Positions 1 to 58,774 of a DNA stretch of 58,774 nucleotides are shown one piece after another (position 1 is the stretch's first letter; each line of letters starts with the position of its first letter). The stretch spans positions 1-58,774 of the forward strand of contig CALVJQ010000008.1 of the NCBI GenBank assembly GCA_944332265.1, given 5' to 3'. The DNA is from an uncultured Bacilli bacterium (lineage in GTDB: Bacteria; Bacillota_I; Bacilli_A; RF39; UBA660). The position numbers and the translations under genes are program-made. The notes under the pieces are model-generated. The model did not search any database. It was not told the origin of the DNA and worked only from the letters and a program-made list of their open reading frames with translations.

Positions 1-2303
1 CCAGCTAAACCTCCACCTTTATAGTCAATTAATACAAATTGAACTTCATAAGGATGATAATTAATCGCCATACTTAAAATATAAGTAATAATGAACTCTG
101 ATTTACCAGAACCTGTCATACCAGCAATCAATCCATGTGGTCCATGTGATTTTTCATGAATATCTAATTTAAATAATTCTCCATATTCATTAATTCCAAC
201 AGGAGCAGCAAGAGTATTAATCGGATCACTATCTTTCCATCTCGATAAAGCGTTTAATTGATTTACATTAGATACATTATACATTTCTAAGAATGAATAT
301 GTCGCTGGTAATAAGAATTTACCACCATTTAAAGCTATTGGAATATTAGATAATATATAAGTATATTTTTCTAATGATCCATACATAAAATCTGGTACAA
401 AATTAATTCTCTTACTATCAGTTAAAACCCTCTCAAATACTCCACCAGTTCTCTCATCAACACTAATAAAGTGTTCAACTTCATTAGGTAAAGAATTTAA
501 CTTTTCAGTAAAAATTAACAAACTAATTCCAACATATTCAGTAGAACTAATTAATGAATGAATAATACTAACATTTCTTACTTGATCTATATCATCTGTA
601 ATAATTAAATACCTTGTTCCTAATTTAACTGTTTCTTTACTACTAGATACCCCATTAGAATTCTGAGCATTAGCTTCTTCTATAGAATTAAGCATCTCTT
701 CAAAGTAAGAATTAATTTGACCTATATCATCACTATTAGACCCAAAGAAACGAATGGTACGATTATCATCCCAAAAATATGGACAATTCTTAATATCATC
801 CCAAAACTTTTCATTTTCACTATTAGTAAATACACATAATTTTAAGGAATCATATCCATGATAAGCAAATATTTGTAATAATAAACCTCTTAAAAAAGGA
901 TTAGTAACAGATTTTTGCCCTATTATAGCTGTGATATATTTATCAACAAAAGAATAAGTAACTGGAACATTTTCCAAATAACTAGTTTCCTTCTCTAATT
1001 CTCTTAAATATCCCATTAAATTATCATCATCATCCATCGAAAAATGTTCATCAGGATAATTAATATTAAAGAAAGGCGGAATAGCTCCTATTCCTAATCT
1101 CAAAGACAAAAAATCATAATCATCAGGATTCTTTTCCCATAAATTACGTTTTTTATACAAAATAATATCGCCAACTTCTTTTAAAGATATATATTTATCT
1201 ATTAAAATTTGTTGTTCTTTTTTCATTTCTATTAAGAATTCTTCTCTTTTTTTATTTACATAAGCACTATATGTTGCTTGTCTTTTTCTTTCATAAACTT
1301 TCTTTTTATGCTTAGTATACATTTTATTAACAGCCGGTAATATTAACATACAAACCAACATTGCTGTTGCGGTTAATAATGATGGCCAAGCTGATTTTAA
1401 TTCCATCGTTCCATTTAAAACACTTATTAAAGTAGTAACACCTGTCATCATTGATGTCATACCCATCATCATCATTGATCCCATTGCTAATATAGCAGGC
1501 ATTTCTTCTTGTTTTTGTGGAGATGGAGGTGGATCAATTACTAATGTTTTTTCTTCTATACGTTCATCAAAACGAGGTGGCTTTAGAAAATAATCTTCTT
1601 TTTTATACATTTCAATTACAGGATCTGGATCAGTTGGAATTGAAGTATAATCTAAAGAAGGTAAAGAACGAACTATAAACATCTGTGAATCAAATTTAAT
1701 TAATTTATTAGGATTATTAATAAAGAAAATATCTTTAATAATTGATAATTTTAATCCTAAAATAAAAATTGCATCACCATATCTTAAATCCATTGATTCA
1801 CATGGTAATCCATTAATATACATTGGAATAGACGGATTTAAATTATTAATAGAATACTTTCCATCATTATAAGTAATCTTTAATTGATTCTTTGCAATTC
1901 CTGGTTGCTCATAAGATATAATATTAGGAAAATTAGAATTAGAATCCTGCGCTCCATTATTTCCAATATACCAAGCAGTATTACCTTGAACATTATTTAG
2001 ATTAATATTAAGTTGTAAAACATTAGGATCATATACAGGGCAAGTATAAATTACATAGCTTTCAGATAAAAGAATATTTTTTAATGTATAAAATTTTTCT
2101 GGTTCTAATAAAGCTTCATCTACAGCTGTTCCATTTCTAAATACTTTAACTTCACTATTACTTTTTAATACCCAATTATTATCTATAGCTTCTACACTAA
2201 CTAAATTTTCTTTCTTAGCATTTAATATCCAATAGTTACCAAAAACTTCTCTAGGTAAAATTAGATTAACTAATTTAGTAGCGTCCATTAACATAATCTT
2301 CAT
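1..2303 (-). CDS. essC: Type VII secretion ATPase EssC, N-terminal part (cut by window edge)
   Basis: The first 767 codons of an EssC/YukB-type membrane ATPase that drives type VII (WXG100) export. The reading frame runs off the left edge, so the C-terminal ATPase domains are missing. The N-terminus looks like the paired FHA-like cytosolic region of EssC. A hydrophobic pair of helices follows around residues 290-325, then a basic linker. The first FtsK/SpoIIIE domain carries a Walker A (GMTGSGKSEF) near positions 96-125, and the typical LIDYKGGG motif sits at the edge. The ATG at 2303 follows a GGGAG about 10 bases upstream and a good promoter. No EsxA, EsaA or EssB gene lies on this side, so the rest of the locus is probably to the left. 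The family is clear. Which substrates it exports cannot be told. Confidence 0.95.
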   Translation of the reverse strand, partial: MKIMLMDATKLVNLILPREVFGNYWILNAKKENLVSVEAIDNNWVLKSNSEVKVFRNGTAVDEALLEPEKFYTLKNILLSESYVIYTCPVYDPNVLQLNINLNNVQGNTAWYIGNNGAQDSNSNFPNIISYEQPGIAKNQLKITYNDGKYSINNLNPSIPMYINGLPCESMDLRYGDAIFILGLKLSIIKDIFFINNPNKLIKFDSQMFIVRSLPSLDYTSIPTDPDPVIEMYKKEDYFLKPPRFDERIEEKTLVIDPPPSPQKQEEMPAILAMGSMMMMGMTSMMTGVTTLISVLNGTMELKSAWPSLLTATAMLVCMLILPAVNKMYTKHKKKVYERKRQATYSAYVNKKREEFLIEMKKEQQILIDKYISLKEVGDIILYKKRNLWEKNPDDYDFLSLRLGIGAIPPFFNINYPDEHFSMDDDDNLMGYLRELEKETSYLENVPVTYSFVDKYITAIIGQKSVTNPFLRGLLLQIFAYHGYDSLKLCVFTNSENEKFWDDIKNCPYFWDDNRTIRFFGSNSDDIGQINSYFEEMLNSIEEANAQNSNGVSSSKETVKLGTRYLIITDDIDQVRNVSIIHSLISSTEYVGISLLIFTEKLNSLPNEVEHFISVDERTGGVFERVLTDSKRINFVPDFMYGSLEKYTYILSNIPIALNGGKFLLPATYSFLEMYNVSNVNQLNALSRWKDSDPINTLAAPVGINEYGELFKLDIHEKSHGPHGLIAGMTGSGKSEFIITYILSMAINYHPYEVQFVLIDYKGGGLA

Positions 2304-2332
2304 CCTGGCCACACTCCCATATTCTATACAAA

Positions 2333-2361
2333 ATTATAACTTAAATATCTATTAATTACAA
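2333..2361 (-). promoter_or_regulatory. Sigma-A promoter of essC
   Basis: A TTGTAA -35 box (2356-2361) and a TATAAT -10 box (2333-2338) are separated by 17 bases, just upstream of essC. They imply that essC starts its own transcript here rather than being read through from the thioester-domain gene. Confidence 0.75.
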
Positions 2362-2388
2362 TAAAAAAAGAATAATGAAACCATTACC
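2362..2388 (-). terminator. Weak candidate terminator of the thioester-domain gene
   Basis: A six-pair stem (one G-T pair) with a four-base loop (2372-2387) is followed on the minus strand by a run of T with one C. It lies between the stop at 2415 and the essC promoter. The stem is AT-rich, so the call is tentative. Confidence 0.4.
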
Positions 2389-2414
2389 TTTTTCATAACG
2401 AATATTTCTATATC

Positions 2415-3956
2415 TTAATAAGAAAATTTATTTTTTTTCTTTAATTTATAACCTAAAACAATTATAAAGATTAAAGAAGTTATAAAAAGTAAAATAAACA
2501 TTATAATTCTACCATTTCCAGTATTAGGAGAAATAACTAAAGAATATTCATTAGTAATATTAACACTAGCTTCAAGATTTTCATCATTAAATATTATTTC
2601 ATTATTATCAATATTTATTTTTAAATTAGAATCATTTATTGGATTACCATCTTTATCAGTTTCTTTTATAACATATTTTTTCTCACCATCATAAGGTAAA
2701 TAAAATATTTTACTAGAAGAACTTTCTTTATTCATTTTCATTTCTAAAACATCAACCAATTTATTATCTTCAAAAATTCCAAAATAATATATATTAGAAT
2801 TCTTATAAGGTTTACTATTTTGAAATACTTTTTTATTAATATTTAATTTAGCTACTCCAACAGTGTTAAAAGCAATACCTAAGACTTGCCCATCACTTAA
2901 ATCATTACGATATAATCCAGCAATATCTTGGTAATCATTACCATTTTCGTCTTTACCACCATCTACTCTAAAAACATTATAATTTTCACTAATATTTATT
3001 TTTAAAGTATTAAGTGAATCTACTGCTTCAACTAAAGAAAGATTAAAACTTTGTCCATTCCCCAATACAATTCTTTCTCCTTCAGTATATACACCCGGTT
3101 CTGAAGCTGAATCTTGATTTCCAGTAACCTCACATTTCATTCCCTCAGGAACTATAAAATCTATTTTTCCACCTATTGGAGAAGAAATATCATTTCCTTT
3201 TATAGATATATTTTCTCCTAATTTTATTTTTATAGGGGTATTTAAATCAGAACGATAAACATCTATTAAATCATTATTCTCCGAATAAATGTTTATTCCT
3301 ATATCTGGTTTTGCCATTAAATATTCATACCAAAGTTTAGCAACACTTTTTCCCTTAGTCCCAGTGAATTCCTCAGATTCGAAAACTCCATAAAAAGCTC
3401 TTTCTTCTGCTTCTGCATCAGGCAATTTCATAACATCATGGTAATAAGCATAACTTAAAGCTAAATGTGTCAAAACATAAGCAAGATCATCAGTCCAATT
3501 CTCATGCCAATATGCAACTGTATTATTAGCATCATAATAAGGCATCCATATATAATAAGAATTCTTTCTTACATATTCATAATCGGTTCCATTCCAACCG
3601 TCTCCGCCATAACCATAATATAATATCTTTGCCAAACTATCATAATTATACGTTTCATCAAAGTCTTTAAGATCTTTATCCAATATTTCAAAAGGTGAAT
3701 ATAAATCATTATTTAAACAATACGCATAAAACCAATTAGTTCCTCCATCAGTACTAGCTAAGAACTTTGATGTTCCCCATAAATGAGGTCCTGAATTAAT
3801 TCCCATATCAATAAAACTTATAAATCCGTTATTCAAATGACTTTCCGTCGACGTTTTAAGTCTCAGTTCAAAAGAACTATCTTTTGCATTAACTAACATA
3901 AAAAATCCTATAAATAATAAAAAAGAAAAAACAACATATTTAACTACTATTCTCAT
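2415..3956 (-). CDS. Sortase-anchored surface protein with a thioester (TQXA-like) domain lacking the Gln
   Basis: A 513-residue exported surface protein. I chose the ATG at 3956 because GGAG lies 8 bases upstream and the product then starts with a proper signal peptide (residues 1-24, ending VNA). Residues about 55-175 resemble the class I thioester domain of Gram-positive adhesins, with the Cys in FYAYC (C80) followed by LNNDLYSP. The second half of the thioester motif reads T-H-L-A (163-166), so His replaces the Gln that would bond with the Cys. The middle is beta-rich and Cna-B-like. The C-terminus has SPNTG (476-480), a hydrophobic segment and a Lys-rich tail. SPxTG resembles the (S/P)PxTG signal of Clostridioides difficile sortase. 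A likely role is host or matrix attachment, possibly without covalent capture. Confidence 0.8.
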   Translation of the reverse strand: MRIVVKYVVFSFLLFIGFFMLVNAKDSSFELRLKTSTESHLNNGFISFIDMGINSGPHLWGTSKFLASTDGGTNWFYAYCLNNDLYSPFEILDKDLKDFDETYNYDSLAKILYYGYGGDGWNGTDYEYVRKNSYYIWMPYYDANNTVAYWHENWTDDLAYVLTHLALSYAYYHDVMKLPDAEAEERAFYGVFESEEFTGTKGKSVAKLWYEYLMAKPDIGINIYSENNDLIDVYRSDLNTPIKIKLGENISIKGNDISSPIGGKIDFIVPEGMKCEVTGNQDSASEPGVYTEGERIVLGNGQSFNLSLVEAVDSLNTLKINISENYNVFRVDGGKDENGNDYQDIAGLYRNDLSDGQVLGIAFNTVGVAKLNINKKVFQNSKPYKNSNIYYFGIFEDNKLVDVLEMKMNKESSSSKIFYLPYDGEKKYVIKETDKDGNPINDSNLKINIDNNEIIFNDENLEASVNITNEYSLVISPNTGNGRIIMFILLFITSLIFIIVLGYKLKKKNKFSY

Positions 3957-4004
3957 ACTACACTCCACTATTATAGACAATATAACATTAGTATTTAAAA
4001 ATAG

Positions 4005-4044
4005 CAATAAAAAAGTAAATTATTTTTCTACAATTTACTTTTTT
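4005..4044 (-). terminator. Terminator of thrS
   Basis: The stem AAGTAAATT/AATTTACTT (4013-4021 with 4032-4040), extended by A-T pairs, is followed on the minus strand by a T run. It lies just past the thrS stop codon. Confidence 0.85.
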
Positions 4045-4047
4045 ATT

Positions 4048-5814
4048 TTATTTATCATATCTTGTTTTATTTTTAATATCCTCATTTAATAAATCAATAA
4101 ATTCTTCAAGATTAATAGTTACTGTTTCTTCACTACCAGCTCTTCGATAAGAAATAGTTTTGGAATCGACTTCTTTTTGTCCTAAAATTAGCATATATGG
4201 AATTTTCTTAATTACAGATTCTCTTAATTTATAACCTAATTTTTCATTACGATTATCTAATTCCACTCTAAATCCAGCTTCTTTTAATTTATTATATACT
4301 TCTTCTGCATATTCATTATGATATTGACTATTAACTGAAATTACTTGTGCTTGAACAGGTGCAAGCCATGCTGGAAGATATCCTTTTGTTTCTTCTAAAT
4401 AATAAGCAAAGAATCTATCTATGCTACCAAATACTGCTCTATGTAAAACTACAGGTGTTTTTTTATTTCCTTCACTATCTATATAACCAAGATCAAATCT
4501 CATAGGTAAGCAAAAATCTAATTGGCAAGTAGATAAAGTATATTCAGGACCAACCGCTGGTTTAACTTGAACATCTAATTTTGGTCCATAAAAAGCTGCT
4601 TCACCTATCTTTTCTACATAATCATATCCTAAATCATTTAATACATTACGAAGTGTTTCTTCTGCATTATTCCACATTTCATCATCTGGATAATACTTAA
4701 CTTTATCTTCTGGATCTCTTAAAGATAATTCAAATCTAAAATTTTCAATTCCTAATTCATTATAAGTATCTAAAATTAAATTAACAACTGAAGAAAATTC
4801 TGATTCAATTTGTTCAGGAGTTACAAATAAATGGGCATCATTTTGGCAGAAAGTTCTAACTCTCTCTATTCCTTTTAAAGAACCACTTGTTTCAAAACGT
4901 GCATCCCTAGCAATTTCTCCTATACGAATAGGTAAATCACGATAAGAATGAACACCATTTGCATAAATCATCATATGATGTGGGCAATTCATTGGTCTTA
5001 ATACAAACTCTTCTCCTTCAACTTCCATCTTAGGAAACATATTATCTTTATAGTGATCCCAATGTCCAGAAGTCTTATACAATAAAACATTTCCTAAAGG
5101 AGGAGTTAATACATGTTGATAACCAAGCTTCTTTTCTTTACCTTTAATATAATTTTCTAATTCTTCCCAAACAATATATCCTTTTGGTAAAAACATAGGT
5201 AAACCTTTTCCTACTAAATCACTTATCATAAATAATTCTAAATCTTTACCTATTTTACGATGATCTCTTAATTTCATTTCTTCTAATTCTTGTAAATGAG
5301 CATCTAATTCTTCTTGAGTTGGGAAACATACCCCATATATTCTTTGTAACATTTTCTTTGAAGAATCACCTTTCCAATAAGCTCCACTAAACTTAATCAA
5401 TTTAAAATATTTTATTTCTTTAGTATTACTTACATGTGGTCCACGACAAAGATCAGTAAAATCGCCTTGTTGATAACAAGATATAACTTGTTCATCTTCA
5501 TCCATTCTATTGATTAAATCGATTTTATATTCATCATCTTTAAACATTTCTAAAGCTTCATCTTTAGAAATTTCTTTCCTAATAATATTTTTAGCTGACT
5601 TAGAACATTTTTTCATTTCTCTTTCTATTTTTTCTAAGTCTTCTAAAGTTATAACATCATCTCCTAAATCAATGTCATAATAAAATCCTTCTTCTACAAC
5701 AGGACCAACCCAAAATTTAGCTTGAGGATATAAATGTTTTACTGCTTGTGCTAATAAATGAGCACAACTATGATTTAATACATTTAATTTTTCATCTTCT
5801 TTAAAATTTACCAT
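4048..5814 (-). CDS. thrS: Threonyl-tRNA synthetase without the N-terminal TGS domain
   Basis: Charges tRNA-Thr in the cytosol. The protein is about 588 residues against roughly 640 in B. subtilis or E. coli. It opens almost directly into the editing domain (HSCAH motif, later DLCRGPH), so the TGS domain is absent. The class II core is intact, with the zinc Cys in MNCPHH, the RFETSG region and CQNDAHLF, plus the C-terminal anticodon-binding domain ending in LNEDIKNKTRYDK. I start at the ATG at 5814 because AAAGG lies nine bases upstream, whereas the ATG at 5823 touches that Shine-Dalgarno. Expression is controlled by the T-box leader immediately upstream. No frameshift or gap is visible in the leader that could hide a TGS domain. 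Confidence 0.97.
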   Translation of the reverse strand: MVNFKEDEKLNVLNHSCAHLLAQAVKHLYPQAKFWVGPVVEEGFYYDIDLGDDVITLEDLEKIEREMKKCSKSAKNIIRKEISKDEALEMFKDDEYKIDLINRMDEDEQVISCYQQGDFTDLCRGPHVSNTKEIKYFKLIKFSGAYWKGDSSKKMLQRIYGVCFPTQEELDAHLQELEEMKLRDHRKIGKDLELFMISDLVGKGLPMFLPKGYIVWEELENYIKGKEKKLGYQHVLTPPLGNVLLYKTSGHWDHYKDNMFPKMEVEGEEFVLRPMNCPHHMMIYANGVHSYRDLPIRIGEIARDARFETSGSLKGIERVRTFCQNDAHLFVTPEQIESEFSSVVNLILDTYNELGIENFRFELSLRDPEDKVKYYPDDEMWNNAEETLRNVLNDLGYDYVEKIGEAAFYGPKLDVQVKPAVGPEYTLSTCQLDFCLPMRFDLGYIDSEGNKKTPVVLHRAVFGSIDRFFAYYLEETKGYLPAWLAPVQAQVISVNSQYHNEYAEEVYNKLKEAGFRVELDNRNEKLGYKLRESVIKKIPYMLILGQKEVDSKTISYRRAGSEETVTINLEEFIDLLNEDIKNKTRYDK

Positions 5815-5879
5815 TACAATCATCCTTTCTTTATTTTTAATTTCTTTTAATCCATGTCCGTTTCATTGTAACACTCCTA

Positions 5880-6084
5880 TAAAATAAAAGACCACATTAC
5901 TTGCAAGGAGCAAATAATGCGGTACCATCCTTTATTTAACTTAATTTAGATAACGGCTTTAACCGGGTTTTATTAAACCTCTCAGAAGATAGTAACTATT
6001 AAGGCTTTTATTCATTTCCACCATCCATGAACTCTCTATAAAAAGTATCTTAATAATCTCGTTCTTCCTCATTGAATTAACTAA
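5880..6084 (-). ncRNA. T-box leader of thrS
   Basis: A tRNA-sensing riboswitch. The conserved T-box element GGATGGTACCGC is at 5919-5930. It overlaps the 5' half of a 14-pair terminator (5891-5904 with 5910-5923, five-base loop) that is followed by a T-rich tract. Stem I contains the GGTGGAA-type element around 6020 and an AAGAT/ATCTT base. Next to that base the unpaired strand reads AGTTACT, which offers ACU (Thr) as the specifier codon. This agrees with the gene it precedes. The specifier position is inferred by eye. Confidence 0.92.
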
Positions 6085-6113
6085 ATACTACCCCAAAATT
6101 ATAACTTTGTCAA
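6085..6113 (-). promoter_or_regulatory. Promoter of the thrS T-box transcript
   Basis: TTGACA (6108-6113) and TAGTAT (6085-6090) with a 17-base spacer. It starts only ten bases after the stop of the preceding gene, so little room is left for a terminator of that operon. Confidence 0.85.
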
Positions 6114-6123
6114 CCTTAACTAC

Positions 6124-7050
6124 TTATTGTTCTTTTTTTAATTTTCTAACATTGTTTCTAAATTCATCTTTAGCTTTTTTAACATCTATTTTATCATTTA
6201 AATTTAAATGATTTATTACTGCCTCAAAATCATCCGCTAAATCATAACCCCTTATACCTAATTCTTTTGGTTGATCAAAATAAATATCATCTTTATTTAA
6301 TTTCAAAAAAGCACGGCAAAAATCTTCTTGACAAGCGGCACCATAGCCATCTTCCCACTCATAATCTGTAACATTTGTTGTTTCTAGTAATCTAAATGAT
6401 ATTCTTCTTAAGAACTCAACATGACACAATATTTTATATAATCTTTCTAAATTAATTCGTTCACTATGTTTTTTTACCGATACAATCGCATAAAACAATT
6501 CATCATGACAAACAGACAATTCAAAAGTGTTTAATTCAACGTTATAACCAAAATTTTCCAAAGCTTTCACAATATTAGTTATTATAATAGCTCTATTAAA
6601 AACTTCACTTTTTGTCGTATTCCAACGATATGCTAATAAAATATAAATACGTACAAATTTAGGTTTTCTAACTTTTTCTAAAGTTTCATAACATAATGGG
6701 GATCCTTTAGAATAATCAACGATATTTAAATGTCCTCCTGCTAATGTTTTAACTGTTCTATATTCATTAGTTCGAATTAACTTTGCTCCATTTATACTTT
6801 TTTCTAATTTTAAAAATTCTTTATAACCATAATCTACAGTTGAAACTAAATCTTCTACTGCTTTACTATATGGTTTACCAGCAAAACTTTCCTCCCCCAA
6901 TACACTATGTAATCTATAAAAAACACGATTGTTAGTTTGAGGATCAGATTTTAAATACTCATACAAAGCATACAAACTTGTAAACCTTACTCTATATAAC
7001 GTATATCCATCTCCCATAACTCTTACTTTTTCAGGAGCAAAAATCTGCAT
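6124..7050 (-). CDS. Unknown protein, MoxR-operon partner (phage-type DUF7192-like)
   Basis: A 308-residue soluble protein from the first ATG (7050). The internal pattern (KTLAGGHLNIVDYSKGSP, then LAYRWNTTKSEVFNRAIIITNIVKALENFGYNVEL) recalls a family I remember from phages and plasmids beside MoxR ATPases (DUF7192). That assignment is from memory and unverified. The ATG at 7050 has no Shine-Dalgarno, and the frame stays open with protein-like residues for 45 more codons to 7185. There an ATA overlaps the TAA stop of the ATPase gene as ATAA, so the true product may be about 353 residues. It is the last gene of a three-gene operon with the ATPase and the unknown gene at 9481. Its function is unknown. 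It may be a substrate adaptor or target of the ATPase. Confidence 0.6.
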   Translation of the reverse strand: MQIFAPEKVRVMGDGYTLYRVRFTSLYALYEYLKSDPQTNNRVFYRLHSVLGEESFAGKPYSKAVEDLVSTVDYGYKEFLKLEKSINGAKLIRTNEYRTVKTLAGGHLNIVDYSKGSPLCYETLEKVRKPKFVRIYILLAYRWNTTKSEVFNRAIIITNIVKALENFGYNVELNTFELSVCHDELFYAIVSVKKHSERINLERLYKILCHVEFLRRISFRLLETTNVTDYEWEDGYGAACQEDFCRAFLKLNKDDIYFDQPKELGIRGYDLADDFEAVINHLNLNDKIDVKKAKDEFRNNVRKLKKEQ

Positions 7051-7181
7051 CGGATATTTTAAATGATTATCAGGATATTTACTATCATCAAAATCTTTAA
7101 TATTAGTTACATCTCCTAAACTATTATCCTTAACTTTACTTATATAACTTCTAAGCTTTACTAAAAAATCTCTATAACTAG

Positions 7182-9479
7182 TTATATCCTTCGTCCCATT
7201 TCAATCGTTTTTTGGCTTTCCAATATAAATTTTTTAGCTAAAGCTTCACCACTATATTCATTTAAAGGACAATTTTTAGTATCTAAATCACTTTCAATAT
7301 CATAAACATTACTCATATATTTTATTAAATAATTTAAATATTCTTCTGTTTTTGTTTGAATAAAATTATGTCTTAATATCTCATCTACCGTTTTAACATC
7401 ATTTTCTATTGAAATAGCAATTGCTGTTGCATCTCTTGTAGTTGCCATACCCGGAGCTGCATCCATTCCTTCTTTTATTGCATAAGCATCACATGCTTTT
7501 CTAAAATTAATAAAGAAATCAAACCAACCTTTAGCATTACTTAAAATAACTTGTTCTATTCGATTATCATAATTAAAGAAAATAGGTGTCATACGTTCTA
7601 AAACTGATTCATCAATCTTACCACGCGAAGAATAAGCTTGATTTTCTCCTGAACCAGAAGTATTACCAGCACTTATCATTCTAAAATTAAGATTAACTGG
7701 TACTGTCATATTCTCAGCAAAAGTTGCATATCTTAACTTTTCTGGTTTTTGTAATGCATCTAATAAAGCTGAATATAAGCTATTTAAAACAACTTGTGTA
7801 TCAGTATTACCATTATCAAATTCATCTAAAAACAATAACTTACCATAAGTAAAAGCTACAAAAGCTTGGGTTGCTCTAAATCTTCCATGCGGATCTGAAT
7901 AAGCCATAATACTATATTTATCAGTTATTTTCCCATTTTCTATCAAATCAAGACCTAATAGCTCAGCAACCTGTTTAATTGTATAAGATTTTCCACAACC
8001 AGAAGGACCCCAAAGATATGGCCATCCTCCTTCCATAATTACTTTTATTATTTCCAAAGTTTTCTCATGGAAGATCTCTCCTTTTTCTTCAAGTAATACC
8101 TTCGTATCCTCAATTCTTTTAAACCTTTTTTTAAAAGAAGTTAACGTATCAAAAGATGCTATTAAAGGAGCTTTCTCCCCTTCTTTACGAATAGTTATTT
8201 TTTCATTAGGGATAACAACATTTAATCCAGCAGGAACAATAGCTTGGTCATATCCAGGAACTACTACTTGTTGCAAAGGATTATTACTACCCTTACTTCC
8301 AGTCGTAATTGAACTAAATTGCAGTAAGGCTGTTCTTATTTCATCACTTTCTTTCGCTCCTTTTAAAAGCTCTTGTAAACGTGGTTCATCAGCAACATAA
8401 GCTTTTAAACTATCTACACTATCTGCTGTTGCTTTTTGAATTCTTAATAATTCTCCTGTAGTAGTAGAAGATATTTCATTAGCCATAAATTTAATCTCTT
8501 CTATTTTCTTTTTCGTTTGAAATAAAATCTCTCCAAATACTTGATCACTATTATTCTTCATTTGCTTTTCCAAAGTTATTAAATAATCATCTAATTTCTT
8601 TGTTATTTCTTTAACATATTCTTCAATACTATTTTCAATATTTTGACAAGATGAATTACTTAATCCTTCAATATCTTCTAAACCTAATAAAATAGCTTCT
8701 TTTATTTCTTTTTTTCCCGCCGCAGTTATAGCTTTTACTCTATCTTGATGTCCATCTATCTTTCTTTGTAAAGCATCTAATTTAGCAATTAATTTTTGAG
8801 CTTTTGAAGCTTCCGCCGATATTAAAGCTAAAGATTTTTCATCTAACGGATAAATTCCTACTCTTTTCTTTATTTCATCCAATTTATCTTTATAATAACT
8901 TTCAATATCCCCTTCTAAAACTTTAAAACCATTTATAAAAGCATTTATTTCATAAAATAGAATATCTTGATTATTACAATAAGGAGCTATTTCTATACTA
9001 TACTTAGTTATAACATCTAAATCCTCTTCACTTAAACCATTTTTATATCCCAAATATAACATTTTAAGAGCATTAACTTTATTATCAAATAAATTATAAA
9101 AACCTTCTTTAAATATCCTTGCATTTACAAAACCATTTTCATCATATTTAAATTGATTAACAAAAGTACTTATAATTTCTTGAGCCATATCCGTTCTATT
9201 TCCACAAGGAAGTATCATTCTAACATAATCAATTATTTTATCTAATTCACTATCTACATCTAATTCATTAACATAATTACTATTAAGAATAATTTCTAAA
9301 ATAATCCTATCTAAATATTCATACTCTAAAAAATCATTACTTCTTTCTTTATCATAAACTGCCGATACATATGCTACTAAAGTATCAACCCAATTATAAG
9401 TCAAATTAGAATTACGAATTGCTTTTATTAAACTCTTTTTAGCTTTTTCTTCCTCTGTATCTTCTCTAAATAAACCCAT
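7182..9479 (-). CDS. MoxR-like AAA+ ATPase with long helical N-terminal region
   Basis: A 765-residue protein. Residues 1-390 are mostly helical and Lys/Glu-rich, with likely coiled coil at about 220-375. The C-terminal half is a single AAA+ module with Walker A GPSGCGKS (491-498), Walker B LLFLDEFDN (548-556) and a sensor-1 Asn in ISAGNT. This is the dynein-related/MoxR style, whose members act as chaperones that remodel partner proteins using ATP. I chose the ATG at 9479, six bases after AGAGGTG, rather than the in-frame GTG nine bases earlier. The gene starts one base after the upstream stop, so translation is probably coupled. There is no signal peptide or membrane segment. The substrate is unknown. 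It is not McrB, since no GTPase-type loop is seen. Confidence 0.85.
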   Translation of the reverse strand: MGLFREDTEEEKAKKSLIKAIRNSNLTYNWVDTLVAYVSAVYDKERSNDFLEYEYLDRIILEIILNSNYVNELDVDSELDKIIDYVRMILPCGNRTDMAQEIISTFVNQFKYDENGFVNARIFKEGFYNLFDNKVNALKMLYLGYKNGLSEEDLDVITKYSIEIAPYCNNQDILFYEINAFINGFKVLEGDIESYYKDKLDEIKKRVGIYPLDEKSLALISAEASKAQKLIAKLDALQRKIDGHQDRVKAITAAGKKEIKEAILLGLEDIEGLSNSSCQNIENSIEEYVKEITKKLDDYLITLEKQMKNNSDQVFGEILFQTKKKIEEIKFMANEISSTTTGELLRIQKATADSVDSLKAYVADEPRLQELLKGAKESDEIRTALLQFSSITTGSKGSNNPLQQVVVPGYDQAIVPAGLNVVIPNEKITIRKEGEKAPLIASFDTLTSFKKRFKRIEDTKVLLEEKGEIFHEKTLEIIKVIMEGGWPYLWGPSGCGKSYTIKQVAELLGLDLIENGKITDKYSIMAYSDPHGRFRATQAFVAFTYGKLLFLDEFDNGNTDTQVVLNSLYSALLDALQKPEKLRYATFAENMTVPVNLNFRMISAGNTSGSGENQAYSSRGKIDESVLERMTPIFFNYDNRIEQVILSNAKGWFDFFINFRKACDAYAIKEGMDAAPGMATTRDATAIAISIENDVKTVDEILRHNFIQTKTEEYLNYLIKYMSNVYDIESDLDTKNCPLNEYSGEALAKKFILESQKTIEMGRRI

Positions 9480-9480
9480 T

Positions 9481-10797
9481 TTAATCACCTCTTACCAATC
9501 TAAGTACTCTATTTTTATTTAATAAATCAGCGCTAATAATTATATCATCATCTTGATTAACACTAACTAAATTATCCTTATTTAAACCTAATAATCCATT
9601 ATCACTTAAAACTAAATGATAAAAATATTTATCTTTTAAATATTGCTTATAATAGCCACTTTTTCCATCTTCGACAAAATTAGTTTCTAAAACAAAAACA
9701 TTATCTAATCCCTTAATTAAAATACCTATCATATTCTTCTTCATCTCATCGAGTGTTATATCTAAATTATTAACAGAAGAAGTTTCTTTTCGTCTATATA
9801 CTTTTGAATAATATTCTTTCTTAAAAAAACTATCATTAAAGACACTTAAATACATACTATGAATTTCAATTATTTTTTCTTCTTTACTTATATCTAAAGT
9901 ATCATTTTTAAAACCATATAAAGCTTTCCAAGGCAACAAATACCATTTTAATAAACATTCACCATCAATATTAGTAATATTTTGATATTCATTATCAGTT
10001 AAAGGACACTCTTTATTTTCATAAGCAATTGTTACATCATCTTTTTTTACTCGATATACTTCTCTAACTACTTCATCTTCTATTTGATAACTAGCATAAC
10101 TTATAAAATCATATTCCGTAATACCTGTTTTAACTTCTATTACATCATCAAAAAAAGATACACGCATTAATACAGGAATACTCTTATCTAAAAGACCACC
10201 TATTGAAAATTCATAAGTTTGATTATCAACTTTTTGAAAATAAATACTTATTCCCATCTCTACGCCATCTATTTTAGCTGAACCAAAATAACGTTCACGA
10301 TATCCCTCAATTTTATCACTTATATTAACTACCTTATTAGTATTACTAAACAATTTCTTAATATGATAAATAACAATTGGCATCAACATCTTAACTTCAT
10401 CAATTTGAAAAAATAAAGATTGATCATAACTATTTTTTTCTTGATAAAACTTATAAACTCCAACAATTTTTTCTAACTCTCCACTTGCTAGTATCTTTTT
10501 ACTAAATTCATCTATATCAATATGTTTTTCTAAGCCAAAAGGATTAGTTAAACTATCATCTATTACTTTATCTTTCTCCAAATTATAAACTTCGACAACT
10601 TTACGAACAAAAACATCAAAATACTTATCTTCATTACAAAGACACATTGTTTTTCCACCATCATAAAATATTAAAATTGCTGGAATAAGTAATATTTTAG
10701 AACCAGAATTAGACATAACATCAAATACTTTAATTGATTCTATATTCTTAATATTATAAATATCAATTAATTCCTTATCCATAACGAGAAACTGCAT
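9481..10797 (-). CDS. Unknown cytosolic protein, first gene of the MoxR operon
   Basis: A 438-residue protein with no recognised domain, signal peptide or membrane segment. It looks like a mixed alpha/beta soluble protein, and its C-terminus (DNGLLGLNKDN.. VNQDDDIIISADLLNKNRVLRL) reads like a small beta domain. The ATG at 10797 has AGGTG five to six bases upstream. The longer open frame lacks a ribosome site. It has its own promoter (10819-10847) and is followed with one base of spacing by the MoxR-like ATPase, so the two are almost certainly co-expressed. MoxR operons usually contain a VWA or DUF58 partner. Neither is visible here, so this protein and the one at 6124 are the candidate partners. 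Confidence 0.7.
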   Translation of the reverse strand: MQFLVMDKELIDIYNIKNIESIKVFDVMSNSGSKILLIPAILIFYDGGKTMCLCNEDKYFDVFVRKVVEVYNLEKDKVIDDSLTNPFGLEKHIDIDEFSKKILASGELEKIVGVYKFYQEKNSYDQSLFFQIDEVKMLMPIVIYHIKKLFSNTNKVVNISDKIEGYRERYFGSAKIDGVEMGISIYFQKVDNQTYEFSIGGLLDKSIPVLMRVSFFDDVIEVKTGITEYDFISYASYQIEDEVVREVYRVKKDDVTIAYENKECPLTDNEYQNITNIDGECLLKWYLLPWKALYGFKNDTLDISKEEKIIEIHSMYLSVFNDSFFKKEYYSKVYRRKETSSVNNLDITLDEMKKNMIGILIKGLDNVFVLETNFVEDGKSGYYKQYLKDKYFYHLVLSDNGLLGLNKDNLVSVNQDDDIIISADLLNKNRVLRLVRGD

Positions 10798-10818
10798 AAA
10801 ATCACCTGTTAAAAAAAT

Positions 10819-10847
10819 ACTATACAAAGTTCATTCTAAAAAGTCAA
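10819..10847 (-). promoter_or_regulatory. Promoter of the MoxR operon
   Basis: TTGACT (10842-10847) and TATAGT (10819-10824) with a 17-base spacer, followed by AGGTG and the ATG at 10797. It sits directly after the terminator of the transglutaminase gene, so the three genes down to 6124 form one unit. Confidence 0.82.
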
Positions 10848-10849
10848 TT

Positions 10850-10886
10850 TAAAAAGAACATAACTTTTATATTTTATGTTCTTTTT
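10850..10886 (-). terminator. Terminator of the transglutaminase-like gene
   Basis: A 13-pair stem (10851-10863 with 10874-10886) with a ten-base loop ending in a T run. The stop codon of the gene at 10867 lies within the hairpin. Confidence 0.85.
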
Positions 10887-12732
10887 CCTTATCTATAGCA
10901 AATTTATTAGTAGCATTCATAATAGTCATTTCAATTCCTTCACGATTTATCATATAACGAATTGGAAAACATACTTCATGCCTCTTCCGATTATATTCTA
11001 TAATATCATCTACTTCTGAAATAATACTATCCTTTTTTAAAGGAATTAAACCTTCATTAAACACTTCAACTAAACCTCTTCTAAATAATTCTCCATCAAC
11101 TAATTTATTAGTTTTACCAATAATATGTTCACCAATATCTATTAAAATTTCTTGAATTTCTTCTTTTGTTGGTTTTACTAAATTACTTTTTAAAAAATCA
11201 TACTTATTATTTAATTCTTGATAAAAAGCAATATCAATATCACTAAAATACATAACTAAACTTTTAACATAATCATAGACATTCTTCTTAGAATTTTTAT
11301 CTAACAAAACATTTAATTTATAATAAAATTCTTCCAAAGAATGAACAAAAAACAGCTCCTGTACTCCATAAATATTAAAATAATTATATCTATCCATTTC
11401 ATTAAATTCATCATGAGTCATTAAAGCATAATTAAAAGTATGATGTTCCATATCATTGTCCCATGTAGGATCAGCTAAATAATAACCATCTATTCCATAC
11501 TTAGGATCTACTAAATTAACAAATAAACGAGCGTGACCTGCCCTTTCGGTTAATACCTCATGAATTTTTGTTGAATCCCTACCAGCTACATAATCAGGCA
11601 AGACTCTCGTATTTAATGGAATATCATCTAAACCAACATCTACTGAAACAGAATATTCATTTGCTTCTATGCCAACTTTCATTAATAAATCTTTAAGTAA
11701 TTTAGCATATCCAACACAAACCATATACTCCCCATCTAATAACTTATATAAATCTCTAGACATAGATTTATCATCTGTATTCTCTTTATATTTTTTATAT
11801 TTACTAACTAAATCATAAATATAAATATACTTTTCAAATGGACTCAAATTAATAACTGGTTTAACTAACTTAATTAATTTCTTTTCATTTTTATAATATA
11901 AATCTAACTTATTAATTAATCCATTTTCATTAACTGAAATATTATTCATATCATTTAAAGTTTTAATATTAGCAAATAAATAATTATTAAAAATATTTTT
12001 ATCTTCTATTCTTATCTCAATATTTTCTTCATTACCTAATTCTCTTATCCTATTTATAATTTCAATAACATTTTTGCATTTATCAAAATATATTGCTACT
12101 TTAGCTTTTTTATTTAAGTATTTTAAATTTTCTAATTCTTTCCCATCTAATGAATTACTTATTAAAAAAGAATCTGTTGTTGTAAGAATATTATAATTAT
12201 ACCCATCAACAAGAGCTCTATTTTTATTATAAGTTATCATTGGATCAAAATTATCTTCTAATTCTAAACTTACTCCCGTCGTAGAAACTTCTTCTTTTAA
12301 AGCATCTTTAAATCTTTTATATAAAATAGAATCTAAGATAAAACCACTTTCTTTATTGCCTAATTTTACTTTTTTTATCTTTTCATTCTCAATAATAGCT
12401 GAGATAATCCGTTCATCTATTAATTCTCCATCTTCTAAACTAATAGAATTACTATTCATTTTTCTTATATAATCAACTAGAACATTAACTATTTTATCTT
12501 TATTATTTAAAAAGAAATCTCTATCTACTACTAAACTTTTACTAACAACAAAATTATCAACATATGCTATAGGTTCACTATTTGATACAAATATAAATGT
12601 CTTATCACCAATAATTAATTCAAAATTTAATCTAATAGTTGATATATTATTTTTAAATAATTCGAGAGTTAATTCTCCAAATTCTACCTTTTGACAATTT
12701 AAATTACTAACCTTTTTAGCGTCAATTACCAT
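10867..12732 (-). CDS. Transglutaminase-like (papain-fold) protein
   Basis: A 621-residue soluble protein. Residues about 295-430 form a transglutaminase-like core with the full Cys-His-Asp set: C339 in YMVCVGYA, H400 in AGHARLFVN and D421 in YLADPTWD. Known members are peptidases, amidases or cross-linking enzymes. The 290-residue N-terminal part is unassigned and has repeated leucine/isoleucine-rich stretches. The C-terminal 190 residues are helical. There is no signal peptide or TM helix, so it probably acts in the cytosol, unlike the membrane-bound TgpA type that often accompanies MoxR. The ATG follows AGGTGA by six bases. The gene is its own transcription unit between the der terminator and its own terminator. 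The substrate is unknown. Confidence 0.82.
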   Translation of the reverse strand: MVIDAKKVSNLNCQKVEFGELTLELFKNNISTIRLNFELIIGDKTFIFVSNSEPIAYVDNFVVSKSLVVDRDFFLNNKDKIVNVLVDYIRKMNSNSISLEDGELIDERIISAIIENEKIKKVKLGNKESGFILDSILYKRFKDALKEEVSTTGVSLELEDNFDPMITYNKNRALVDGYNYNILTTTDSFLISNSLDGKELENLKYLNKKAKVAIYFDKCKNVIEIINRIRELGNEENIEIRIEDKNIFNNYLFANIKTLNDMNNISVNENGLINKLDLYYKNEKKLIKLVKPVINLSPFEKYIYIYDLVSKYKKYKENTDDKSMSRDLYKLLDGEYMVCVGYAKLLKDLLMKVGIEANEYSVSVDVGLDDIPLNTRVLPDYVAGRDSTKIHEVLTERAGHARLFVNLVDPKYGIDGYYLADPTWDNDMEHHTFNYALMTHDEFNEMDRYNYFNIYGVQELFFVHSLEEFYYKLNVLLDKNSKKNVYDYVKSLVMYFSDIDIAFYQELNNKYDFLKSNLVKPTKEEIQEILIDIGEHIIGKTNKLVDGELFRRGLVEVFNEGLIPLKKDSIISEVDDIIEYNRKRHEVCFPIRYMINREGIEMTIMNATNKFAIDKEKEHKI

Positions 12733-12761
12733 CTTATGTCACCTACTATAAATTATTATAA

Positions 12762-12788
12762 CAAAAAAAAGATGATTATTCATCATCT
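12762..12788 (-). terminator. Terminator of der
   Basis: The stem AGATGAT/ATCATCT (12770-12776 with 12782-12788) has a five-base loop and eight T on the minus strand. The der stop codon lies in the hairpin. A TATAAT for the transglutaminase gene follows immediately. Confidence 0.8.
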
Positions 12789-14101
12789 TCGTCTTTACTT
12801 CCTCTATTTTTAAATTGTAATATCATTGGTGTTCCAGTAAAATCAAAATTATTTCTAATTGTATTTTCTAAATATCTTTCATAACTAAAATGAACTAACC
12901 CTTTATCATTACATCTAAAAGTAAATTTAGGAGGACATATTCCTGTCTGACTAGCAAAATATATTTTTAACTTTTTACCTTTATAACCAGGAGCTTCATG
13001 TAATTTAGTAGCATCATTAATAACATTATTTAATAAAGATGTTTTAATCTCTTTACGATTATTTTCATAAGCACTAATTATTTCTGGCATTAAAGTATGT
13101 AATCTTTTCTTAGTTAAAGCTGATAAGAAAACTACTTTTACCCATGTCATAAATTGAAATTCATTTTGTAATAACAACTTCCATTCCTTTATTGCTTTAT
13201 CTTTATCTTCTATTAAATCCCATTTATTAACTACTAAAACTAAACCTTTTCCAGCTTCTATAGCATAACTTGCAATATGTTTATCATGTTCAATTATACC
13301 TGTTCCAGCATCAATTACTAATACACATACATCAGAACGTTCAATCGCCTTTAAACTTCTAATTAAACTATATTTTTCAACTGATTCATATATTCTTCCT
13401 TTTTTACGCATTCCCGCAGTATCAATAACAATATAATCTTCATTATTATATCTAAATTTAGTATCTGTTGAATCCCTTGTTGTTCCAGCAACATCAGATA
13501 CAATAGCTCTTTGTTCGTTTAAAATAGCATTAACTAAACTACTTTTTCCTACATTTGGTCTACCTATTACACAGAATTTAAGAATATTTGAAACATCTTC
13601 TTCATATTGACCAAAATCTCTTGTTATTTCATCTAACAAATCGCCAAAACCTAAATTATGTGAAGCTGAAATTGGAATGACATATTCAAAACCTAATTCA
13701 TAATAATAATAAATTCGCTCTTCTTGCATTTTTACATTATCTAATTTGTTTAATGCTACAATAACTTTCTTATTAGTTTTCATTAACATATCTCTAATAT
13801 ATAAATCATTACTTGTTAAATCTTCTCTTCCATCAACAACAAAAACAATTATATCAGATTCATTAATTGCAATTTCTGCTTGAGCTTTAATATCATTATT
13901 AAAATCGCCATCTCCTAAATCTATTCCACCAGTATCTATTAATAAAAAAGTCTTATCATCATATGTAACATCACCATATATACGATCTCTAGTAACTCCA
14001 GGCGTATCTAAAATAATAGATTTCTTTTCTCTAATAAGACGATTAAATATTGTACTTTTTCCTACATTTGGACGTCCAATCAAACAAACAGTTTTTTTCA
14101 T
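12776..14101 (-). CDS. der: Ribosome biogenesis GTPase Der (EngA)
   Basis: An essential double GTPase that matures the 50S subunit. Two G domains are in tandem. The first has GRPNVGKST (about 8-16), DTGG and NKLD. The second has GRPNVGKSS (about 180-188), DTAGM and NKWD. A KH-like C-terminal domain follows (GYKGKKLKIYFASQTG..). The length of 441 is typical (436 in B. subtilis). The start has GAGGGG a few bases upstream. The acidic DEDDE tail ends within the terminator stem. Confidence 0.98.
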   Translation of the reverse strand: MKKTVCLIGRPNVGKSTIFNRLIREKKSIILDTPGVTRDRIYGDVTYDDKTFLLIDTGGIDLGDGDFNNDIKAQAEIAINESDIIVFVVDGREDLTSNDLYIRDMLMKTNKKVIVALNKLDNVKMQEERIYYYYELGFEYVIPISASHNLGFGDLLDEITRDFGQYEEDVSNILKFCVIGRPNVGKSSLVNAILNEQRAIVSDVAGTTRDSTDTKFRYNNEDYIVIDTAGMRKKGRIYESVEKYSLIRSLKAIERSDVCVLVIDAGTGIIEHDKHIASYAIEAGKGLVLVVNKWDLIEDKDKAIKEWKLLLQNEFQFMTWVKVVFLSALTKKRLHTLMPEIISAYENNRKEIKTSLLNNVINDATKLHEAPGYKGKKLKIYFASQTGICPPKFTFRCNDKGLVHFSYERYLENTIRNNFDFTGTPMILQFKNRGSKDEDDE

Positions 14102-14195
14102 TATTACCCCTCCATTTCATGGCGTATTTTATCATATATTTTTAATTTAGTCTATTATATCATATCGTAAAAAAACCAATTACTATTTTAGAACA

Positions 14196-14222
14196 ATAAA
14201 AAAAACGTTTATATAAAACGAA
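14196..14222 (-). terminator. Terminator of engB
   Basis: The stem CGTTT/AAACG (14206-14210 with 14216-14220) is followed on the minus strand by eight T. It is short, but the T tract is excellent. Confidence 0.7.
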
Positions 14223-14225
14223 TTT

Positions 14226-14816
14226 TTACTTTGTATTTAAACAATCTGTAATAATAGAATATACTTCTTCACGTCCTTTTTTAGTCACTGAAGAAAAGAC
14301 TACTATATTATCATTTCCTTGTAATTCAAAAGCCTCATTTAAAGCTTTGTCACATTTTGCTCTATCTTTCTGACCAACTTTATCATATTTAGTCGCAACT
14401 ATAGTTACATCTAAATTATAATACTTCATAAAATTATACATCAACAAATCGTCTTCTGTTGGTTTATGACGATAATCAACTAAAAGAAAAACTCTTTTTA
14501 AATTCTTTCTATTAATTAAATATTCTTCAATCATCAAGCCAAATTTCTTCTGAGTATCCTTATCAACTGAAGCATACCCATATCCTGGAACATCAACTAA
14601 ATAAAAAGATTCATTTACAAAATAAAAATTTAAAGTTTGGGTTTTACCAGGTGTTGCACTAGTTCTTGCAAAATTCTTTCTTGCTATTAAAGAATTAATA
14701 AATGAACTTTTACCTACATTACTTCTTCCTACTAACAAAAACTCAGGTTTATTATCATCAGGATACTGACTAGTACGAACTGCCATATTCTTTAACTCTA
14801 CTGATTCAATTTTCAT
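14226..14816 (-). CDS. engB: Ribosome biogenesis GTP-binding protein YsxC/EngB
   Basis: A single-domain GTPase needed for 50S assembly, 196 residues (family about 195-210). The motifs are GRSNVGKSSFINS, DVPGYG, TKYDK and the G5-like SSV. I use the ATG at 14816, preceded by GGTGAG. The longer frame would start at a GTG that has no ribosome site. It is a functional neighbour of der, on the same strand but with a terminator between. The upstream region holds a candidate 23-residue micropeptide with a strong Shine-Dalgarno (14837-14908). Confidence 0.97.
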   Translation of the reverse strand: MKIESVELKNMAVRTSQYPDDNKPEFLLVGRSNVGKSSFINSLIARKNFARTSATPGKTQTLNFYFVNESFYLVDVPGYGYASVDKDTQKKFGLMIEEYLINRKNLKRVFLLVDYRHKPTEDDLLMYNFMKYYNLDVTIVATKYDKVGQKDRAKCDKALNEAFELQGNDNIVVFSSVTKKGREEVYSIITDCLNTK

Positions 14817-14836
14817 ATTCCTCACCACTAACACAA

Positions 14837-14908
14837 TTATAAACTAAAAAAAATTAATATGCAAATCAGCACATAACTAATCACATTTTGCCATTTTTTA
14901 AGTTCTAT
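14837..14908 (-). CDS. Candidate 23-residue membrane micropeptide with an AUA start
   Basis: A perfect AGGAGG lies six bases before an ATA, which opens 23 sense codons ending in TAA at 14837. The sequence is a charged head (ELKKWQN) followed by a hydrophobic helix (VISYVLICILIFFSL). No ATG, GTG or TTG is available at the right distance from the Shine-Dalgarno, and the other frames stop at once. A TATAAT lies upstream. It ends 21 bases before engB and could be a leader peptide or a small membrane protein. The coding claim rests on the ribosome site and the amphipathic pattern only. Confidence 0.4.
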   Translation of the reverse strand: MELKKWQNVISYVLICILIFFSL

Positions 14909-14959
14909 TAAATACCTCCTTCTCTAATAAAAAATAATTATATATAAACATACTTAAAA

Positions 14960-14988
14960 TTTACATATAAACCACTTTAAAGTATAAT
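14960..14988 (+). promoter_or_regulatory. Promoter of the DUF3419-like gene
   Basis: TTTACA (14960-14965) and TATAAT (14983-14988) with a 17-base spacer. AGAGG and the ATG at 15014 follow. Confidence 0.8.
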
Positions 14989-15013
14989 AACAACTCAAGA
15001 AAAGAGGTTAATT

Positions 15014-16081
15014 ATGTTTTTAACAGAAGAACAAATAAAAAAAATTGGTAAAGCTCTTACCAAAACAATGATTTTAATTAACAATAATCAATTTTCATTT
15101 TTAGAAGAATTAACAGGAACTTCTGCTTTCTCTAGTAATCTTCAATATGATAGTCTATATCCAAGTGCTACTGAAGATATAGCATCTTACTACCGTGAAT
15201 TTAAAAAAACAGGTTCTTTTTTAACTATTGGAGCTAGCGGCGAACATGTAATAAACGCAATCAATAGTGGAGCAACTAAAATTGATGTTTACGACTCAAA
15301 TTTATTATGTGAATATGCCCTAAGTCTTCGTTTAGCAGCTATTAAAGCATTATCATACGAAGAATATCTAACATATTATCAAACATTCGATAGTGATTTA
15401 TTTATTAAATTAGCAGATTATCTAGATAATGAAGCTCATGCATATTGGACAACTCTATATTATAATCTTAGTCTTCATGGTAATCCAAGTAATATTCTTT
15501 CACATTTATTATTTGTATATAAACGTTTAGATAAAAATCTAGTGAAAAAAATAAATCCATATCTAGATCCTAAAAATTTTCAAAATCTAAAAAAGAAAAT
15601 CGCTTCAGCTAATATAACATTTATTCCAAGTGATTTATATAGTTTACCTAAACATATTACTAATCAAACCTACGATGTCATAAATTGTTCTAATATATAC
15701 GAATATCTAAACTTCTATCCTAATGTTACTTTAGAAAAAGCTAAACAATACCGTAACTTTATTATTAATGAGCTATATCCTCATTTAAATAATTCTGGGA
15801 CTATCTTAGTTTCTTACCTTTATGCTTGGTCAGATGAATTAAAAAAAGATTTTGATAAAATGTACAAAGAAACAAATGGACATATTGTTAAAACAGGTGC
15901 TATATCATTAGCTGAATATCCTTATTACTTAAATGGCTTAACTTCACAAAACTTAGCTTATTCTTACTTATTTGATGCCTTTGCTAATGATCCTTTAGAA
16001 AAAATACCAACTAACCACGTTCAATTTGGTCAAAGTAAAGATATGTCTCATGATTTAGCTTTAATATTAAGAAAAAAATAA
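15014..16081 (+). CDS. DUF3419-like protein (SAM-dependent aminocarboxypropyl transferase fold)
   Basis: A 355-residue soluble protein. The stretch FLTIGASGEHVINAINSGATKI, then VYDSN and LSLRLAAIKALSYEEYLTYY, matches the nucleotide-binding motif and following helix of DUF3419. Members such as BtaA transfer the 3-amino-3-carboxypropyl group of S-adenosylmethionine to diacylglycerol in betaine lipid synthesis. A second characteristic block is YDVINCSNIYEYL, the motif IV-like region. No BtaB-type methyltransferase is nearby, so the acceptor could differ. It is one of the few plus-strand genes, has its own promoter and ends in a terminator shared with glmS. The fold is fairly sure. The reaction is inferred. 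Confidence 0.7.
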   Translation: MFLTEEQIKKIGKALTKTMILINNNQFSFLEELTGTSAFSSNLQYDSLYPSATEDIASYYREFKKTGSFLTIGASGEHVINAINSGATKIDVYDSNLLCEYALSLRLAAIKALSYEEYLTYYQTFDSDLFIKLADYLDNEAHAYWTTLYYNLSLHGNPSNILSHLLFVYKRLDKNLVKKINPYLDPKNFQNLKKKIASANITFIPSDLYSLPKHITNQTYDVINCSNIYEYLNFYPNVTLEKAKQYRNFIINELYPHLNNSGTILVSYLYAWSDELKKDFDKMYKETNGHIVKTGAISLAEYPYYLNGLTSQNLAYSYLFDAFANDPLEKIPTNHVQFGQSKDMSHDLALILRKK

Positions 16082-16104
16082 CTTTCAACACGAAAGTTAT
16101 TTTT
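16078..16104. terminator. Bidirectional terminator between the DUF3419-like gene and glmS
   Basis: A nine-pair stem ATAACTTTC/GAAAGTTAT (16078-16086 with 16092-16100) with a five-base loop. T runs follow on both strands, so it can end both converging transcripts. Confidence 0.85.
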
Positions 16105-17888
16105 TATTCTACTGTTACACTCTTAGCTAAATTACGTGGTTTATCAATATCACATCCGTTTAATTTAGCTACATAATATGCTAATAATTGACACTTACTA
16201 ATAACTAACACACTACTAACTAAATCAGTTACTTTAGGTACCATAATTATTTCCTCATACATTTCTTTATCATCTATATCTTTATTAGTAATAATAATAC
16301 TAAAAGCACCTCTTGCACATACTTCCTTAATATTACTTAATGTCTTTAATCTAATTGAATCATCAGTAACGATACTAATAACTGGAGTATTATGTTCTAT
16401 TAAGCTAATAGTTCCATGTTTTAATTCCCCTGCAGCATAAGCTTCACTATGCAAATAACTAACTTCTTTTAATTTTAAAGAAGCTTCCATCGCTAAAGCA
16501 TAATCTATTTTTCTTCCTAAAAAGAAAATATCTTTATTCTTATATATTCTATTCGCTATTCTTTCAATAATCTTCGTATCACTTAAAGAATCACTAAGTA
16601 AATTAGAAACCTTACGATATTCTTCTAATACATCATCCTTTAATATCTTATTTTTTATCCCTAAATAAGCCGCTATTAAAGAAAGTAACATTAATTGACA
16701 ACTATAAGCCTTCGTCGTTGCTACAGCAATTTCTGGCCCAGCTTTAATGTAAAATACTTTATCTGCTTCACGGGCAATCGAAGAGCCAACAACATTAACT
16801 ATTGCCAAAGTATCAATATGCTCTTTTTTAGCTTTTCTTAGCACTGCTAATGTATCTGCTGTTTCTCCACTTTGACTAATCAATATTATTAAATGCTTTT
16901 TACTATAAATATGATTCGTATATCTATATTCAGAAGCAATATCAACATTAACTAATACTTTCCCGTATTCAGTAATTAAACTTTTACCTACTAAACCAAC
17001 GTGATAAGCACTACCACAACCAACAATATCAATTGCTGTATACTTTTCTAAACCCTTCATTTTTTCTAAGAAAGTCTTTTTATCTTTAATATACTCATTT
17101 ACTGTATCACTAATAACTTTAGGTTGCTCATATATTTCTTTCAACATAAAATGATCATAACCATTTTTCATAGCTGCTTCAAAAGTACCATCAAAAACTT
17201 CTATATTTTTCGTACTTACACAACCATCGCTATCATAAATAATAACATCATCATAATCTAAAACTGCAAATTCATCATTCAAAAGCAAATAATACATATT
17301 TGTATATTTTAAAATTGCTGGTACATCACTAGCTATAAAATTTCCTTTCTCTGATACTCCTATAATTAATGGACTATCTTTACGAATTGCAAATAACTTA
17401 TCCAATCCATCAACAATAATTCCTAAAGCATAACTTCCAATAAGTTTATCTTTCAAAATCTTCAATACTTCTAACATATCTTTTTTTTCTTTACATAACT
17501 TATCAATATAAGCTGCAACAACCTCTGTATCAGTATCACTTTTAAAAGTATATTCTGCTAATTCATTTTTTAATTCTTTATAATTTTCAATTATACCATT
17601 ATGAACTAAAGTTATATTACCAACTTGATGAGGATGACTATTTTCTTTACATGGTTTTCCATGTGTAGCCCATCTAGTATGACCAATACCTAAATAACTA
17701 TCTTCTAAAAGATTCAATTTTTTCTTTAAATTATCAATTCTTCCTTGTTCTTTTTCAATAACAACTTTATTATTTAAAACATATGCTATTCCAGCACTAT
17801 CATATCCTCTATATTCCAAAGCTTCTAAGCCATTTATAATTATAGGTATACATTTATCTTTTCCTATATACCCAACAATTCCACACAT
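16104..17888 (-). CDS. glmS: Glucosamine-6-phosphate synthase (isomerizing)
   Basis: Makes glucosamine 6-phosphate from fructose 6-phosphate and glutamine, the first step towards UDP-GlcNAc and peptidoglycan. It starts MCGIVGYIG, with Cys2 as the glutaminase nucleophile. The amidotransferase signatures RWATHG and NGIIENY follow, then two SIS sugar-isomerase domains (ISQSGETADT, ATTKAYSCQ), and it ends in KPRNLAKSVTVE. The length of 594 is normal. GGAGG lies six bases before the ATG but is embedded in a hairpin (17894-17919). The glmS ribozyme lies upstream, so the gene is switched off by its product. Confidence 0.98.
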   Translation of the reverse strand: MCGIVGYIGKDKCIPIIINGLEALEYRGYDSAGIAYVLNNKVVIEKEQGRIDNLKKKLNLLEDSYLGIGHTRWATHGKPCKENSHPHQVGNITLVHNGIIENYKELKNELAEYTFKSDTDTEVVAAYIDKLCKEKKDMLEVLKILKDKLIGSYALGIIVDGLDKLFAIRKDSPLIIGVSEKGNFIASDVPAILKYTNMYYLLLNDEFAVLDYDDVIIYDSDGCVSTKNIEVFDGTFEAAMKNGYDHFMLKEIYEQPKVISDTVNEYIKDKKTFLEKMKGLEKYTAIDIVGCGSAYHVGLVGKSLITEYGKVLVNVDIASEYRYTNHIYSKKHLIILISQSGETADTLAVLRKAKKEHIDTLAIVNVVGSSIAREADKVFYIKAGPEIAVATTKAYSCQLMLLSLIAAYLGIKNKILKDDVLEEYRKVSNLLSDSLSDTKIIERIANRIYKNKDIFFLGRKIDYALAMEASLKLKEVSYLHSEAYAAGELKHGTISLIEHNTPVISIVTDDSIRLKTLSNIKEVCARGAFSIIITNKDIDDKEMYEEIIMVPKVTDLVSSVLVISKCQLLAYYVAKLNGCDIDKPRNLAKSVTVE

Positions 17889-17893
17889 AAAAT

Positions 17894-17963
17894 TCCTCCA
17901 TACAAAAAAATATGGAGGATTATCCTTTGTTATAATCTTAATTTTACTTTTTAAAATAATCCT
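17894..17963 (-). promoter_or_regulatory. Hairpin hiding the glmS ribosome binding site, with a competing pairing
   Basis: Minus-strand TCCTCCATA (17911-17919) pairs fully with TATGGAGGA (17894-17902) across an eight-base T-rich loop. The pairing covers the GGAGG of glmS. Just upstream, ATAATCCT (17916-17923) overlaps that first arm and can pair instead with AGGATTAT (17956-17963), which would free the ribosome site. Both pairings are visible. That they form a switch is inference. Confidence 0.5.
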
Positions 17964-18065
17964 AACGCATCCATTAATACGTAGTAATATCCGCCGAATC
18001 TTTCGATAATTACTAACCTCGTCATCCCTTAGGACCTGGCGCTAACTTACTCTTACACTCCTTTA
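17924..18065 (-). ncRNA. glmS ribozyme (GlcN6P-activated self-cleaving riboswitch)
   Basis: The core motifs are present in order on the minus strand: TTAGCGCCAGG (cleavage expected between 18043 and 18042, before GCGCC), a short P2 (GTCC/GGAT), GACGAGG, ATCGA and TTCGGCGGAT. TAGTAAT/ATTACTA forms P3, and 3' helices follow. It lies between the promoter and glmS, exactly as in Bacillus. Cleavage on binding glucosamine 6-phosphate destabilises the mRNA. Confidence 0.95.
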
Positions 18066-18085
18066 TAGAATAAGCTTTATACTTA

Positions 18086-18115
18086 ATTATATGCAAATAA
18101 TAATCATAAAGTCAA
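18086..18115 (-). promoter_or_regulatory. Promoter of glmS
   Basis: TTGACT (18110-18115) and TATAAT (18086-18091) with an 18-base spacer, about 40 bases before the ribozyme cleavage site. Confidence 0.75.
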
Positions 18116-18135
18116 AAAAAGAAATTAACTTTACG

Positions 18136-18654
18136 TTAATTTACTTTTTCCCCAGTATATATTTTTAAAGTCCTTAATATCGAATCAACACTGTCTAAGA
18201 CAATATCATAACACTCACTATCAGCTTCATAATAAACTACAATTAACTTATTATCTTTCTTATAAATATTAACTAAAGCTTGTTTCATATCCTTTTCATA
18301 TAAATAAGAAAAAGACTCATACATATCAGTGGGATTACTCATTCTATTAATCAATTTATAATCTATATTTTGTTTTTCTATACTATCAATAACATCAACA
18401 ATAAGATCATTTAATGAAATATCCATATACGTTTTATCTAACTCTTTACATTGGATATGCAATATACTATTAGTTTTCTTATGTTTTAATTTCAATTCAT
18501 TAGTATCATTTACTACTTTCCAAGTACTATCATATTCTACCTTAAAATTATTATCAGTATAAGAATTTAAAGTTACTCTAAAAGCATATGATAAACCAAA
18601 AGTAAGAATAATACTAACAACAATTATTATTAATAACCATTTATTCTTCTTCAT
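18136..18654 (-). CDS. Membrane-anchored PsbP-like protein
   Basis: 172 residues. An N-terminal helix (about 5-24) serves as signal anchor or uncleaved signal. An outside domain follows (NNFKVEYDSTWKV ... LHIQCKEL ... ALVNIYKKDNKLIVVYY) with the beta pattern of PsbP/Mog1-like domains, small sandwich folds common in secreted bacterial proteins. The assignment is by pattern only. GGAG lies nine bases upstream. It starts four bases after the stop of the trypsin-like gene and is the last member of the envelope operon that begins at 21931. It may be an accessory or inhibitor subunit. Confidence 0.6.
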   Translation of the reverse strand: MKKNKWLLIIIVVSIILTFGLSYAFRVTLNSYTDNNFKVEYDSTWKVVNDTNELKLKHKKTNSILHIQCKELDKTYMDISLNDLIVDVIDSIEKQNIDYKLINRMSNPTDMYESFSYLYEKDMKQALVNIYKKDNKLIVVYYEADSECYDIVLDSVDSILRTLKIYTGEKVN

Positions 18655-18657
18655 AAA

Positions 18658-20253
18658 TCAATTCTCCATAATCAGAATAATCAAATAATCTAAACTACTC
18701 TTAATAATAATTTTATATTTATTATTCTTATATATCTTTTTATAATTATCACTATATGTAAATTCATATCCATCATTAATTAAATTCTCCGTAAATGAAG
18801 AAACTAAATATATAGAATCTATTAAATTACTAGTATTATTTTCATATCTTAAACTAACTATTCCATCTACATAAGATGCTTTAATTAAAGGCAAAGTAAT
18901 CTCATTACCCAAATTACCTATTTTACGATAATCATTCCATACTTCATTAGCTATTTTATTATACTTTTTTTCTTCTTCAAACTCTGTATAATAATCTTGT
19001 TTATAAGTTTCTAATAATGTATAAGATATTTTACTATAATCTTGATTATTTAAAATATCCTGTAATTCTTTTAAATAATCTGTACTATTAGCATAAGATA
19101 ACTCAGAATTAGTTTTATCACCAACATTAAACCCAACAACTTGACCTTCCTCGTTAAATAAAGCCCCACCTACATCACTATTAGATAATAAAAATAAATT
19201 ACTTAATTTACCATTATTTAAAGAAATAAAAGAACCATAACTAATTTGAAAACCATTATTATTCTTACTATTTATCATAAATAATTTATCATCTAATTCT
19301 AACTTAGTAGAAGACCCAATTGATACTCCCTTACCACTATTTTTATCTATTTTTAAGACAACTACATCATAATCAATCTGTGCTGCTACTACTCCTAAAA
19401 TATCATAAGTATTGCCCTTTGCATCATTAACATAGATATATTCACTATTAGTTAACATTTGTAAAAATAAAGACCAAGTAGTAACTATTATTCCTTCTCT
19501 TAAATAAAATCCACTACCATAACTATTTTGTCCCCCATCGTTCATTCCTGTTATTTGAACAACACTATCTATATTATTTTGATATATACTATTTAATAAA
19601 TTAGTACTTACAGTTACATTTCCTTTACCAGATAAAGATACTTTATTATATGTTCCTCCAATATATTCACCCTTATCTTCTCTTTTTGATACCTCGCTAA
19701 AATAACTTTCTAAATCATCATCAACTGTTATCCAAGGATAATAAACTCCATACTTACCATTATCTTCTTTTAACCAAAAAGACAAAAAGATATCTTTTTC
19801 TTCCTTATCAACCAAAGCATCACTTATATAAACAAAAGAAATAATATCGTTTTCATTAAATTTAACTGTTCTAATATCTTTTATATAATCGGCTTCAATT
19901 TTCATCTCATTTATAACATCCAAATACATTTTTATAAAAAGATTTCCACTTAAAGTCTCAGCCCCATCATCATTACTATAATACATATATTTAGTAAATT
20001 CTTGTCTTTTATCCGTCATACTATCTGAAGATAAAGATATTTTTACAACTTCTTTAACTAACTTATTAACTTCTTCATTATTAACTTCTTCACTTTTAAA
20101 ACCTGGTGTTTCAATATTATAGGTTTTATTTAAATTTTCACTAAGTTGTTTAGCTTGACTATCAACTGATATCTTATTTATATCTATATTAAAAGCTTTA
20201 ACATTACTAAAGATAATAAAACTTAATAATAAACCAAATAATATCTTCTTCAT
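18658..20253 (-). CDS. Secreted trypsin-like protein with a degraded catalytic triad
   Basis: 531 residues with a cleavable-looking signal peptide (1-20, VKA). An N-terminal region (about 25-200) of unknown fold precedes a HtrA/trypsin-like domain (about 222-395). In it, GIIVTTWSLF occupies the place of GxVVTNAHVV, so Ser261 replaces the His. YDVVVLKID keeps the Asp (296). SDVGGALFN stands where GNSGGPL should be, so Val361 replaces the nucleophile. The domain should therefore bind peptide rather than cut it. A C-terminal domain (410-531) resembles the PsbP-like neighbour in style. RBS AGGAGGTG. It lies between the metallopeptidase and the PsbP-like gene in one operon. Confidence 0.72.
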   Translation of the reverse strand: MKKILFGLLLSFIIFSNVKAFNIDINKISVDSQAKQLSENLNKTYNIETPGFKSEEVNNEEVNKLVKEVVKISLSSDSMTDKRQEFTKYMYYSNDDGAETLSGNLFIKMYLDVINEMKIEADYIKDIRTVKFNENDIISFVYISDALVDKEEKDIFLSFWLKEDNGKYGVYYPWITVDDDLESYFSEVSKREDKGEYIGGTYNKVSLSGKGNVTVSTNLLNSIYQNNIDSVVQITGMNDGGQNSYGSGFYLREGIIVTTWSLFLQMLTNSEYIYVNDAKGNTYDILGVVAAQIDYDVVVLKIDKNSGKGVSIGSSTKLELDDKLFMINSKNNNGFQISYGSFISLNNGKLSNLFLLSNSDVGGALFNEEGQVVGFNVGDKTNSELSYANSTDYLKELQDILNNQDYSKISYTLLETYKQDYYTEFEEEKKYNKIANEVWNDYRKIGNLGNEITLPLIKASYVDGIVSLRYENNTSNLIDSIYLVSSFTENLINDGYEFTYSDNYKKIYKNNKYKIIIKSSLDYLIILIMEN

Positions 20254-20263
20254 AAAACACCTC

Positions 20264-21931
20264 CTATAATTTACTAATTAATACTTTAACTATATAACTA
20301 CTTGCTGGTTTAGCTAAATCACCATTTATATAAACATCATGAAATGCTTCAGCTATCGTTTCATCATATATATAATTACCATTACTATCTTTAGCCATTG
20401 CATAACCAGATATACTACTTCTAAAATCTTCAAAAGAATCATTAGCATATAATTTAGAATATTCATCATAAGCTTCTCGTAAAAGATTATAACTAAAATT
20501 TCCTACATTAAAATCATTATATACTTCATAAAGAATACTTGCTTGGGAAGATTTAACATAATTTAATCTATCAGAATTATAATAATTCAGTAAAGCAACA
20601 TATGATAAATAATGCCCAAATTCATGTGCAACTGTACTACTACGACTAGCATTTGGTGGAAAATATCCACTTTTAGATGCATATGAAACAGAACCTTTTA
20701 ACTTCGAATTATTTAAAAAATATTTAGCATTCAATAATATTTGCGTTTTTATTCCTACTGGATAACCCGAATTAGTTTTACTAGTTGCAAATGAAAATAC
20801 TGGCATAAAAGCCGCAATAAAAGTCGTATCTTCTCCTACATTAGCTAAAGTCAAATTAGTTAAATAATTTCTTGCTTCAGGATAATTATTATAAATAAAT
20901 TTAACTACATCCCTTAATTCTAAAGCAAAATCATAATCCATTTCACATAAATTAACTGCAACTATCCCATAGTTATTAATTATTTCATTTTCTATCTTTG
21001 TAACATTTGCAGGACAATTATCCTTCTGTTTTAAACTATCAGCTGAGATAAGCTTATAAACATCATCTTCAGATTTTAAAGTTAACTGCTTTATATACTG
21101 ATTATCATAAACTATTGAAGTTATTCCTTCACCACTAGAGCCCCCAACTTGTCCCGATTTAGATACTCCATTATATTTAGACATCTCTTCATCCATAACT
21201 GGATCTTCACTATTAGCAATTATCTCATTGTTATTTTCATCTTCACTAAAATAATAAGTTTCTCTTGTTGCACTATATAAAGTCCATAAAGCAAAAACCC
21301 ATAAACATATTACTACACAATAGGCAAATATATTAAAACCACTCATACCTTTTTTAGAGGCTTTATAATTAGCTTTACTAGATTTATCTATTATTTTATC
21401 ATCTTTTGTTATACTAAATAAACTAGTTGTTTTCTTAACCTCTCTAACATCATTATTTCCAATTTTTACATTAGCTGAAGTTGTAAAAAATCGCCCACTA
21501 CTAACATTTGATTCATTTTCAATTACTTTTTTATTTTGATTAATTCCTGTATTAGTATCAACATTTTTAAATAAATCTTGATTACTATATATATTAACTG
21601 GTTTCTTTTTATTATTAAAAGTAAGACCTTCAAAAGGATTACTACTTACTAAATCACTTACCTTTTCCTTAGCTTCTTTATAATCAGCAATACTATTATA
21701 ATCTTTTAGTAAAATCTCTTTTTTCTTATTTTTCTTCTTTAAACTAATTATATTTCCTTTACTAATTGTTCCTCCTACTAATGAAGACTGATCTTGTAAA
21801 TTAATTTTACTCTTAGTTCCCTTTAAAGATTTAACCCCCTTAGTTGTTTTTCTCTCAACTAAAGAAGCACCACATCGAGGGCAGATAGATAATTTGCCTT
21901 TTATTTCATAATGACACTTAGGACAAATCAT
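20264..21931 (-). CDS. Membrane zinc metallopeptidase with cytosolic zinc ribbon
   Basis: 555 residues from the ATG at 21931, which has GGAGGTGG upstream. The longer frame begins before that site. A CxxC...CxxC zinc ribbon is at 3-20. A long basic, low-complexity segment follows, then one TM helix at about 199-220 and an extracellular domain with HEFGH (436-440). Glu528 in AEAFHDV is a plausible third zinc ligand. The arrangement puts the ribbon inside the cell and the protease outside. It leads a three-gene operon with the inactive trypsin-like protein and the PsbP-like protein, so these probably work together at the envelope. The exact peptidase family is not recognised. Confidence 0.75.
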   Translation of the reverse strand: MICPKCHYEIKGKLSICPRCGASLVERKTTKGVKSLKGTKSKINLQDQSSLVGGTISKGNIISLKKKNKKKEILLKDYNSIADYKEAKEKVSDLVSSNPFEGLTFNNKKKPVNIYSNQDLFKNVDTNTGINQNKKVIENESNVSSGRFFTTSANVKIGNNDVREVKKTTSLFSITKDDKIIDKSSKANYKASKKGMSGFNIFAYCVVICLWVFALWTLYSATRETYYFSEDENNNEIIANSEDPVMDEEMSKYNGVSKSGQVGGSSGEGITSIVYDNQYIKQLTLKSEDDVYKLISADSLKQKDNCPANVTKIENEIINNYGIVAVNLCEMDYDFALELRDVVKFIYNNYPEARNYLTNLTLANVGEDTTFIAAFMPVFSFATSKTNSGYPVGIKTQILLNAKYFLNNSKLKGSVSYASKSGYFPPNASRSSTVAHEFGHYLSYVALLNYYNSDRLNYVKSSQASILYEVYNDFNVGNFSYNLLREAYDEYSKLYANDSFEDFRSSISGYAMAKDSNGNYIYDETIAEAFHDVYINGDLAKPASSYIVKVLISKL

Positions 21932-21964
21932 TTTTCCACCTCCATATCTTAATTTATTATAGCA

Positions 21965-21996
21965 CAAAAAAAGGACACTATAATAGTCCTTTTTTA
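21965..21996 (-). terminator. Terminator of ftsK
   Basis: The stem AAGGAC/GTCCTT (21971-21976 with 21986-21991) is extended by A-T pairs and followed on the minus strand by a T run. It separates ftsK from the metallopeptidase operon. Confidence 0.85.
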
Positions 21997-24255
21997 TTAT
22001 TTATCTTCTTTACTTTGTTCCCCTTGACCAACTAAAACTTCTCTAGGTTTAGAGCCATTCTGAGGGCCTATTATTCCTCTTTCTTCCAATAAATCAATTA
22101 TTCGAGCTGCTCTATTATATCCAAGTCTAAATCTTCTTTGAATTAAAGAAGCACTTATTTTACCTGTCTCAACAGCAAAAGCATATATTTCATCATACAT
22201 TGGATCATCAAAAGATTCTTTGTCTCCTGATACAGGATTATGTTCTTCCCTTATTGCTTGTTCAAGAGAATCATCATATGAAACCTTCTGTTGACCACAA
22301 ACATAATCTATAACTCTTTGAATTTCATCATCTGTAATAAAGCATCCTTGAATACGACGTGGATTATTTTCTCCCATCGGTAAATAAAGCATATCACCTT
22401 TACCTAATAATTTTTCAGCTCCCGAATGATCTAATATCGTACGCGAATCAATCTGCGAAGCTACTGCAAAAGATATACGTGATGGAATATTGGCTTTTAC
22501 AACTCCTGTAATTACATCAGTACTTGGTCTTTGAGTTGCTACGATTAAATGAATTCCCGCTGCACGAGCCATTTGCGTAATACGCATAATTGAATCTTCT
22601 ACTTCCTTAGAAGCAACAAGCATTAAATCAGCTAACTCATCAATAATAACAACTAAGTAGAACATTTTTTCTTTATTAAATGTTGGATCTTTTTCTTTTT
22701 CTCTTTCAACCCAATCATTATAAGTTCCGATATTTTTTACTCCAACTTCACTAAAAGTTTCATATCTGTCTTCCATCATTGCTACAACCTTTTGTAAAGC
22801 AACATTAGCTTTCTTAGGATCAGTAACAACAGGCCACAACAAATGTGGTACCCCATTATAATTAGATAATTCTACTTTCTTAGGGTCAACTAAAACCAAC
22901 TTCACTTCTTCTGGCCTATAACGCATTAAAATTGAAGCAATAAACGAATTAATACACACTGATTTACCACTACCAGTTGAACCACCAACTAATAAGTGTG
23001 GCATTTTAGCAATATCAGCAGTTTGAACTTTCCCCATCAAATCTTTTCCCAAAGAAACCAATATTTTAGCTTTTTCTTGATCTTTTGGAATATTTCCTAA
23101 AACTTCTCTAATTTTTACTGGATTAATCGTTGGATTAGGAATTTCTACACCAACTGTGCTTTTACCTGGAATTGGCGCTTCAATACGAACATCTTTAGCA
23201 GCTAAAGCCAAGGCAATTTCCTTATTAATACTTAAAATTCGACTTACTTTAGTTCCACTAGGTATTGCTAACTCATATTGCGTTACAGCTGGCCCAACAT
23301 GAATTTCAACAACTGTTGCTCTTATTTGAAAATCATTTAAAACTCTTTCTAATATTATTTTATTACTTTTAGTAAAATCATTATTAGTTTTACTATTCCT
23401 AGGAACTTCATCTAAAATATTTATACTTGGTAAAGTATATATTCCTCTTACTGTTGCAACAGACAAAGGTTTTTCAATAACTTCATTACTTTCACTATTT
23501 AAATTAGAAGAAATCATAACAGGTGAAACCTCAGTTTGATAATTCTCCTGTGGTAACGGCTCTTTTCCTATTTCTCCTAAAGAAATAACTTCATTACCCT
23601 CATCATCTAATTCTTCCTCTTCTTCTAACTCCGCTCTTCTTTCTTCTCTTAAAGCCTTAGCTTCAGAATATTTATCTTTTAATTTAATAAACATATCTCC
23701 TAAATTAAGATCAAATAACATAACAATTGCTAAAATAGTTAAAGCTACTAAAACAACAATTGTTCCACCTTTACTAAATAGACTTGCAAAAGCATAAGAA
23801 CATCCAGCACCAATAATTCCTCCACCTATATTAATACTCTTTTGACCACTTAATAAAGCACTCGATTCATCACTCATTGTTCCTATACGACTGCGATAAT
23901 TACTTAAAGTAGCATCAACAATATCTTCAGGTTCATAATTATTGATAAAACCAAAGTGAGCTGTTATTAAAACTACGAGAATTAAAATATATAATCCCAA
24001 TAATTTAGAATTAAAGAAATTAGGTAACTTTCTTTTTATAATCATAAATAAACCCATAAATAATAATATTAATAAAATTGTAAACCACCATTCGCCAACT
24101 AAAAACATAGCAAACTTTTTAATAAAAGTTCCTACTATTCCAAATTTACCTAATCCTACAATTCCCATTAAAATTAAAATTATACCAATAAGTTCAGGAC
24201 TATAGTTAAATTCAGTCTTTTCTTGTTTCTTAGATGTTTTTCTTTTTTTTGCCAT
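21997..24255 (-). CDS. ftsK: DNA translocase FtsK/SpoIIIE
   Basis: Pumps chromosome ends through the closing septum. 752 residues, with four or more N-terminal TM helices (about 22-185), an acidic linker, and the motor with Walker A GGSTGSGKSVCINS and Walker B VVIIDELADL. A C-terminal winged-helix gamma domain (SASLIQRRFRLGYNRAARIIDLLEERG) reads KOPS/SRS-type DNA signals. The length is close to B. subtilis SpoIIIE/SftA-class proteins (about 790-950). GGTGAG precedes the ATG. It is monocistronic, with a terminator right after it. Confidence 0.97.
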   Translation of the reverse strand: MAKKRKTSKKQEKTEFNYSPELIGIILILMGIVGLGKFGIVGTFIKKFAMFLVGEWWFTILLILLFMGLFMIIKRKLPNFFNSKLLGLYILILVVLITAHFGFINNYEPEDIVDATLSNYRSRIGTMSDESSALLSGQKSINIGGGIIGAGCSYAFASLFSKGGTIVVLVALTILAIVMLFDLNLGDMFIKLKDKYSEAKALREERRAELEEEEELDDEGNEVISLGEIGKEPLPQENYQTEVSPVMISSNLNSESNEVIEKPLSVATVRGIYTLPSINILDEVPRNSKTNNDFTKSNKIILERVLNDFQIRATVVEIHVGPAVTQYELAIPSGTKVSRILSINKEIALALAAKDVRIEAPIPGKSTVGVEIPNPTINPVKIREVLGNIPKDQEKAKILVSLGKDLMGKVQTADIAKMPHLLVGGSTGSGKSVCINSFIASILMRYRPEEVKLVLVDPKKVELSNYNGVPHLLWPVVTDPKKANVALQKVVAMMEDRYETFSEVGVKNIGTYNDWVEREKEKDPTFNKEKMFYLVVIIDELADLMLVASKEVEDSIMRITQMARAAGIHLIVATQRPSTDVITGVVKANIPSRISFAVASQIDSRTILDHSGAEKLLGKGDMLYLPMGENNPRRIQGCFITDDEIQRVIDYVCGQQKVSYDDSLEQAIREEHNPVSGDKESFDDPMYDEIYAFAVETGKISASLIQRRFRLGYNRAARIIDLLEERGIIGPQNGSKPREVLVGQGEQSKEDK

Positions 24256-24307
24256 ACTATCTCACCATAATAATTATACCCCATAACCATACATAAAAGC
24301 AAAAGAA

Positions 24308-24325
24308 AAAGAGGTATTTCCTCCT
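24308..24325 (-). terminator. Candidate terminator of the YjcZ-like gene
   Basis: A short stem GAGG/CCTC (24311-24314 with 24320-24323), five-base loop, followed on the minus strand by TTTTTCTTTT. Confidence 0.5.
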
Positions 24326-24431
24326 ATATTAACAAAAAATAATATTACAAAGTATAATACTTACCAATAAGTATATAATAAATACTAATAATGAATTGTT
24401 TACTAAAGATTTACTCTTTTTCTTAAATTCA

Positions 24432-24521
24432 TTAAATATAAGCCCCAACAATGATAATTAATAATATAAATAATACTAATATAATCGCAGGTCCTAAATT
24501 ATTATTACCACAATTATTCAT
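24432..24521 (-). CDS. YjcZ-like small membrane protein (29 residues)
   Basis: Reads MNNCGNNNLGPAIILVLF then a Leu/Ile run ending VGAYI. The Gly/Asn-rich head with one hydrophobic helix is the pattern of the YjcZ/YrzP family of tiny proteins, known from Bacillus spores but widespread beyond spore formers. GGAGG lies seven bases before the ATG. It stands alone in the 390-base gap between ftsK and prsA. The rest of this gap holds a weak terminator and the prsA promoter. A 40-codon hydrophobic frame downstream has no ribosome site and is not called. Confidence 0.72.
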   Translation of the reverse strand: MNNCGNNNLGPAIILVLFILLIIIVGAYI

Positions 24522-24592
24522 AAACCATCCTCCTTTATAAGTCTTTTCACTTATATTGTATGGTTAGAATTTATTATATGTGAATGTTAATC

Positions 24593-24621
24593 TTGTTTTT
24601 TAATTTATTGATTGCTATAAT
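24593..24621 (+). promoter_or_regulatory. Promoter of prsA
   Basis: TTGTTT (24593-24598) and TATAAT (24616-24621) with 17 bases between, then AAGGAGG before the ATG at 24646. Confidence 0.75.
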
Positions 24622-24645
24622 TATAAGTATGTTAAGGAGGAAAAC

Positions 24646-25680
24646 ATGAAAAAGAAAATTATTGTGCTAGCCCTTATCGTAACATTATTATCAGGGTGTG
24701 GAGGTAAAATACCAACACTATCTAATGGTGACGAAGCGGTCGTAACACTAAAAGATGGTTCAATGATCAGTGTCCAAGAGCTTTATGACTCAGTAAAAGA
24801 TGATTATGCTCTTACAGCATTAGTTAACTTAGTTGACAAAAAAATATTAGAAGAAGTATACAAAGATCAATTAGAAGAAGCTGAAGAAAATGCTGACAGT
24901 ACAATGACTCAACTAGAAAGTTACTATGGTGATAATCTATTAAGTATTATCCAACAACAAACAGGATATCAATCACTAGATGCATATCGTAATTATGTTT
25001 ACATTGCTTATCTAAGAAATCTTGCTATCGAAGATTACAGTAAAGATCAAGTAACTGAAAAACAAATTAAAAAATATTATGAAGATGAAATTGTTGGTGA
25101 TATTAAAGTAAGTCATATTTTAATTACTCCTGAAGTAACTGACGATATGACAGATGAAGAAAAAGAAGAAGCTGAAAAAGAAGCTAAAGAAAAAGCAGAA
25201 GCACTAATTGATGAATTAAATAAAACAGATGAAAAAGAAATTGCTGATAAATTTGCTGAACTAGCTAAAGAACAATCTCAAGACGAAACAACTAAAGATA
25301 ATGGTGGCTCTTTAGGATTTATAAACAAAAATACTTTAAGTGATGATTATGCTGAACTAGTAGATGCTGCTTACAAACTAAAAGATGGTAAATATAGTAC
25401 TAAAGTTGTAACTACTGAACTAGGATACCATATCGTTTTAAGAACTGAATCAAAAGAAAAAGCTAGCCTAGAAGAAGTTAAAGACCAAATTCTTGAAGAA
25501 TTAGGTGCTGAATACTTAAGTAAAAACCAAGTAGCAGCTGTTGAAGCTCTAAGAGAAATTAGAAAAGAAAACGATTTTGAAATTGTCGATTCTGAATTAA
25601 AGAGTCAATATGCAACATATATTCAAAATGAACTAGCTTATTATCAACAATTACAAGAACAATCATCTACAACTGAATAA
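24646..25680 (+). CDS. prsA: Foldase lipoprotein PrsA (parvulin peptidyl-prolyl isomerase)
   Basis: Helps secreted proteins fold outside the membrane. 344 residues with a lipoprotein signal and lipobox LLSGC (Cys about 18). The parvulin core is at about residues 150-265 (KVSHILIT ... LAKEQSQDETTKDNGGSLGFINK ... GYHIVLR), flanked by helical chaperone segments rich in Glu/Lys. An extra acidic insertion (DDMTDEEKEEAEKEAKEKAEA) lengthens the first parvulin loop. Family members are about 290-320 long. Strong AAGGAGG. It converges on recX with a shared terminator. Confidence 0.93.
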   Translation: MKKKIIVLALIVTLLSGCGGKIPTLSNGDEAVVTLKDGSMISVQELYDSVKDDYALTALVNLVDKKILEEVYKDQLEEAEENADSTMTQLESYYGDNLLSIIQQQTGYQSLDAYRNYVYIAYLRNLAIEDYSKDQVTEKQIKKYYEDEIVGDIKVSHILITPEVTDDMTDEEKEEAEKEAKEKAEALIDELNKTDEKEIADKFAELAKEQSQDETTKDNGGSLGFINKNTLSDDYAELVDAAYKLKDGKYSTKVVTTELGYHIVLRTESKEKASLEEVKDQILEELGAEYLSKNQVAAVEALREIRKENDFEIVDSELKSQYATYIQNELAYYQQLQEQSSTTE

Positions 25681-25682
25681 TT

Positions 25683-25725
25683 GAACAAAAAGATTCTAAT
25701 CATTTAGAATCTTTTTTATTTGTTC
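25683..25725. terminator. Bidirectional terminator between prsA and recX
   Basis: A twelve-pair stem AAAAGATTCTAA/TTAGAATCTTTT (25688-25699 with 25704-25715), four-base loop, with outer GAACAAA/TTTGTTC pairing. It has T runs on both sides. The recX stop lies in the stem. Confidence 0.88.
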
Positions 25726-26457
25726 ATATGTAAAACCTTTAGCTAACAATTTGTTAATAACTTTAAACTTCAATTCATTCCCTTCATATTTTTTAGTTAA
25801 CTTAATCATTATCTTTTTATATTCTTTTTCCAAAATTTCATCCGTATCATTAAATTCTGTCCTTTTTAAGACCAGATCTATCATCCACTTATAATAACCC
25901 ATATTACCTAGTTCATAAATTATTTTATCTTTTAACTTATTAACTCCATAATTTTTATTAAGTCTAACCTTTTTATTAATAATTTTTTCAATCTTATCTA
26001 ACCATACTTCATCATCAATAGAAGTTATCCTTTTATTAACAGCATCATGAGAACAACCAAGATTAACTAACTCTTTAATTATCTTATTAGGTCCCATATT
26101 ACCTAATATTAATTGATCATCAATATAACACTTTATATAAACTTCTTCGTTTAAATAACCATCATTTTTTAATTTAGCAATTGTTTCCTTAACTACTTTT
26201 TTATCAAAATCCTTTATTAAATATAAATATACTTCCTTTTCTGTACGCATTCTTTTTGTTAAATATTTTAACGCTTTATAATAAGCTTCTAAATAATCAT
26301 TATACATTACAATTTCTTTAAATAATTCATTAGAAATTTCTTTTTTTCTTAACAATTCAAATTTTATAATAACATCATCATATAACTTAATATTAATCCC
26401 ATCTATACATACATTATATTTATTACCCTTTAATTTAGTATATTTTTCGATTTTCAT
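25696..26457 (-). CDS. recX: Regulatory protein RecX
   Basis: Modulates RecA filaments. 253 residues from the ATG at 26457, which has AGGTGA upstream. The open frame begins 27 codons earlier without a ribosome site. Three-helix RecX repeats are visible: ALKYLTKRMRTEKEVYLYL, then KLKNDGYLNEEVYIKCYIDDQL and GPNKIIKELVNLGC, and a second set towards the C-terminus ending KGFTYEQIKKILND. Gram-positive RecX proteins are about 260 long. It has no recA neighbour here. Confidence 0.9.
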   Translation of the reverse strand: MKIEKYTKLKGNKYNVCIDGINIKLYDDVIIKFELLRKKEISNELFKEIVMYNDYLEAYYKALKYLTKRMRTEKEVYLYLIKDFDKKVVKETIAKLKNDGYLNEEVYIKCYIDDQLILGNMGPNKIIKELVNLGCSHDAVNKRITSIDDEVWLDKIEKIINKKVRLNKNYGVNKLKDKIIYELGNMGYYKWMIDLVLKRTEFNDTDEILEKEYKKIMIKLTKKYEGNELKFKVINKLLAKGFTYEQIKKILND

Positions 26458-26515
26458 AAAATCACCTAAAAAAATTATATCAAAGCTTTTTATCCCTAGC
26501 AAGAACATTTGTTCA

Positions 26516-26550
26516 TAAAAAAAGAGTTTAAACTTCAATTTTTAAACTCT
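26516..26550 (-). terminator. Terminator of the nrnA-like gene
   Basis: A ten-pair stem AGAGTTTAAA/TTTAAACTCT (26523-26532 with 26541-26550) with an eight-base loop, followed on the minus strand by a T run. It contains the stop codon at 26528. Confidence 0.85.
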
Positions 26551-27505
26551 CTTTATACTTACGACAATCTTCATCTAAAGCTTTTAATAACTTATCAACA
26601 TCTTCTTTATTATAAGTTCTAACTCCAGAAGCAAACTTATGACCACCGCCCCCAAATTGAGCTGCCGTATCATTTATAACTGGTCCCTTACTTCGAATAT
26701 TAACCTTATATACTTCATTCTTTTCATCTAAAGTAACAAAAGTCCAAACATACACATGTTTTATGTTACTAAAATCATTTATCATATTAGATGGTGTTGC
26801 TGGATCAACATTATATTCATTTAAAACTTTAGGTGTTATCTTAATATAAGCAAAACCATTTTCTGTTATAGTTAAATTTTCAGATATATAACCATGAAAT
26901 CTAATTTCTTCATAAGGTCTTTCATATAAATAATGATATAAATTAGTAAAATCAATTTGAGTTTTTTCAATTAACTTAGCTACTAAATAAAAAGTTTTAG
27001 CTGAAGTATAACTTATTAAGAAACGATCACTATCTGAAACCACACCCAAATATAAATTCTCTGCTACTTTACGGTCAATTTTCATTCCTGTACTTAAAAG
27101 GAATTCTATAATCATCTGACAAGTACTAGAAGATGTTTCATCTACCCAATCACAAGCCCCAAATATTTCATCTGATGGATGATGATCTATTTTAAACATT
27201 TCAACAAATGCTGAAGGATCAACCCCATCAACACGAGATAAATTTGGTACATCAAGAGCAATCAAAAGAGCATCATCATTAAATGTCGTTTCATCAACTT
27301 TATCTAAAACTCCATAATATTTAAATTTAGATACACTTGTTCCTATTGCATAAACTTTTTTCTTAGGAAACGTCAATCTTATCGCATCACGTAAAGCAGT
27401 CTGACTTGCTATAGCATCAGGATCAGGACTTACATGTCTAGCAATAACGATTGTATCATATTGCTTAATTTTTTTATAAATTCTTCTCAATTCTGTTCTA
27501 AGCAT
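26528..27505 (-). CDS. nrnA: DHH/DHHA1 phosphoesterase (NrnA-type oligoribonuclease / pAp phosphatase)
   Basis: 325 residues. DHH motifs are present in order: the DPDA of VARHVSPDPDAIAS, DVPN, KIDHHPS and VSDSDRF. The DHHA1 end has GGGGHKFASG. This layout is that of NrnA, which degrades 2-5-mer RNAs and dephosphorylates pAp, and also of c-di-AMP/pApA hydrolases, so the preferred substrate is not certain. No PAS or GGDEF domain is present, which rules out GdpP. RBS GAGGTG. It lies 29 bases after ackA on the same strand. Confidence 0.9.
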   Translation of the reverse strand: MLRTELRRIYKKIKQYDTIVIARHVSPDPDAIASQTALRDAIRLTFPKKKVYAIGTSVSKFKYYGVLDKVDETTFNDDALLIALDVPNLSRVDGVDPSAFVEMFKIDHHPSDEIFGACDWVDETSSSTCQMIIEFLLSTGMKIDRKVAENLYLGVVSDSDRFLISYTSAKTFYLVAKLIEKTQIDFTNLYHYLYERPYEEIRFHGYISENLTITENGFAYIKITPKVLNEYNVDPATPSNMINDFSNIKHVYVWTFVTLDEKNEVYKVNIRSKGPVINDTAAQFGGGGHKFASGVRTYNKEDVDKLLKALDEDCRKYKESLKIEV

Positions 27506-27534
27506 GTCAGCACCTCTTTATTCTATTAATACCT

Positions 27535-28731
27535 CTACTTATTAACTATATCATAAGTATCTTTAATTATCATTATTTCTTCATTAGTTGGAAGTACATA
27601 AACGTCAACCTTTGACTCATCTGTACTAATTTTACCTTCACTTACTTCCTTATAAGACGCAATCGTTGAATTTACATCATCATCAAGATAAATACCAAGT
27701 GGTGCTAATTTTTTAATAATTTCAGCACGTGCTTCAATACCATTTTCGCCTACTCCAGCTGTAAAGACTATACCATCAACTTTACCTTCTAGCTCAATAT
27801 AATAATCAGCTATATATTTAGCTACACGATTATTATACATTTCTAAAGCTAAAATAGCATTTTCTAATCCTGCTTCAGCAGCTTTTTCAACATCACGACT
27901 ATCAGAATAACCGGCAATTCCTAATAAACCACTCTTTTTATTAAGAGCATTTGTAACTTCATTAACACTCATTCCTGATTCATGACACACATACTCAAGA
28001 ATTGAAGGATCAATTGCTCCACTACGAGTACCCATCATTAAACCATCTAATGGTGTAAGTCCCATTGTTGTATCATAACATTTACCATCTTTAATAGCAC
28101 TAATTGAACATCCACTACCAATATGACAAATAATTAAATTAACATCATCACGACCAAGTTTTTCTTTCATTTTCGTTGTAATATATTTATGACTAGTACC
28201 ATGGAAACCATACTTTCTTACGCCATATTTAGTATACCATTCCATAGGCACAGGATACATATAATTAACCTTTGGCATAGTTTGATGAAAAGCTGTATCA
28301 TAAACTGCAACCATTGGTACATTTGGTAAAGCTTCTCTCATAGCTTCAATACCTGCTAAATTACCAGGATGATGTAAAGGTCCCAACTTAGTTAAGTCCT
28401 TAATACTTTGAATAACTTCATCAGTAATTAAAACTGAATCAGAATATTTTTCTCCACCATGTAATACACGATGACCAACACCCTTAATTTCATCTAAACT
28501 CTCTACAGCTTTATGTTTTAACAATTCCTCAATTAAAACTTTAACAGCTTCAGTATGATTAGCAAGATATCTTTCTCCTCTAATTTTTTCACCATTCACT
28601 TTGGTATTCCAAAAACTATCTTCTAAGCCTATCTTTTCGATATAACCACTAATAATTACTTTTTCTTCTGGCATTTCAAATAATTGAAATTTTAAAGAAG
28701 AACTACCTGCATTTACACATAATAATTTCAT
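27535..28731 (-). CDS. ackA: Acetate kinase
   Basis: Makes ATP and acetate from acetyl phosphate at the end of fermentation. 398 residues starting MKLLCVNAGSSSLKFQLF at 28731, where GAGGTG lies upstream. Signatures are HRVLHGGE, YDTAFHQTMP, KYGFHGTSHKY, HIGSGCS and FTAGVGENG. The length is standard. No pta gene is in the window. The position ahead of the thiI-nifS-ezrA-rpsD group matches B. subtilis. Confidence 0.98.
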   Translation of the reverse strand: MKLLCVNAGSSSLKFQLFEMPEEKVIISGYIEKIGLEDSFWNTKVNGEKIRGERYLANHTEAVKVLIEELLKHKAVESLDEIKGVGHRVLHGGEKYSDSVLITDEVIQSIKDLTKLGPLHHPGNLAGIEAMREALPNVPMVAVYDTAFHQTMPKVNYMYPVPMEWYTKYGVRKYGFHGTSHKYITTKMKEKLGRDDVNLIICHIGSGCSISAIKDGKCYDTTMGLTPLDGLMMGTRSGAIDPSILEYVCHESGMSVNEVTNALNKKSGLLGIAGYSDSRDVEKAAEAGLENAILALEMYNNRVAKYIADYYIELEGKVDGIVFTAGVGENGIEARAEIIKKLAPLGIYLDDDVNSTIASYKEVSEGKISTDESKVDVYVLPTNEEIMIIKDTYDIVNK

Positions 28732-28755
28732 AATTAACACCTCAAAACTATTATA

Positions 28756-28785
28756 CAAAAAAAAAGATAGAATATCTATCTTTTT
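28756..28785 (-). terminator. Terminator of the 59-residue gene
   Basis: The stem AAAAAGATAG/CTATCTTTTT (28761-28770 with 28776-28785), five-base loop, followed on the minus strand by T. The ackA TATAAT comes right after it. Confidence 0.8.
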
Positions 28786-28796
28786 TACGATAAAGC

Positions 28797-28976
28797 CTAT
28801 CTACTTTCCGAATTCTTATGCCTTTTAATATTCATTTCATCATCAACAATTCTCTTTTTATTAGAATCAAAATTATAACCATATTCATTTAATAATTCAT
28901 ATCTCTTTTTATCTAAAGAACTCATTTTTTCTAAATCACAACTTTTATAAAAATAATCACAACTTCTTCTACGCAT
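28797..28976 (-). CDS. Small basic protein of unknown function (59 residues)
   Basis: Starts MRRRSCDYFYKSCDLEKMSS. The ATG at 28976 sits five bases after GGTG. The open frame runs further upstream through a hydrophobic stretch without a ribosome site. Two Cys lie near the N-terminus, and the rest is charged (KKRYELLNEYGYNFDSNKKRIVDDEMN). There is no TM helix. It follows the putative HExxH peptidase gene at 29015 and probably shares its transcript. I recognise no family. Confidence 0.6.
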   Translation of the reverse strand: MRRRSCDYFYKSCDLEKMSSLDKKRYELLNEYGYNFDSNKKRIVDDEMNIKRHKNSESR

Positions 28977-29014
28977 CATATCACCCATTAATATTATGGA
29001 CAATATAATTAGCA

Positions 29015-29968
29015 TTATACTATAAACAAAAGCTTTTTTATTCCTTCTTCTTTACTTTTTCCGTTCAAAATTTTTAATTGTTCATTTAACACCTTACCAT
29101 AATAAATAGCATCATTAATATCACAATCCATCAAGTGATTAGCACATCTTTTAATTTTATCAAAAGACAACCCATCAGCCAAAGAATTAAAACCTAATTC
29201 AAAATTATCTTCATCATTATCATAATAGAATTTTTTAATTAAAGAAAAGAAATCATCATTATCAAATAAATCTTTAAATAAAGAACTCATCAAACAATAA
29301 GAACGTGCAATAACATTCTTCCCCCTATAACTTTTCAATTTAATTAAAAAATCTTTAACAATAGAAGATTCAATTTGTGAAACATCTAACTTAAGCCAAC
29401 TATCAAGTATTCTATTTTCAATATTAACTGTAATCAATTCAGCAAATCCTCGATCCAATATTCTTGAAATATTATTTTTCTTTATAACTTTAACCTGTGT
29501 AAAACTAATTCTATATATTAAAAATTCTTCATTTTCCTCAATAACACTTGCCGCTAAACCATCTATAGAATGTGATAACTCATGACTAATAGTTAAAGCA
29601 TCATTAACATCATCTATACTTATCATAAAAATATGTGGAATAGCACCTCTAAACATTCCCTTATTATCATATTTATAATCCCAAAAAGTAACAGGATAAC
29701 ACTCAGTCATTCCTAAACAATAATCTTCACCAACATATTTACTATAACAATCTTTATATTCATTAGAACTATTAAATATATGAATTTGTAATTGTTCCAT
29801 AATTTCATTAATCTTTTTAAAAATATCCGCACCAAAAGTCAAATAATAGCCAAGTAAAACAACAACCAATTTTTCACAAACTTCTAAACTAAATCTATTA
29901 TCTCGATTATAATAATTAATTAAAGAAATAATATCTTTAATTGCTGCATTGATTATTTCATAATCCAT
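29015..29968 (-). CDS. Putative zincin-type metallopeptidase (HELSH)
   Basis: 317 residues from the ATG at 29968, preceded by AGAGGG. Residues about 127-137 read LTISHELSHSIDG, an HExxH zinc site. A downstream GFAELITV offers the third ligand Glu. The N-terminal half is helical, with FWDYKYDNKGMFRGAIPHIFMIS just before the active site. The pattern resembles M3/oligoendopeptidase-like families in miniature, but I cannot name the family. There is no signal peptide, so it is likely cytosolic. It lies between thiI and the 59-residue gene. Confidence 0.65.
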   Translation of the reverse strand: MDYEIINAAIKDIISLINYYNRDNRFSLEVCEKLVVVLLGYYLTFGADIFKKINEIMEQLQIHIFNSSNEYKDCYSKYVGEDYCLGMTECYPVTFWDYKYDNKGMFRGAIPHIFMISIDDVNDALTISHELSHSIDGLAASVIEENEEFLIYRISFTQVKVIKKNNISRILDRGFAELITVNIENRILDSWLKLDVSQIESSIVKDFLIKLKSYRGKNVIARSYCLMSSLFKDLFDNDDFFSLIKKFYYDNDEDNFELGFNSLADGLSFDKIKRCANHLMDCDINDAIYYGKVLNEQLKILNGKSKEEGIKKLLFIV

Positions 29969-30019
29969 AATAATCCCTCTTTTTTTCAAAAAAGTATTCT
30001 AACACAAAAGAAAAAGAAT

Positions 30020-31213
30020 TTAAAGAATATCTTCAAATTCCTTTCCTTCATCTTTTAAACTAATTTTTATTACTTCATGATTCTTTATCGCTTCATAAAT
30101 TAAAGTTTCATAATCAAATGCTTTTTCATATTCACGTGCTTCGGAAACTATTGGATTAATAACAGGATGTTCTGGAACAAAAATTGTACAACAATCTTCA
30201 TAAGGTAAAATACTTGTTTCATATGTCTCTATTTTTTTCGCTAAATCAATTATTTCTAATTTATCAAAACAAGCTACAGGTCTTATAACCGGTATTTTTA
30301 CAACTTCATTAATAACATTCATACTCGTAAGTGTTTGACTAGCAACTTGTCCAATACTTTCACCATTAACTAATATTTTACAATTATTCATTCTAGCAAT
30401 TCGTTCTGCTATTCTATACATCATTCGACGCATTATTGTAATTAAATATTCATGTGGACAATTTTGATATATTGCTTGTTGAATATCAGTAAATTTAATT
30501 ACATGTAACTTTATATCATTATTATATAAAGCTAATTTTTTAGCCAACTCAACAACTTTATTCTTAGCTTCCAAACTAGTATGTGGAGGGCTTTCATAAT
30601 ATATACATTCCAATTTAACTCCTCTTTTAATAGCTAAATAACCTGCTACAGGTGAATCAATCCCTCCACTAAGCATTAATAAACCTTTTCCAGCTACTCC
30701 TACTGGATAACCACCTATTCCTTTTTCACTATTAAAATAAATATAAACAGCATCCATTCTTATTTCAATAGCTACTCTTAAATCTGGATTAAATACATCG
30801 ACTTTAACATCATTAATATTTTTTAATATTACTCCACCCATCTTACGACTAAAATCCATACTCTTTATTGGGTAATTTTTATCACTTCTCTTAGTTTCAA
30901 CTTTAAAAGTCTTAAACTCTCTTTTTTTTACTAACTTTAAAACAATATTCGCAATTTTATCAAAATCTTTATCACTAACCTTATAAGCTATATCATACTC
31001 ATGTATTCCAAATACATGTTTTAAAGCCTCTTCAACTAATGAAAAATTGTCTTTATTTAATGTTATAAACATTCTTCCTTTATCAAACTTAACTTTAACA
31101 TCTAAATCTTCTAAAGCATAACTAACATTATCTTTAAGTTGTTTTAAAAATAAATTAATATTAGCTTTCTTTGTAGATAACTCTCCATATTTAATCATTA
31201 TTAGCTTTTCCAA
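30020..31213 (-). CDS. thiI: tRNA 4-thiouridine synthase ThiI
   Basis: Adds sulfur to uridine 8 of tRNA. 397 residues, with an N-terminal ferredoxin-like/THUMP region (about 1-165), then a PP-loop ATPase with LSGGIDSPVAGY (about 180-191). It has no rhodanese extension, as in other Gram-positives, where a NifS-type desulfurase delivers the sulfur. That partner is probably the gene at 34316. The start is TTG at 31213, five bases after GAGGTG. The in-frame ATG at 31198 is too far away. Promoter at 31238-31267. Confidence 0.96.
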   Translation of the reverse strand: MEKLIMIKYGELSTKKANINLFLKQLKDNVSYALEDLDVKVKFDKGRMFITLNKDNFSLVEEALKHVFGIHEYDIAYKVSDKDFDKIANIVLKLVKKREFKTFKVETKRSDKNYPIKSMDFSRKMGGVILKNINDVKVDVFNPDLRVAIEIRMDAVYIYFNSEKGIGGYPVGVAGKGLLMLSGGIDSPVAGYLAIKRGVKLECIYYESPPHTSLEAKNKVVELAKKLALYNNDIKLHVIKFTDIQQAIYQNCPHEYLITIMRRMMYRIAERIARMNNCKILVNGESIGQVASQTLTSMNVINEVVKIPVIRPVACFDKLEIIDLAKKIETYETSILPYEDCCTIFVPEHPVINPIVSEAREYEKAFDYETLIYEAIKNHEVIKISLKDEGKEFEDIL

Positions 31214-31237
31214 AATATCACCTCAAACTCATGAATA

Positions 31238-31267
31238 AGTATACCATAAAGATTAATAAAATTCCAA
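31238..31267 (-). promoter_or_regulatory. Promoter of thiI
   Basis: TTGGAA (31262-31267) and TATACT (31238-31243) with an 18-base spacer. Confidence 0.65.
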
Positions 31268-31319
31268 AATGTTCTAAATAACATAATAAATCATATATTA
31301 AAAGCAAGGAGGAAAAATA

Positions 31320-33935
31320 TTGATGCCAAACGGAAATAAAACAAGTGAAATAGAATATTTAAGAAAAAAATATGGTAGTAATAAAATTACTAAAGTAAAA
31401 AATAATAGCTTTTTAAAACTTCTTCTTGAATCATTAGGAGACCCTATAATAAAAATCTTACTTATTGCTCTAGCCATAAAAATTATTTTCCTCTTAGAAA
31501 ACTTTGATTGGTTTGAAACTATTGGTATTCTTATTGCCATTTTTTTAGCCACTTTTATTTCAACTATCAGTGAATATGGTAGTGAAGCAGCTTTTCGTCG
31601 TTTAAATGAAGAATCTAGTCAAATGTTTATTAAAGTAATTCGCGACAATAAAATAAAAGAAATTCCCATTGATGATATTGTTGTTCATGACCTTATTCTT
31701 TTATCAAGTGGTGATAAAATCCCTGCTGACGGTTATATTATCGAAGGAACAATTACTGTCGATGAATCAACTATAAATGGTGAATCAAAAGAAATAACTA
31801 AAAAAGCTACTCTCAATAATAATCCTCAAGAAGAAAATTATATATATCGTGGCACAATTATCTATAATGGAAATGCCAAAATGTATGTTACCAAAGTAGG
31901 TGATAAAACTTTTCTTGGTTCATTAGCTAAAGAAATCCAAGAAAAAGAACCTACAAGTCCCCTAAAAATTCGTTTAAGAGGACTTGCTAAAACAATAAGT
32001 AAAATCGGTTATATTGGGGCTTTCTTAGTCTCATTTTCTTATTTATTTTCCGTCATAGTTATTGAAAATAACTTTAACTCATCCCAAATAATATCAACCA
32101 TTACTGATTTTGATGTTATGCTAAACCACCTAATATATTGTCTTACTTTAAGTGTAACTATTATTGTTGTTTCTGTCCCTGAAGGATTACCAATGATGAT
32201 TACTCTTGTCCTATCAAGTAATATGAAAAGAATGTTAAAAAGAAATGTTCTAGTTCGCAAACTAGTAGGTATTGAAACAACAGGAAGTCTAAACTATCTA
32301 TTATCTGATAAAACTGGAACATTAACCAAAGGAAAATTAGAAGTAACTAATATAATAGATGCCAATTTAAATACTTATAAAACACTTAAAGAAATAAAAA
32401 AACATCCCCCTTTTTTTCATCATTTATCATATTCCCTTGCTTTAAACAATTCAGCTATGTTTGATGAATCAGGAAAAATAATTGGTGGTAATTCTACCGA
32501 TCGCTGTCTATTATCTTTTATAAATGAAACTCCTAAAGTAAAACAAATAATATCATATATACCATTTAATAGCCAAAATAAATATTCAACAATTACTATA
32601 TTAGAAAATAATAGTAAAAAAAGTTATATAAAAGGTGCCGCTGAAAAAATTCTCCCTTTTTGTACCAAATATCTAACTATAGATGGTCAAGAAAAATATC
32701 TATTCAACCAAGATAAAATAAACAATAAAATAAAAGAACTAACCAAAGAAGGTTATCGTCTTCTTTTAGTAGCTCTTAAAAATGATGATATCACAACTTT
32801 AAATAATCTAACCTTTATAAGCCTAATTTGTATTCGTGATGAAATAAGAAAAGAAACAATTCCTGCTATTCAAAAAATAAAATCATCAGGTATCAAAATG
32901 ATAATGATAACTGGAGATCATCCAGATACAGCCAAACAAATTGCTAAAGAAATTAATCTTATAACATCTAAACAAGATATTACGATTACAAGTGATGAAC
33001 TAAATAAAAAAACCGACGAAGAAATTGCCGACTTAATACCTAACCTCAAAGTAGTAGCTCGTGCTTTACCTCAAGATAAAAGTCGTTTAGTTAAAATATT
33101 ACAAAATATGAACCAAATTGTTGGTATGACTGGTGATGGCGTTAATGATGCTCCTGCTCTAAAAAAAGCCAATGTTGGTTTCGCTATGGGAAGTGGAACT
33201 GAAGTAAGCAAAGAAGCTGCAGATATAGTCATCCTTGATGATAATATTTGGTCAATTACAACAGCTATCTTATATGGTCGAACTATTTTTAAAAACATTC
33301 GTAAATTTATAATTTACCAATTAACCTGTAATATATGTGCTCTATTCCTATCAATCATTGGTCCTTTTATTGGTGTAAATACTCCTATTACAATTATCCA
33401 GATGCTATGGATAAATATGATAATGGATACTTTCGCCGGTCTAGCCTTTTCCTTTGAACCAGCATTAGATGAAACTCTAAATGAACCACCCAAAAACAAA
33501 AATGAACCTATTATAAATAGCTATATGTATAGTGAAATTATAATTACAGGCATATACTCCGCATTATTATGTATCTTCTTCTTAAAATCACCACTTATTA
33601 AAAATTTAATTAGACCAGATGAAAACAACCAATACCTAATGACTGCTTACTTTGCCTTATTTATTTTTATAGGTGTTTGCAACGCTTTTAATGCTCGAAC
33701 CAATCGTCTTAACCTATTTGCTAATTTAAATAAAAATATAATCTTTATTATCACTATAACTTTTATATGTACTGTCCAATGTTACTTAATATACCATGGA
33801 GGCTCTCTATTCCGCACTTATGGTCTTACAATAAAAGAATTTACACTCGTCATAATTCTTGCTCTTTCAGTCATTCCTATTGATTTCTTAAGAAAATTAT
33901 ACATGAAGAAAAAAGGTTACAAAACTAATGTGTAA
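31320..33935 (+). CDS. P-type Ca2+-transporting ATPase (P2A-like)
   Basis: 871 residues. The P-ATPase signatures are SVPEGLP in TM4, DKTGTLT phosphorylation loop, KGAAEKIL nucleotide site, TGDHPDTA, and MTGDGVNDAPALKKANVGFAMG hinge. N-terminal cation-ATPase and actuator domains are present (TINGESKE, the TGE loop). About ten TM helices fit a PMR1/LMCA1-like pump that exports Ca2+ (or Mn2+) at the membrane. GGAGG lies seven bases before a TTG (31320) and ten before the next ATG (31323), so either may be used. It is on the plus strand, between thiI and the desulfurase operon. Confidence 0.93.
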   Translation: MMPNGNKTSEIEYLRKKYGSNKITKVKNNSFLKLLLESLGDPIIKILLIALAIKIIFLLENFDWFETIGILIAIFLATFISTISEYGSEAAFRRLNEESSQMFIKVIRDNKIKEIPIDDIVVHDLILLSSGDKIPADGYIIEGTITVDESTINGESKEITKKATLNNNPQEENYIYRGTIIYNGNAKMYVTKVGDKTFLGSLAKEIQEKEPTSPLKIRLRGLAKTISKIGYIGAFLVSFSYLFSVIVIENNFNSSQIISTITDFDVMLNHLIYCLTLSVTIIVVSVPEGLPMMITLVLSSNMKRMLKRNVLVRKLVGIETTGSLNYLLSDKTGTLTKGKLEVTNIIDANLNTYKTLKEIKKHPPFFHHLSYSLALNNSAMFDESGKIIGGNSTDRCLLSFINETPKVKQIISYIPFNSQNKYSTITILENNSKKSYIKGAAEKILPFCTKYLTIDGQEKYLFNQDKINNKIKELTKEGYRLLLVALKNDDITTLNNLTFISLICIRDEIRKETIPAIQKIKSSGIKMIMITGDHPDTAKQIAKEINLITSKQDITITSDELNKKTDEEIADLIPNLKVVARALPQDKSRLVKILQNMNQIVGMTGDGVNDAPALKKANVGFAMGSGTEVSKEAADIVILDDNIWSITTAILYGRTIFKNIRKFIIYQLTCNICALFLSIIGPFIGVNTPITIIQMLWINMIMDTFAGLAFSFEPALDETLNEPPKNKNEPIINSYMYSEIIITGIYSALLCIFFLKSPLIKNLIRPDENNQYLMTAYFALFIFIGVCNAFNARTNRLNLFANLNKNIIFIITITFICTVQCYLIYHGGSLFRTYGLTIKEFTLVIILALSVIPIDFLRKLYMKKKGYKTNV

Positions 33936-33943
33936 CCTTTTTT
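33909..33943. terminator. Bidirectional terminator after the P-type ATPase
   Basis: The stem AAAGGTTACA/TGTAACCTTT (33912-33921 with 33931-33940), nine-base loop, with A/T runs on both flanks. It ends the ATPase and the rhodanese transcript. Both stop codons touch it. Confidence 0.85.
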
Positions 33944-34319
33944 AATAACATTTTTTCATCGCCCCTAAATCAAAAACATGAGTATATCCATTATCTTTTA
34001 GTATTTTTAAAGCTTCAGCACTTCTACTTCCACTACGACAATAAACAATTATTGGTGTATCACTCTCTAAATTTAAAATACCAATATTCTTATAAAGACT
34101 ATCTAACGGAATATTTAAAGCACCATCCAAATGTCCACTACTATATTCCTTACTTGTTCTTACATCAAGAATAACAGCATCTTCTCTTTCGTCTAAAATA
34201 ACTTCTACATCAGAACAACTAACTACTTTACCATTCTTTTTATCTAAAATAGATTCATTTTCATTACAACTACATAATAAAAAAGAAATAAAAAATAAAA
34301 CTACAATCTTTTTCATCAT
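33942..34319 (-). CDS. Rhodanese-domain lipoprotein
   Basis: 125 residues with a lipoprotein signal (FFISFLLCSC, lipobox LCSC), then a single rhodanese domain (about 32-122) with the active-site loop YCRSGSRS and the DVRTSKEYSSGHLDGALNIP motif. It would be tethered outside the membrane, where it could act in persulfide or thiosulfate chemistry. The start overlaps the stop of the desulfurase gene by ATGA, so the two are translationally coupled. The desulfurase is cytosolic, so a direct sulfur hand-over is doubtful. Confidence 0.9.
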   Translation of the reverse strand: MMKKIVVLFFISFLLCSCNENESILDKKNGKVVSCSDVEVILDEREDAVILDVRTSKEYSSGHLDGALNIPLDSLYKNIGILNLESDTPIIVYCRSGSRSAEALKILKDNGYTHVFDLGAMKKCY

Positions 34320-35455
34320 TCATCTTCTTTTAATAAATTATTTAACTGCTTATATCTTAATTTAAAAATATTTAAAAATTTAGTTATTTCTTCATTAGTT
34401 GTTACATAACTAAGACTTATTCTAATCGTTGACATTGCTCTTCTTTTATCATTAAAAATTGCCATTACCGAAGTACTTAATTCTAAAGATGCACAAGCTG
34501 TATTAGTACTTACATAAATTTCATCTTCTTCTAAAGCATGAATAAAAGTTTCCGGACGTATATTTTTAAAACTAATATTCAAAATATGAGGAATAGAATA
34601 TTTAGTTTTATTAATTAAAATACCATCATAATTTTCTAACTCTAAGCATATACGTTCATTTAATTTTTTTACTTTCATCTCTTTACTTTCTAAATCTTTT
34701 AAAGCTATACGACAAGCTTTAGATAATGCAACAATTAAAGGAAGAGGTGGTGTCCCATTACGTAAATCATTAAACTTACCACTACCATGAATTAAAGGAA
34801 CTAAATTAACTTTACTACTTTTATATAAAAAGCCAATTCCCTTAGGACCAAAGATTTTATGTGCACTCATTGAAGCCAAATCTACATCATGTAAAGAAAC
34901 AGGTATTTTCCCAATTGCTTGTGTAATATCACTATGAAATACAGTATTAGGATTCTCCTTCTTTATAATCTGCCTTATTGTCTTTAATGGTTGCCTAATC
35001 CCTACTTCACTATTAACAGCACAAATACTAACTAAAATTGTATCTTCTCTAATTTTCTTCTTTAAATCTTCAAAATCTATTAATCCATCACTATCATTAT
35101 TTACATAACTTATTTCAAAACCTTGTGTTTCTAGAAATTCGCAAATACTATAAATAGAAGGATGCTCCAATTTTGATACAATAAGATGTTTACCTCTTTT
35201 TTGATTATAAAGAGCTACACCTTTCAAAGCTGTATTATTTGCTTCTGTAGCTCCACTAGTAATAATTAATTCATTTTCTTGTATATTAAACAATTCACAA
35301 ATTTGTTTTATAGCACTATTTAATAAAACCTTTGATTTAACACCTAAAGAATGTATCGAATTTGCATTTCCCATGTAATCTCTTGTTGCTTTATTATAAC
35401 TATCTAGTACATCAAAAGAAACAGGTGTTGTTGCCGAATAATCTAAATATATCAT
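34316..35455 (-). CDS. Cysteine desulfurase (NifS/IscS-like)
   Basis: A PLP enzyme that removes sulfur from cysteine for tRNA thiolation or Fe-S assembly. 379 residues starting MIYLDYSATTPVS. The PLP Lys is in SAHKIFGPKGIGFLY, and the active-site Cys loop is NTACASLELS (the family usually has GSACSSG). In B. subtilis the equivalent gene (nifZ) lies between ezrA and thiI and feeds ThiI. The position next to ezrA here suggests the same role, although a P-type ATPase now separates it from thiI. RBS AGGTGATTAGTT. Confidence 0.93.
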   Translation of the reverse strand: MIYLDYSATTPVSFDVLDSYNKATRDYMGNANSIHSLGVKSKVLLNSAIKQICELFNIQENELIITSGATEANNTALKGVALYNQKRGKHLIVSKLEHPSIYSICEFLETQGFEISYVNNDSDGLIDFEDLKKKIREDTILVSICAVNSEVGIRQPLKTIRQIIKKENPNTVFHSDITQAIGKIPVSLHDVDLASMSAHKIFGPKGIGFLYKSSKVNLVPLIHGSGKFNDLRNGTPPLPLIVALSKACRIALKDLESKEMKVKKLNERICLELENYDGILINKTKYSIPHILNISFKNIRPETFIHALEEDEIYVSTNTACASLELSTSVMAIFNDKRRAMSTIRISLSYVTTNEEITKFLNIFKLRYKQLNNLLKEDE

Positions 35456-35514
35456 AACTAATCACCTATTCTAATTATAGTAAAACAATTATTCTAAATC
35501 AAGGATTTTAGCCA

Positions 35515-35541
35515 TAAAAAAAAGATAGTATAACTATCTTT
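35515..35541 (-). terminator. Terminator of ezrA
   Basis: The stem AAAGATAG/CTATCTTT (35521-35528 with 35534-35541), five-base loop, followed on the minus strand by a T run. The ezrA stop codon TAG is part of the stem. Confidence 0.85.
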
Positions 35542-37252
35542 TAACAGATTCTAACAATTTTTCATGGATTCCTGGTTCAATAACATTAATTGCCCTAATT
35601 GTATTTTCTAAAGCCTTTTTAAATTCGCCTTTAAAAAATAAATCTTCTGCTCTAGTAATCTCCATATCTAGATTTTTATTAACAGGACGGTAACGATTAC
35701 CATAAACAATTGCCACCTCAGCCATTGCTGCAGTCTTAACAATTTCATTAGAAGTATTATATAACTTTAAAACTAAGTCTCTAGCTGTATCAACTCTAAT
35801 ATTTAAAGTTTTAATCGATACTGGCTTCTTATTCATTTCTTTAATCATTTCTTTTATAGCTACATTTGCTTCTGATAATTGAACATAATAATTGTTTGGA
35901 ATTACAGGTAATTTATAACTACCAATTCTTGTCTTAGCTTTTTTCAAAATATCTTTAATTTCTTCTAATTGTTCATGAGCTCTTTGCTCATCTTCTTCCA
36001 TACTACCTAAACTCTTTAATGCTCCATCAAGCTTTTCTTCTGTTTTAGACAATCTAACATTAAGTCTTTCCATCTCTTTACCAAGTCTTGTATAAGCAAA
36101 AGACTTATTTCGATGAGCATCAACAATCTCATTATAATCTTTTTTTATCGCAATTAACTCTTGTTTAATAATCTCAATTATTTTTACATCATCATCAGTT
36201 AAATCATAACTATATTTAATAATATCTAATTTACGATATAACCCATTATTTATTTTTTCTAATTTATTAGCTTTTACTAATATCTTTCTAATATACTCAT
36301 TAAATATTTTACGTGCTTGCTTCTCTTTATCAAAATCATTATATATATTATCAAAATATCCTAATATTGTTTTAAGTTCAAAAATCGAATCTTCAACATT
36401 TAATACATTCAATTTAGCAAAAACATTTTGAATTTTCTTATCTGATTCTTCAATATTATAATCTAAATTTAAATAATCTAAATTATAACCTTCATTAATC
36501 ATTCTATCACTTATAGCTTTTACATCTTTCATTTTATTAGGAATAAGATTTTTACCCATTAAAATAATTGTTGGTGCTTCTTCAATAACAACCCCTAAAT
36601 TACCAATTAAATCATCTATTCCCTTAACAATTTTACCTACCTCTTCATAAGAATTAGCTTCCATTGCCACTTCAAAAGCTGCAAACAACTTATCAACATT
36701 CTCAAATTGTAATTCCAAAGGCGCACATACCTCTTTATAATCATTTTTATTCTTATTATATTTAGTAATAATTTCACGATATTTTGTTTTTAATTTTGTA
36801 ATAGTTTCTCTATTACGTTCTTCTGATAAAGTTATTTCCTTTATTTCATCTAATAAAAAATTAGCTTTAGTTTTAACATAAAATATTTCTAATTCAGCTT
36901 TAGCTATTTTATCACTTAATGTCTTATAATCTCTTTCATTAAAGCAATCTTCTATTTCAATTAAAGCATCTGTAATTTTAGGAACTTCCTTATCTTTTAT
37001 CTCCTTAAATCTACGTTGCCAATCCTCATAAGTTTCTTCCATTTTTTCATTATTAACTAAAGCTTCTACCTTATTAAGTTCACTTAAAATAGAAGAAGAA
37101 ATAATTAAATTCTTATCTCTTTCTAAAGATACTATTTCCTCTTGATATTTCTTCTTTTCTTTACGATTAATTAAATTAAGAACTATAACTATGATAACAA
37201 TACTAATTATATAATAAGTTACACCAGCTAATATATATGCTGTTTGACTCAT
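35534..37252 (-). CDS. ezrA: Septation ring formation regulator EzrA
   Basis: Controls FtsZ ring assembly in Firmicutes. 572 residues (562 in B. subtilis), with one N-terminal TM helix at about 5-27 facing the cytosol and then spectrin-like coiled-coil repeats to the end. The C-terminus carries the conserved YGNRYRPVNKNLDMEITRAEDLFFKGEFKKALE block, which contains the region reported as essential in EzrA. AGGAGG precedes the ATG. It is divergent from rpsD, as in Bacillus. Confidence 0.95.
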   Translation of the reverse strand: MSQTAYILAGVTYYIISIVIIVIVLNLINRKEKKKYQEEIVSLERDKNLIISSSILSELNKVEALVNNEKMEETYEDWQRRFKEIKDKEVPKITDALIEIEDCFNERDYKTLSDKIAKAELEIFYVKTKANFLLDEIKEITLSEERNRETITKLKTKYREIITKYNKNKNDYKEVCAPLELQFENVDKLFAAFEVAMEANSYEEVGKIVKGIDDLIGNLGVVIEEAPTIILMGKNLIPNKMKDVKAISDRMINEGYNLDYLNLDYNIEESDKKIQNVFAKLNVLNVEDSIFELKTILGYFDNIYNDFDKEKQARKIFNEYIRKILVKANKLEKINNGLYRKLDIIKYSYDLTDDDVKIIEIIKQELIAIKKDYNEIVDAHRNKSFAYTRLGKEMERLNVRLSKTEEKLDGALKSLGSMEEDEQRAHEQLEEIKDILKKAKTRIGSYKLPVIPNNYYVQLSEANVAIKEMIKEMNKKPVSIKTLNIRVDTARDLVLKLYNTSNEIVKTAAMAEVAIVYGNRYRPVNKNLDMEITRAEDLFFKGEFKKALENTIRAINVIEPGIHEKLLESVKR

Positions 37253-37400
37253 AATTATACCTCCTATTCTAATCTTACATAATTATAATAACACATTCTA
37301 TTAGCAAAATATAGTTATAATAGAAAATTTATATAAAATAAATTGTTAATCATCTTGTAAATTAACATTATATATCACTAATAAAAAACATTGATTTTAT

Positions 37401-37428
37401 TTGACTTTTCCTTTATTTAATGTATAAT
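37401..37428 (+). promoter_or_regulatory. Promoter of rpsD
   Basis: TTGACT (37401-37406) and TATAAT (37423-37428), 16-base spacer. The 148 bases between ezrA and this box show no further gene, only the ezrA Shine-Dalgarno and AT-rich sequence. Confidence 0.85.
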
Positions 37429-37435
37429 TAATAGT

Positions 37436-37580
37436 GCGATGTATTTGGCAGCGCTATATATATTTATAAAGTGTTTATTACCATCTGGTGTACAAGTATC
37501 TAAGGCTGCCTTAGAGAAAATACCTAAATAAACTCCCTATAACATATATATAGTAAACCTATATATCAAAAATATATAGA
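37436..37580 (+). promoter_or_regulatory. Structured leader of rpsD (candidate S4 autoregulatory leader)
   Basis: About 150 bases of leader. GTATTT-GGCAGC (37441-37452) pairs with GCTGCC (37505-37510) and, after a seven-base bulge, AAATAC (37518-37523). The loop of this long-range stem holds an ACCA/TGGT hairpin near 37480-37489. S4 represses its own mRNA in Firmicutes through a structured leader, and this arrangement fits that. The identity with the known S4 leader family is inferred. Confidence 0.6.
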
Positions 37581-37593
37581 AAGGAGAAATACT

Positions 37594-38196
37594 ATGGCAA
37601 GATATACTGGTCCTGTTTACAAAAAGTCTCGTCGTTTAGGTTTCTCTATCCTTGAAAATGGTAAAGAATTAGCTAAACGTCCATATGCTCCTGGAGCTCA
37701 TGGAAATGATAAAAGACGTAAATCAAGTGAATATGGTATCCAATTAGCTGAAAAACAAAAAATAAGATTAATGTATGGTTTAAATGAAAAACAATTCCAC
37801 AAATTATTCGAAAAAGCAGCTAAAATGGAAGGTAAAGCTGGTTTCAACTTACTATGCTTACTAGAATCTAGATTAGATAACGTTGTTTATCGTCTAGGCC
37901 TAGCTAAAACTAGAAGAGCAGCTAGACAAGTTGTTAATCATGGACATATTACTGTAAATGGTGTTAAAGTTGATATCCCTTCATATCAAGTTAAAGTTGG
38001 CGATGTTGTTGCTGTTAAAGAAAACTCTTTAGATCATGCAGCAATCAAAGAAGCTGTTGAAACATGCTTAAGTCGTCCTGCTTATGTTGAATTTGATCAA
38101 AAAACAATGTCTGGAAAATTACTAAGATTACCAGATAGAAGCGAACTTAATGCTGATATTAACGAAACACTTATCGTTGAATTCTATAACAGATAG
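37594..38196 (+). CDS. rpsD: Ribosomal protein S4
   Basis: A primary 16S rRNA-binding protein of the 30S body. 200 residues, the standard Bacilli length. It begins [18 protein letters not shown]. The S4 RNA-binding domain is at about 91-155 ([33 protein letters not shown]), and it ends [18 protein letters not shown]. The N-terminal zinc-type Cys are absent (the C- form). RBS AAAGGAG. It is monocistronic, with its own promoter, leader and terminator. Confidence 0.99.
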
Positions 38197-38203
38197 TAAA
38201 CTT

Positions 38204-38236
38204 AAAAATCACTTCATAACCGAAGTGATTTTTTTT
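38204..38236. terminator. Bidirectional terminator after rpsD
   Basis: The stem AATCACTTC/GAAGTGATT (38207-38215 with 38222-38230), six-base loop, eight T on the plus strand and TTTTTAAG on the minus strand. Confidence 0.88.
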
Positions 38237-39323
38237 ATTTTAAATCTTTATTTTGTTCATCTAAATATTTTTTATGTTTATCATAATAATATTTATCTTT
38301 CCAAAATTTCTTTTCCTCTGTATCATAATAAATCATAAAAGAATATGGTGAATAACTAATAGCTTGTAAAATATTTTGATCAGTATAGCCACTAGATAAT
38401 ATATCAAATACTTTCTTTTTTTTATCATCACTTAAATATCTATAAATAAAATTTAAAAAGTTATCTATATCTTCATCATTCATTTTTCCATATAACATAT
38501 CTTGTTTATGAAACAAATTTACTAAATCCATCATTCTCTTACTTACATCTAATACAGTTTCATTTCTCTTACAAGGTACTTCAATAAATAACTCTTTTCC
38601 AGATAAAACATCTAAGATTTTACCATGACCATCAGCAACTAACATTTGCGCAATCTCCTTATTACCTTCATCCAAAGAATTATAATCAATTATAATATTA
38701 GCAAAACTATCCTCATTTATTTCATAATCATCATAACAGCCACCAGTATCGTTAGCAACTGTAATAATATTCTTTTTAAATAAATCTAAGCAAGGTAATA
38801 ACAAAGGTAATTCAGCATAATAAACTACATCTCTTTCCCCTTTTATAGGTTTTCCAACCCCACTTATTTGTCTTGCCAATACATCTTTTATTTTTATCGT
38901 CATTATTTTATCTTCTTCTATACTATAAATAGCATCTAATAAATCCTTTTTTAAACTAGGATATAAAACAACAGCTTCCATTGCTGCTTCTTCTACACTT
39001 TTAGAAGTATCCTTTGCCCACTCCTCCATAATAGAACTTGGACAGCTATTAATAAATTCTACTAATCCTAGACTTACAGAATCTAATAAATATTTATATC
39101 TAGTAGTCCCATTATCATCATATTCAAATGGACTAACTAATTTTTTAAAAGTATCAAACATTCCTTCACAAAGACAGAACTTTAAACCATCACCTTTTAA
39201 ACTTCTAATATCTTCTTCACACACTTCACCATTATTAAAACTATTTATTATTGTCGATATTCTTAAAATATCATATTCAGAAATTCCCAATTTCTCTTTA
39301 TAAAAATCATAACTTCTTAACAT
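38235..39323 (-). CDS. Unknown soluble protein with an operator-like promoter
   Basis: 362 residues with no recognised domain, signal peptide or TM helix. It is mostly helical with many acidic residues, and the last 40 residues are Lys/Tyr-rich (KKFWKDKYYYDKHKKYLDEQNKDLK). The ATG has AAGGGGTG eight bases upstream. It is monocistronic. Its promoter (39352-39379) is overlapped by a nine-base inverted repeat, so it is probably repressed under most conditions. I see no resemblance to a known family and give no function. Confidence 0.65.
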   Translation of the reverse strand: MLRSYDFYKEKLGISEYDILRISTIINSFNNGEVCEEDIRSLKGDGLKFCLCEGMFDTFKKLVSPFEYDDNGTTRYKYLLDSVSLGLVEFINSCPSSIMEEWAKDTSKSVEEAAMEAVVLYPSLKKDLLDAIYSIEEDKIMTIKIKDVLARQISGVGKPIKGERDVVYYAELPLLLPCLDLFKKNIITVANDTGGCYDDYEINEDSFANIIIDYNSLDEGNKEIAQMLVADGHGKILDVLSGKELFIEVPCKRNETVLDVSKRMMDLVNLFHKQDMLYGKMNDEDIDNFLNFIYRYLSDDKKKKVFDILSSGYTDQNILQAISYSPYSFMIYYDTEEKKFWKDKYYYDKHKKYLDEQNKDLK

Positions 39324-39336
39324 AAAAAAACACCCC

Positions 39337-39379
39337 TTAACTGATTAATATTTTATACTATCAGTTAAAAAAGTGTCAA
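39337..39379 (-). promoter_or_regulatory. Promoter with palindromic operator for the gene at 38235
   Basis: TTGACA (39374-39379) and TATAAA (39352-39357), 16-base spacer. An inverted repeat TTAACTGAT/ATCAGTTAA (39337-39345 and 39360-39368) flanks the -10 box on both sides. The upstream half lies in the spacer, so the repeat cannot be an RNA hairpin and looks like a repressor site. Confidence 0.65.
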
Positions 39380-39388
39380 ATTTACCTT

Positions 39389-40672
39389 CTATTTTTCTTT
39401 AAAAGGAATTAAAACTACTGTACTATTATGCGTAGTATCAATCTTCTTTATTATATCATTAACTTTATCTAATTCTAAATTACGATATAAATCATACATA
39501 TTATCTTCTATTTTACCATAAGTAATAAGTTGATCTACTATATCTGTATTTACAAACTCTATATCATCTAAATCATTTATTAAAGCCGCTATATTACAAC
39601 GAATTCTTCTTTTTAAATCATCTTTACTTAATAATAAATTATTCATTTTTTCTTTTAAAATAGGAATAATTTCTTTTGGATATTTCGTTTCTACTAACAA
39701 TTCAATTGTTACTACATCTTGAAATATTTCTCTTCCAGCTCTTAATCCAACAATTAATTCTTTTTCCATTAAATCTTCTTTCAATAAAGAAGTAGCTCCA
39801 AAATTATTACGTAAAATTATACTTAAGTAAATACTTAGTTCGATTTGTGTATAATCACCAAAAATACTTTTTGGCATCTTATAACATATCTTAACTTTAG
39901 GTATTTCTACATTAGCTTCTATCTCTTGATATTCAATATTAACTGCAATAGGTTCTTTAACTTTCTTTCTAATAGGCATTTTAAACTTAGAAAACTTCTT
40001 ATTAGCTTGATTTTCCTTAATAATACCAATTGCTTCATATGGATTGAAATTACCTGTAATAACTAAGTACATATTCGCTGGATGATAAAAGGTATCATAA
40101 ACCTTTTCTAATTCCCAAACTGAAGTCTCAGATACATCTTTAACTTCTCCTGTTACTAAGTTTCGCCTTTTATCCTTTTTAAATAAAGCATTATTCATTC
40201 CATAATATAATTTTTGTCCTGGATTATTCTTCCCCATTTTTACTTCTTCACAAATAATTCCTTTTTCTTTTTCAATTAATTCTTTAGTAAAATAAGGAGT
40301 TTCAACATAATCTAATAAATGATTTAAATTCTTAGTAAATTCTGAAGAAGCAAAAACTTCATATAATGTAAAATCAAAAGTTGTAAAAGCATTAATTGAA
40401 CTTCCTAACTTATTAAAATAATCATGTGCTGTTTTTCCTTCACCTTCATTAAAATTTACATGTTCTAAAAAATGAGCTACGCCATTATGAACTTTCGTAA
40501 ATCCCTTATCCCCCTTACATTTAAACTCCGTATCAATTGAACCATATTTAACACTTAGTGTCATATAAAAGTTATTAACTTTTTCATTAACTAACATATA
40601 AACAGAAAGACCATTATCTAAAACTTCATATAATACTTTTTCATCTATTCCATTCAATACAATTTCTTGCAT
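39389..40672 (-). CDS. M16 family zinc peptidase, active subunit (YmfH-like)
   Basis: 427 residues. HFLEHVNF at about 66-73 is the inverted zinc site HxxEH, and EKEKGIICEEVKM downstream supplies the last ligand Glu. The two-domain M16 fold is complete (KVYDTFYHPANMYLVITGNF). Its partner just upstream lacks the zinc motif, as in the B. subtilis YmfF/YmfH pair, where an inactive and an active half form a heterodimer. GGGGAGG precedes the ATG, which overlaps the partner gene by one base. The peptide substrate is unknown. Confidence 0.92.
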   Translation of the reverse strand: MQEIVLNGIDEKVLYEVLDNGLSVYMLVNEKVNNFYMTLSVKYGSIDTEFKCKGDKGFTKVHNGVAHFLEHVNFNEGEGKTAHDYFNKLGSSINAFTTFDFTLYEVFASSEFTKNLNHLLDYVETPYFTKELIEKEKGIICEEVKMGKNNPGQKLYYGMNNALFKKDKRRNLVTGEVKDVSETSVWELEKVYDTFYHPANMYLVITGNFNPYEAIGIIKENQANKKFSKFKMPIRKKVKEPIAVNIEYQEIEANVEIPKVKICYKMPKSIFGDYTQIELSIYLSIILRNNFGATSLLKEDLMEKELIVGLRAGREIFQDVVTIELLVETKYPKEIIPILKEKMNNLLLSKDDLKRRIRCNIAALINDLDDIEFVNTDIVDQLITYGKIEDNMYDLYRNLELDKVNDIIKKIDTTHNSTVVLIPFKEK

Positions 40673-41934
40673 TATTTATCCTCCCCACTAAGTAAATATA
40701 TAGTATTCAATTTTACTTTCTTAGCAACTTCAATAACATCTTTTTTACTTATTTTCTTAAACTCTTTAACTCTTTCATCATATAAAGGCAAATTATCTAA
40801 TTCATTAAATAAATAATTATTAATAATTCCTCCATTTGTATCTTCGCTCATTTTTATTGAAGAAATAACGGCTTTCTTAGCATTATCTAATTCTTCGTCT
40901 GTAAAATCTCCATTTATCATTTCTTGTAATGCTTTATTTATTAATTTAAGACATTTATTTTTATCTTTTTTATCTATTCCCGAATATATAAGCAATAATC
41001 CATCATATTTTTGGTACATACTAGACACAATATAACATAATGAATTCTCTTCTCTTAAATATTTATATAATTTACTAGTTAAACCACCACTACCTAAAAT
41101 AATATTATATAATTGTATTACATAATCTCTTTCTTTCTTATTTAAATTATCTAAATTATATATCATAACTAAAGAATCTTGTTCATAATTACCAGTCTCA
41201 CAAATATCTAAGTTTTTCTTCCTTATTTTATTATCAACATATAAATTAACTTTATAATCTTTTATCGTTTTAATTTTAAATTTATCTTTAATTAACTGTA
41301 CAACCTTATCCATATCTAAATTACCTATTATATAAATATCACATATATAATCATTCAACATACGATGATAAGTATCTACTAAAGAAGAAGGTGTAATATT
41401 CTCTAAATCACTTAAATATCCTGTCATATAATAACTACTAGGGCTATCTTTATCCATTAAAGTTAAACTTCTTCTAAATGCATAACGTGAAGCATTTTCT
41501 TTTAATGACTCAATATCACTTTTTATTCTATTTTTTATAATATTAAAACTTCGACGATCAAACTCTAAATTATCTACATTAGGATTTAATAATAATTCAA
41601 AAGGTAAAGAAATAACCTCCTCTAAATAACCTTCATCACAATACCTTGGATTTAAAAAATCCAAAACAAAAGATAACATTATACTATTCCCTAAACGAGT
41701 TGAAAAACCACGTACAGAAGAACTATATAAATTTTCTAATTCTATTGCAATATCTCTCCTTTTAGGATATTTTTTACTAGAATGCATTAACATATCTACT
41801 AACATATTATTTTCCGTAATTTCTTCTTTAATTAAATTATTTCTAAACATTATTTCCATTGAGCAATTCTTAAACTTATCAGTTTTTATTGTGTGAATTT
41901 TATAACTATCACAATCATATACTTTATATTCCAT
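40672..41934 (-). CDS. M16 family peptidase-like protein, inactive subunit (YmfF-like)
   Basis: 420 residues with the M16 fold pattern (ELENLYSSSVRGFSTRLGNS, NIILGSGGLTSKLYKYLREENSLCYIVSS) but no HxxEH. The corresponding place reads MLMHSSKKYPKR. The C-terminal R/Y region that binds substrate in the partner enzyme (LREENSLCYIV) is kept. This is the usual non-catalytic half of a YmfF/YmfH pair. RBS GAGGTGA. It lies between dapF and the active subunit. Confidence 0.88.
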   Translation of the reverse strand: MEYKVYDCDSYKIHTIKTDKFKNCSMEIMFRNNLIKEEITENNMLVDMLMHSSKKYPKRRDIAIELENLYSSSVRGFSTRLGNSIMLSFVLDFLNPRYCDEGYLEEVISLPFELLLNPNVDNLEFDRRSFNIIKNRIKSDIESLKENASRYAFRRSLTLMDKDSPSSYYMTGYLSDLENITPSSLVDTYHRMLNDYICDIYIIGNLDMDKVVQLIKDKFKIKTIKDYKVNLYVDNKIRKKNLDICETGNYEQDSLVMIYNLDNLNKKERDYVIQLYNIILGSGGLTSKLYKYLREENSLCYIVSSMYQKYDGLLLIYSGIDKKDKNKCLKLINKALQEMINGDFTDEELDNAKKAVISSIKMSEDTNGGIINNYLFNELDNLPLYDERVKEFKKISKKDVIEVAKKVKLNTIYLLSGEDK

Positions 41935-41960
41935 AAGTCACCTCACCATTATTTATTATG

Positions 41961-42806
41961 CTATTTTTTTATAATATCATTCAAATCAATTTCACCATCA
42001 TACACTTTAGTAGCTAATCCATCTAAAATAATATGTTGATTATCTTTATCTTTACTTATTTTTAATTCACCACCCAATAATTTAATTGTCACTTCATTTA
42101 ATCCACTTTTTATAAAATAAGCAACAGCAGAAGCACAAGCTCCCGTACCACAAGCCATTGTTTCTCCACTACCACGTTCAAAAACTCGCATTTGTAAAAC
42201 TCCTGGTTTTAATATTTTAACAAATTCTACATTAGTTCGATTAGGATAATATTCATGTTTTTCAATTAATGGTCCAACCCTTAAAACTAAATCATCCGTT
42301 ATTTCATCAGCAAATAAAACTGTATGTGGATTCCCCATTGATACATCTATAACTTCATAAGTTCTATTTTCAATTTGCAAATCATGTTTAGCTTTATCTA
42401 ATTCAAAAGCTTCTCCATTATGTAACATAGCTACTCCCATATCAACTTTAACTGATATTACTTTATTATCTTTGATATTTAAATCAAGATTTTTAATTCC
42501 TGCTAATGTTTCAATCTTTAAACTTTTTTTATTAGTTAAACCATTCTCATAAACATATTTACCAACACATCGAATACCATTTCCACACATTTCTCCTTTG
42601 CTACCATCTGCATTATATATCTGCATAAAAAAATCTGCTTTTTCTGAATTAGTTGGTTTACCAATTGTTATTATTCCATCTGCTCCTATACTAAAATGTC
42701 TTTTTGATAAAATCGTTGATAAATAAGAATAATCATATTCTCCTTCACTTATCGTATTAATATATATATAATCATTTCCTAAACCATGCATCTTTGTAAA
42801 CTTCAT
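41961..42806 (-). CDS. dapF: Diaminopimelate epimerase
   Basis: Converts LL- to meso-diaminopimelate for lysine and peptidoglycan. 281 residues starting MKFTKMHGLGNDYIYI at 42806, with GGTGA upstream. The longer frame would use a GTG with no ribosome site. The catalytic Cys pair is in EMCGNGIRC and ACGTGACASA. The length fits (about 275-285). No other dap gene is in the window. It lies 26 bases ahead of the M16 pair, probably in one operon. Confidence 0.97.
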   Translation of the reverse strand: MKFTKMHGLGNDYIYINTISEGEYDYSYLSTILSKRHFSIGADGIITIGKPTNSEKADFFMQIYNADGSKGEMCGNGIRCVGKYVYENGLTNKKSLKIETLAGIKNLDLNIKDNKVISVKVDMGVAMLHNGEAFELDKAKHDLQIENRTYEVIDVSMGNPHTVLFADEITDDLVLRVGPLIEKHEYYPNRTNVEFVKILKPGVLQMRVFERGSGETMACGTGACASAVAYFIKSGLNEVTIKLLGGELKISKDKDNQHIILDGLATKVYDGEIDLNDIIKK

Positions 42807-42835
42807 ATAAATCACCAAAAATATTATATCATAAA

Positions 42836-42866
42836 AATAAAAGAAGGTCTTTAAAGCAACCTTCTC
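42836..42866 (-). terminator. Terminator of the beta-propeller-like gene
   Basis: The stem AGAAGGT/ACCTTCT (42842-42848 with 42859-42865), ten-base loop, then TTTTATTTTTA on the minus strand. Confidence 0.8.
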
Positions 42867-42869
42867 TTA

Positions 42870-44402
42870 TCAACTTACTTCATAATTAACTGGTGATGAT
42901 GCAATACGCGTTATATTATCAGCTAACTTAATCGTCTTTCCATTATACTTATATAAATCTCCACGTGACTTAGAAGTACTATAATCTTTAATATAATAAA
43001 TTAAATCATCTTTAATATATTCAAAAGTATAAACATCATCTGCTATTTTCTTTCCTTCGCCACCACTAGTGACATATAAATCCCCTGTCGTCTTATAATC
43101 TTTTAGATAATATATCTTATTTCCCTTCTTGTTAATTGTAATTAAACTATAATTAACATCTTTATCGATTTCTTTCGCCTTACCGCGACTAGCCATATAT
43201 AAAGTTCCTCTTGAATTACTATCTACATCTGCTACAAAAGCAAAACCATTATTATATGAATATAAATATCCACTAACATCACTAGCAATAGTCTTAACAT
43301 CACCTATTTTAGAACCTTTTATTTTAACATACTTAACTTCACTATCACCATTTATATAATATATATCTTTTCCATCATATATCTTAACAGTTCTAATACT
43401 AGTTAATTCATCTTCTATTATAACATCATCACTACCAACCTTTTGATAATGCAAAGTATATAAACCATCTTTAATAGTTGAATATATTACCTGTTTATTT
43501 AAAACATCATACGCACTAACACTATAAATATCTTTAGCTACTTCTACTTCTTTCTTGCCATCATAATAGAAAATCTTTTTAGTATCATCACTCTCTACAT
43601 ACATAATCTTTTCACAATTATCATCACTATAATAAGAACTTACATTTTTAGCAATAACTTTATCTTCATCTTTCTTAATATCATATATTACCAAATCACG
43701 ATCTTTATTAATATAAACAACTTTTTTACTATCAAGAGATATCTTTATTTGTTTATCATATTCTTCCGTAACTTTAGCTCGATCATCTTTTTTAGGATTT
43801 ATACTTCTTACATAAACTTTATCTTCTTTTTCATACAATATTTTATCTTTAGTTATACCTAGTATATCACTTACATCTTTTTCAATTTTCTTATCTTCTT
43901 TATAATTATAAACTCTTAAAGAATTATCATCACTTAAAGCTACAATATATTTATCATCATCCGTAAAAGTAAATGTAATAACATTATCAATAATTTTTAT
44001 AGTTTCTCCATTTTGTTTGGCATCATACAAATATAAGTCCTCATTTTTCATAAATAAAACATATCTCTCAGTATTATTAGCATAAACTACGTTACTTATA
44101 CTTTCCCCAACAGCTAACTTAACAGCATCTTCGTCATTTTTAGCATTACTATCTAAAAGATATAAATCACCATCACTATTATTATAAACAACTGGATAAT
44201 CTAAATCTTTACTAGTAAAAATATTTCCCAAAAAGATAACAAACAGTATTAAAACAATAGCTCCTAAAATAACATTTCCCGTTACAGGACCTATCTTAAC
44301 TTCTCTTAAAGCCTTAAAACTATTTTTTATAACTCTTCCTAATTTCTTTAAAAACTTTTTAATTCCTATTAAATTAATTTTTTTAAAATCCATAGTTTTC
44401 AT
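42870..44402 (-). CDS. Membrane-anchored beta-propeller-like protein
   Basis: 510 residues. A basic N-terminus of about 40 residues and one TM helix at about 43-64 precede a long outside region. That region has repeated units of the type DLYLYDAKQNGETIK, DLVIYDIKKDEDKVIA and NKIYYLKDYKTTGDLYV, each ending in small beta hairpins. Spacing and composition suggest a TolB/WD-like propeller of about eight to nine blades. RBS AAGGAG. There is no sortase signal, so it stays anchored by its N-terminus. It is monocistronic. A role in cell-wall sensing or assembly is possible, but no function can be stated. Confidence 0.65.
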   Translation of the reverse strand: MKTMDFKKINLIGIKKFLKKLGRVIKNSFKALREVKIGPVTGNVILGAIVLILFVIFLGNIFTSKDLDYPVVYNNSDGDLYLLDSNAKNDEDAVKLAVGESISNVVYANNTERYVLFMKNEDLYLYDAKQNGETIKIIDNVITFTFTDDDKYIVALSDDNSLRVYNYKEDKKIEKDVSDILGITKDKILYEKEDKVYVRSINPKKDDRAKVTEEYDKQIKISLDSKKVVYINKDRDLVIYDIKKDEDKVIAKNVSSYYSDDNCEKIMYVESDDTKKIFYYDGKKEVEVAKDIYSVSAYDVLNKQVIYSTIKDGLYTLHYQKVGSDDVIIEDELTSIRTVKIYDGKDIYYINGDSEVKYVKIKGSKIGDVKTIASDVSGYLYSYNNGFAFVADVDSNSRGTLYMASRGKAKEIDKDVNYSLITINKKGNKIYYLKDYKTTGDLYVTSGGEGKKIADDVYTFEYIKDDLIYYIKDYSTSKSRGDLYKYNGKTIKLADNITRIASSPVNYEVS

Positions 44403-44472
44403 AATAAAAACTCCTTACCTAATAACTACTTAAATTATATTATTTCTATATAACAAAATCAATATTATAAAA

Positions 44473-45600
44473 TTAATCAACAATATTATTATATTCACTA
44501 ACTAAAAAATCATCAGTCATGCCTGCTATATAATCTATTACTTTACGTTCATCAGTTGTATTATTTAAATACTCCAAAGACATATCATCTAAAAAAATTG
44601 TGAATATATGACTATTCCTATTATTTGTCTTAATGTCATTTAAACATTTTTTAAATACTTTTTTAAACATATCCTCATACAACTTAAGCATTTCATCAGT
44701 ATTAGCTTTAGCATATATATGTTCATAATTAAATGCTTTTAGACTTTTAATCGCCTTAAAGACTTCATCACTCATACATAAATAATCTTTATCTAAACTA
44801 TTCTCGATTAAATCAACATTTATTGTATTTATAATTTCACGATTAGTTATTCCTAATACTGAAGAAATTTCTTTTGGTATCTCCTCTTTTTTAATAACAC
44901 CCATTCTAATAGCATCTTCAATATCTCTCCCAATATAAGCAATAATATCACTTATTCTAACAACACAACCCTCTAAAGTCATTGGTACTAATTTTTTTAC
45001 AATTGTACTATCAATATAAGTTTTATTATATTCATCTAAAAATTCTTCTTTAGTTTTCTTTTTAGGGCGATATTCTTTTAATTCTAATTCGCCATTATGA
45101 CACATAATAGCATCCAAAACTTGTAACGTAATATTACATCCAACACCATTATTTTCCAAAACCATTAATGTTCTTACACTTTGAATATTATGATTAAAAT
45201 ATCCTTCCCCATACTCTTGGCTAATTTCATTTAAAATTCGTTCTCCTGCATGACCAAAAGGAACATGTCCCAAATCATGACCAAGTGCAGCTGCTTCTAT
45301 TAAATCCTCATTAAGCCTTAAAGCTCTTCCTATTGTTCTAGCTATTTTACTAACCATTTGAACATGTGTCATTCTCTTACTTATATTATCATTATCATTA
45401 AAAGAAAAAACTTGCGTTTTATCCATATACCTTGTATAAGAAAGAGAATAAACTATTCGATCACTATCACGATAAAAAGGTGTTCTAAAATCATTATCCC
45501 TAATAGCTTTAAACCTATATGCTTCACTATCTTTACAAGCATATAAAGATAAATACTTATTTCTTAAAGCCATATTCTCTTTTATTTTATCCAAATTCAT
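44473..45600 (-). CDS. HD-domain dGTPase-like triphosphohydrolase
   Basis: 375 residues from the ATG at 45600, preceded by AGGTGG. The open frame continues 25 codons upstream without a site. HD metal-binding motifs are HVQMVSKIARTIG, LGHDLGHVPFGHAGE (HD) and RISDIIAYIGRD. The N-terminal FRTPFYRDSDRIVYS block is typical of the deoxyguanosinetriphosphate triphosphohydrolase-like family, which controls dNTP pools. It is shorter than E. coli Dgt (505) but matches the Firmicutes type. Nucleotide specificity is not readable. Confidence 0.9.
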   Translation of the reverse strand: MNLDKIKENMALRNKYLSLYACKDSEAYRFKAIRDNDFRTPFYRDSDRIVYSLSYTRYMDKTQVFSFNDNDNISKRMTHVQMVSKIARTIGRALRLNEDLIEAAALGHDLGHVPFGHAGERILNEISQEYGEGYFNHNIQSVRTLMVLENNGVGCNITLQVLDAIMCHNGELELKEYRPKKKTKEEFLDEYNKTYIDSTIVKKLVPMTLEGCVVRISDIIAYIGRDIEDAIRMGVIKKEEIPKEISSVLGITNREIINTINVDLIENSLDKDYLCMSDEVFKAIKSLKAFNYEHIYAKANTDEMLKLYEDMFKKVFKKCLNDIKTNNRNSHIFTIFLDDMSLEYLNNTTDERKVIDYIAGMTDDFLVSEYNNIVD

Positions 45601-45638
45601 AATTTTACCACCTAATATAATTATACCATGGATTAAAA

Positions 45639-45661
45639 AAATACAACATAACTGTTGTACT
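45639..45661 (-). terminator. Terminator of the reductase gene
   Basis: The stem TACAACA/TGTTGTA (45642-45648 with 45653-45659), four-base loop, followed on the minus strand by TTTTTTTAA. Confidence 0.8.
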
Positions 45662-45664
45662 TTA

Positions 45665-46822
45665 TTATCTAACAATAATTTCTACATCACTTAATGGATA
45701 TGTAGAACATGGATGAATATAATTAAACTTCTTATCAGCATTAGATCTCTTATCATTTATAATCTTAACTTCACCTTTTACTAGTTCACTACGACACAAA
45801 CCACAAACTCCTACTTGGCATTTACTAGGTATATATATTCCCCCATCTTCAATAGCTTGTAAAAGAGTCTTATTATTATAACAAGGAATATCAAATTTTT
45901 CACCATTTACATAAATCCCCAAATTATATTTAACAACTCTTTTTATATTACAAACTGGTAAAAAAGAATCATAACGAATAAATTTCTTTGGTAATTTAAA
46001 TTCTTCTAATTCCTTATCCAAATACTTTAATAATCCTTCATCACCCGCTACAAAAAAACTTGTTTCACCATCTCTATAAACTGACTTAATTTTATCAGTT
46101 GAAACATAACCAGTTAAATACCCATCTTTTTCTTCTTCTGCTAAAACAAAATTAACTCTAACTTTAGTAGATTTACTATCTAATTCTCTTAATTCTTCTT
46201 TAAACAAAATGTCACTTTCTAATTTAGCACTATAAAATAAAGTTAAATTAAAATTTTCTATTCCATCTACAATTGCTTGAATCATTGAATAAATAGGCAT
46301 AATTCCTTTATCAGAAACAATTGCTATTACATTATCTTCATCTCTTAATGGTTCGTAATAAAAATCGCCAAATGGCGCTGTTATCGCAAATTTTTCATTT
46401 ATTTTAACCGAATTAAACAAATAATGATCCACAATATTCTCAGTATCATTAACTGTAATTTGATACTCACCATCTGCTACTTTCATAGGACTAGATGTAA
46501 GACTATAAGCCTTTGTATAATATATTCCCTCAACATTAACTGTTATAGCAATTTTTTGTCCTGCTCTAAATGGAGCTAAACTCTCCTTACCTTGACTAGA
46601 AAGAATAATACTTTTATATTTATCATTCTCCTTTAAAACTTTTTTTACGGTAACAATCAATCGTGAGGGACTAATTATATCAACTAAATCTCCTAACTTA
46701 GAATCTTTAGTATTTATAAGCATATCCTCTCCAGACTCTAACCACTTATTTCTCTCATCTCCAAGTTTTTTAAATTTTTGTTCATCAAAAACTCCTAAAG
46801 AGCGAATTTTTATCTTTTCCAC
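45665..46822 (-). CDS. Flavin reductase with C-terminal plant-type 2Fe-2S ferredoxin domain
   Basis: 385 residues. A ferredoxin-NADP reductase-like beta barrel (about 50-150, RAGQKIAITV ... KAYSLTSSP) and a nucleotide-binding domain (about 160-280) are followed by a ferredoxin domain. The latter has C-x4-C-x2-C (KCQVGVCGLC) and a last Cys in IHPCSTYP, the 2Fe-2S ligand set. It should pass electrons from NAD(P)H to its neighbour. The start is GTG at 46822, overlapping the flavoprotein gene by one base. The order resembles the reductase half of Hcr or phenol-hydroxylase systems. The acceptor is probably the CrtI-like partner. Confidence 0.85.
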   Translation of the reverse strand: MEKIKIRSLGVFDEQKFKKLGDERNKWLESGEDMLINTKDSKLGDLVDIISPSRLIVTVKKVLKENDKYKSIILSSQGKESLAPFRAGQKIAITVNVEGIYYTKAYSLTSSPMKVADGEYQITVNDTENIVDHYLFNSVKINEKFAITAPFGDFYYEPLRDEDNVIAIVSDKGIMPIYSMIQAIVDGIENFNLTLFYSAKLESDILFKEELRELDSKSTKVRVNFVLAEEEKDGYLTGYVSTDKIKSVYRDGETSFFVAGDEGLLKYLDKELEEFKLPKKFIRYDSFLPVCNIKRVVKYNLGIYVNGEKFDIPCYNNKTLLQAIEDGGIYIPSKCQVGVCGLCRSELVKGEVKIINDKRSNADKKFNYIHPCSTYPLSDVEIIVR

Positions 46823-48342
46823 TACTTATCACCTTTTATTTCTTTTAAAACATCCATAGCTACTTCATATCCACTAATAAATGAAGAATTATAACCAAAT
46901 ATATCACCATCAAATCCACCACATAAATATAAACCATCTATATACCTTTCATTTTTATAATTAAGTAATCTAGGTATATAATTATCTAATCCACTTAAAC
47001 GATATCCATAAGTACTACCACTTTGTATGTCATTAATTGTGAAATTAGTAATTGGACTTACTATTTCTATTTCTTCTATATAATCAGCTATTTTAACTTT
47101 AGTATACTTTTGGAATACCTGAATAAGTCTTTGAGCTATCTCACGGTCATCACCAAAAAGACTATCTTCTGTTACATAATTAGTATAACAATCATCAAAA
47201 AATATCGTATTTAAACTAATTAAACAAGTCCCTGCTGGTGAAACACTACTATTTGCATTATTATAAACAAAAGATATTTGATTACCATTAGCTATCTCTT
47301 TCATACGATTAAATTCTAAATCACTATCTAAAGAATGATAAATAATATATGTATAGTCATTTAATCCTAATTCAGAAGCACTTCTATTTAATGCTAAGTT
47401 AACTGTAAATAATCTTCCACCTAATTCTCTCTTATTCATATTTTTTAATGCTTCTCTTGGAATTTCACTAGGTTCTATCAAACTTCCATATACATTCCAC
47501 ATATTACTATTAACAATAACCTTATTTGCATAATAAACATTACCATCTAATAACTTAACCCCATTTACCTGACCATCTTCAACTAACAACTTAACAACTT
47601 TACTATTAAGTTTTAATTCTCCCCCTTTTTCCAAAAACTCATTAGCTATAGTTAAAGATATATCATAACCATTATTAGAAGGTACTTCTAAACCATACTC
47701 TAACATATTTAATAAAGAAACAGCATAAGAAACAAAAGATATTTCTATCTCACTACTTCCCCAATATATCCACAAGACATCCAATATTTCTTGAGCTTCT
47801 AAAGGAACATCAATAGCATCTAAAACTTTACTAAGAGAATATCCTGCTACCCTCATAAAATTATTATATTCTTCTTTAATATAATCATAATCTATATTAT
47901 CTTTATGTGTAACTACATAATTTAAAGCTTCACGACACTCTCTAGCTAATTCAAAAAACTCTTCTAATTTAGAACGTGACCCAGGAACAAGTTCCTCTAT
48001 TTTTTCAATATAATTTTCAACACCTAAAGGTAACACTACATTTTTATCTGGTGTTATAAAATGACATAATTCAGATACTTGGGCAAAATCTATTTTTTTA
48101 TCTATATTAAGTTTCTTAAATAAACTTCTTAACATATATGATTCATTATTATTATTTTTCAAATATAATTTATTAAAGGTCAAATCAAAATTAAATCTTC
48201 CTTTTCTTATTTCTCTTGAAAAACCACCTATATTATTATGTTCATCTAATAATAATACTTTATATCCATCATTTAATAAAGTAAGAGCACTAATTAACCC
48301 ACTATTTCCTGCACCCACTACTATTACATCATAACTATCCAT
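46822..48342 (-). CDS. CrtI/phytoene-desaturase-like FAD oxidoreductase
   Basis: 506 residues. The N-terminal FAD motif VIVVGAGNSGLISALTLLNDGYKVLLLDE (GxGxxG) is followed by the NIGGFSRE loop. The C-terminal FAD-binding patch is GLYLCGGFDGDIFGYNSSFISGYEVAMDVL. The overall architecture is that of phytoene desaturases, prolycopene isomerases and related amine/lipid oxidoreductases. No carotenoid genes are nearby. It has AGAAGGTG before the ATG and is coupled to the 2Fe-2S reductase downstream, so it probably needs an electron supply. The substrate is unknown. Confidence 0.82.
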   Translation of the reverse strand: MDSYDVIVVGAGNSGLISALTLLNDGYKVLLLDEHNNIGGFSREIRKGRFNFDLTFNKLYLKNNNNESYMLRSLFKKLNIDKKIDFAQVSELCHFITPDKNVVLPLGVENYIEKIEELVPGSRSKLEEFFELARECREALNYVVTHKDNIDYDYIKEEYNNFMRVAGYSLSKVLDAIDVPLEAQEILDVLWIYWGSSEIEISFVSYAVSLLNMLEYGLEVPSNNGYDISLTIANEFLEKGGELKLNSKVVKLLVEDGQVNGVKLLDGNVYYANKVIVNSNMWNVYGSLIEPSEIPREALKNMNKRELGGRLFTVNLALNRSASELGLNDYTYIIYHSLDSDLEFNRMKEIANGNQISFVYNNANSSVSPAGTCLISLNTIFFDDCYTNYVTEDSLFGDDREIAQRLIQVFQKYTKVKIADYIEEIEIVSPITNFTINDIQSGSTYGYRLSGLDNYIPRLLNYKNERYIDGLYLCGGFDGDIFGYNSSFISGYEVAMDVLKEIKGDK

Positions 48343-48375
48343 AACACACCTTCTATTCTTTTCTTATTATACCAT

Positions 48376-48403
48376 TTAAAAAAGAGCATTTCTACTGCTC
48401 TTT
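48376..48403 (-). terminator. Terminator of the ABC permease gene
   Basis: The stem AAAGAGCA/TGCTCTTT (48381-48388 with 48396-48403), seven-base loop, followed on the minus strand by T. It also carries the TATAAT of the CrtI-like gene immediately downstream. Confidence 0.85.
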
Positions 48404-49989
48404 TAATTAATTAAATTCATTTTTAATTTTTTATGTCTAACTATTAAATATAAAAGCAAAAATATTAGTAAAAAAAGCATTCCTAAAGCATAACCACCCA
48501 ATAACAACTCATATTCGCCATAAAGTGGTAAAAAGAAAGGACCTATCCCAATAATAATTGCTAAAAAAGTTGGAATAAATGAAATTATTCTCCCCTTAAT
48601 AATTACATTATCATCAGTTTCATTTTTTTCAATAAAACGATAATCTAAAACAATAGAAGTTAAACTAACAAATAATAAAGCAATAAAAGGAATAACATAA
48701 GAATATATAATCGTCCATTTAGGTATTTCTAAATAAAACCAAACTAAAGAACCATTAATAATTACAAAAATACTACCTATTAATATACTAGGTATCCATT
48801 TACCTAAAATAATCTCCATCATATTTAAAGGCATAGAACATAATACTTGTATATTATCTTTTTCTAAACTAAAAGAAGAAATAGCACTATTATTTAAAGT
48901 TACAAACATAGCTAATATCATTGGTAAATAAGTATTAAAATATAACATAAAATTATTAATCTTTTTAAATCTATCTAAATCTATAACATTTAACAAAATA
49001 AATAAAACAATACTAAAAATAAATAAAGTAACAACAGAGCTTCTAAAATACACTTTATTATTTATAATACAACATAATTCTTTTCTAACTATTCCTAGAA
49101 TTTGACCTAATTTAAATTTCTTTTTATAAACAAAACTAGAAGCTTTCTTAATTCCTTTAAGTAATGAACACATTCTTAAATAATTATTAGTAATAAATAA
49201 ACTATATATATATATTACTATAATAGGAAGACTAATTAAAATAATAAAACTAAATAAACTTCCCCTATTTAAAGCTATATCAAATATCATAATTAAAGGA
49301 TATAATAATTTTATTTTATTATTAAAGATATCCAACAACTTATTTAAATTACCTCCATATTTAAATATATCTTTAAATAATAAAAAGATTCCCCCTAAAA
49401 CAACTCCTACTATCATAATCTTTATTATTTTAAATAATAATGAATCATTAGTCTTTAACTTAAATAAATCATTTAAATAAGCAATTATTGTCGATATAAC
49501 AATCGGTATAAAAGGAATAATCAACAAACTACATATATACATTAAAACAAATAATTCACTTACATTAATTCCATAACTAAGATAACTTAATAATATTGCT
49601 CCCATTATTACTATTACATAAAATAAATTACGAATATAAATTACAAATAATTTACTTAATAATATTTGATATCTTGTAACTGGCATTGAAAACAATACAT
49701 CATTATCATTATTCTTAAATAATATCGGTTCTATATTAATAATATTAGAAATCATACAAATTAATGAACTAATAAAAAAACCAATATTAAATATAATATA
49801 ACTATTATTAATTTTTATATATGAAAATAAAGAGTATATAACATATCCATAAAATAAACCTATCAAAACCGTTATAACCATTTTCTTTTCTAAATTACTT
49901 TTTACTCCTTCACTACGAGCAACAATTATTTTATTAATATCAAATAAACCTAGTAAATTAATATATATTAACTTTATTAACTTATTCAT
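48403..49989 (-). CDS. ABC-2 type exporter permease
   Basis: 528 residues, with about 12 hydrophobic helices in two blocks separated by a hydrophilic segment near 285-300 (KKASSFVYKKKFKLGQILG). The FSMPVTRYQILLSKLF and LCSMPLNMMEIILGKW repeats are typical elements of ABC-2 permeases of the type that export peptides or lipids. The ATG at 49989 lies inside the end of the ATPase gene. GGAG sits ten bases upstream. It forms a unit with the ATPase and a PH-like protein. The substrate is not identifiable. Confidence 0.88.
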   Translation of the reverse strand: MNKLIKLIYINLLGLFDINKIIVARSEGVKSNLEKKMVITVLIGLFYGYVIYSLFSYIKINNSYIIFNIGFFISSLICMISNIINIEPILFKNNDNDVLFSMPVTRYQILLSKLFVIYIRNLFYVIVIMGAILLSYLSYGINVSELFVLMYICSLLIIPFIPIVISTIIAYLNDLFKLKTNDSLLFKIIKIMIVGVVLGGIFLLFKDIFKYGGNLNKLLDIFNNKIKLLYPLIMIFDIALNRGSLFSFIILISLPIIVIYIYSLFITNNYLRMCSLLKGIKKASSFVYKKKFKLGQILGIVRKELCCIINNKVYFRSSVVTLFIFSIVLFILLNVIDLDRFKKINNFMLYFNTYLPMILAMFVTLNNSAISSFSLEKDNIQVLCSMPLNMMEIILGKWIPSILIGSIFVIINGSLVWFYLEIPKWTIIYSYVIPFIALLFVSLTSIVLDYRFIEKNETDDNVIIKGRIISFIPTFLAIIIGIGPFFLPLYGEYELLLGGYALGMLFLLIFLLLYLIVRHKKLKMNLIN

Positions 49990-50695
49990 CGCCAACTAAC
50001 TCCATAAATGTTTGCTCTAGTGTTTTATCTTTTATAATTCTTTCCATATCTCCATCAGCAATTAGTTTACCATCTTTAATAATAGCTATTCTATTACATA
50101 ATCTTTCTGCTACATCTAAAACATGAGTTGAGAAAAAGATAATCTTTCCTTCATTAGCTTTTTCCTTAAGTAATTCTTTTAAAGTAAATGATGCTTTAGG
50201 ATCTAATCCAACAAATGGTTCATCTAAAACATACAATTTAGGATTATGCATAAAAGCAGCAATAAGTACTAATTTTTGCTTCATACCATGTGAGTAACTA
50301 CTTATCAAATTTCCAAGTTCATTATATAATTCAAATTTATTAGCATATTTCTTTATTTGCTCTTCACGTTCTTTATACGTCATCTCATAAATATCCGCAA
50401 TAAAATTCAAATACTGAATACCTGTTAAATATTCATATAATATAGGATTATCCGGAACATAAGCAATATTCTTTTTATATTCAATTGGTTTCTTTAAAAT
50501 ACTTATTTTATCTAATAAAATATCTCCATCTGTTATATGATTTATCCCTACAATAGATTTAATAGTAGTTGTCTTACCAACTCCATTTCGCCCAACAAAA
50601 GCATATATATCTCCCTCACGTACAGAAAGATTTAAATTGTCAATAACCCTTTTACCTTCTATATACTCCATACAATAATTTTTTATCTGCAACAC
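49982..50695 (-). CDS. ABC transporter ATP-binding protein
   Basis: 237 residues. Walker A is GRNGVGKTTT (about 35-44), the signature SYSHGMKQKL is slightly degenerate (SHG for SGG), Walker B is LYVLDEPFVGLD, and the switch His is in FFSTHVLD. It powers the ABC-2 permease that overlaps its 3' end. It starts with GTG at 50695, seven bases after GAGGTG. This GTG overlaps the stop of the PH-like gene by one base, so the three proteins are translated in step. Confidence 0.95.
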   Translation of the reverse strand: MLQIKNYCMEYIEGKRVIDNLNLSVREGDIYAFVGRNGVGKTTTIKSIVGINHITDGDILLDKISILKKPIEYKKNIAYVPDNPILYEYLTGIQYLNFIADIYEMTYKEREEQIKKYANKFELYNELGNLISSYSHGMKQKLVLIAAFMHNPKLYVLDEPFVGLDPKASFTLKELLKEKANEGKIIFFSTHVLDVAERLCNRIAIIKDGKLIADGDMERIIKDKTLEQTFMELVGDE

Positions 50696-51225
50696 TAAAA
50701 ATCACCTCTATCCAAAACTTTCTGCATCTTCATTAATTTCTCTACTATCGTTTTTCTATTCTCCATAATATCAGTACTATTAAATCCCCAATATCTCTTA
50801 GCAAAATAAACTCTAACTTTTTCCAATCTTCCACTTGAGCTGATATAAGAAAAATATACAAAATAAATTCCAATAAAACTTCTCACATTTATACTTCTTA
50901 TCTTAGTAAAAGGAATCTCTTCTATCTTCTTAATTCCCATTCCTAATCTCTTAAAACGAATATAAACTAATCTATTCTCTGTTAATCCAAGTCCTGCCTT
51001 ACGCGTTACTAAATAATAAAACATCCCTAATATTATAAAAAAATAAAATATCAAATAATAATTATAACTATATCTTGTTAATATTGGAAAGAAAAAAGCA
51101 TCAATAAAAATCGCCACTAATAATATTTTTATCGTATCCCCATACCATGAACAAAAAATCTTACTTTTTACTTTTTCTTCACTATATTCATCTATTAACT
51201 TTAAATACTTATATAAATTAAACAT
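50695..51225 (-). CDS. Two-helix membrane protein with a bacterial PH-like domain
   Basis: 176 residues. Two TM helices at about 30-75 form a hairpin, followed by a beta-rich domain (GLTENRLVYIRFKRLGMGIKKIEEIPFTKIRSINVRSFIG). It has the LTxxRLxY..I.xxxI.S.x pattern of bacterial PH domains such as YdbT/YcxB. The C-terminus is helical. GTGGTGAT precedes the ATG. It is the first gene of the exporter operon, so it probably helps the exporter or responds to its substrate. The family assignment is by pattern. Confidence 0.72.
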   Translation of the reverse strand: MFNLYKYLKLIDEYSEEKVKSKIFCSWYGDTIKILLVAIFIDAFFFPILTRYSYNYYLIFYFFIILGMFYYLVTRKAGLGLTENRLVYIRFKRLGMGIKKIEEIPFTKIRSINVRSFIGIYFVYFSYISSSGRLEKVRVYFAKRYWGFNSTDIMENRKTIVEKLMKMQKVLDRGDF

Positions 51226-51249
51226 AGTATCACCACTTAAAGTATAACA

Positions 51250-51277
51250 TAAAAAAAAGTATTATCCCTAATACTTT
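51250..51277 (-). terminator. Terminator of the SWIM-domain gene
   Basis: The stem AAAGTATTA/TAATACTTT (51256-51264 with 51269-51277), four-base loop, eight T on the minus strand. Confidence 0.88.
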
Positions 51278-52289
51278 ATTTTAACTTAAATTCTTCCAAT
51301 GCCTTAGATAAACTACAATTATCATCATCTTCTATTACTTCAAATAATAATTTGCCATTTTCTACAGGATTTAAAGGCAAAATCATTCCATCTGGTGTCA
51401 CTATATAAAGCTTGCCATTTCTAATACCAAAACTATAATAAAAATTTCTTAATGTTACCTTATCTAGTAAAGACTCTTCTTTACCTAAAAACTTAACTTT
51501 ATAAAAATTATTAAATCTATTTTCTCTTATAGCTAATAAAACAGCATATATATGTTTACAATAATAACGTGCTTTACAATTACACCATAACAAAGTATGT
51601 TCTTTATCAACTTCCTCAATCATAACTAAATAAGGAATACGATCTTCAACAATTGCTAAATACTTATTATCAACTTTCTCTAAAAATAATACTCTATTCT
51701 GTTCAAATAACTCTGTACCTTTACTAATACTTAAACTTCTAAATATTTTTGTTGAATCTCCTTTTAAAATATTAAATTTTATTGGTTTCAAACAATTATA
51801 TCCTTCCTCAGTTCCATCAAATTTAGCGAATATTTCATTTAAAAATACTTCCATCCCTCTAGGTAAATAAGAAAAAATTAAAGCCAAAGGATCAATAAAT
51901 TTCTCCCACTCTAAAGGAAGAAAGCGATCAAAAACATATTCTTTATTTTCTTTTAAATATGTTAACAATTCAACTCTATCACCTATTATATCATCATTTA
52001 GATAAAAGCCACTTTCATAATCAATTTCTGCTAACTTTTCAATTATCTTTGTCGAAATAAACTTTGTTAACATCTGAACATTAATATAACTTTCAAGATG
52101 TTTAATATTTAAAAAATTCAAATCAACCCAAACAATTTTATAAACAGCAATTTTAGGTACATAATCAAAACGTATATATATATTATTTCCATTATAATCA
52201 GCTAAATAAATAGAAAACACTAATTCATGACCTTTTTTCACTAAATAGTCATTAATTTTATCAAAACTACTTTTTTTATTATTAAACAT
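51276..52289 (-). CDS. SWIM zinc-finger protein
   Basis: About 337 residues. The only recognisable motif is a SWIM finger, CNCKARYYCKH (C-x-C-x5-C-x-H), near the last third. SWIM fingers bind DNA or protein and occur in Rad51-paralogue partners and SNF2 helicases, but no helicase is here. The N-terminal 220 residues are unassigned alpha/beta. I take the ATG at 52289, one base after the upstream stop. The ATG at 52298 overlaps that gene and has no site, and both have weak ribosome signals. It is co-transcribed with the CmpB-type membrane protein. Confidence 0.7.
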   Translation of the reverse strand: MFNNKKSSFDKINDYLVKKGHELVFSIYLADYNGNNIYIRFDYVPKIAVYKIVWVDLNFLNIKHLESYINVQMLTKFISTKIIEKLAEIDYESGFYLNDDIIGDRVELLTYLKENKEYVFDRFLPLEWEKFIDPLALIFSYLPRGMEVFLNEIFAKFDGTEEGYNCLKPIKFNILKGDSTKIFRSLSISKGTELFEQNRVLFLEKVDNKYLAIVEDRIPYLVMIEEVDKEHTLLWCNCKARYYCKHIYAVLLAIRENRFNNFYKVKFLGKEESLLDKVTLRNFYYSFGIRNGKLYIVTPDGMILPLNPVENGKLLFEVIEDDDNCSLSKALEEFKLK

Positions 52290-52290
52290 T

Positions 52291-53103
52291 TTAACCATCT
52301 ACTTTTTTATTTATTTCTTTCTTTTCGCTTTTCTTAATTTTATTAATCTTACTATTATACTCTTTCATTACTTGTTCTATTTTTTTATCTTTTTCTTTCT
52401 CCAATCTTGATATTGCTTTACTTGCACTATTCTTAACTTTCAAAGTAAAATCACGTATTAATTTTTCACTAGCTTCAAAATTAAAAGCTGTAACTAAACG
52501 TCTATATAATCCACCACGATTTAATAACATTTCTTTAACTTTTCGTGTAATCTCTTCTGTGTTATCTTTCTTAATAGACTTTGTAATATTTTTAAAACCA
52601 CTAATTATTTTTAAAGATATACACAAATCAACAACAAATAATATTAATAATAAACATACAACAATATTCATTATAATTTCATTCATTTTACTTAGCATAG
52701 ATATAAAGAAAGGATTTAATACATACATAACCAAAAGACCTAATATTCCAAAAGCCAATAAATTATCTAAACAAATTCTCCCATTAATATTAAACTTTTT
52801 ATGAGAATAATCCCACCAACGTGCTTTAAATAATTTCTCCATTATATAACCTGTAAAATATTCCAAAATAGAACATAATAAAACAGCCATTATAAATAAA
52901 ACAAAAGGATCATCAGCATACTTATGTAATAATAACATAATTAATAAAACTCCAACTCCATATATAGGACAATATGGTCCTATTAAAAAGCCACGATTTA
53001 TTAATTTATTTTCATCATGTAATGCTACACAAACTTCCATAAACCAACCTAAAAAAGAATAAATAAAAAACAATAAAATTATAATTCTTAAGGAAATATC
53101 CAT
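52291..53103 (-). CDS. CmpB-type (PF06541) membrane protein with C-terminal coiled coil
   Basis: 270 residues. The first 170 match the 'putative ABC-transporter type IV' family: SFLGWFMEV, RGFLIGPYCPIYGVG, EYFTGYIMEKLFKARWWDYS and NGRICLDNLLAFGILG, with four to five TM helices. Despite the family name, no ATPase partner is known for such proteins. The tail (about 190-270) is a charged helix rich in Lys/Glu, which suggests contact with the cytosolic SWIM partner gene that overlaps or abuts it. RBS GGAGGG. Function unknown. Confidence 0.85.
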   Translation of the reverse strand: MDISLRIIILLFFIYSFLGWFMEVCVALHDENKLINRGFLIGPYCPIYGVGVLLIMLLLHKYADDPFVLFIMAVLLCSILEYFTGYIMEKLFKARWWDYSHKKFNINGRICLDNLLAFGILGLLVMYVLNPFFISMLSKMNEIIMNIVVCLLLILFVVDLCISLKIISGFKNITKSIKKDNTEEITRKVKEMLLNRGGLYRRLVTAFNFEASEKLIRDFTLKVKNSASKAISRLEKEKDKKIEQVMKEYNSKINKIKKSEKKEINKKVDG

Positions 53104-53140
53104 TATATCCCTCCACCCATATCCATTATTCTACCATATT

Positions 53141-53605
53141 TTACTTATTTTCTCTATTTAATATCCTAATTAGTTTATCTAAGAATTTTCTTTGTCCTTT
53201 TAATATTTTCCCTTTAGCTTCTTCTATTAAAAACCATCTTCCTTCATCCATTTCTGGATACTCATGTATTTCTCCTGATAAAGGTGGCCATTCTAATTTA
53301 AAAGTATTTGAAGACATCTTCTTTGCATCAAAATCTGTTTCAACTCCAAATATAGTAACTAACTTATTAGTAGATTCTTGTTTCTCAGAACCAATAAAAA
53401 ACAAATCTTTTTTATTTATTTCAAAATTAGTCTCTTCCTTAAACTCTCTAATTGCTGCATCTATTGCTTTTTCATTACTGTATTCTCCTTTACAAACACT
53501 CCATAAATCTTTATCTTGCCAATAAGGTCCTCCAGGATGTTCCAAATAAACAAATAACTTATTATCTACTATCTTAAATGGTAATATTCCTGCACTTCTT
53601 TTCAT
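53141..53605 (-). CDS. NUDIX hydrolase
   Basis: 154 residues with the Nudix box G-x5-E-x7-REFKEETNF (about 40-63), in which the last Gly is Asn. It begins KRSAGILPFKIVDNKLFVYLEHPGG and contains WPPLSGEIHEYPEMDEGRWF, the pattern of the bis(5'-nucleosyl)-tetraphosphatase/ADP-ribose-type subfamily also seen in several bacterial MutT-like proteins. It removes or recycles nucleoside diphosphate derivatives. RBS AAAGGA. It follows the ASCH gene by two bases and probably shares its transcript. Confidence 0.9.
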   Translation of the reverse strand: MKRSAGILPFKIVDNKLFVYLEHPGGPYWQDKDLWSVCKGEYSNEKAIDAAIREFKEETNFEINKKDLFFIGSEKQESTNKLVTIFGVETDFDAKKMSSNTFKLEWPPLSGEIHEYPEMDEGRWFLIEEAKGKILKGQRKFLDKLIRILNRENK

Positions 53606-53607
53606 AA

Positions 53608-53949
53608 TTAATCCTTTCTAAATAAAATAGCTACTACTCCATACTTTTCTTGTTCTTCCATAGAATAAAATCTTTCCAGTAACTTAAGAAATTCTTCTTT
53701 TGTATAATTTCCCAAATAAAGTCTTTCCATATCATAATGTTTAACTAATTCTGCAAAACTATCATAATAATCCAATCCTATAACTTCAGACACAATCTTC
53801 TCTTTCTCCAAAGGTCTTTTTAAAAAAATTAATTTATCTCCAACATGTAATTTTTTTCTTTTTTCGTCATTAATTCTTACTTCGACATTTTTTATTCCTT
53901 CTTCTACAACTTCAAAAACATCTTCATCTAAATGTACAATCATTTCCAT
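53608..53949 (-). CDS. ASCH-domain protein
   Basis: 113 residues from the ATG at 53949, five bases after GGTGG. The frame extends further up without use. KNVEVRINDEKRKKLHVGDKLIFL is the N-terminal ASCH signature (PUA-related fold, RNA binding or nucleotide hydrolysis), and it ends EQEKYGVVAILFRK. ASCH proteins such as YqfB act as amidohydrolases, others bind RNA. Which applies here is not decided. The ATG overlaps the DUF1294 stop as TAATG, so it is translationally coupled. Confidence 0.82.
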   Translation of the reverse strand: MEMIVHLDEDVFEVVEEGIKNVEVRINDEKRKKLHVGDKLIFLKRPLEKEKIVSEVIGLDYYDSFAELVKHYDMERLYLGNYTKEEFLKLLERFYSMEEQEKYGVVAILFRKD

Positions 53950-54203
53950 TAATACCACCATCCTATAATAATCCAAATAATTAAAGCTATCATATTTACT
54001 AAATAAAATATAAACTTTCTTGTTTTATGATGAAAGCTAAACATCCCTAAAAACGCACCAGCAAATCCCCCTAACATTCCTAATGTAAATAAAAAACTTT
54101 CTTTTACTCTTCTTCTATTCTTAATAGCTTTCATCTTATCTATACCATATATAATAAAAGTAACTAAATTTATACCCAATAAATAATATAATAAAAATCT
54201 CAT
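53949..54203 (-). CDS. DUF1294 small membrane protein
   Basis: 84 residues, two or three TM helices, with YGIDKMKAIKNRRRVKESFLFTLGMLGGFAGAFLGMFSFHHKTRK, which is the DUF1294 signature. Function unknown in any organism. It leads a compact unit with the ASCH and NUDIX genes. Confidence 0.9.
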   Translation of the reverse strand: MRFLLYYLLGINLVTFIIYGIDKMKAIKNRRRVKESFLFTLGMLGGFAGAFLGMFSFHHKTRKFIFYLVNMIALIIWIIIGWWY

Positions 54204-54244
54204 TTTAACACCTATTTAATTATATCATAATATTAAAAGTTAGA

Positions 54245-54275
54245 AAAAAGAAGAATTATTAAGCAATTCTTCTCT
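54245..54275 (-). terminator. Terminator of the surface-protein gene
   Basis: The stem GAAGAATT/AATTCTTC (54250-54257 with 54265-54272), seven-base loop, followed on the minus strand by TTTTTTC. It contains the stop codon. Confidence 0.85.
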
Positions 54276-55536
54276 TTCTCTTTTTCTTCTTCGGAAGTAA
54301 ACCACTTTTAATTACAATAAATGTAATTAAAATAATAGTTGCTATGACTATAGATAATAAAATCATAACTTTAAATATATTACTAACATTGATTTTATTA
54401 TCTATAACCGGCTCAATAACACTAACCTTAGGTTCTATATCAATAGGAGTTCCAATAACTCCATATTGACTTAAATGAGATGTCTCAAAAACAATATATT
54501 CTCCTTCAACAACCCCATCAATATATTCTTCTATTTCACCATCATCATTAACATATATTATTTGATAATTTTCATATTGTCCTTTAACATCACTTATCTT
54601 TATTTTTATGACATACTTTCCATTTTTCATAGAAACAAGTTTCTTACCATTATAAACACTAACATCATAAAAACTTATTAAATCTTTATCTGAAATAGCT
54701 TCTTCTACTTTTGAAGCTACTTCCTTATCACTAAGATCTTCTTCCTTTAATTCATATTTCTTTTTTAATTCTTTATCTGATATTAAAATAACATTATCTG
54801 TTTCTAACTGTTTATTTTCTTCTTTTTCTTTCTTTTCTTCTTTCTTAGTTTCCTTCGGTTTAACATATTCTACTATTCCAAAACCATCACCAGTAGATAC
54901 ATTTAATTCTGTATCAATATGTTTATCAATCCATGAATCTGTTACAGTAACAGAAGTCATTTTTGTATAATCAACTACTTGATTTAATCCGAAGTTCTCT
55001 AAATCATATTCGTCAGGTAAATCATTTATCTCTTTTAGTGTTTCATAATAATCTGCAAATTCTAATGTAGTTCCCTCATATATTTTCTTATCACTATTTA
55101 TTAATGTTTTACCATCATACTCAAATTGATATACAGCTTCACCATTAATAACTTTTTTTACAAAAGAATTCTGCTTAAATTTCAATGAACCACTACCAGT
55201 TACTTTTAAATTAGATAAAGCTATATGTAATAATGAAATATTATTACTATCCGTAATATTTAAAGTAATATCATATTCTTCATAATTACTAAAATAATAA
55301 ATATTTGCTTTATTTAACTTAATAGTTGATCCTTCACCAGAATAATATATTTCATCTATATTCTTACCAAATTCTTTACCTTTACAAATATACTTTTCCT
55401 CATCTAAACTTGAGCTTAATTTAAATGATGCTAATACTTTGCAATCACCAACTGTTAATGCTTTAGCTTCACAAATACTAAAAAACATCAATAGTAAAGC
55501 AATTACTAAATATTTATGTTTCATAAAATTTTTCAC
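54259..55536 (-). CDS. Membrane-anchored surface protein, type I topology
   Basis: 425 residues. A signal peptide (about 1-26, CEAKA) is followed by a beta-rich Asn/Ser/Lys domain with a Cys pair in DCKVLASF ... YICKG. A Lys/Glu-only linker (about 232-248) comes next, then a second domain ending EYIVFETSHLSQYGVIG, a closing motif common in surface repeat proteins. One TM helix (about 388-412) and a very basic tail complete it, with no LPxTG-like motif. The start is GTG at 55536 or ATG four codons on. Both have weak ribosome sites. It is monocistronic and probably an adhesin or wall-linked stalk, but no family is recognised. Confidence 0.7.
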   Translation of the reverse strand: MKNFMKHKYLVIALLLMFFSICEAKALTVGDCKVLASFKLSSSLDEEKYICKGKEFGKNIDEIYYSGEGSTIKLNKANIYYFSNYEEYDITLNITDSNNISLLHIALSNLKVTGSGSLKFKQNSFVKKVINGEAVYQFEYDGKTLINSDKKIYEGTTLEFADYYETLKEINDLPDEYDLENFGLNQVVDYTKMTSVTVTDSWIDKHIDTELNVSTGDGFGIVEYVKPKETKKEEKKEKEENKQLETDNVILISDKELKKKYELKEEDLSDKEVASKVEEAISDKDLISFYDVSVYNGKKLVSMKNGKYVIKIKISDVKGQYENYQIIYVNDDGEIEEYIDGVVEGEYIVFETSHLSQYGVIGTPIDIEPKVSVIEPVIDNKINVSNIFKVMILLSIVIATIILITFIVIKSGLLPKKKKRKRRIA

Positions 55537-55622
55537 TACTTTCTTAAAAGGGAATGAACTAATTATAACACTATTATGGTAAAAAAAAAGAAAAATTATT
55601 CTGATATAACTTTTCTATATAC

Positions 55623-56138
55623 CTAATTAGAATTTTGATAAGCTACTCTTAAAACATCTTCATCTTCTAAAATTTCCGTATCAAAGTGCTGTACCTTACT
55701 TTTCATTCGTGCTATCTTAAGTAAATTGTTATCATTAATTTGTATAGCATATAGCCTTTCTCGAAAAGAAAACAAATCATTTTTAAATCTCTCTATATCA
55801 TCTACCATAATTAAGCCCATAACATATCGATTAACTGTTTCAAATCTTTTTAATTCAATTTGCCTAAACTCTTCTTCTAATTCTTCTAAAGTTATCTCTT
55901 TCTTAATATTTAAATCTAATAATTTATATATCAAATTTACTTTATCAGTAAAATTCTTTATTACAAGAGATATAACTTCAACTTCTCCATTATTATATGA
56001 AGATAAATCATCATATTCTAATATTTTAACCATTAAATCATCTAACTGGTCTACAACATTTTTATTACCATTTAAAACTTTATTATATAAACCATCTATA
56101 TCTCGTAATAAAGTAAAAATATTATCCAACTTACTCAT
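55623..56138 (-). CDS. Unknown helical cytosolic protein
   Basis: 171 residues, almost entirely predicted helix with coiled-coil character (LEELEEEFRQIELKRFETVNRYVMGL). There is no signal peptide or TM helix and no recognised family. AGGA lies six bases before the ATG. It begins six bases after the DUF3592-like gene, so the two are probably one operon. A 172-codon open frame on the opposite strand is a shadow. Confidence 0.65.
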   Translation of the reverse strand: MSKLDNIFTLLRDIDGLYNKVLNGNKNVVDQLDDLMVKILEYDDLSSYNNGEVEVISLVIKNFTDKVNLIYKLLDLNIKKEITLEELEEEFRQIELKRFETVNRYVMGLIMVDDIERFKNDLFSFRERLYAIQINDNNLLKIARMKSKVQHFDTEILEDEDVLRVAYQNSN

Positions 56139-56144
56139 AATTTC

Positions 56145-56780
56145 CTATATAAATAAAGTTATCATAATAACTAAAGAAGCAATTAATAAAAACAAACATA
56201 AACCAATATTATATAATTTACTAGTTAACTTACTATCAAAATAAACACTCTCATAATTAGTAGGATCTACATATAATTTTATCTTATCTCCTAATTTAGG
56301 AATAAACTTATCAGTATACCCTAAAGCATTAACAACATAACTTTCACCATCTACAACATAAGAATATACAGGTTGATAAAATTCTTTCTTAGTATTAGGA
56401 TTTTTAACTAAATCAACTACTTCAGCATCAACTACCAAAGAAAATTTACTAAATATCTTCTTCTCTTTTATTCTACTAAATATCAAATATACAATCATTA
56501 ATAAAAATATACTACAACAAATCATAAAAGTAAAAGCATCACCTTTATCTAGAATATCAAATTTATATAATGAAAGACTTAGTGCCAAACTACCACCAAT
56601 AGCTAAAAATACATACCCACTATTATTTAAATTTAAAGATAAACATAGTCCATAAAGAAAGCCACCTATTCCAACTATTATTCCTACTAAAACAATATTA
56701 TCTTTAAAACAAACAGCTAGTATTACTGTAATTACAGCTATTACAAAACCTATATTATTAATTATTTCTTCTTTTTTCAT
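56145..56780 (-). CDS. DUF3592-like membrane protein
   Basis: 211 residues. Four TM helices in the first 100 residues and a fifth near the end flank a beta domain (VDAEVVDLVKN ... YQPVYSYVVDGESYVV ... PKLGDKIKLYVDPTNYESVYF), which has the DUF3592 pattern. Function unknown. RBS GGTGAT. It follows yidD by 34 bases on the same strand. Confidence 0.78.
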   Translation of the reverse strand: MKKEEIINNIGFVIAVITVILAVCFKDNIVLVGIIVGIGGFLYGLCLSLNLNNSGYVFLAIGGSLALSLSLYKFDILDKGDAFTFMICCSIFLLMIVYLIFSRIKEKKIFSKFSLVVDAEVVDLVKNPNTKKEFYQPVYSYVVDGESYVVNALGYTDKFIPKLGDKIKLYVDPTNYESVYFDSKLTSKLYNIGLCLFLLIASLVIMITLFI

Positions 56781-56814
56781 CTTATCACCATCTATATTAT
56801 ATCATGTTATTTAA

Positions 56815-57036
56815 CTATTTTTTACCCTTTAATGGAACTGGATCATAACCATATTTCCCAAATGGATGACATTTAAGAATTCTTTTTATCCCTAGTAATC
56901 CCCCTTTTAACAATCCATAATAGTTAATAGAATCTATCATATATTGTGAACAAGTAGGTTTAAATCGACATAAAGAATGACAATGTAATGGTGTAATTTG
57001 ATACATTTTAATTATCCAAAGAACAAATTTCTTCAT
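56815..57036 (-). CDS. yidD: Membrane protein insertion efficiency factor YidD
   Basis: 73 residues from the ATG at 57036, preceded by AGGTGA. The family signatures are [26 protein letters not shown] and [14 protein letters not shown]. It assists YidC/OxaA-dependent insertion, on the inner face of the membrane. In many bacteria it sits between rnpA and yidC, but here it is alone. Confidence 0.95.
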
Positions 57037-57205
57037 TAAATCACCTACCATTATTTTATCATAACGACATAATTATGTTTATTATACTTTAAAGAAAGTA
57101 ACTAAAAAAGCAAATTAAATAACTCATTATGAAAATTGAGATTAATCATCTTTAAATTTATTTACTATATATACTTATTGTGATATGTTTGTAATGGTGA
57201 TATAA

Positions 57206-57892
57206 ATGAAAAATCATAAAAATAAAAAACAAGCGAAGAATATATTAAAAAATAATAAAGTATTTATTTACGGAATGATACTAATATTAATTATTACATT
57301 AGTACCTAATATAATAAAAATATATAATATTTATACTCCAATAAAAGTAAACGAAATGTCATACATTTACTATAAAAACGCAGACATTATATATAACGAT
57401 TTGAAAACAAACATTGAGGATATATGTCATATAGATCAAACCAATAAAGAATACAAAGATTATATTTTAAAAGACGAGTATAAAAATCACAAGGATGCAA
57501 AAATAATTGAAGATATAATATGTAAAAATATCGGTGAACAAATAATAGTATATTCAAATTACGAAGTACTGCTAAAGAAAAAAGAAATAAAAAATAATAA
57601 TAACGTTCAAATATACTATGCACAATTAGATTCTCTATACAAAAATAAATTAGACAATTCACAATACATAAAAACTCTTAAAAATAGTAATCACGAAATA
57701 ATATCAGATTATTTGACATCACTACATAATTTAACAACCAACGATAATTTCAAATATATAGATTGTAAAAACATCGACGCCAAAAAACAAATGCTAAATA
57801 ATTATAATTTAAAACTAAAATACGAAATAGAAGAACTCGCATTTATGAATAATACAATAAAATATTTTAAACAATATTTAAAAGGAGAATAA
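57206..57892 (+). CDS. Unknown membrane-anchored protein, ATA-rich codons
   Basis: 228 residues. A Lys/Asn-rich N-terminus, one TM helix at about 19-40 and an outside helical region with three Cys (CHIDQ, CKN, DCKN). No family is recognised. GGTGATATAA precedes the ATG. Isoleucine is mostly ATA (at least 7 of the first 10), while neighbours such as prsA use ATT/ATC. Together with the transposase remnant 60 bases downstream and its plus-strand position, this suggests recent acquisition. Confidence 0.55.
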   Translation: MKNHKNKKQAKNILKNNKVFIYGMILILIITLVPNIIKIYNIYTPIKVNEMSYIYYKNADIIYNDLKTNIEDICHIDQTNKEYKDYILKDEYKNHKDAKIIEDIICKNIGEQIIVYSNYEVLLKKKEIKNNNNVQIYYAQLDSLYKNKLDNSQYIKTLKNSNHEIISDYLTSLHNLTTNDNFKYIDCKNIDAKKQMLNNYNLKLKYEIEELAFMNNTIKYFKQYLKGE

Positions 57893-57907
57893 AAAGTAGA
57901 CTTTAAT

Positions 57908-57935
57908 TGAACTGAACCCCAAAAGTTGGACAGTT
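57908..57935. repeat. Terminal inverted repeat of an IS3-family element
   Basis: TGAACTGAACCCCAAAAGTT followed by GGACAG is the conserved end of IS3/IS150-group elements. No matching opposite end is seen in this window. Confidence 0.65.
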
Positions 57936-57947
57936 TATAAATATTTT

Positions 57948-58046
57948 CTAATTAGAGGATTGTAACCTGTAATTTATAGGAGACAATCCTTTTAATTTCA
58001 CTTTAATTCTATCATAATTATAATAAATATATAAAGAGAAACTATT
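57948..58046 (-). pseudogene. 3' remnant of an IS3-family transposase (OrfB)
   Basis: The minus strand reads YYNYDRIKVKLKGLSPINYR then LQSSN and a stop. This is the C-terminal signature (YYNxxRIxxKLKGLSPxxYR) of IS3-family integrase OrfB. Upstream the frame breaks at stops, and the catalytic DDE residues are absent. The remnant is immobile. An inverted repeat GGATTGT/ACAATCC (57957-57963 and 57983-57989) lies within it. The bases from 58047 to 58110 show nothing else. Confidence 0.8.
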
Positions 58047-58112
58047 TAATCAAATAAATAATCATAAATTCAACAAAATATAAAAAATAATTATATAAAC
58101 AATATATTTATA

Positions 58113-58140
58113 CAATAAAAAAACCTCTATAAGAGGTTTT
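58113..58140 (-). terminator. Terminator of the tRNA-Arg/Pro transcript
   Basis: The stem AAAACCTCT/AGAGGTTTT (58120-58128 with 58132-58140), three-base loop, followed on the minus strand by T. Confidence 0.85.
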
Positions 58141-58150
58141 ATTAACTAAA

Positions 58151-58227
58151 TGGTCGAGAAGACAGGATTCGAACCTGCGACCCCTAGTTCCCAAAACTAG
58201 TGCACTACCAAGCTGTGCTACTTCTCG
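58151..58227 (-). tRNA. tRNA-Pro (anticodon TGG)
   Basis: Full cloverleaf on the minus strand with acceptor CGAGAAG/CTTCTCG, anticodon loop TTTGGGA, T arm GGTTCGAAT and encoded CCA. Confidence 0.95.
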
Positions 58228-58235
58228 ATTTATAA

Positions 58236-58312
58236 TGGTGCGCCCAAAGGGAGTCGAACCCCTAACCTTTAGATCCGTAGTCTAACGCTCTATCCAATTG
58301 AGCTATGAGCGC
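58236..58312 (-). tRNA. tRNA-Arg (anticodon ACG)
   Basis: Cloverleaf with acceptor GCGCTCA/TGGGCGC, anticodon loop CTACGGA, T arm GGTTCGACT and encoded CCA. The A34 is expected to become inosine. Confidence 0.95.
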
Positions 58313-58343
58313 AAACGCTCGCTTTTTCCATAAACGTAAATTC

Positions 58344-58372
58344 ATTATATCTCTATTTTATGCAAAAAGCAA
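58344..58372 (-). promoter_or_regulatory. Promoter of the tRNA-Arg/Pro pair
   Basis: TTGCTT (58367-58372) and TATAAT (58344-58349) with 17 bases between, after the terminator of the upstream tRNA cluster. Confidence 0.8.
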
Positions 58373-58399
58373 GTTTTTTTTACGATAAATATATTACAA

Positions 58400-58423
58400 A
58401 ATAAAAACTAGGAATACCTAGTT
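58400..58423 (-). terminator. Terminator of the upstream tRNA cluster
   Basis: The stem AACTAGG/CCTAGTT (58406-58412 with 58417-58423), four-base loop, followed on the minus strand by TTTATTTTG. Confidence 0.82.
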
Positions 58424-58435
58424 CATATTTAAAAA

Positions 58436-58511
58436 TGGTGTCCCGCTCGGGATTCGAACCCGAGACCCTTTGATTAAAAGTCAAATGCTCTACCGACTGA
58501 GCTAGCGGAAC
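58436..58511 (-). tRNA. tRNA-Lys (anticodon TTT)
   Basis: Cloverleaf with acceptor GTTCCGC/GCGGGAC, anticodon loop CTTTTAA, T arm GGTTCGAAT and encoded CCA. Confidence 0.95.
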
Positions 58512-58516
58512 AGAAA

Positions 58517-58592
58517 TGGCTGCCTTGGATGGACTCGAACCATCGGAATGTCAGAGTCAAAGTCTGATGCCTTACCACTTGGCTACAAGGCA
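58517..58592 (-). tRNA. tRNA-Gln (anticodon TTG)
   Basis: Cloverleaf with acceptor TGCCTTG/CAAGGCA, anticodon loop CTTTGAC, T arm GGTTCGAGT and encoded CCA. Confidence 0.95.
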
Positions 58593-58601
58593 ATACAGAA
58601 A

Positions 58602-58685
58602 TGGTGGGAGGACATGGATTTGAACCATGGAACCCGAAGGAACAGATTTACAGTCTGCCGCGTTTGACCACTTCGCTATCCTCCC
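58602..58685 (-). tRNA. tRNA-Tyr (anticodon GTA)
   Basis: A class II tRNA with a long variable arm, acceptor GGGAGGA/TCCTCCC, anticodon loop CTGTAAA and encoded CCA. Confidence 0.95.
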
Positions 58686-58690
58686 AAAAG

Positions 58691-58766
58691 TGGTGCCGAC
58701 AGAGGGAGTCGAACCCCCAACCTACTGATTACAAGTCAGTTGCGCTGCCAGTTACGCTATGTCGGC
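58691..58766 (-). tRNA. tRNA-Thr (anticodon TGT)
   Basis: Cloverleaf with acceptor GCCGACA/TGTCGGC, anticodon loop CTTGTAA and encoded CCA. The cluster probably continues past the window edge. Confidence 0.95.
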
Positions 58767-58774
58767 AAAAAAAA

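Follow-up and report, generated by a model that had tools for sequence, protein, structure and literature searches.

A conserved three-gene envelope locus combining a predicted membrane metallopeptidase with a trypsin-fold pseudoprotease in uncultured gut Bacilli

The DNA analysed here, called the window, is a stretch of 58,774 nucleotides from an uncultured Bacilli bacterium. It carries three consecutive genes coding for a predicted membrane metallopeptidase (MP), a secreted protein with a trypsin fold (TRYP) and a membrane-anchored protein with a predicted PsbP fold (PSBP) (Table 1). The intergenic gaps are 10 bp between MP and TRYP and 3-4 bp between TRYP and PSBP, and such short gaps are consistent with the location of all three genes on one transcript. 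The trio is flanked by an ftsK-like gene and by glmS, which has its own promoter-like site and ribozyme. The first-pass annotation placed the 5' limit of MP at position 21967. This was not borne out: the ATG start lies at 21931 with a GGAGG ribosome-binding site ahead of it, and the TTG at 21967 falls inside a hairpin that resembles a terminator and follows the ftsK-like gene upstream of MP. The hairpin was identified by eye; its 9-nt loop exceeds the limits of the scan used. Transmembrane (TM) segments and signal peptides of the three proteins were assigned by hydropathy and reading rather than with a trained predictor.

Table 1. Features of the MP-TRYP-PSBP locus in the window
Feature	Position	Strand	Remarks
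MP, predicted membrane metallopeptidase gene	20264..21931	-	555 aa; zinc ribbon, basic linker, one TM, M34-like gluzincin domain (model)
Zinc ribbon of MP (C3, C6, C17, C20)	21872..21925	-	Cys in 53/57 MPs at each position
TM segment of MP (about residues 201-223)	21263..21331	-	hydropathy
HEFGH zinc-binding motif of MP (residues 436-440)	20612..20626	-	HExGH invariant in 57/57 MPs
ETIAEAFHD motif of MP, presumed third zinc ligand E528	20336..20362	-	conserved in MP alignment
TRYP, secreted pseudotrypsin gene	18658..20253	-	531 aa; signal peptide, N-terminal domain, trypsin fold, C-terminal domain
Trypsin-fold domain of TRYP	19132..19518	-	Pfam Trypsin_2 above cut-off
Catalytic-His position of TRYP, S261	19471..19473	-	within VTTWS; S/N/D/T/K/E in relatives, one H
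Catalytic-Ser position of TRYP, V361	19171..19173	-	within SDVGG; relatives mostly Q/V/E
C-terminal domain of TRYP	18661..19041	-	best conserved part; R469, N472, L491 invariant
PSBP, TM-anchored PsbP-fold protein gene (fold from model)	18136..18654	-	172 aa
Terminator-like hairpin, ftsK-like gene/MP interval	21964..21995	-	AAAGGAC-loop-GTCCTTT and T run; read by eye
ftsK-like gene	21997-24255		borders MP side of trio
glmS ribozyme	17908-18054	-	RF00234, 66.1 bits; precedes glmS
Promoter-like site of glmS	18115-18086	-	separate from trio

The TM segment of MP is preceded by seven K/R residues and followed by nine D/E residues. Since the positive charge lies before the segment and the negative charge after it, the N-terminus is predicted to be inside. 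Hydropathy and charge together suggest a protein with a single TM, a cytosolic zinc ribbon and a peptidase domain outside the cell. The putative zinc site comprises H436-E437-x-x-H440 and the distal E528, which is presumed from the motif and the fold to be a zinc ligand. Residues E524, T525, A527, E528 and D532 are invariant in all 57 aligned MPs. The membrane HExxH peptidase with a cytosolic zinc ribbon that had been noticed in the first-pass annotation was recovered in all these elements. An AlphaFold model of the MP ectodomain, built with 52 sequences, reached a pLDDT of 95.6 and a pTM of 0.93. In structural alignments with this model, the best M34 catalytic domain gave a Z of 12.2 (rmsd 3.8 over 188 residues; identity at most 18%), PPEP gave 7.6, and other peptidases gave no more than 6.4. 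Foldseek also ranked M34 peptidases at the top, but not significantly (E about 0.1). No Pfam family matches the peptidase domain of the window MP, and among the matches listed for 52 MP members the hits were weak and scattered. The domain has no sequence relative in the PDB, where a profile search yielded nothing useful. Because of the model alignment and the invariant HExGH and ETxAE motifs, we consider MP to be a gluzincin with an M34-like fold, whose predicted kinship to M34 lies in the fold; judging from its residues and fold, it is probably an active peptidase.

Two further features of the MPs were seen. The cysteines C306 and C329 (window 21016-20945) are each found in 47 of the 57 MPs, with other residues, mostly Y and K, in the remaining ten; this suggests that they form a disulphide within the outside domain. 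A long Pro-Thr repeat separates the TM from the peptidase domain in some MPs of the genus (L027, L028, L029, L036).

TRYP matches the Pfam Trypsin_2 model with 38.8 bits at a cut-off of 27.6; its best sequence matches in the PDB, HTRA1 and DegQ, are weak (E about 0.04). The replacement of the catalytic His by Ser and of the catalytic Ser by Val, claimed in the first-pass annotation, was confirmed as S261 and V361. The catalytic Asp is retained (D296), and the window TRYP contains neither His nor Cys. Homologues with an intact triad were looked for in an alignment of 56 rows, and none was found among the 54 rows readable at the catalytic columns. The only His at the His position occurs in a row with Glu in place of the catalytic Ser, and the three rows that do have this Ser all lack the catalytic His. 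Both positions vary freely (2.25 bits at 261 and 2.38 bits at 361). Their neighbours T258, W260 and G362 are nearly fixed, and the Gly after the Ser position is kept in 51 of 54 relatives. No PDZ domain was matched in TRYP by Pfam at E up to 10, and the C-terminal domain is more conserved than the trypsin part. Apparently, the TRYP family has retained the protease scaffold and dropped the catalytic chemistry. When the window is compared with its closest relative, dN/dS is 0.23 for TRYP, compared with 0.15 for both MP and glmS, so TRYP is under purifying selection. As a control, we read the same motifs in 12 HtrA paralogues of the window's bacterial family, one of which lies in the genome of the window itself. 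All of them keep the catalytic His and Ser (TNxHV, GNSGG). In the tree, all TRYPs split from the HtrAs at 100/100. The TRYP family is therefore a single group with one origin, apart from ordinary HtrAs, and TRYP itself, as its residues indicate, is a long-established pseudoprotease maintained by selection.

PSBP consists of an N-terminal TM followed by a domain modelled with a pLDDT of 90.4. A Foldseek search with the model returned PsbP and CyanoP at the top (E 4.4e-8, TM 0.71), and structural alignment gave a Z of 15.1 with an rmsd of 2.7 over 136 residues. Judging by the model, PSBP has a true PsbP fold. The sequence matches neither Pfam PsbP nor PsbP_2, its domain is covered by no other Pfam family either, and a PDB profile search with it yielded nothing useful. 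Thus, of the earlier description of a PsbP-like anchored protein, the fold and the anchor stand, although no PsbP sequence family matches. The label PF18933 was dropped, having no match to the gene in the window's genome. Outside the window's genus, PSBP is mostly about 540 aa long. In 37 loci PSBP is followed by a fourth gene, whose product usually has a zinc ribbon and one TM.

The three genes are conserved as a unit, as had been supposed. Of 51 loci taken from named genomes, 47 show TRYP as the gene after MP and 46 show PSBP next; one locus without the full order lies at a contig end. TRYP is present in 15 of 15 genomes of the window's genus, and the order MP-TRYP-PSBP is found in those genus loci that are long enough to show it. 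Across divergent lineages, the genes overlap or nearly touch, with short and long PSBP forms alike. The neighbourhoods differ. An ftsK-like gene flanks the trio in the window's genus, and a MoxR-DUF58-VWA-VWA-TPR set lies directly upstream of it in 11 loci (L035:528-5426 and ten others). LemA-like genes were seen by eye among the flanks in some loci. Another genus (L093, L112, L113, L114) has the conserved order gpr-spoIIP-small gene-400 aa gene-MP-TRYP-PSBP. At L092 and L116 the trio stands beside an rpsT-like gene, without gpr-spoIIP. Since the flanks change and the trio stays constant, we rejected general conserved synteny as the source of the linkage. Chance is excluded by the invariant zinc-site residues of the 57 MPs and by the order kept in 47 of 51 loci. 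Evolutionary distances in MP correlate with those in TRYP (0.85); however, vertical inheritance alone would also produce this. MP matches were confined to the window's own GTDB family when 346 genomes from the class and 392 from the phylum were sampled. RF39-type Bacilli are reported to be a mix of spore-forming and non-spore-forming species (PMC10868615). The germination protease GPR was not found in the window's genus, where the trio is present, and a role of the trio in sporulation only is thus unsupported.

The arrangement has exceptions. At L094, which belongs to the gpr-spoIIP genus, and at L095, from another genus, both zinc-site histidines of MP are lost (SELAK, GEMIS) and the trio is kept. 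Therefore, the trio can persist without an intact zinc site. In the divergent gpr-spoIIP genus, HETAH or HETGH is retained in 7 of 8 MPs. At L096, TRYP is accompanied by two small membrane proteins and MP is absent. In 14 loci a related MP without TRYP is followed by a zinc-ribbon protein of 58-66 aa and a P-type ATPase. Compared with L085 (11056-13677) and relatives, L082 (11055-12893) has a shorter ATPase without the DKTGT motif, so this ATPase looks like another pseudoenzyme. The earlier picture of an active protease with a pseudoprotease partner agrees with the zinc site kept in 57 MPs and with the family-wide loss of the triad. It is not universal, because two lineages have lost the zinc site and one TRYP stands without MP. 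With these exceptions, the pseudoenzyme is fixed and conserved next to a protease whose active site, judged by its residues, is intact.

We propose that the trio is an extracytoplasmic membrane-bound proteolytic complex in which TRYP serves as an adaptor or regulator of MP. We favour this reading tentatively, giving it somewhat less than an even chance, because the fold of TRYP is kept while its catalytic positions drift and because the zinc site of MP is kept in nearly all lineages. MP would be the catalytic subunit, a gluzincin-type zinc peptidase that a single TM tethers to the membrane, leaving the zinc ribbon and a long basic tail on the cytosolic side. TRYP would be exported and act as a non-catalytic partner, whose scaffold and conserved C-terminal domain may bind MP, hold the substrate, or both, and thereby control the timing of cleavage. 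PSBP could be a membrane-anchored accessory with a part in docking or assembling the complex, and the zinc ribbon may couple it to the cell interior. The physical complex, the peptidase activity, the role of TRYP and the coupling are what we infer; the direct support comes from the modelled folds of MP and PSBP, from the trypsin domain, zinc site and triad loss read in the residues, and from the observed gene order and purifying selection. In a bolder version, the trio would be a cross-class machine for regulated proteolysis: membrane metallopeptidases with an M34 fold, forming a new family, would depend on TRYP as their obligate regulatory subunit, with PSBP as the anchor and the zinc ribbon relaying the state across the membrane. 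We regard this version as doubtful.

Against a proteolytic complex stand the loss of the zinc histidines at L094 and L095, TRYP without MP at L096, and the 14 loci in which a related MP without TRYP lies beside a P-type ATPase. Because of exceptions such as lost zinc sites and an unaccompanied TRYP, the main rival is that the trio is chiefly a sensor or structural envelope complex, in which the protease folds are binding modules and the activity of MP is secondary or lineage-specific. The stronger conservation of the C-terminal domain of TRYP and the position of the trio behind gpr-spoIIP in one genus also speak for it, and pseudoproteases do serve as germination sensors in other systems (PMC6636752). 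Still, the zinc site is conserved in 57 MPs and in most of those of the divergent genus, and the window's genus keeps the trio despite the absence of GPR. On balance, we judge a sensor or structural role unlikely, though to be taken seriously.

The three may also be envelope proteins that belong to one regulon and act independently, expressed together without forming a complex, their linkage reflecting common regulation. The varying neighbourhoods, some with general envelope systems such as MoxR-VWA, would suit this, but the strict order of closely packed genes in divergent lineages, whatever the length of PSBP, makes it quite improbable. Substrates of PPEPs are sometimes encoded beside the PPEP. 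By analogy, TRYP, PSBP or both could be substrates of MP, whose predicted fold is related to PPEPs and which is encoded together with these secreted proteins. However, no Pro-Pro-rich stretch was seen in the window TRYP or PSBP, and the family-wide fixation of a dead trypsin fold would be left unexplained; we find this explanation hard to credit. The recent decay of an HtrA in this strain accounts for the missing residues only. We rejected it as having next to no probability, since all readable homologues lack the triad, the family has one origin, dN/dS is low and a separate intact HtrA is present in the same genome. Since the protease chemistry is lost in every known member of this conserved module, we consider it most likely that the dead protease TRYP is no broken gene but serves a working complex as its dedicated partner.

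The trio is a conserved three-gene envelope module of uncultured gut bacteria, and no description of it was found in the open-access literature. MP adds a new family of membrane peptidases that no Pfam model describes, and TRYP is a clear case in which a whole family has retained a protease fold and lost the chemistry. The small gene set would make the mechanism of the pairing testable, provided that the pairing is functional.

Several known systems resemble parts of the trio. M34 peptidases of the PPEP type are the best fold match to MP and share HExxH and a distal Glu with it. Beyond its sequence divergence, MP differs from them in being chromosomal and TM-anchored, in its zinc ribbon, and in its occurrence in gut commensals. 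PSBP matches the PsbP/CyanoP/Mog1/LpqN fold in the model over nearly the whole domain, but not as a sequence family. TRYP shares a trypsin-fold domain and an envelope location with HtrA/DegP (S1C) and differs from them in lacking the triad and a PDZ match and in having its own N- and C-terminal domains. In magnetosome biomineralisation, the trypsin-fold pseudoprotease MamO activates MamE-dependent proteolysis (PMC4794232). There, as suggested here by the genes, such a pseudoprotease is paired with an envelope protease. However, MamE is a serine protease of MamO's own fold, whereas MP is predicted to be an unrelated zinc peptidase, and MamO binds metal through a di-His motif, whereas the window TRYP has no His. 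In C. difficile spore germination, the pseudoproteases CspC and CspA act with CspB, the pseudoprotease being the signal receptor for the protease (PMC6636752). In one genus the trio follows gpr-spoIIP. The Csp proteins, however, have a subtilisin-like fold, and the window's genus is without GPR. In animals, the serine pseudoprotease iRhom controls the membrane-anchored zinc metallopeptidase ADAM17 (PMC13277793, PMC6451368), which is the same combination as that suggested here by the genes. iRhom, however, is a polytopic relative of the rhomboids, and ADAM17 belongs to another metallopeptidase family; we do not claim homology. Thus, if the pairing is functional, a bacterial metallopeptidase would be governed by a serine pseudoprotease, as iRhoms govern ADAM17.
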